Source of the DNA: Asterias amurensis
Lineage: Eukaryota; Echinodermata; Asteroidea; Forcipulatida; Asteriidae
DNA: 64,000 nt
Direction: 5' to 3'
NCBI RefSeq assembly: GCF_032118995.1
Contig: NC_092655.1
Location: 14,208,406-14,272,405, forward strand
The translations under genes and the position numbers were made by a program. Below the pieces are notes generated by a model, which was not told the origin of the DNA, made no database searches, and saw nothing but the letters and a program-made list of their open reading frames with translations. This document shows, piece after piece, positions 1 through 64,000 of this stretch (the first letter of the stretch is position 1; each line of letters begins with the position of its first letter).

Positions 1-74
1 TCTTTAACTTGTTTTCTGCCAACAAATTCTAATAGAAGGTCTTGTGTCCGTCCTTTTTAAAGTTAAAATCCCAG

Positions 75-1364
75 GTAGCGGAAGGAAGGTGTCTGGCTAT
101 CGACATAACATGTAATGCCAAACAACAAGTGGCTCAAGTCTTCAGACACTTCAATGTCTGTGTCAAACAAGAAGACGTCTTTAGCCGTTGTCAGGTAAGA
201 GAATTTTTATGATCTCCATGTTCTTTCCTGTTCATCTGTTGCTTCCCAGGCTCTTGTGAGCCACAAACTGAACTTAGAGTCCTGTCTTCATTGAAAGAAA
301 CATCAAAGCAGAAGACTTTTTATTTGCACTTCGTGAATTGCAATAGTGAACATTTGCCAGGAATCAGACACTTCTAATAATGATCATAATGGCTTCTTAT
401 ACAGCGTTCAAATCCCTCACTCGGTGACGCTCATGGCACATCAACACAATAACCCCAGGCACTGTGCCATTTATTTCATTCCCTGAGCCATCTCAGCTCC
501 CTTGGGAATATACACGTGTGCTGCCCTCACAAGTAGCCACTTACCCCCTGAGTGAAGACATAGTTTAAATATCTTGCTCAAGTGTCGTGACTGAGATTCC
601 AACCCACATCGTGATGACTCAACCATCAGAAACAAGGTTACACTTCTCTTTTTTCACCTCAGGTTTGTAACAGCAACATTTATATCAATGTGACCAATGA
701 AGAGATGAGAAGACTCTGGCTGAACAAGAAGGCACTCCTAGAAGGCCCTGCCGCTGAGACTCCATCAAATATTTCAGATACTAGGGCAGCAAGCAGTACA
801 TCAACTGTTTCAGATCCACCACCTGCAGGTGCGTCCTCAAACTACCTGACACATCCCATTCAGGATCTTGTCTTTGACGATGACGAGCTGCTCCTTGATT
901 GTGACGAAGATATTGAATTTGACTATTATCACTCAGCCATTGATATTAACGCACCTGCCCCTACAAATGCCTCTATTCCACAAGTCACACCTTCGATAGT
1001 AGACCCCCATCCTGCTTCTGCAGTTCCTCAGATGACGCCCTCTAATCCCCAATCCAAATCGCCCCTTGAAGTTTCCACGAATGCCCCAATACTCGCACCT
1101 CTAGACAGTGCTAACTGTCGAAAGAAGAGTAAATACTACAGGCCACAAACTGACAACAACCCTGATCATAAGATCGACTTTAAAAGTGTCACCATCAACG
1201 GAGCCATCCCACTTCAAGTTGAGCTCATTCCAGAAGGTGTTTTGTCCCAAATTGAGACCTTCTTTTGCTGCTCAGGATGTGGCAAAGCCTTTTGGGAAGG
1301 CACTCACTATGACCGAGTTGTGGACCAATTCTCGCATGTTCTAGATATGTCGGATAGTTCTTGA
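75..1364 (+). CDS. EXD3: EXD3 / exonuclease mut-7 homologue, C-terminal part (5' end outside window)
   Basis: Two coding exons are visible, 75-194 and 663-1364, separated by a GT..AG intron and joined in phase 0; the stop is TGA at 1362-1364. They encode the last 273 residues. The first exon ends in FSRCQ and the second opens with VCNSNIYINV, which together give the C-x2-C knuckle of the Mut7-C RNase domain. After a long Ser/Thr/Pro-rich, acidic, probably disordered stretch (about residues 65-205 of this part) comes the second knuckle CCSGCGKAFWEGTHYDRV, the Mut7-C zinc-ribbon end. In the family an N-terminal DEDD 3'-5' exonuclease domain precedes this; it is not in the window. The C. elegans relative MUT-7 acts in small-RNA silencing. 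The function of animal EXD3 is poorly known, so the RNase role here is a family inference. Confidence 0.9.
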
Positions 1365-1488
1365 GCTGTTTGCACAACACTCAAGTACATGTCAACAACT
1401 TTGCCATTTTTTTTAACATGAAAGTGATTAGAAAAACGCAGTAAATACTGTGGCATGTGTTTTAAAAATATCGCACACTGTATTTTGT

Positions 1489-1494
1489 AATAAA
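1489..1494 (+). terminator. Candidate polyadenylation signal of the EXD3-like gene
   Basis: An AATAAA hexamer lies about 125 bases after the stop codon in AT-rich sequence. It is the first one downstream and so the likely 3' end signal, but AATAAA is common by chance in this AT-rich DNA. Confidence 0.5.
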
Positions 1495-1499
1495 TTGTA

Positions 1500-3114
1500 A
1501 AGAGTGCTTTATTTTCTTGTAATTGTTTGTTTTGAGGGGAATTATGTGTGTAAAGAAGGAAGGATTGCATGACAACTTATTTTCAAGTGCCAAAATATAG
1601 AACACTTTATAAAATATTGTAACAGCATGAAGTACGAAATAGCACACAGTGGTTGCCAACTATACTTTTTCCCCTATAAACTAACTTTTTAAAACCTGAG
1701 TTAATGTAGCCTTTTTTTCTTTTGCACCTCGGTGAATAAGTATAGTAACTTCTAATTAGCCTATTTTTAATTTTGAACAAGTTTGTGGAAAACAGCGCTC
1801 TAGAGTGAGACTGTGTGGGTTCAAATCCCTTATGTGGGTACTTGTTTGGTTGTTTATTTGGTTGTTTTTTTGACGTGAAAGTTAAGTGTACTTTTCATGT
1901 CCTTCTTAAACCTGCCTAAAACACCAAAGTGAGCATCGAACCCGCAACATTCTGGTCTATAGTTTACACCATCATGCCTAGTGTTTGGCAAAATGTTAAA
2001 AATTTAATGATTTAAAAAGCAGTAAATGTAACTTCAATTTAATGTGTGTATATGTAATGTTTAAACTAAACGAAAAGGCTAACTGCATGTACCTGCGTTA
2101 CTGTACTTCAGAGGTCCCGAGCCGTTTATCATGTTTTATATGAACGGCTCTCTATTTCTAATTATTCATTAACTTTTTATGCTTACAATTATTTTGAGTA
2201 ACTACAAGAAGTGCCCAGTGCCTTTAAACACCAGTGTATTGTGTTTATAATGTAAGTAACAAAACCTCAAGGCTGAATGAATGCATGTATCTGCATGTTC
2301 AATATATTTAAGTGGAAAATTGCAATTAGAGATAATTTCCTGGGGATTTATTAATTCATGTGCTCCAGAAATTATTCAAATGTATGCTTTAAATGTTTGT
2401 ATTTCTACAACTTTGTCTGCTTTGGGGACTAACTTACCCTGTGCCATTTGAATGAAAACTTTCAACTAACTATGGATTAGTTAATTGATAGTAATTTGAT
2501 TTTAAAATGAACAAAGAAAATGGGATTTGTCAATAGCTTTTATTGCTTATTTACTGTAGACATATTGTTGTGTGGGTGGGGTGGGGGTTGAAAAATTTTA
2601 TCCACACACTCATCTCTGCATTTTGTTTTCCTTCTAAATGTTATTCCCCCCCCCCCAACTCGCTCTGGTACACTGTATTGGGGGGGGGGGGCGGCTAGTT
2701 GCTTTTTGTCCTATAAAAGTTTTATTTGTTTATAATTTGTTGAGGCATATATCCAGTAGCCTACATCTAATTTTTTAATTATTAGTTTAAAAGTAATAAA
2801 CCTGACTGAAATTAACTTAAATTAAGTGTTCTCGCTTTATTGGAGTTAGTAATTCAACTTCAAAAGTTAATAACCGTAGAGAAGGGACCTTATATTTCTC
2901 TAACAGATCTTGAGCAATAATATTGCTCAGCTTTTGGGGGAAAGAGAGGCAGAGAGTTCATGCTTATTATTATCATTGTAACCTAATGGTTGAAGCACAA
3001 GTGTCTATTCAGCATCTTTGATTTGTTTATGAAGCGCGCTGATCGTTAACATTATTTATTTACAAACAAACACACGTGGGTTTTTGGAGGAGAGTTTGTT
3101 GACTTTCTTGGGCT
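1500..3114. other. Intergenic spacer between EXD3 and TRNT1
   Basis: I see no gene here. The stretch is AT-rich. It contains tRNA B-box-like remnants near 1800-1850 and 1925-1960, suggesting decayed SINEs. A decayed end of the GGCAGTGGACAC foldback family lies at about 2108-2230. A poly-C run at 2646 and a poly-G run near 2680 form a short imperfect inverted pair. Confidence 0.6.
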
Positions 3115-3555
3115 GGGGTGCGTTCCACTCGCGCAAACGACTCGCAACTGTTCGCGCAAACGTTTTTTATCTTTTGAACGATTGGCGCTTATACGCGATG
3201 TCAATATGGCGGCGCCCTAAAATGAAGATGGCGCGCACCATACGTAGTTTTTTTTTTTTACTTTGTTTTTGCTGCAATAGTCCTTTTTTTGACATCATTA
3301 CATCAATTAATGAACTTTTTATTCCAAATCTGTATTATCATCCACTGAAAATACAATGTAATTATGTTTGTGACAAAGAAATAATACGGTATGCTTGTCC
3401 GCCAGTTTAAAAACCACTCGCAAACACCTCAGAAGTATGTTCGCCTAAAGTTGCCAACGTTCGCCAACGGTGGCGGCGAACAACTCGTTCCACTTGAAAT
3501 TGTTGGCGAACGTGCGCAACTGTTGGCAACGTTTGCGCGAGTGGAACGCACCCCC
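3115..3555 (+). mobile_element. Foldback element (MITE family A, GGGGTGCGTTCC termini), copy 1
   Basis: The two ends are inverted copies of each other: GGGGTGCGTTCCACTCGCG at the left and its complement at the right. The similarity continues inward through repeated CGCAACTGTT-like motifs for about 50 bases. The interior has no recognisable coding sequence but carries ATGGCGGCGCCC and AAGATGGCGCGC words. A second copy in the opposite orientation lies at 27769-28206. No clear target-site duplication was found. It ends just upstream of the probable TRNT1 promoter. Confidence 0.8.
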
Positions 3556-3686
3556 GATTTTGAGCGCGGTGGATTGTGGGCATTTTCAAAGATGGCGGCG
3601 CCCAAGAAGTTTTTTGTGTTCACGTGTTGTTAGGAACACCCGTTGTTAGCCGTCGTGCAGATTTTCGCTGGAACATTCAGTGCAAG
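3556..3686 (+). promoter_or_regulatory. Probable TRNT1 promoter and non-coding first exon
   Basis: A GC-rich, TATA-less island contains AAGATGGCGGCG near 3591-3602, which matches the YY1 motif common at the start sites of housekeeping genes. A splice donor (AAG|GTAACG) follows at 3686/3687. A matching acceptor (TTTGTTTCAG) ends at 5331, 33 bases before the TRNT1 start codon. I infer a 5' UTR exon ending at 3686 spliced to 5332. The transcription start itself cannot be read from sequence. Confidence 0.55.
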
Positions 3687-5331
3687 GTAACGGTAATTAC
3701 TAATTTTTATGCTTTTGGTAGTATTGATACCTTGATGATTTGAGTTCAGAGTCAGATTTACAAAGTGACAATTACCGAAATCACTGACTGATGTCGTCTA
3801 TTTTTAGTATACCGTAGGACTAGGAGGTCCTGTTTTCGAGGTGTCCCTAATATCGTGGCAAATCTTTTACCTCTCTGTGCGCGATGTAAACAGTCTTAGA
3901 TAAAAAATTGTGTGGTTTTATTTACCAAGCAAAGAGTCTCCTCTTCTTTGACCAAAACTTAGAAACACGTAAGGCTCCACTGGTCATTTGCACTTGTAAA
4001 TGCAAAAAGTTTGGTATTTTAGGCATTTCTACAAGTTACAAAAATATATCATAATGTTGAGGCCATATATAAAAATATTTGCCCACCGAAAAAGTTTCAT
4101 CAAACACTATTTCAATTCACAATTCATGTGACTGAATGTTTTGCTGAGCATTCTTGAAAAAAAAATACCGAGGCTTGAAGAAGCCATGTGCCTTATATCA
4201 TTTTCTAATATTTTTGGAGATTTTTATTTTGTAACCCTCGTATCAATGCTATTATTTATATTAAAATTTTAACATCAGCTTGTTGATTCAATTATCACTG
4301 TTTATTTATACGCTTTATTATAAATATTGAGAAAAAAAAATAGGAAAAAAATAAATAGAAATCAGATTTTGAAGCCAGTAATTATTCACATTTTTTATAT
4401 ATAAATGTTTTTTGTTTTTTTCCAAGTTACCATGGTAATTTAAAAAATTTATTAAAAGAATATTTTGAATAAAATGAAGGCAACTGCTGGCTATACAGTC
4501 ATACACAGAGTCTCAAAGAACACTTGTAGTCACTGCAGATGTTTCTTCCATGTATGGCTTCACCGGGAAACCATACTTTCTCGTTTGCCGTGAAAACAGG
4601 AAAAACTCAAAACAAATGGGGCCAGTTGAAGTCTTCCAAGATCGGTGAGTGGTGTGAACATTTCAATGTCCATCAAGTTTTAATACATGTTTGCATACTT
4701 CGTATTAACAAATGAAGATAATTAGGGCATCGGTTGATATATGGCATCATTATTTTTTTCCCAATTCAAAGGTAAGCAGAGGATGCGGTACGGTCCCAAA
4801 AATCCTACCGCGGCTAGCCCACAGTTCAGTTCAGTGTCTGTGTACGTTACGAGTATCCGCTACGGCTGGCCAGCTGCGGATGTGCACGCCAGCAATTTGA
4901 GTTGTCATATGTCAGTAAGATTGTTGGTAATGTTTTTGTTGTTTTCATTCAATTTCGAGGTAGGAATTCCTGCAGTCTAACCACTTGACCACGGTGACAA
5001 GGTTGTTTATAAATTATAATTGATAATTATATGTTCGATCTTCCACATTTATTTAAAATTTATACGTTAATATAAAAAATTACGTTAATATAAAAAATTA
5101 TCGAAATATACTATTACTAATTTATGAAAAATATTGTTGATACAAAATATCATATTTATAGGCCTTATTTATTAAAATTCAATTTATGTTTTTTTTTTTT
5201 GTAGAGTATGAAACCATCATCATGGACTAAAGACAGACCCGCAGCAGAGCATAGTCATATTTTTTATGGAATATCCTTAAACATGATCAGTGGTTGTTTT
5301 TAAATTTAGTTTTTTGACACTTTTGTTTCAG
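3687..5331 (+). other. Probable 5' UTR intron of TRNT1
   Basis: This AT-rich stretch lies between the inferred non-coding exon and the coding exon. I see no coding potential and no clear mobile element, only A/T runs around 4310-4460 and 5020-5170. Confidence 0.5.
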
Positions 5332-5364
5332 TCAGGAGAAAATTGATCATCAAATTCCAAGCAG

Positions 5365-8300
5365 ATGTTGGGGTTTGCACTAAGAGTAAGACCCTGTAGA
5401 ATCCACCTCCAACGAGCCGTCCATCAACTACTGTCTTCTTCTACTTCAACCTGCAAGGCCAAACCTTCTCTGAGAATCTTCGGTATCAGGCAGGCGAGCG
5501 TCACTTCTTCAACCATGAAGCTTGATACGCCAGAGTTCCACGCAGTCTTCACTCCCGAGTTGAGGCAGCTGGCGGAAATCTTTAAACAGAATAATTATGA
5601 GTTGAGGATTGCTGGTGGAGCGGTGCGGGATCTCCTCATGAGGGTGGGTTATTCTTAGTTTGGGTTTTTTTCGCTCAAAGTTCCAGCTAACCCATCTTGA
5701 TGTGCTGAGGTGGCTCTCTTTTATAATCTTATAATGTCTTATCATACATTACTAATGGTGACTATGACAAGACCAATGTTAAAAGAGAGCCATAACAACC
5801 AAACAAGGTTCGCTAAGTTCCAGTTATTTTGGGGCAAATCTCTTAGCAATAGTTCGCTGAAATATAAATTTCTAATTTATCAAAGATTTTTAGTTTTCCT
5901 GTTTGATTGATGCTCAGAGATTATCACAACTAGACGTAGATGTCTCCTTCACTTATATTTCACAGAAGCAACCTCATGACATTGACTTTGCCACCACGGC
6001 CACACCCACCGAGATGAAAAACATGTTCGAACGAGAAGGCATCCGGATGTTGAATACCAAGGGAGAGCAGCACGGCACCATCACGGCAAGACTCAACAAC
6101 AAGGAGAACTTTGAAGTGACTACCCTTAGGGTGGATCGAGTGACAGATGGCCGACACGCCGAGGTGGAATTCACAAAGGACTGGAGAACCGATGCTGAGA
6201 GGAGGGACCTCACCATCAACTCGATGTTCCTCGGTAAGAATACAGGTCCATGATAAGAAATGTTGCTTGGTAAGGGCAAGGACCTTACAAACGAAATGTT
6301 CCTCGGTAAGAACAATGATCCAAGATAGTGTTCCTTGGTAAGAACAAGAATCCAAGATAAGAAATGTTCCTCTGTAAGAATACAGATGGAACATAAGAAA
6401 GGTTCCTTGGTAAGAACAATGATCCAACATAAGACATGGGTTTAAAGTTGCAACAAAGTCAAAACATGGGTTCACTACAACAAGATTTGAGATCATTAAT
6501 GTTGAGGAGTCTGTCAAACCTCCCTGCCCAACACCATGTGTACACGATTGATTTGGCTGTAAAAACATGCACAGTAAAGAGCCCATATAACTCTGGGAAA
6601 CCCCCAGGCATAGAGTTACATGGAGGCCACGGTGTCTGGTGCTCTGGTATTGGCCTTAGTGCCCTTTGCTCAATGAAAATGGCCTTGCCCTGACAATCTA
6701 TGCCAACTATCCAGCCTGGGCAAAGTTCTGATGTAGTAGACAGATGCACTTATTTTAGGCTTGACCTTATGTTGTCTGTTTTATTTTTCAGCTCTGGATG
6801 GTACATTGATTGACTACTTTCAAGGCAAGGAGGACTTGGAAAGGTGCAAGGTGGCATTCGTTGGGAACGCAACATCAAGAATACAAGAGGACTACTTGCG
6901 TATCTTGAGATACTTCAGGTAACAATATGCAAACAGTGGCAGTGTTGACATGGAATCGTATTTTGAGGGCATAATCTCAAGAGTTAAGGCCCAGTCCCAC
7001 TGCAGCGATAACGAAAACGATAATGATCACGACGCAAAGAAAACGCATTCTATTGGTCGAATTGCTCCACGCAGAATACGCACACGCTCATTCAACCTGC
7101 AGTTGGACCAGGCCTTAAGCCCTCAAATTTGAGATAAAAATACGGAGCCAAAAACTCAAGTTTGCATAGCACAATCTGGAGATTGAGCAAATTCTGAAAT
7201 TGCGCTCAACATTACAATTTACAAGAACACTTTTGAAGGTTAGTTTCTAAATTGTTATGTATTTTGTTTAGTGGTTGTATGAAGCCAGGGACGTCTAAAA
7301 AGTTTCCTGTACCTGATTAACTGAAAACATTTAAATTGAAACCATTCAGATGGTAACAGTGGTCCACTGGCCAAATGGCAGTTAAAACACTTGAGGACTG
7401 GTTAAAATCCACACCAAGTTGTCAAGCTGGCTAGTTCAGTGTTGAAAAGCACCCCCATCGCATTTCATTTACAGACTAGTGAACAAAACTGTTGGGACTG
7501 GTAAAATAACAAGCTAACTAGTCCTAACTGGCCAGTCACGAATAAAGTTGAGGGCAAATCGTGTAATGGTTGTTGACAACTCAAATGTTCAGACCGCAAC
7601 TCGAACCCGCAGCCATCAGATCGGAAACGCCAGAGTTCTGGTTCTGTGCACTTGACTGCTCGGCCACGACACGCCACCAAGGCAGGGTCATTTCTGATAA
7701 ACTGATCCATTATTGTGTTGTTAACCTTGAGATTTTACGGCCGCATCGCCAAGGAGCCCAATTCACACTGCTCTAAGACCCTACAAGCAATCAGAGAGAA
7801 TGCCGAGGGTTTGGCCAGGATCTCAGGAGAGAGAATTTGGCTGGAGTTGAAGAAAACGGTCACTGGAAATCATGCTGCAAGTCTGATGGAATGCATGCAT
7901 GATCTGCAACTCACACAGCACATGGGTAAATCAATCATTCATTCATTCGTTTGTTCAGTCACTACCATGATCACCAGCCAATCTGACTCCATCAATTATA
8001 GTGTAATGTCACAAAGTTGTGTTCTATTCTGCGGCAGGAGAGAAGTCTCACGAATTCCCCCGCAAAAAAATACTCCACGCAAGTAGCATCTATTTCGCAA
8101 TGCAAGTTCTCAAAGTGACATTATCAACCCAGCAAATAGACATACACATGGTGTTATCGCCAACCAAATATACAAGTACTACATTGATACATCACCATGA
8201 AATACCTCAAAGCCCACATTCACAAAGATATTAAAAGGTAAAATTTGTTTAACACAAGACTTTGAGAAGTTGTGTGGGCAAAGATTGGTTACTGTTACCA

Positions 8301-9606
8301 ATCAAAATACATGCACACTGTTACTTACATCCCTAGTGACTGGTTGCCTACAAAAGTTTTTCCTTTAATCAAAGATTATGGAGCACTGTTTTAGCTTGAT
8401 GAATTTAGATCAAGAGGGTCATTAATACTGAGAAATATGGAACTACTCTCCGGCTTGGTTTTAAAGTAAATTCCTCTTAACTTGATGTTTATTTGTAGGT
8501 TTACCACCGGAGACAAATATCACAAACTTTCGTCGTGTGTGGGAGCGGTCGCAATCCATGGAGCCCAAACCAATGACTCTCCTTGCATCATTGTTAAAAG
8601 AACAGAAAGAAGTCTTACAACTCGAGGCACGCCTTAAAATGTCAGCAGATGAGAGGAAAACGGCTCTGTTCATAATCGCCGAGAGGGACGACAAACATTA
8701 TGAAAGTGATTCATTGAAGCCGTACAAAGACATTGTTGTGTCAGTAAGTACAAACGCCATTAGGCTCTGCCCATGGCGCACTTGTGAGCAAGAACACGTG
8801 AGCCACTCCAATGCCATTCTGCACAACTCTGCCGCACGTGCCAAGCATTTGCACACGCATGTCAGACCTTAACTTGTCAGACTTTTGGTTGGGTAATGGG
8901 TTGTGATTGGTCAATACGTAATGGGGCGGGGCTAAATGGACCGGTCTGTTATGTTTGAAGCAACATGCAGCCAATTTCATAAAGCAGTTGAACAAATATC
9001 TTTCCTTAGCAGCAATGTAAACTGTGTGGCCATTTGGCCGGTAACCTATTTCTGCTAAGCAATATATTTCTGTGCTTAGCAAGTTTTTATCCTTTACGAA
9101 AATTTTACATCATGTTGGTTTAAAGGCCCTTGTCCAGTCTGTTCTTGGTTGGCCAACTGAGCTGTCTAGCCCTATGTTAGTCTCTCTATTAGTCAATATC
9201 ATTGTTTAGGGGTGCCAGTCCGAAGCCATATTACAGTGGTACTTGAACCAACAACCTCCAGATTAACACATCAGCGCTCTACCAACTGAGCTATTGTATT
9301 ATCAAGTTTGTGTGGTTTTTTTTTAAGCTCCAAGGCAAAGAGAAAGGAGTCCTCACGTACACTCTTGAGGTTCTAAAGTACAGAGGAGAGCAAGAACTCT
9401 ACGAGAAACTGAAGGAGTGGGAGATTCCGAAGTTCCCCGTCTCTGGGAAAGACTTGATTGCCGCTGGAGTGCCCAAAGGGAGAAGGTTTGGGGAGTATCT
9501 GGAGAGACTGAAGGAACGATGGATGGAGCGGAACTTTGAGATGAGCAGAGAAGAGATACTCGAGATGGTTCAAGAATTATTAGATTGTAGAGATGGTCAA
9601 ACATAG
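5365..9606 (+). CDS. TRNT1: CCA tRNA nucleotidyltransferase 1, complete gene
   Basis: Six coding exons (5365-5643, 5966-6233, 6792-6918, 7732-7925, 8499-8743, 9328-9606) join in frame to 463 residues; human TRNT1 has 434. The enzyme adds CCA to tRNA 3' ends using CTP and ATP. Class II nucleotidyltransferase signatures are all present: GGAVRDLL at 84-91, the metal-binding DID at 98-100, [11 protein letters not shown] at 171-181, and [11 protein letters not shown] at 215-225. A C-terminal helical region follows (FPVSG motif in exon 6). The first 50 residues are Arg/Ser-rich without acidic residues, like a mitochondrial targeting peptide. A second in-frame ATG (codon 51, TMKLDTPEF) matches the internal start used for the cytosolic form in mammals. 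Intron 2 holds a splice-donor tandem array. The end of the gene converges on TMEM128. Confidence 0.97.
6224..6435 (+). repeat. 36-bp tandem array, six units, each carrying a copy of the exon 2 splice donor
   Basis: Units start at 6224, 6260, 6296, 6329, 6364 and 6400. Each begins ATGTTCCTCG or a close variant, followed by GTAAGA and a AAGA-TAAGAA-like end. The first unit overlaps the last 10 bases of TRNT1 exon 2 and its functional donor at 6233/6234. The other five lie in the intron, and all keep a GT AAG donor-like core (one reads TCTGTAAG). Extension to a later donor would meet an in-frame TGA at 6251-6253. Confidence 0.9.
6984..7117. mobile_element. Short TTAA-flanked foldback element (GGCCCAGTCCCACTGCAG termini)
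   Basis: The left end reads TTAAGGCCCAGTCCCACTGCAG-like and the right end is its imperfect complement, CTGCAGTTGGACCAGGCCTTAA. It lies in TRNT1 intron 3. A longer and better-preserved copy is at 18566-18749. Confidence 0.75.
7560..7690 (-). repeat. tRNA-derived SINE remnant (family A head)
   Basis: Read on the minus strand it shows GTGGCCGAGCAGT, an anticodon-arm-like stretch and GGTTCGAGTTGC, the A and B boxes of a leucine-type tRNA-related SINE head. Fuller copies are at 13232, 19104 and 48030. It is truncated and lies in TRNT1 intron 3. Confidence 0.6.
9225..9302 (-). repeat. tRNA-derived SINE remnant
   Basis: On the minus strand the sequence reads TAGCTCAGTTGGTAGAGCGC, an anticodon arm, then GTTGGTTCAAGTACCAC. 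These are the A and B boxes of a tRNA-like head. The acceptor ends do not pair, so it is not a functional tRNA gene. Confidence 0.6.
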
Positions 9607-9639
9607 GACAGTGTTACAATCCAGGCTAGGCTTTTCCTG

Positions 9640-9790
9640 AGTTTCATTTTTGAGAGGGCAAGGCCATTGTCATTTTGGAAAGGGCACTTCTTTTGGAAAA
9701 TCTTAATGTCTATGGGTAGCTTCTGAAAGGAAGGCCAAGACCAGGGGCAACTGAGGCTTGCGTGGCCTCAATGTAATAATTCCAGGCTTG
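9640..9790 (+). repeat. Dispersed GGGCAAGGCCA / GGGCACCAAGG repeat, copy 1
   Basis: Related wording recurs at about 17676-17800, 32025-32165 and 62255-62410: GGGCACCAAGGCAATGACC, then a GCCTTCAATGCCTCCGTGAAGTAT-like end that resembles TTCCAGGC. The family is unknown to me. It lies in the TRNT1 3' flank, possibly in the UTR. Confidence 0.5.
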
Positions 9791-9896
9791 CAAATCATGG
9801 CTAAGGATAGGGCTTAGATCATACTCATTTTCTTGGTGCAGCCATCTTGTTGGTTTCTTTGACTTGAATCATTGTTCCCAAAACAAAGGCCGAAAG

Positions 9897-9902
9897 AATA
9901 AA
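9897..9902 (+). terminator. Candidate polyadenylation signal of TRNT1
   Basis: AATAAA lies 291 bases after the TRNT1 stop codon. It is the first strong hexamer downstream and the likely 3' end signal. Confidence 0.5.
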
Positions 9903-10063
9903 TTAGTCTGGCCTCCCATCATAGTATACAAGACAAGTCTCAAAATTGCCCATGGCACCCACAGCAATTGCCATGGTGCCTTGTACTTTTGCTGTGGTGT
10001 TTACAATACAATTTACATTTCCTCAAGGAGGTGACCCTTATCATGGGAAAAGGGCTGTGCTCC

Positions 10064-10448
10064 TTAAAGGCAGTGGACACTATTGGTAATTGTCAAAGAC
10101 TAGCCTTGACAGTTGGTGTATCTCAACATATGCATAAAAAAAAAAAACTGTGAAAATTTGAGCTCAATCGGTCATCGAAGTTGCGAGATAATAACGAAAG
10201 AAAAATAACCCTTGTCACACGAAGTTGTGTGCGTTTAGATGGTTGATTTCGAGACCTCAAGTTCTTAATCTGAGGTCTCAAAATCAAATTCACGGAAAAA
10301 TACTTCTTTCTCGAAAACTATGGCACTTCAGAGGGAGCCGTTTCTCACAATGTTTTATACTATCAACCTCTCCCCATAACTTGTCACCAAGAAAGGTTTT
10401 ATGCTAATAATTATTTTGAGTACATACCAATAGTGTCCACTGCCTTAA
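10064..10448. mobile_element. TTAA-flanked foldback element, family T1 (GGCAGTGGACACTATTGG termini)
   Basis: The ends are TTAAAGGCAGTGGACACTAT and its complement, and the interior is loosely self-complementary. The flanks read CTCC-TTAAA and TTAAA-GGAG, consistent with a TTAA(A) target duplication. Further copies lie at 21207-21592, 24051-24426, 28400-28741, 53854-54260 and 55262-55676. No coding sequence is present, so it is non-autonomous. TTAA targeting is typical of piggyBac transposons; the assignment is inference. Confidence 0.85.
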
Positions 10449-10803
10449 AGGAGCAAAGTTCAAGGCTTTATAGGAATCTCATCTGTTTCATTGAGTCATG
10501 TAAAGTGTTAACTCTTTTAAGATCGTTGACATTGGTTAAGATTGAAACCATAGTCATACAGGTTCATAAATTTGACTTCAAATTGAAAATATATTTATTT
10601 CATATACCAAATTGTGTTCAAATACAAAAAGTAAATTTCAATGGCAGAGAAACAGCTCAACTTTAGTTGATTGAAGCTTTACATTTAATTGTGTTATATT
10701 ACAGTTGTTTTACTTTCATACTTGTCAAATTGCACCAATGTACTAATTTAAATAGTACGTGAATCTGTCATTTATACTGGAGAAATTAAACAAGCGTATA
10801 TGC

Positions 10804-11332
10804 CAGCTAGGTAACTTTTTTTCAAAGAGTGTCACTTATCGTGTTTTAAACCATCTTTTAGAAAGTGATGATAAGAAAGTAACAGCTAGGTAACTTTTTT
10901 TCAAAGAATGTCACTTATCGTGTTTTAAAGCCATTGGACCCTTTCGGTAAACAGTGTTGTCCAAGACCCACACTTTGTGTACCACAACTTCTATACCAAA
11001 TAACAGACCTGTGAAAATTTAGGCTCAATCGGTCATCGGAGTCGAGAGAAAACAACGGAAAACCCCACCCTTGTTTCCGCGCGTTTCGCCGTGTCATGAC
11101 ATGTGTTTAAAATAAAACCGAAATTCTCAATATCGAGAATTGATATTGTTTTGCTGTTTTCTCAAAAAGTAAAGCATTTCATGGAATAATATTTCAAGAG
11201 AAGTCTTTCACCATTACCTTACTGTAAACCCTGTAAGTTATTTGTAAATCTGTGAACTTTTGTTTTTTTTTCTGAACCGAAAGGGTCCAATGGCTTTAAA
11301 CCATCTTTTAGAAAGTGATGATAAGAAAGTAC
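10804..11332 (+). repeat. 79-bp tandem duplication, second copy split by a foldback element
   Basis: Copy 1 spans 10804-10882. Copy 2 begins at 10883, is interrupted after 10928 by a T2 element, and resumes at 11296. Joined, the two copies are nearly identical, including GTGTTTTAAACCATC at the insertion point. Copy 1 is therefore a natural empty site. Confidence 0.9.
10929..11295. mobile_element. TTAA-flanked foldback element, family T2 (AGCCATTGGACCCTTTCGG termini)
   Basis: The ends are AGCCATTGGACCCTTTCGG and its exact complement, flanked on both sides by TTAA (10925-10928 and 11296-11299). Comparison with the empty copy at 10804-10882 gives a precise TTAA duplication. Other copies lie at 33438-33809 and 56213-56555, both also with TTAA at each edge. 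No coding sequence is seen. Confidence 0.92.
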
Positions 11333-11906
11333 AACTTAAAAACCTCTTTTGGTTTAAAGGCAAAGTAAAACTTTTATCTGTTTGTTTGTTTGTTTGTTTG
11401 TTTGTTTGTTTTAAATGTAGTTGTATACACTCAAACTAACATGTGGAAGTTTCATTCTAAAAGGTAGTAGCGTTGTTTTAGATATCGCCAAAAATCTGGT
11501 GCAGTTATAGCCACGCTTGAAGATTAAAATGTAACTGAAAAACCAATCTGAAAAATGCTTCATCAGATTGAAATTTATTTGAATCTTTTTTCTTAAACCA
11601 ATTTTCTTAGAAGGGAATTGTTATTAAAATGTTAAATATTATAAACAGGTGCAGAGCTTCATTTGACTTTTTAAAAGAAGTAAGATTTTATGGTCATTAA
11701 TTTTTTGGAGGAAATAGCAACCGTTTACCCATTTAATAAATTACACAGATTATAAATATTAATTTATCGAGTGTACACTTTGTGCCTGCCAAGTTGCCAA
11801 CCTTTGACCCGGCTAATAAGATGTGTCAAATTATCCCTTCCCACACAGGCTAAGGATATGTGGGGAAAACTAAATGATTGGTATAATAAATATTATTTGA
11901 TTCAAG

Positions 11907-11912
11907 TTTATT
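11907..11912 (-). terminator. Candidate polyadenylation signal of TMEM128
   Basis: TTTATT on the plus strand is AATAAA on the minus strand, about 185 bases after the TMEM128 stop codon. It is a plausible 3' end signal in AT-rich sequence. Confidence 0.45.
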
Positions 11913-12095
11913 CCAGTGTTCTTTTTTCCTTTGCTATCGTTAAAGTATAAGCCACTTCGTCTTTGATAATATTTACACAAACAAAAATTGAACAATAAAA
12001 ATTGCAATAGAAACACTTTTTTTTTTTTTTTAGAAACATATACAAATACAATTATTTACAAATATAGCCCTGATGTTTATATGGCATTAAGAAAT

Positions 12096-15000
12096 TCAGA
12101 AGATATTGGGTAGTAGGCCGACAACAACAATGAATCCCATGAATAATGTAAACAGCATCACAGGAGTCAGGATACTATACACTGGCCATATAGCAATGTT
12201 GAGACTGTAATCGAAAGAACAAGAAAACCAGGAGATTAGAAATTTAAACTTGGTAAGCTGACTTTATAAGGCTACATAATAAACAAAATTGTTGATCGTC
12301 CTTTTTTTCGCGTATGGGGGAGGGAGGGAGTTTTTTTGTTTTGCCAAATATGAAATCAAGAATAAAGAAATCATCACAATCACTATAAAACAGAGGGTTT
12401 GTGTGTTTTTGATGTTTTCAATAGTTTTTTGTCAAACAAATTTAACTCCTAGATGACATTTTCTGTAAACCTTTTCAAACAATTGCACAGTGTAGCCCAA
12501 GTAAATATTTGAAGAATTGTTCTTGCTTTGCCAACATGAGTATACAGTGTTTACACACATCGGTGTATGGGTAAAAAACAAAATTAGTATTCTTTATCCC
12601 TGATGCAAATTTAACATCTATTATATTCATATATAGTTTTATTGAAAGATCTGAGCTTACCAAATGGAACCAGCTATAAATGTTCCAGTTGCCAGTGGGA
12701 TTGCCATGGGAACTGCATTTTCCCAATCACTGTTTTTCTTAATCCAGCTCAAGAACACAATGAGGTAACCACCAATGCAAACAGGTATGGCCAGCAAAAC
12801 AAGGCCCAAGTACAACCAGGATCTGAAAAAGAAACACATTCAAACACAACACTTGAGTGGATAAAAAAGAGGAGAACAAATAAATGGTGGCGCTATTTAT
12901 ACTAAATTCTGGTAATGAAATCAAGGATGAACTTAAGCACTGTAGCTCTGAAGCCTCAGGGAAGCAAGGATGCTTTCAACATAGAGCAAGGATGCTTTCA
13001 ATGAACCAGAAAAAATGACATAAACCCCTAACTTCTCATGATAAGTGTTTTGGGGTTATTTTTTGTGCACCATCTATCGTGAAAATAAAACATTGCGCTC
13101 CCAATCTATAATGCCAGGGAATTGACATGAGGGCTCTCTACTTTGTTTTCAATATTGTTTTTTTAGGTATTTCTGAGATCAAATTCACGAAAAAATAAAC
13201 ATACACCATTTAGAATGCCCCACATTAATAATAATTATAATATTGAAGTCTTATATAGCGCACGTATCTGCCAAACAAGGTACTGAGTATACATAAACTT
13301 TCAGAAAGATTGCAGTGATGAATTCTGAGACCCAATTATTTACCACCTTATAAGGGTTTACAAGGTCCTACGGCGCATACAGCAGCCACAGCCAGGAACG
13401 CAGGGGCGAACCCCTTCTCTTTTCGATAAGTGTACTGGGTTCTTTTACATGTGTTACGCAACACATGGGACCAACGGCTTTATGACCCATCCAAAGGACG
13501 AACCAATAGTTAAGTGTCTTGCTTTTGAAGGACACAAGTGTCACTGTCACGGCTGGGGATTCGAACCCACACTCTGCTGATAAGTAACACCAGAGTTTGA
13601 ATTCACTGCTCTTACACATTACACAGTAGTTGTTTTTTCAGTGGACCTTGTTTTAATTCACATGCTTCCAAGGCAGGACTTCCAAAATATTTGTCCACAC
13701 TGTCAAACAGTTTGGAAAAAATCTTGGGGATAAAGCTGTTCATTATTTAACCTACCTGTAAATTCGATGGTCTTCTTTAATAGCAGGGATGAGGTCTGTG
13801 TAATACAGGATTGCAGCAGTTGCGAGTATCCACAGCAATGTCTGGAGGTTGTATGGAGAACTTGGCTTCGTGTTTGTCTCTAACTCTTCACCATCTCGGA
13901 GTTTCTGAAGATCCACTAATCTCTTTGGATCGATGTTTTTAAGATCTATAAAGAAATACATCTGACATTTTTATTAATTTTCTATTAGGCCTATAATACA
14001 CAAATTAATTATTTTTCAAGAAGTTTATCTCACCACACAACATAAGGAACAATGCATTACACAATACAATGCAATGCTCGCACTTCAAAGAAAGTGGGCG
14101 GAGTCAGCTCATTGGATATATTCGCCGTCGGGAGGAGGGTTAGGTTGTTATCGCAACTGTTCATGACTTTACAATCAGCTGATTTCTAATGACTTTAAAT
14201 GATACAAAGAAAGATGTTGGCACCAAGTGACCAAGTGACAATGTATTTCAATGCTATTTTTATGGTGTTTTTACCAAAAGAAAAAAAATTAACATTATTT
14301 AATTAAAAAGATTTGTTATACTAACATTACCAAAACTGGATAACTTTCCGTATGGCGCCACCACTTTTTCACTCAGTTTTACAAAAAGGGATATATCAAT
14401 CAGGTAAATTGGGTACCGGACACTTCGGCACCTTGCAAACTCGGCACCAGCAAACTCGGCACTTAGCAAACTCGGCACCTCGCAAACTCGGCACTCACTC
14501 GGCACCAAGAATGTCGGCACCAAACAAACTCGGCACCGGCCTTTTTTGGTCCAACAAACTCGGCACCAAACAAACTCGGCACCGGCCTATTTTGGTCCAC
14601 CAAGCCAAACTCGGCACCAACAGCAAATACCACCCGAAGAGTGGTATTAACACCATAAAAACTGGTTTAAATTTAGTTAACATAATAAGTAGTTATGCTA
14701 GCTTATATGACCATAACCGCTTCCGAAATTTCGAAAAATTGGCATCAGAGATTTTTTTTCCCCGGAATTCGGAAACTTTACGTCCCCACGTTCACAGTTT
14801 TTGTTTTGTTTTTCGTTTTTTTTAATGTTGGTGAAAGTGCATCGCTATTTGTTGATGTATTGGGCTTTGAAAATGTTAGCGTTTGGTTGACAATGACTTT
14901 TTGATTTTGAAGAGAGTGTGATCTGGGAGCGTGCGGCCGTCGGCCGTGGGGGACTTTTGCCCCACCACGACGGCGGCAGCGACAGTCCAGCGTGCTCACC

Positions 15001-15957
15001 CGGTGTTTAGTGGAATCGTGCGTAATAAAACACAGTGCACGACCGCTGTAACAGAAATTATTTACACGTGCTTTATTTTGAATTAGTGTTTTATTGGATC
15101 AAAGTTTCGTGTAAATGTTCCCCAAAAAATACTTGGACATCGAAATTACGTATTCGACTCAAAAACGTCTTCAAAAGTTTACACAAAATAAATTTAATTA
15201 TTTTGATACAGATTTTTGAAAAGGGCGACCTCACCATGACAGTGAAAAATACATATTAATTATTAGGTATGTATCGTCGGTACGACGTCGAAACCAATAC
15301 ACACGACGCGTCGGGGATCAGGATTTATTTCAATTTCGAACTGGGTGCCGAGTTTTTAACCGTGGGCAGATTGAGCGTTTTTCAACCAGGTGCCGAGTTT
15401 GTAGTTGTGCATGTGCTGAGTTTGTGGGTGCCGAGTTTGCAAGGTGCCGAGGTTGTGGGTGCAGAGTTTGAGAGGTGCCGAGTTTGCTGGTGCCGAGTTT
15501 GCAAGGTGCCGAAGTGTCCGGTATTCGGTAAATTAGATACTATATTATTTTATTTTGAATGAAAAAGTGGTGGCGCCATACGGAAACTTTTCCCCAAAAC
15601 TAAAAAGAAAAAATCTTACCTAATCAGTAATTGATAATCAAATAAATAAATAAACAAAATACATAGGACGAAAAGGGAAAGTTTTACAACTTTAACCTGC
15701 CAATAGGGGGCGTTGTTGCCCATTTCAGATAAAATATTATATTATCTTGTCTTCTTTTAAATTTTAGTAAATTGTGTAAAAAAAAACAGTATAGATACTA
15801 GATAGTCAATACAAAACAGGTAAATACCTCTCCCATAAGCAGCCATGAACACGTCCGCAATCCTTCTTCTTCGGAGTTGGAATTCATCTTCTTCTCTTTC
15901 GGGTATTCTTGAAGAAGTTTCCTCCTGCGAGTCTGTTTGACTGTTGTTTTCAGACAT
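12096..15957 (-). CDS. TMEM128: Transmembrane protein 128
   Basis: Four exons on the minus strand (15828-15957, 13756-13945, 12661-12822, 12096-12204) join in frame to 196 residues; human TMEM128 has 165. Four hydrophobic segments lie at about 77-95, 110-133, 143-165 and 173-193. Family-like stretches include LLWILATAAILYYTDL, the S-W start of segment 2, TGTFIAGSICLNIAIW and the C-terminal LTPVMLFTLFMGF. The first 43 residues are charged and probably cytosolic. The chosen start is the ATG at 15955-15957 (MSENNSQ); an in-frame ATG at 16074 would add 39 residues not expected in the family. The protein is an uncharacterised small membrane protein, possibly endoplasmic reticulum. Intron 1 holds a large foldback transposon. 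The gene is divergent from CFAP43. Confidence 0.9.
13232..13626 (-). repeat. SINE, family A (leucine-tRNA-like head), near full length
   Basis: On the minus strand a tRNA-like head (GGGTTCGAATCCCC B box) is followed by the family body, including CACTTGTGTCCTTC and AAGTGTACTTATCGAAAAGAG-like wording. It ends in a 3' tail with GCGCTATATAAGAC and ATTATTATT. The tail resembles the LINE end at 45290-45345. It lies in TMEM128 intron 2. Confidence 0.75.
14338..15593. mobile_element. Foldback transposon with 8-bp target duplication and subrepeat arms
   Basis: The target CCAAAACT is duplicated exactly at 14330-14337 and 15594-15601. The terminal inverted repeats begin GGATAACTTTCCGTATGGCG and continue through GCCACCACTTTTTCA. 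Inside them each arm is an array of a short unit, CAAACTCGGCACC on the left (about 11 copies, 14425-14625) and its complement on the right (about 9 copies, 15340-15520). The middle (about 14640-15300) has no recognisable transposase. An 8-bp duplication suits hAT-type elements, while the array-in-arm design recalls Foldback / Galileo elements. The superfamily is uncertain. It lies in TMEM128 intron 1. Confidence 0.88.
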
Positions 15958-16074
15958 TTTTATTCGGTTATTTTCGTTTAAATGTACCCGCATCGACTGT
16001 GTCGTGTCATCCGTGCACGAGAGATACATACAAAACGTAACTAGTGGAAATAGTCTGTCCCCCATGGTAAACAA

Positions 16075-16624
16075 GTTCTGTACGTACCACTGTACACCGT
16101 TATCAGAATACAGGGAGCCAACTAGTTGGTCTTCCGGGTTAAAAACAGATACGTAGACTTAATGAAAAGTCGTTAGTCAGTGTCTATTTTGCGGTGAACA
16201 CAATAATACAACACTGTTTCCTATATGGGTACAAATTATTATAAAAACAAACTGTGTAAAATTTGACTGTTTATCACCCAAACCAAAAAGTGAACTTTAG
16301 TGGCCACCATACATCAAAAAGGCTACAAGCGTTTAATGCAGATCCAAACAACCTGCCACACTCACACCAATTACCGACTTGACTTTAAGACTAGGTATTC
16401 AGCTGAACTTTCGCTGGTACTAAATCTTGTAACCCATTCAATTTCGTGTGCGCGTAGTACCAGCTAATATCCTGGCAACAGAGAACGCACGAAGTAGTGG
16501 GACTTTTGCAGTAGGATCGTCAAAACTTCAATGTTTTTGTTATGTGCACGATTTATTTACAAATTTTAGTTCATAATTAAACAAATTTATATGTGATTGT
16601 TTAAGCTGTTGTAGCGTTCAAAGT
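16075..16624. promoter_or_regulatory. Shared divergent promoter interval of TMEM128 and CFAP43
   Basis: The start codons of TMEM128 (minus) and CFAP43 (plus) are 667 bases apart with no other gene between. At 16465-16479 the sequence TAATATCCTGGCAAC keeps the 3' half (GGCAAC) of an RFX X-box, the usual switch of motile-cilium genes, about 145 bases before the CFAP43 ATG. The 5' half is poor, so this is a weak candidate. No TATA box is evident. Confidence 0.45.
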
Positions 16625-49698
<33,074 letters not shown>

Positions 49699-50329
49699 GT
49701 GGATCGCTTAGGGACCAATTTCATAGAGCCTGGGGTGGATTTCACATAGTCTTGTCTCGAGTAAGGAGGAGTTACTTGTCCAAACTTGGCCTCAAGTTTT
49801 TAATATCTCCTAGGACTAGCCCTATTTCTTTGTGAAATCGACCCGTGTAAGCATAAAAACTTGCTAAGCAAAGAGAAATGTTCCTTAACACAAAGTGGTT
49901 ACCAGCCGAAATTCCATTAAGTCTACATTGTTGCAACTGGTGCCCCACTTATTTGGTGCTTAGCAAAGAACCATTTCCAAGAATTTTCGTTTCTGCTTTA
50001 CAGCTTTATGAGATTGGGCCCAGGTCATCTAACATTATGTCTTATATAATAATATATCACCAAGGAACACTGTTTGATTTGAATGTGTTTAAATGACAGC
50101 CCCCTTGTAACCAAACTTTACAAAATGGCAACATGTACGTGTGAAGCTGCCAAAAAGCTACTTTTGACTGATGCCTGTCTTGTTTTTGTTTTCTTGCTTA
50201 GAAAGTCATTTAATCAATAATTATTTTCTGCTGTTTACAGACCTGGGACTTGACAGAATTTTCCTTCTGATTTCAGAACTGTTTTCATAGATTTATACCC
50301 GTTACACAAGTTCTTCCAGTTGTACTTTT

Positions 50330-51075
50330 TGTATGACACAAAACACAATGTCCACAGATTTACATTAAAAGTAACATGAAGATAATAATGGTAGAAAGCT
50401 TCCGTTAAAGGGACACGTTGCCTTGGATTGATTAAGTTGGTCTATAAAAAGCGTTTGTAACCGTTTGTTATAAAATACATATGGTAAGAAAGATGTTTTA
50501 AAAATAGAATATAATGATCCACAGAAATTTGCCTCAAAATTGCGTGGTTTTCCTTTTACTTTACGAACTAATACGGTTGGCCATTTATGGGAGTCAAAAA
50601 TTTGACTCCCATAAATGGCTGACCATGTTAGTCGGCGAGGTAAAAGGAAAACCACGCAATTTCGAGGCATGTTTGTGTGGATCATTGTATTCTACTTTTA
50701 CAACATCTTCCTACCCATATGCATTTTATATCAAACGGTTACATATCTTTTCAAAGACCAACTCGACCGAGCCAAGGCAACGTGTCCTTTATAATATTAC
50801 TTGCTTAGATGCTGTACTTTTTGTGAAATAAGTAAAACAATTTCACGCAAATAGTTTTTGTCTCAGGAGACATGCATATATAACGCAACTCTCCTGAAAA
50901 CATTGCTCTGTGATTTTCACTTTTTTACTTTACCAGTAACTTGACTATCGAAGCTGAAACCTCTATACATAGGTAAATTATGATACAAACATCTTCGTTC
51001 ACAGTGAGTAGGGATTTATGTAATGGCTAAAAACTTGATCTACAAAAGTTATCAAAATTTGTTAAGGGCAAGCGC
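50330..51075 (+). mobile_element. T3-related long element interrupted by a T4 foldback element
   Basis: The left part (CACAATGTCCACAGATTTAC..GAAAGCTTCCG) and right part (ATATTACTTGCTTAGATGC..AACTTGATCTACAAAAG) are continuous in the relative at 45605-45960. They are split here by 50405-50791. Confidence 0.75.
50405..50791. mobile_element. Palindromic foldback element, family T4 (AAAGGGACACGTTGCC termini)
   Basis: TTAAAGGGACACGTTGCCTTGG and CCAAGGCAACGTGTCCTTTA are the ends. The whole element is a long imperfect palindrome centred near 50595 (AGTCAAAAATTTGACT). It lies inside another element; the left edge is TTAA and the right edge TTTATAA. Confidence 0.88.
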
Positions 51076-51159
51076 TTTGGTTATACCTTGAAATAATGGC
51101 ATATTCAGATTGACAGACATGTGGAATTGTTTGGAAAATGGCAAGAAGACTAGAGACTA

Positions 51160-51490
51160 GACGATGACTAGAGCAAGCTAGTCGAATATTGAGCCCAATT
51201 TAAGAAGTGACTCTGCGGTAGTACAGTTAATCACGATCCTATAAGCTAAAGTAGTAGTCCCAGCCTGTTTTCTATACCATCCACACAGGTAATAGTTGAA
51301 AAAGCAGGAAAGTTCTTTTCAGAACTGAGAAGTCTCTTGAACCCCCGAACATCTACTTGAGGGTAGTAGAATAAAGTAAGACAGTTCTCTAAGCAAACTC
51401 TACCTAGCAAGTAGATACACACCCGCAAACCAAATATATATTGATGCCTCACCATCTCACCATGTGCCTCAAATCCTATATAAAGTGACA
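51160..51490 (+). mobile_element. Penelope-like terminal fragment, copy 4 (motif degraded)
   Basis: GACGATGACTAGAGCAAGCT with AGTCGAATATTGAG shows an altered CTGANGA box and a broken GAAA box. The downstream sequence (CTCTGCGGTAGTACAGTTAA, TAGTAGTCCCAGCC) matches the other copies. Confidence 0.6.
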
Positions 51491-51749
51491 TTCCTTCCAA
51501 ATTTTACTGTACCAGTAAGAAATACCTTTCGGAATTAATTATTGTTAGCCTTTATAGTTCCACTACTATTTCCGTCCATTTTATTAAATGTATATATGGA
51601 ATTGTTTGCACATTATAATATTGATAAATATTTTCAATGTATTTCTTCTAATAAAATATTGTGATTGTTCTGTTATTCATAACAACAAGCTTCAACATTT
51701 GTGTAATTTATATAACTTGGGGGGTTAACCATACACTTATGTGTGATAT

Positions 51750-52003
51750 ATGTTGCGTTCGGTTAGCTTCCCTGGGTCGACCCCGGTCTTCCCCCCAGTA
51801 CGTTCGAATAGCTTTGATGTCATTCCAGGGGCTCACCCGGGTCAGCCCCCAGTGCCCTGTTTGTGGAGTGGGTCACTTGGGGGCTGGCCCCAGGTGCATG
51901 ACGTCACTACGAGAGCGGTGAGTATCGTTCGTTTAGCTCTTGTCAGGGGCTCACCTGAGTGAGCACAGCGGGTTGATCAGGGAAGCTGAACGAACGCACC
52001 CGA
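51750..52003. mobile_element. GC-rich TIR element (TGCGTTCG-TTAGCTTCCCTG termini)
   Basis: TTGCGTTCGGTTAGCTTCCC at the left pairs with GGGAAGCTGAACGAACGCA at the right. Its interior is GC-rich with GGGGCTCACC and GGGGGCTGGCCCC words, in contrast to the AT-rich flanks. The flanks GATATATG and GATATGTA may be a worn duplication. Confidence 0.7.
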
Positions 52004-52529
52004 TATGTATTGTGGCCGAGCAGTATAGCGCACCAAATTCAAGCTGTGGTGGCCGAGTCATCACAACTTGGAGCAAGTTCGAGTACGCACATTTAGCCGA
52101 CTACTGACCAGCAACATACATATGCAGTGTACCCGAGTGACTCATTTGGAAGCGTAGTTGACCATCGGTACCACAGTACGCGTTTTTGCTTTAGTGTCAC
52201 TGGTTCCCCTTTACACTTTACACGTGTTAGAATGGCACAGTCTATTTGGACTAGTGATGAAACCATGGGCTCGATGCTGGTTCCATTGGCCGAAAACATA
52301 GTCATAACCAGCCTTTAGTTAACCTTTAGTTTAAAAAAAACATGGTGCGCATGCTCTTAGATGTAACTTACGACTATGAGACTCTACTTTACTTAATTGA
52401 ATTCAACAAATATTTTATACTCACAGCTTTCTCAAATCCATTGGCTGATTAGACACCTTACTCTCTTCTCTGGCAGTCTTCACTATGCCTTGGTTCTTGA
52501 TTGAAAAGCTCCAAACAAAGTACAGACTT

Positions 52530-53190
52530 ATCCATGGAGATGCTAGAAGTCCTGCTTTTTAATGTTTTCTATTATTATGCAGTAGCCCAGGTTGTACTCC
52601 TCCGTTCTGGCACTGATGTCCTACCAGGGCTATATAGCCCACAGCAGACAAATGATGTACTCCACATAGGCAAAAACATGAAGTTTCTCTCATTTAACCG
52701 GCTATGATTTCAAGTCCCAATTTTTGTTAGCACAAATTGCCATACATGGCACCAGCAGCTGAGTGGGAACTGCCTTGTTTTTAATGTTATAACTACAGTT
52801 GTTGCACACTGCATACACTGATGAAGTACTTTGCCACACACAGGCAAAAACATGAAGTGTCTCTCATTTAACTGGCTATGGTTTCAAGCCCTAATTCTTG
52901 TTGGCACAAAATTAACTCTAACACACATGGCACCCAGCAGCTGAGTGGGAAACTGCAGGCCTGGCTTTTAATGTTTAGCCATTGTTATTGCTGTAGCAGT
53001 AGCACACTGCATAATATAATCATATAGCAATGCCTCACAGGAACAACATGAAGTTGCTCTCATTTTTTAAACTGGCTATGATTTCAATTTCATTTCTTAT
53101 TAGCACCATGGAGGAAGGAATCTTGCAAACACACACATGGCACCAGCAGAGCTGAGTGGGAAATGCATGCAGTGGCTCCACACTGCTGTC
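52530..53190 (+). repeat. Tandem repeat of about 175-210 bp, three to four units
   Basis: Landmarks recur in order. ACATGAAGT with CTCTCATTT lies near 52677, 52851 and 53048. CATGGCACC(C)AGCAG with CTGAGTGGGAA lies near 52745, 52925 and 53136. The units have drifted and differ in length. No coding potential is seen. Confidence 0.75.
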
Positions 53191-53379
53191 TTATAAGATG
53201 TGGCCATCTCCCTATAGTTTACACTCGAACCTACATGCCACTCCATCCCTTGCTAAACTCATTCACCTAAAACCTGAACCAACAAAGCTTCTTTAAACCA
53301 TGAGCATTCAACAAAGAATTCATTTGTACTTAAACATTGCCTTCATCCACCAAGAAAGTCTTACATAATGTGGCAGTCT

Positions 53380-53690
53380 ATTGTGCACTACTGTCTGACT
53401 GTACATTCCATTGCTACCCAGTTGCCAATTATCTGACTTGAAAGAATTACCCCCCTGAACAATCACAACTATGTTACATGTACTCCCAGCGAATCTACAT
53501 TGTATATTTAAAAAAAAAAAAAATAATAATAATCTTACCAAGAACATGTGGAACTCTATTGTACATCATTCTACATTCCATTGCTGCCCATACAGTTCCC
53601 TATCATGTGACTTGAAAGTACCCTCTGTTCATTGCTTTATAAAAGTACAATCAAAGCTATGTTTCTCCCAGCTGCTCTACCTTCTAAAAG
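53380..53690 (+). repeat. Two-unit tandem repeat of about 170 bp
   Basis: TACATTCCATTGCTACCCA near 53401 and CTACATTCCATTGCTGCCCA near 53571 each lead into a TGACTTGAAAG..CTATGT..CTCCCAGC series. It adjoins the 52530-53190 array and may be part of the same expanded region. Confidence 0.65.
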
Positions 53691-53853
53691 GAAACTAGAG
53701 AATCTTGACTATTTACAGTACTGCAACACTACAAAAAAGTCAAATGAGTTGTGACAATAGCTGGGGTTTTGAAGAGCACATGACTTGGATTTTAAAGTGC
53801 TGTAACAGCTGAAAAACGAAAGCATTTTTATTCCTAATGCTTGATTCCTTCTT

Positions 53854-54260
53854 TTAAAGGCACTGGACACTTTCGATTACTTTCAAAGACCAGTATTCTT
53901 ACAGTATCCCAATATGTGCATCAATTAACAAATCTGTGAAAATTTTGGCTCATTTTGCATCAAAGTTGCAAGAACATAATGAAAAACACCCTTTGAACAA
54001 ATTTGTGTCCTTTTAGATGCCTAAGAAAAGGTTTTGAAGCCTGCTGAAGTCTTTTAATATTAATTTGTTTGAGAAATCAACTCTGTCTCAAAAACTACAT
54101 TTCTTCAGAGCAAAGATTTTACGATCTTTGCTTCAGAGGGAGCTGTTTTTAAAAATGTTTTAAAAGATCAACAGTTCTCTATTGCTCGTTACCAAGTAAT
54201 TTTTGTTATAAATGATTTTTTTTTAAATGTGAGTAATTACTAATTAGGTGTCCAGTGCTG
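53854..54260. mobile_element. TTAA-flanked foldback element, family T1 (diverged)
   Basis: It starts TTAAAGGCACTGGACACTTT and ends AGGTGTCCAGTGCTG. An extra TTCAGAG-AAAGATTTTACGATCTTTG hairpin lies inside. The right edge has lost the TTAA. Confidence 0.75.
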
Positions 54261-54641
54261 AAAAAACAGCTGAAAACAAAGCACTCTAATTCCTAAGGCT
54301 TTATTCTTCCACTTAAATCATCAGATATCATCAATGGTAAACTAGTTCCTTGACTATTTTCAGTCCGACCAGAATGAACCATGGGGAAAATATTAAAAGA
54401 CAATTACAATGCATGTGTTTTTCACGCATGTCCTAAGAAGCCTTGAAAAAAAATCTGCTTAGCATAAATATGCAGGATACCAGCCAAAGTAAGTACGTGA
54501 AAGATGTTTTTTGGTTGGTAACCTTATTCTGGTATGCATATTTTTTTGTTATGCTTATATCTAATGTTTGTGCATTGGGCCCAGGTCATGTTCGAACTGG
54601 CATCTACAGTTGCGGCTATGGTTAGATTTATTAATTTAAAA

Positions 54642-54965
54642 GCAAAAAATAGTTAATGGCCTGACGTTTCGACCCTAGCAGAGTCTTTCTCGAAGGCTAA
54701 ATGACAACACAACAAACATGAACAGGTAACTAAGTGAAACATAAGCAGTGAAGTGGAAATACATGAATGGGGTTACGGGAGATAGATTAGTCCACTTCAC
54801 TGCTTATGTTTCACTTAGTTACCTGTTCATGTTTGTTGTGTTGTCATTTAGCCTTCGAGAAAGACTCTGCTAGGGTCGAAACGTCAGGCCATTAACTATT
54901 TTTTGCATTTATACTCTCGGTCCATTTGGTTGGTAAGTTGTTTGCAACAGCTAATTCTATTTTCT
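54642..54965. mobile_element. Head-to-head inverted pair of Penelope-like termini
   Basis: The left arm 54642-54755 and right arm 54792-54907 are near-perfect inverted copies separated by 36 bases. The right arm reads GAGAAAGACTCTGC, TAGGGTCGAAACGTCAGGCC: a GAC-CT hairpin followed by GAAACGT, related to the motif of the other family. The right flank to 54965 matches the single copy at 37381-37545. Confidence 0.7.
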
Positions 54966-55261
54966 CATTTATTAATTGAATGAACTGTGAGTTCAACCAA
55001 TATCCATCACAAAACTAATATTTTTGTTGTTGTTTTAAATTATATTGTTTATGAGAATAAATATATCAATAAAACAGTGCTGATAGTGATCCACACCCTC
55101 GCAACAGTTGTAGCTAGCCATCAATCTGCTATTCCCCTCACCATCCTTCGCTTTATTACAGGATTAATTATTACAAGATTAATTGTGGGCGATAACCTTG
55201 GGATGGAATCGGTTCCTACATACAGGTGATTCCACTTCCTTGTGGTGGATGTTGTAAGGGT

Positions 55262-55676
55262 TTAAAGGCACACGACACATTTGGTAATTTTCAAAGACCA
55301 GTATAAGCCACTTCGGAGTTCCAGCTGCGCATGTCTGTTACTGCTGACAACGTACTTTGTCTATCTCCCGTAACCTTTTGACAAAGGTTACGGGAGATAG
55401 ATTAGTCCGTTGTCAGCAGTAACAGACATGCGCAGCTGGAACTCCGAAGTGGCTTATTCTCACCTCCCTGGTGTATACCAACATATAAAAATAAAAATCT
55501 GTGAATATTTGGGCTCAATTGGTCATCAAAGTTGCAAGAGAACAATGATAGAAAAAACACCATTGTTGCAAAAAATTTGTGTGCTTTCAGATGCCTAAAA
55601 AAAGGGCTTCAGGCCAAATACGTTTTTATGCTAACAATTATTGTGATTAATTACAAATTTTGTCCAGTGCCTTTAA
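55262..55676. mobile_element. TTAA-flanked T1 element carrying a nested hairpin
   Basis: It starts TTAAAGGCACACGACACATT and ends TTTGTCCAGTGCCTTTAA. Family interior wording is present on the right (GGGCTCAATTGGTCATCAAA). A separate palindrome at 55303-55457 splits it. Confidence 0.8.
55303..55457. mobile_element. 155-bp near-perfect hairpin inserted in a T1 element
   Basis: The arms ATAAGCCACTTCGGAGTTCC.. and ..GGAACTCCGAAGTGGCTTAT are about 75 bases each, with the centre near 55380 (CCTTTTGACAAAGG). The phrase ACGGGAGATAGATTAGTCC is shared with the loop at 54776-54794. Confidence 0.85.
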
Positions 55677-55984
55677 TATCACACAGCACTAACAACTATC
55701 AGACAAAACCAACAGGATTACGGATATGAACCTTTTTTTTGGGGGGGGGTGCTGATAAGCTGTAACCATAGAGCATAGAGGAAGGACAGAGAGCAAGGAC
55801 CCACGCTATGCTGTAACTTCAATCATGCCACCAATCATTAACAATGGAATATTTTTTTCTTGTTTTAATCCGAGGTCTTATCAAACTCCTCCAAAACATT
55901 GGCTACAGCTATTTAATTAGCTATGGCTGCATTGACAATGCTGAAGAATAGGAACTTTCATTGTACTGCAGCCACTGTTAAAGC

Positions 55985-56212
55985 AATCAAATTTACTCAA
56001 AAATAATTAATGGCATAAAAACTTAAACGAGCAATAGAGAGCTGTTGATAGAATAAAACATTGTGAGAATTGGCTCCCTCTGAAGTAATGTAGTTTTTTT
56101 AGAAAGAAGTAATTTTCCACGACCAATTGAGCTCAAATTTTCACAGGTTTGTTATGTTATGCATATGTTGAGATACACAAAGTGAGAAGACTGGACTTTG
56201 ACAATTACTACC
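55985..56212. repeat. Truncated T1 foldback element
   Basis: It contains the interior T1 sentence (AAACATTGTGAGAATTGGC, TTGAGCTCAAATTTTCACAG, GCATATGTTGAGATACAC) but lacks one terminus. A T2 element follows directly at the TTAA at 56213. Confidence 0.7.
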
Positions 56213-56555
56213 TTAAAGCCATTGGACACTTTTGGTAAACAGTATTGTCCAAAGGTCCACACTTCGTGTATCACAACTTATATACAAAATAACAAACCTG
56301 TTAAAATTTAGGCTCAATCGGTCATCGGAGTCGGGAGAAAATAACGGGAAAACCCACCCTTGTTTCCGCACGTTTCGCCAGGTAATGACATGTGTTCAAA
56401 ATAAATCCAAAATTAAAGTAAAAAAAAGTAAAGCATTTCATGGAATAATATTTCAAGAGAAGTCTTTCACCATTACCTTCTGTAAACCCTGTAAGTTATT
56501 TGTAAATCTGTGAACTTTTGTTTTTTTCTGTTCCGAAAGTGTATAATGGCTTTAA
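56213..56555. mobile_element. TTAA-flanked foldback element, family T2
   Basis: It starts TTAAAGCCATTGGACACTTT and ends GTGTATAATGGCTTTAA. It has the same orientation and interior as 10929-11295. Confidence 0.85.
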
Positions 56556-56829
56556 AGTACATGTATCTCAACCAATCCATAGGTAGTAAACCACAAGGGA
56601 AACTGACTCGAGGGGTGGGTTGAGCAAAGAAAAAAATGTGCCCACCCCCCAACAAACATACTGACAAATAGGGAGACTTCCCACATTTATATGATTCGAA
56701 AGCCGAGTTTGTAGAGTACTGGCACGTTAATCAGGAGGTCCCAGGTTAAAATCCAGCATTAGTCAATGTATCTTTGTTCGACCCAAAATTACAAATCAAT
56801 GAGAGTTAGCAAATTAGAGAGGTTGATAT

Positions 56830-57120
56830 TATAAGTTATCTCACAAGCGTGAGTGGAATACGGAAAAATATAGCGCTTCTGCGTCCCATATCCAACGAGG
56901 CTGAAGGCCGAGTTGGATATGGGACGCAGACGCGCTATATTTTCCGTATTTCCACGAGCGCGCGTGTGATAACGTATTTATCTTCAAGCAAAACTTGACG
57001 CGTGACATAGAACACACAAGACGCATGGTAGTGATATTAGCCGTGCAATATAGGTTTTTATCACCACTCCATTCTGCCAATCTGATTGGAGGATTAGCGC
57101 GTACTTGAAGATAAAATAAC
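56830..57120 (+). mobile_element. 290-bp element with internal ATATGGGACGCAG hairpin, copy 1
   Basis: GTGAGTGGAATACGGAAAAA is followed by a strong hairpin (GCGTCCCATATCCAAC / GTTGGATATGGGACGC). A tail with CTATGTCACGCGTCAAG-like complement and ATCTTCAAG ends the element. The same unit lies in reverse at 58555-58850. Confidence 0.75.
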
Positions 57121-57424
57121 ATAATTCAAGTTCATTTTTACAAATTTTCATTTTGTGTTGTTTTATTAATTTACCTTTTTTAAGAATTAAATAAAAATTC
57201 ATCACAAAATATATAATAACAAATTTCATTTTGGAAATGACAAATTCAAAATGATGTTGTTAACTTTAATATAAATCATTTTCATCAATACCGATAATGA
57301 TTAAGTTAATGACACTTGACACTGTCAAACTAGAAACTGCCAAGGCTCCTAACCAAGATAGAATTTATTCCTGAGCAATTTCTGTCCCCTACTAAAGAGA
57401 CTGAGGCACAAAATGTTCAAACCA

Positions 57425-57745
57425 GAAGGAATATTAATTTTGGTTTTTACCCATGCATCGATGTGTGTTATTAGCACTGTATACTCAGTATTTTCCCGAG
57501 TCCTGTAAACAAATATCACAGGCATGTTACTCGGGTGGGATTCGAACCCACGACCCTTGCAATTCTAGAGCAGTGTCTTACCAACTAGACTACCGAGGTT
57601 GCCCGATAGCTAGAGGCAGTTCGATTCCTATGTTTTGGCAGCGGGTACCGCAACGATATAATAGATGTTAAATTTGCATCGGTGTTTGGGTAAAAACCAA
57701 AATTATGATTCTTTATCACCGATGCAAATTTAACATCTCTTATAT
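57425..57745 (-). repeat. SINE, family B, with inverted end
   Basis: The minus-strand head and body are as at 25050-25275. It is followed by an inverted phrase: GATGTTAAATTTGCATCGGT and ACCGATGCAAATTTAACATC bracket a GGTAAAAACCAAAATTATG loop. Confidence 0.7.
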
Positions 57746-57855
57746 CAGAAGAAATGTTGGACAGTAAGAACAAGACCTTTCTTGCTCGATGAACCGTGGA
57801 AGAGGGAAATTGTGAGCTTTTACAATAATACAATTGTTGTACCAGTCTTCAATGG

Positions 57856-58172
57856 TTAAAGGATTTGGGTACTTTTTCTAACACAAAACACAATGTCCAC
57901 AGATTTACACTAAACTTACACCGTTTGAAGATATTGAAAGTAGAAAGCGTACCTTAAAATATAAGTTGCTGAGGTGCTGTAGTTTTTGAGAAATGAGTTA
58001 AACAATGTCATGCATGACATTGTTTAACTCATTTCTCAAAAACTACAGCACCTCAGCAACTAATATTTTCAGGGAAGCTTTCTACCATCATTATCTTCAA
58101 ACGGTGTAAGTTTAGTGTAAATCTGTAGACATTGTGTTTTTTGTCCTACAAAAAGTACATAGACCCTATTAA
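57856..58172. mobile_element. Near-perfect palindromic T3 element with TTAA at both edges
   Basis: It starts TTAAAGGATTTGGGTACTTT and ends AAAGTACATAGACCCTATTAA. The arms of about 155 bases meet at ATGTCATGCATGACAT (58005-58020), so the whole unit can fold on itself. Confidence 0.9.
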
Positions 58173-58554
58173 TGCCCATGGGTTTGTAAGTTTAAGCATA
58201 TTTTTTGATACTTGGCATGCACCAAGTGGGAAAACTGGTCTTTGACAATTACCAAATGTAAACCCTGCCTTTAATGCTTTAACCATACCTGAGAATATTA
58301 GAGGTTATGTTTCTTTACAGGGTGAGACCAAATGAATTTGGCCGAGATTTATGATCTTAAAACAAAACAACAACTGACACTCAAACCCCTACACAAGCAT
58401 TCTTTCCTGCTTGTCTGACAAGATAATCAAAATGAAACAAATTGGTCATTTCTGAGAGAAGTTATGCCTGTTTTACTGAAAGCACTCATGTTTGTATCTG
58501 TCCATGGATTTATGCTTGATTGAATTTAAACATCTGAGTAAGTAGCAAAGGGTA

Positions 58555-58850
58555 TATAAAACTTTATCTTCAATTGCGCGCTTATCCTCCAATCAGATTC
58601 GCAGAATGGAGTGGTGATAAAAACCTATATTACACGGCTAATATCACTACCATGCGTATTGTGTGTTCTATGTCACGCGCCAAGTTTGCTTGAAGATAAA
58701 TACATTATCACACGCGCGCTCGTGGAAATACGGAAAATATAGCGCAACTGCGTCCCATATCCAACTTGGCCTCGTTGGATATGGGACGCAGAAGCGCTTC
58801 ATTTTTCCGTATTCCACTCGCGCTTGTGTGATATCTTATAATACCATGGA
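58555..58850 (-). mobile_element. 290-bp element with ATATGGGACGCAG hairpin, copy 2 (inverted)
   Basis: It is the reverse complement of 56830-57120 over almost its whole length. The shared phrases include AATGGAGTGGTGATAAAAAC and TTGGATATGGGACGCAG. Confidence 0.75.
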
Positions 58851-58992
58851 CAGCTTGCAAAATGAGCACCTTTATTAAAATAGACATAACTCCTCTTAGG
58901 AATGATCAATTTTTCCATCCTTTTATTCTAATAAAGCAGGAGAGAGTGCTTTTTAATATAATAGCTTTACTGAATTTTTGAGGTTTGAGTAT

Positions 58993-59070
58993 CGTTTGTT
59001 TGTTTATTTGTTTGTTTGTTTGTTTGTTTGTTTGTTTGTTTGTTTGTTTGATTGTTTGTTTGTTTTGAAA
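58993..59070 (+). repeat. (TTTG)n microsatellite
   Basis: GTTT is repeated about 17 times with small interruptions. A shorter (TTTG)n run lies at 11380-11412. Confidence 0.9.
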
Positions 59071-59639
59071 AACATCACAAATTATACCGGCAACTTCTTC
59101 TTGAATCACCCTGTACTTTAAATTCTGGCAGGCCCAGTGACAGGCACAGTAATAACGACAATTAATTTGGTAAAGGAACCCAAGTACAACGTAGCTTATC
59201 AGTAGTATAAAATATGTCCTTCTTTAGTCATTACTAACACAAAGTTTTCCTTTCAAGTTATCAAAATTTATATTTATGTGTTTTTCTTCATATTATAGTA
59301 TATAAAAATTATCTTTAGTCGTATCACTTTTTATTTAAAAACATACAAATTATTTACAGTTATAACTTCCCTCTGATTAAAATAAGACAAATTTGATATG
59401 TACAATTCTCAGAAATCGTCTCAAACAAACAAATCAACAATCTAGTCAAACACTTTAGTTTTGTTATTAAAAAAAAAAAAATATTTGTGCATTTAAGATT
59501 CAATACTGTTTTAATTGTGAGATTGAGGAGGAGAATTAAATCCAAGATGAAATCTAGACCATAATTTATTGTGTAATAAATATTGGGAGGCTAATCACCC
59601 TAACTTGAAGCTGATGTGCCAGCTACATAAACCAATATA

Positions 59640-59850
59640 AACCGCAGGGACCAGAGATCAAAAGGGTTTCGTTTCAAAGGGAAAAATCCGGAGGACAACC
59701 GGTGTGGGCCCAGAGAAAAACTCTTCTGGCATAGCAGAGAACCAATGGACAGCTCTGCTCACAAATGGCCTTAGCCAGGATTCGAACCAGACCCACATCG
59801 GTGAGAGGCGAGTGCTTCACACATAACGCCTCCCATGCCAACCCAAAGAA
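59640..59850 (-). repeat. tRNA-related SINE, diverged
   Basis: Minus-strand reading ends in TCTGGTTCGAATCCTGGC, a B box. It is preceded by GAGGCGTTATGTGTGAAGCA and CACCGATGTGGG, the anticodon side. The flanking GGGCCCAGAGAAAAACTC belongs to the body. Confidence 0.5.
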
Positions 59851-60671
59851 TGAGATTTTTCTTTTTTAATAATCAAGTTAGGGTCAACTTTTTAAAACAC
59901 TAAAACTCAAGAAAAAACAAACTAGTTCACGAGAAAGCTTGATACTAAATGCCAACATGTAAGTATTAGTCTGTGTATATTTAAAAATCACTTTAACTTT
60001 TAGTAAACCCAAGCCCCATTCCTGCGATATATACAAAAATTCACATAAATTAATCAGATACAATTTAAAAGAATTTTTTATTTTGAAAGCACCAACTGGG
60101 CAAGTTTATATTTTCATTAAATTTGTTCATTCTTGCATTGAGCATTATTTTGTATTCAGTTCAGATTATTATTTTTGAAATATTTAGAGAACTCGGGTCT
60201 TCGATTTTCATGCACATAAATAAGCAAAAACGTACTTTTGGTGGCAGTGTTCAGTCAAACTGATTTAAAAAATGTTTTCACACAAACACACAAACAATGC
60301 AGGCCTTGTACTTCACATGGAGGCAATGGGAAAAGGTGCAATTAAATCATTGTGCCCTTTGAAACTTAAATTTCTTTCATTCAAGGCCCTTTACAAAGGA
60401 AACTGTCAAGAAGATAGCTGACCTTTTTACCAAACTGAGTTTTGACCATAGTTGCCCTCAGTCCTGGTTGCCGTGCCCAGGGCTCGATTTTACAAAGCAA
60501 TCAAATTCATTGTAAGACAAATTGTCAGTATCACCATAGTGATTTGTATTGTGACATCACATTTTACTAAGCAACTACGATTGATTTGCAGTTACGATCT
60601 TTCTTAGCTCTTTTTGAAATTGGCCCATGATGCGATGAACTGAGGGGATTGGACTGCCGTCAAATCATCAC

Positions 60672-63600
60672 TTACAAGTCGCTCTTCTCAAATAGATCAT
60701 TTGTCACTCCGTTTTCATGGGTAGATCCGTAGGCCGTAGGCACAACCGCATCTTTCTCCTCAGCTGGTGCTACGATGGGCTTACCGGCCGGCCTACGGAA
60801 GCACTGCTTAAGCAGCATATTGGCAATCGACACACCAACGATGAAGACGAACACTAGCAGTATCATGAGCGTGATCAAACTCATCTGCCAATCCAATACT
60901 TGTACCAGTGCGCTGACGGTGACCATGCTGGCGTAGACGAAGAGGACACCCATGATGTACAGGGCCTCCGAGGCTGGACTGAGTGGCTCCTTAGGGCCAT
61001 CAGATCTGGATTGAACCTGGGTAAAGTTGAAGAGAAAAAATGAAAGACGGACTTCTTGTAAACGTCAACTGCACAACTTTTTAACAACTTTAAAATCTAT
61101 TAAAACATTTCCAGTCCCCGTAAAAACATAGGATTCGAACTGCCTCTAGCCACCGGGCAATCTCGGTGGTCTACTTGGTATGACACTGCTCTAGTAATAA
61201 GCCTGTGATATTTTTTTCACAGAACTCGGGTAAGTACCGAGTATACAGTGCTAACACACACACATTGGTGTATATTATATGGGTAAAAACCAAAACTAAT
61301 ATTCTGTATCCCTAATGCAAATTTAACATCTATTAAACTTAAACAACATTTTTACAAATATTGTGGGGGGTGGGGGGGGGGGGGGCACACAGAAAAAAAG
61401 TACATCGGCACCAGGGTGATTTGTATTGTGATTCTAATTGCGTCCCTCCACTTACCCCTCCCCCCTTCACCCCCTAACACCACGCTACATTAGCAGAAGT
61501 CTATACGCAATAATTTCTAGCGGGTGCAGTGTGAAGCGCGGAATCCCGCTAGTGTATGATGAGCGCGAGCTGAGGTTTCAGAGCTAACCAGATTTTTGGT
61601 GCCACACGTGATTCGTGTCGCGCGACGTCGACGTTGTTTTCGTTGGCACATTTTCGTAAATCATCAGCTGCCCTTTAATACATTGCATTGGTTCATCCTC
61701 TTTCAAACAAGTATGGGAAATAAATCAAATTTTGAAATACAAATAGATTAACCCCCCTCCTAAGTAGTTTGATCACCAGACCAAACAAAATGGCGAAAGA
61801 AAGTTTACAGGCACCCGGGAGTTTTTCTAACACAAACAGACAAGTAACTTGCATTTAGTAATGATATAATACAAAACACACACTTACTTGTATGCTACAT
61901 GTAACAATAAAATCATTGCAATCAATCTTTCTATTATGTTCAAAGCAGACGATGATATGTAAACGTGTGTATCCACTGAGCACTCTGTAACAACACTTTC
62001 AAAGAATACATTTACTATACTTTCAATTCAATTCAATGCATTTTATATACAACACACATCATCAAGTCTAGGCATTATGAGTATTCATTATCTAACGAAC
62101 AGTGTGTGCTTACAATAACATCGTCATGCATGGGAAAATCATAAACGGGGGGGGGGGGAACTGCTTTGTACACAACAACGGCATTATAAATCACTTGACA
62201 ATGGTGACAATTTCTGATTCAAACTTCAGAGTAGGACTACACCCGTCCTAGAATTTCATCTTTGGCAGGGCAAAGCCCTTTTTATTTTGCAAAGGGGTGT
62301 GCTTCCATTTAAAAAATCAGTGGGAACATTTTGACGGGGCACCAAGGCCAAGACCAGATGCAACAGAGGCTATGGCCTTCAATGCCTTCCATGTAATTCC
62401 AGGCAGGCCTGGTACACATATCTGTTTTTTTTTTATTTAAACAATTACAAACTTTTTTCAAAGTACGAGTTTAATCCTAATTTAGCAAGTTGTATGTAAG
62501 ACGTAGATTGCTGTTGCTCTAGGCGAATAAATCTAAACTGAAACTTGACTTCTAAGCACGGTGAGCTATCATGAGAAATCTCATTTCACCCTAGAGACTG
62601 CTGATTTTTTGCACATCAGGTAAAGTGTTCGGAAAATTAATAAAGAAACGATATATAACATAAATATAAATAACCGTTTTGGTTTTTTAGTTGGAAAATA
62701 TCAATCCAGTCCTTAACCTTTTCTTTGACACCATTGCAAAAGTTGGTGAACATATTGTGGCCGTTGGTACAAGCCACTTGTGGCCGTTGGTACAAGCCGC
62801 TTGTGGCCATTGGTACAAGCCGCTTGCAGCCGCTATGGTCTCTAAAGGGTCAAGGAATGTTTTTATTCTAAAGTTTAAAATGTTTACTACCTTTCTCTCA
62901 ATGAACAAGAAGATTTCAACGAGGAGCCAGGCAAACAGGGCAGCCAGATACTCAATCGCAGGAATACGAATGATCTCATTAAGCCTGATCCAGTAGCGTC
63001 CCTGTCGGTCAGGAAGCGTCGAGTAGATCCCGATGGTAACCGCTAAGTAGATAAGGAAGGGTGTCGGGCGTACCCAAGCAGGGAGCTTCTTCCAGAATTG
63101 GAGACCGTACACCTGAGTGAACGAGAACACCCAGAGGAAACCAAAACAGAACATCGGCCACAAGAGGGTGCCGTTTAGATCAGGTCCTCCGGTCTGGGAG
63201 GCCACCACGCTACCGTGGAGGATCACCCAGGCTTCTAGGGTCAGTCGCCAGTATCGATTTAGATGCATGTTAGTATAGATCAGACTGCCTTGCAGCATGA
63301 TCATAAAGGTGTGCATGAATCCCATGGCATGTCCCCACGTGTTCTCCATGGGGTGATACCAGAAGGTGTAGATGGAAGCCCAGGCGAAGGCGTAGCCGTG
63401 GTACTTGCGTATCATGTTGACAGTACCTTGAGGTAGACGAAGCTTCCGACTGACGGCGTCGGTGATGCGTGCAGTAGGCCATCCGAAAGCAAGACCACGA
63501 TCCCGATACTCCAAGACCAGCACCAATACGAGCAGCATGATAACGGAGCTCTGCGAGCTAGCGACCGAGACGTCCTGCGCAGTGGCATCATATGTCAAGT

Positions 63601-64000
63601 GCGTCTGCCCGAGATGAAGCACATGAAACAAAGCGTTGACGAGTAAAGCAACGATGTTAAACTTCTCCAGCTTCCCTGAGTATCGAGGCGCTGTGCTGGA
63701 CTGCCACACAAGCTTCTGCTTCTGGCCGTAAAAGATGCATCCCCACATGAGCAACTGATGACTGGTGTAGCACAGCCAGACGACAGCCCTCGTTAAGGCG
63801 TTGGCTTGGCTTGGAGGAAGTTTCCAGTAGTACCAACGGCCGACTGCGTCAGCTCCGTGACGCCCTTTCATGTCTGGGTCAGGGTCGAAAGGTTCAGGCA
63901 AGAACCGCTCCTCCGAGGTTGCACTCTTATTGTGGTCATAGCCCGTGTTGGCGTCCCAGTGACGTAGTGCTCCTAAGCCAAACATACCTCCCAAACAAGC
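60672..64000 (-). CDS. Unrecognised multi-pass membrane protein (3' two exons; 5' end at or beyond window edge)
   Basis: Two minus-strand exons, 62891-64000 (open at the edge) and 60672-61016, join in phase 0 (AAG|GT donor at 62891, CAG acceptor before 61016) and stop with TAA. From the first visible ATG (63983-63985) the protein has 479 residues, but whether that is the start cannot be told. The N-terminal ~70 residues are hydrophilic. About ten hydrophobic segments follow, such as IMLLVLVLVLEY and the last, SLITLMILLVFVFIVGVSIA. Between them are conserved-looking aromatic and histidine stretches: RKYHGYAFAWASIYTFWYHP, then MENTWGHAMGFMHTFMIMLQ. The tail is charged (EEKDAVV..). I do not recognise the family and assign no function. 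It is the terminal gene of the window, convergent with CFAP43. Confidence 0.8.
61118..61340 (+). repeat. SINE, family B, plus orientation
   Basis: ACATAGGATTCGAACTGCC, then CTCGGTGGTCTACTTGGTATG and the body GCCTGTGATATTTTTTTCAC, GAGTATACAGTGC, match the family. It ends with GATGCAAATTTAACATCTAT-like wording (CTAATGCAAATTTAACATC). Confidence 0.7.
62255..62410 (-). repeat. Dispersed GGGCACCAAGG repeat, copy 4 (worn)
   Basis: GGGGCACCAAGGCCAAGACC is followed by GCCTTCAATGCCTTCCATG and a TTCCAGGCAGGCC end, resembling 9640-9790. Its orientation relative to the others is uncertain. Confidence 0.4.
62758..62833 (+). repeat. 23-bp tandem repeat, just over three units
   Basis: GTGGCCGTTGGTACAAGCC plus four bases is repeated at 62758, 62781 and 62804, then breaks off in GCAGCCGCT. 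It lies in the intron about 60 bases after the membrane-protein splice donor. Read through, it would add residues, but the donor at 62890 and the conserved next exon argue that it is not coding. Confidence 0.85.

Follow-up and report, generated by a model that had tools for sequence, protein, structure and literature searches.

A foldback element nested within an abundant MITE in the sea star Asterias amurensis, with a probable affinity to Mutator

Does the interval 14330-15601 of a 64,000-nucleotide stretch of A. amurensis DNA (the window) hold one transposon or more than one, and to which superfamily do its array-bearing arms belong? An initial annotation, made from the letters of the window, described a single intact foldback transposon with an exact 8-bp target duplication at its edges, leaned towards hAT and suggested a non-autonomous family not described before. 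Here we report that a foldback with array arms and an 8-bp duplication is indeed present, but that it lies inside a MITE, and the one-element reading is corrected to an ordered nesting of two elements.

Two insertions, one within the other

The outer ends of the interval are flanked by exact copies of CCAAAACT at 14330-14337 and 15594-15601, and the inverted ends inside them are 38 bp long and 92% complementary, so that the duplication and the terminal inverted repeats (TIRs) of the initial annotation both stand. A second exact 8-bp repeat, GGTAAATT, is found at 14403-14410 and 15527-15534 (8/8 bases), and the interval is read as two elements because this second repeat directly abuts the array-bearing arms on their outer side. 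The window was scanned for exact 8-bp repeats that flank 38-bp inverted ends, with 20 first-order Markov windows as a control. Two pairs, with 2 and 3 mismatches, were returned at 14330-15601, the 2-mismatch pair being that of GGTAAATT, and no pair with fewer than 15 mismatches was seen in the control windows (n=20).

Elsewhere in the window the same scan gave weaker pairs with 10 and 11 mismatches (21229-24406, 21520-24123), and one with 13 mismatches inside an AAT microsatellite.

The outer element is interrupted, with its left part at 14338-14410 (plus strand; TIR 14338-14375), the last 8 bases of which are the inner target copy GGTAAATT, and its right part at 15535-15593 (plus strand; TIR 15556-15593). 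When joined, the two halves align without gaps to uninterrupted 132-bp copies, at 90.9% identity to the copy at locus L013 and 97.0% to that at L025. The terminus pattern has 5,574 matches in the genome and none in the control. An exact 8-bp duplication flanks 3 of 6 paired copies (those in the window, L012 and L013, and not those in L020, L025 and L009:307-422), a tally that omits as spurious one further L009 pairing of more than 4.6 kb. Short, bounded by TIRs, with a target duplication and very many copies and without coding capacity, the outer element is a MITE. A diverged single terminus at 17040-17078 (plus strand), of which only one end was found, differs from the MITE terminus by 1 mismatch in 18, with weak BLAST matches (E 0.015 and 0.19); the worn relative that had been placed at 17039-17081 therefore resembles the outer MITE and not the array element.

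A single foldback at 14338-15593 with composite arms, for example a hAT-like one, would account for the inverted outer termini and for the exact 8-bp repeat on either side of them. It is contradicted by the GGTAAATT repeat within the arms and by the uninterrupted MITE copies, which have no arrays; moreover, foldback copies elsewhere have no MITE halves at their ends, and the stretch from outer TIR to array differs between the two sides. We give this reading next to no credence. The arrays and the CCAAAACT termini, both present but previously taken together, are parts of different elements, the arrays belonging to the foldback and the termini to the 132-bp MITE. The MITE inserted first, into CCAAAACT, and the foldback later, into the MITE at GGTAAATT; the exact duplications and the uninterrupted MITE copies show that both events took place, and in which order.

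The inner foldback and its copies

The inner element, a non-autonomous foldback of 1,116 bp (14411-15526, plus strand), belongs to the foldback structural class in having tandem repeats within inverted arms. Further copies lie elsewhere in the genome between different 8-bp duplications, and the window copy is 98.6% identical to that at L009 over 1,108 aligned bases. Its left end carries the 7-bp motif GGGTACC (14411-14417, plus strand) and its right end, read inward, GAATACC (15520-15526, minus strand), each followed by GGACACTTCGG. In every tabulated copy the left end starts with GGG (GGGTTCC in L016, GGGTACG in L026) and the right end with GAA (GAACACC in L012, GAATACG in L011); genome-wide, some ends deviate. 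The left array of CTCGGCACC units (14424-14618, plus strand) is spaced mostly at 15-16 bp, and the right array of inverted units (15344-15513, minus strand) has steps that alternate between 16 and 15 bp, followed by steps of 23 and 45 bp. The left array holds 11 units and the right array 8 at 1 mismatch or 9 at 2 mismatches, in agreement with the approximately 11 and 9 first counted. The middle segment (14641-15340, plus strand) is common to the fetched copies, with indels, and its longest open frame is 106 aa, on the minus strand. An Rfam scan of 14300-17200 gave no match up to an E value of 1.

The initial annotation had expected a non-autonomous family with many copies, and had proposed a copy search of the host genome and a tabulation of target duplications; both bear it out. 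The foldback terminus has 262 matches in the genome and 4 in the control, and a family search returned at least 43 matches, from 40 scored among 336 candidates. Counting the window copy, both ends were read in 21 copies, and in 15 of these the duplication is exact over its 8 bp; in the control, 67 of 300,000 random 8-mer pairs matched.

The arrays might have grown passively as minisatellites with no role in transposition, since unit numbers vary a little from arm to arm and from copy to copy and degenerate units occur. Across 16 copies, however, steps of 15 or 16 bp dominate (92 of 122 in the right arm, 109 of 155 in the left) and the order of the odd steps recurs, a constancy that is owed in part to the shared descent of the copies. 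Nor are the arms homogenised within one copy, left-right identity in 12 copies being 85.2% within a copy and 85.3% between copies. MULE families of the same genome, described below, also retain arrays with a related motif, and we consider passive growth unlikely.

Array-flanked MULE genes and the superfamily of the foldback

Transposases were searched for in the genome by means of the MULE domain (PF10551), and CTTCGTACC arrays were found at 8 of 12 loci with this domain. Family A comprises L030, L036-L039 and L041, and family B L031 and L040. Array steps are mostly 16 bp, with 22-bp steps also in family A, and the duplications, from ends read at L030, L036, L039, L040 and L041, are 8-9 bp. 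The array-flanked genes have long open frames, and in all three of the eight proteins that were scanned (L030, L031, L040) the MULE domain scored above the cut-off and PHD below it; FLYWCH, the finger domain of Phantom transposases, was matched below the curated cut-off in the family B proteins L040 and L031 and had no match in L030 of family A. A decayed relative, L045, has the array unit GTCAACTCGTACCCAA, which is intermediate between CTTCGTACC and CTCGGCACC.

Families A and B resemble the foldback in their inverted arrays of about 16-bp step, in their 8-9 bp duplications and in an ACTTCG core that begins 11 bases in (with the family B end set at GAATGTC), but they differ in encoding a MULE-domain protein, in carrying CTTCGTACC rather than CTCGGCACC and, for A, in the 22-bp steps. 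The MULE end GGATGTC-GGACACTTCGTACC can be aligned end to end with the foldback end GGGTACC-GGACACTTCGGCACC. An end-anchored 40-bp global alignment, a test picked after looking at the sequences, scored 13 for family A against either arm, the maxima of 2,000 shuffles each being -5 and -8. An unanchored 140-bp local comparison of the arms with the MULE ends was not significant (left-A 25, right-A 24, left-B 19; maxima of 500 shuffles 29, 28 and 30, respectively), and the foldback middle gave just short weak matches to L030 and L031.

The initial annotation had proposed to look for longer copies with a transposase between the same termini. No such copy, and no MULE gene with CGGCACC arms, appeared among the loci and pairings examined in the genome. 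From 78 MULE matches 37 positions were chosen, one for each locus, and no position is closer than 13 kb to the foldback ends listed at no more than 1 mismatch (79 left ends and 100 of 109 right ends). Two of the left-right pairings, of which 44 were listed, are longer than 1.6 kb: L029 and a C6 pairing. As autonomous copies we rejected L029 (3,885 bp), whose 2,828-bp insert has no frame above 105 aa, the C6 pairing (3,525 bp), within which, by the listed positions, a closer right end falls at 956 bp, and L014 (3,762 bp), which holds an inserted non-LTR retrotransposon with reverse transcriptase and endonuclease matches.

Members of the hAT superfamily leave duplications of the pattern nTnnnnAn and have ends of the form CA/TA-G..., and Galileo elements leave a 7-bp duplication. 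The foldback ends are GGG and GAA, just 3 of 14 tabulated duplications fit nTnnnnAn, which also speaks against a single hAT-like element, and the array-flanked MULE loci point to Mutator; hAT membership is thus disfavoured, contrary to the first lean. More broadly, the foldback could have its origin in a different superfamily that makes 8-bp duplications (P/Galileo-like, Merlin, KDZ or hAT), its arrays being acquired convergently, as the foldback arms of Galileo, a member of the P superfamily (PMC3688188), the unanchored comparison and the missing partner with CGGCACC arms would allow. Against such an origin stand the end-anchored match to the family A end, the equal offset of the core, the similar 15-16 bp steps and the co-resident MULEs with 8-9 bp duplications, and we put it at a chance that is small but real. 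The termini, the spacing, the duplication length and the array-flanked MULE genes of the same genome lead us to infer that the foldback belongs to Mutator. The exact 8-bp duplications fall within the 8-10 bp of Mutator foldback MULEs, and the 7-bp ends with steps of mostly 15-16 bp correspond to a short end motif with subterminal repeats of 12-15 bp.

Known foldback MULEs and a proposed mechanism

The kind of element is already described. In Tm1, a Mutator/Foldback family of root-knot nematodes (PMC3169594), the 7-bp ends are asymmetric and lead into GGA and then into inverted arms built of tandem 13-15 bp repeats, duplications are 8-10 bp, most commonly 9 bp, copies are non-autonomous, and an element with Tm1-type arms has a Phantom-type transposase. 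The foldback shares the asymmetric 7-bp end, the GGA and the array arms, with repeats at 15-16 bp, and it differs in repeat sequence, in a duplication of 8 bp against mostly 9 and in that no autonomous partner bearing its arms turned up. A study of Aedes aegypti MULEs (PMC5225508) describes Muta1, with a short terminal motif and 9 copies of a 12-bp repeat separated by 3-4 bp spacers, and Muta5, with a short terminal motif and 9 copies of a 15-bp repeat; both leave 8 or 9 bp duplications and have more than 300 and more than 200 derivative elements, respectively. The grammar of end motif, repeats and 8-9 bp duplications is alike and the motifs differ; Muta1, termed a type 2 Foldback element, was shown to transpose in yeast (PMC5225508), whereas the present foldback is known from sequence alone. 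Galileo, too, has tandem repeats in long arms, where the THAP domain of its transposase, which is P-type, binds several sites (PMC3688188).

Literal strings, in sets of four and five, matched no paper in the text searched, and a literature search, of mostly open-access papers and without Repbase, gave nothing specific on such a family in sea stars or other echinoderms. An echinoderm foldback is known in the TU elements of Strongylocentrotus, a sea urchin (Liebermann 1983, cited in PMC4079207). TU elements are reported to have repeats of about 15 bp in the outer arm and 8-bp duplications. An exact scan of viral contigs, holding no animal genomes, gave 0 matches for the MITE-terminus or array string. 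Novelty, as first suggested, may therefore hold at most for the CGGCACC family, array-armed foldbacks being known from Tm1, Muta1 and Phantom. This is probably a new non-autonomous family of known Phantom/Muta-like foldback MULEs, sitting in an abundant MITE.

Both elements are cut-and-paste DNA transposons, the 132-bp MITE having inserted at CCAAAACT and the 1,116-bp foldback then within it at GGTAAATT. In the mechanism that we propose, the foldback would be mobilised in trans by a Mutator-superfamily transposase, presumably of Phantom/Muta-like type. The 7-bp end with GGACACTTCG would serve as cleavage and core site, the CTCGGCACC units, which follow one another at about 1.5 helical turns, may be repeated transposase-binding sites, by analogy with the P-type Galileo, whose repeat sites were shown to bind, and staggered insertion would produce the 8-bp duplication. 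As a whole, nesting together with mobilisation in trans by such a transposase is in our judgement the likely explanation.

The family of 262 end matches is thereby tied, by inference, to array-flanked MULE genes of the same genome. A more tentative reading, which we think somewhat doubtful, is that at least three foldback-MULE lineages share this genome (A, with CTTCGTACC at 16/22 bp; B, with CTTCGTACC at 16 bp; and the non-autonomous CTCGGCACC lineage), whose arrays have diverged while the core at 11 bases and the step of about 1.5 turns were kept. If true, a PHD/FLYWCH MULE transposase would have co-evolved with multi-site arms, and the CGGCACC family would attest to an autonomous lineage, lost or overlooked, that had a specificity of its own.

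Two nested insertions

The sequence CCAAAACT is present at both 14330-14337 and 15594-15601, and the 38-bp inverted ends that it flanks are 92% complementary, which confirms the exact 8-bp duplication and closely matching termini reported in the initial annotation. Inside these ends lie inverted arrays of CTCGGCACC, with 11 units on the left, as first estimated, and 8-9 on the right, where about 9 had been estimated. When the window was scanned for exact 8-bp direct repeats around 38-bp inverted ends, two pairs stood out, the CCAAAACT pair with 3 mismatches and an GGTAAATT pair with 2 mismatches, the latter at 14403-14410 and 15527-15534, directly outside the array-bearing arms. Weaker pairs elsewhere in the window had 10, 11 and 13 mismatches, and the best pair in 20 first-order Markov windows had 15. 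On alignment, the stretches that separate the 38-bp outer ends from the array arms did not match between the two sides.

The outer halves (14338-14410 and 15535-15593), joined with one GGTAAATT dropped, give a 132-bp MITE, which aligns without gaps to L013 (90.9%) and L025 (97.0%), two other loci of the genome (491.5 Mb in 23 contigs; the window is part of contig C8), and to L020 with one gap column (93.2%) and L012 with eight (89.4%). The left and right pieces of the MITE are found adjoining each other at other loci, and the left arm, middle and right arm of the foldback co-occur at other loci without MITE halves at their ends. The MITE duplication is exact in three of six paired copies (window, CCAAAACT; L013, AAAATCTT; L012, GATTTTCA) and not exact in L020, L025 and the short diverged L009:307-422. 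Its terminus pattern has 5,574 genome matches at up to 2 mismatches and the reversed control 0. Two insertion events took place, the MITE first, and each left an 8-bp duplication; of the single element initially proposed, the duplication and arrays stand, while its unity is contradicted by the GGTAAATT pair and by MITE halves that join at 132 bp.

Several other features were seen in the window. A frame at 42862-43434 matches Pfam CC_Cfap43 and, because frames from ~17220 onward resemble further parts of that gene, the nested transposons are probably upstream of it. Open frames at 5347-6253 resemble a CCA-adding tRNA nucleotidyltransferase; the first of them has no Pfam match. An inverted repeat of ~3.2 kb overall at 21210-24425 (arms 21210-21367/24268-24425, 83% complementary, and 21451-21595/24048-24192, 79%) is perhaps another long-TIR transposon, and 38098-40241 is a 2.1-kb AAT-type microsatellite with a higher period of 18 bp.

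Copies, ends and arms of the inner foldback

The host-genome search proposed in the initial annotation returned 262 matches to the inner terminus TACCGGACACTTCGGCACC at up to 2 mismatches (control, 4), and the left arm of the 1,116-bp inner foldback (14411-15526) gave at least 43 matches, counts for this arm being lower bounds because 40 of 336 candidates were scored. Copies were read from 8 short loci and 20 retrieved stretches, all from best-scoring matches. Tabulation of target duplications, likewise proposed earlier, showed an exact 8-bp duplication in 15 of the 21 copies with both ends read (the window copy L001, L010, L011, L012, L014, L015, L016, L017, L018, L019, L021, L022, L024, L028 and L029), a tally that omits the rearranged L025 and counts L002-L008 once with L009-L015, which are the same places. 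Agreement fell to 7/8 bases in L013, a composite with two left arms, to 6/8 in both L009 and L023, to 3/8 in L026 and to 2/8 in L027, and L020 has CATGTGA offset by one base; of 300,000 pairs of random 8-mers taken a similar distance apart, 67 agree. The window foldback shares 98.6% identity with the L009 copy across 1,108 aligned bases, which suggests that it moved rather recently. Two copies are rearranged, L013:3265-4615 with its two left arms in tandem and 7/8 duplication bases, and L025:3408-4637 with inverted pieces.

Left ends start with GGG and right ends with GAA in the copies with ends tabulated; the genome-wide lists also include variant left and right ends, and many left ends there are GGGTACCGGTCAC, a second subfamily. 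Across 12 copies mean arm identity is 96.9% left to left and 96.8% right to right, and left-right identity is 85.2% within and 85.3% between copies; since the last two are nearly equal, there is no homogenisation between the two arms of a copy. In 16 copies, the step is 15 or 16 bp, approximately 1.5 helical turns, for 92 of 122 intervals in right arms and for 109 of 155 in left arms. Within the left array of the window, GAATGTCGG-CAC at 14508-14521 is near-identical to the terminus GAATGTCGGTCAC of a MULE family (family B, below), and is either a one-time end that now lies inside the arm or a chance likeness.

When the 79 left ends on the list were matched up with 100 of its 109 right ends, 44 pairings resulted, in which some ends serve twice, and all but two span 161-1,513 bp. 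Neither long candidate was retained: the 2,828-bp insert of L029 has no frame longer than 105 aa, and the long pairing on contig C6, read from listed end positions, spans a nearer right end. As 36 left and 58 right listed ends are unpaired, there may be longer elements in which the partner end has diverged. One foldback copy has received an insertion, an 835-aa frame that carries reverse transcriptase and endonuclease domains (L014:1212-3716), and retains its exact duplication. From 78 MULE matches one position was chosen for each locus, and all 37 positions are more than 13 kb away from any listed foldback end; for a further MULE locus outside that list, C6:17524787, the distance to the closest left end listed exceeds 1 Mb.

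MULE loci flanked by similar arrays

Twelve places in the genome match the MULE domain PF10551; all were retrieved, and 8 of the 12 carry CTTCGTACC arrays: L030, L036, L037, L038, L039 and L041 (family A) and L031 and L040 (family B). The arrays step mostly by 16 bp, in family A also by 22 bp and a few other intervals, and are inverted on both sides in 7 of 8 loci, one side being seen in L037. Neither CTTCGTACC nor CGGCACC was found in the retrieved stretches of L032, L033, L042 and L043. Two of these, L032 and L033, form a second MULE type that lacks both arrays (frames of 1,021 and 1,045 aa; 99.6% identity over 3,395 bp), and the L032 frame also matches a Ulp1-type protease domain.

The ends of family A are GGATGTC-GGACACTTCGTACC on the left and GGTGTCA or GGTGTCG-GGACACTTCGTACC on the right. 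Read from the flanks, the duplication of L036 is CAATAAAT; L039 has identical flanks, and this is probably a duplicated locus. The duplication is GTTCCTTC in L041, GAGTTCACC (9 bp, from flanks) in L030 and, with ends taken at GAATGTC and CGATGTC, CCGCATTG in L040; it is ambiguous in a GC run in L031, and one end is unreadable in L037 and L038. A domain scan covering three of the eight array-flanked proteins (L030, L040, L031) placed the MULE domain above and PHD below cut-off in all three. L040 and L031 also match FLYWCH, and L030 in its place ZSWIM1-3 RNaseH-like, in each case below cut-off.

Arrays occur at two further loci: L045, a decayed relative in pieces 48-71% identical to the MULE protein query P0001, has a unit of GTCAACTCGTACCCAA with a 16-bp step, and L046 retains a short family-A-like array. 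No such arrays occur in the retrieved stretch of L044, a diverged MULE relative with a 515-aa frame and 36% identity to P0001; its contig holds a similar match at a distance of ~104 kb, and the two are possibly host-adopted genes.

The foldback end GGGTACC-GGACACTTCGGCACC-TTGC aligns end to end with GGATGTC-GGACACTTCG-TACC-TTTGC of family A, and the ACTTCG core starts 11 bases in from the end in the foldback and both families alike. In an anchored test picked after the ends had been seen, either foldback arm scored 13 against family A, the best of 2,000 shuffles being -5 and -8. Unanchored 140-bp arms did not exceed 500 shuffles (left-A, 25 against a maximum of 29; right-A, 24 against 28; left-B, 19 against 30), and because of this the case for the putative foldback-MULE link rests on position, step and orientation combined.

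Mechanism and class

We propose that the foldback would move by cut and paste, in trans, through a MULE transposase that may recognise the end motif plus several array units. The direct evidence of array binding considered here is for Galileo, a P-type foldback, from a paper that describes what the repeats do in Foldback and Phantom as still to be tested (PMC3688188). In Tm1, from root-knot nematodes, asymmetric 7-bp ends are followed by GGA and repeats of 13-15 bp; its duplications are 8-10 bp long and its transposase is Phantom-like (PMC3169594). Muta1 of Aedes, termed a type 2 Foldback, has a 10-bp end, a 12-bp repeat in 9 copies set apart by spacers of 3-4 bp, and duplications of 8 or 9 bp (PMC5225508). 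A survey of MULEs records a PHD finger and a minisatellite for Rehavkus, and for Phantom it gives none, FLYWCH or SWIM. Tetris, a Drosophila virilis foldback with 8-10 bp duplications, was suggested by its authors, who also cite a sea urchin foldback, to be Mutator (PMC4079207).

Class membership stays provisional, since the copies and pairings examined showed no transposase between the foldback's own ends. The family appears to work like Tm1, Muta1, the Rehavkus/Phantom MULEs and Tetris, and it probably belongs to the Phantom/Muta-like foldback MULEs as a non-autonomous member.
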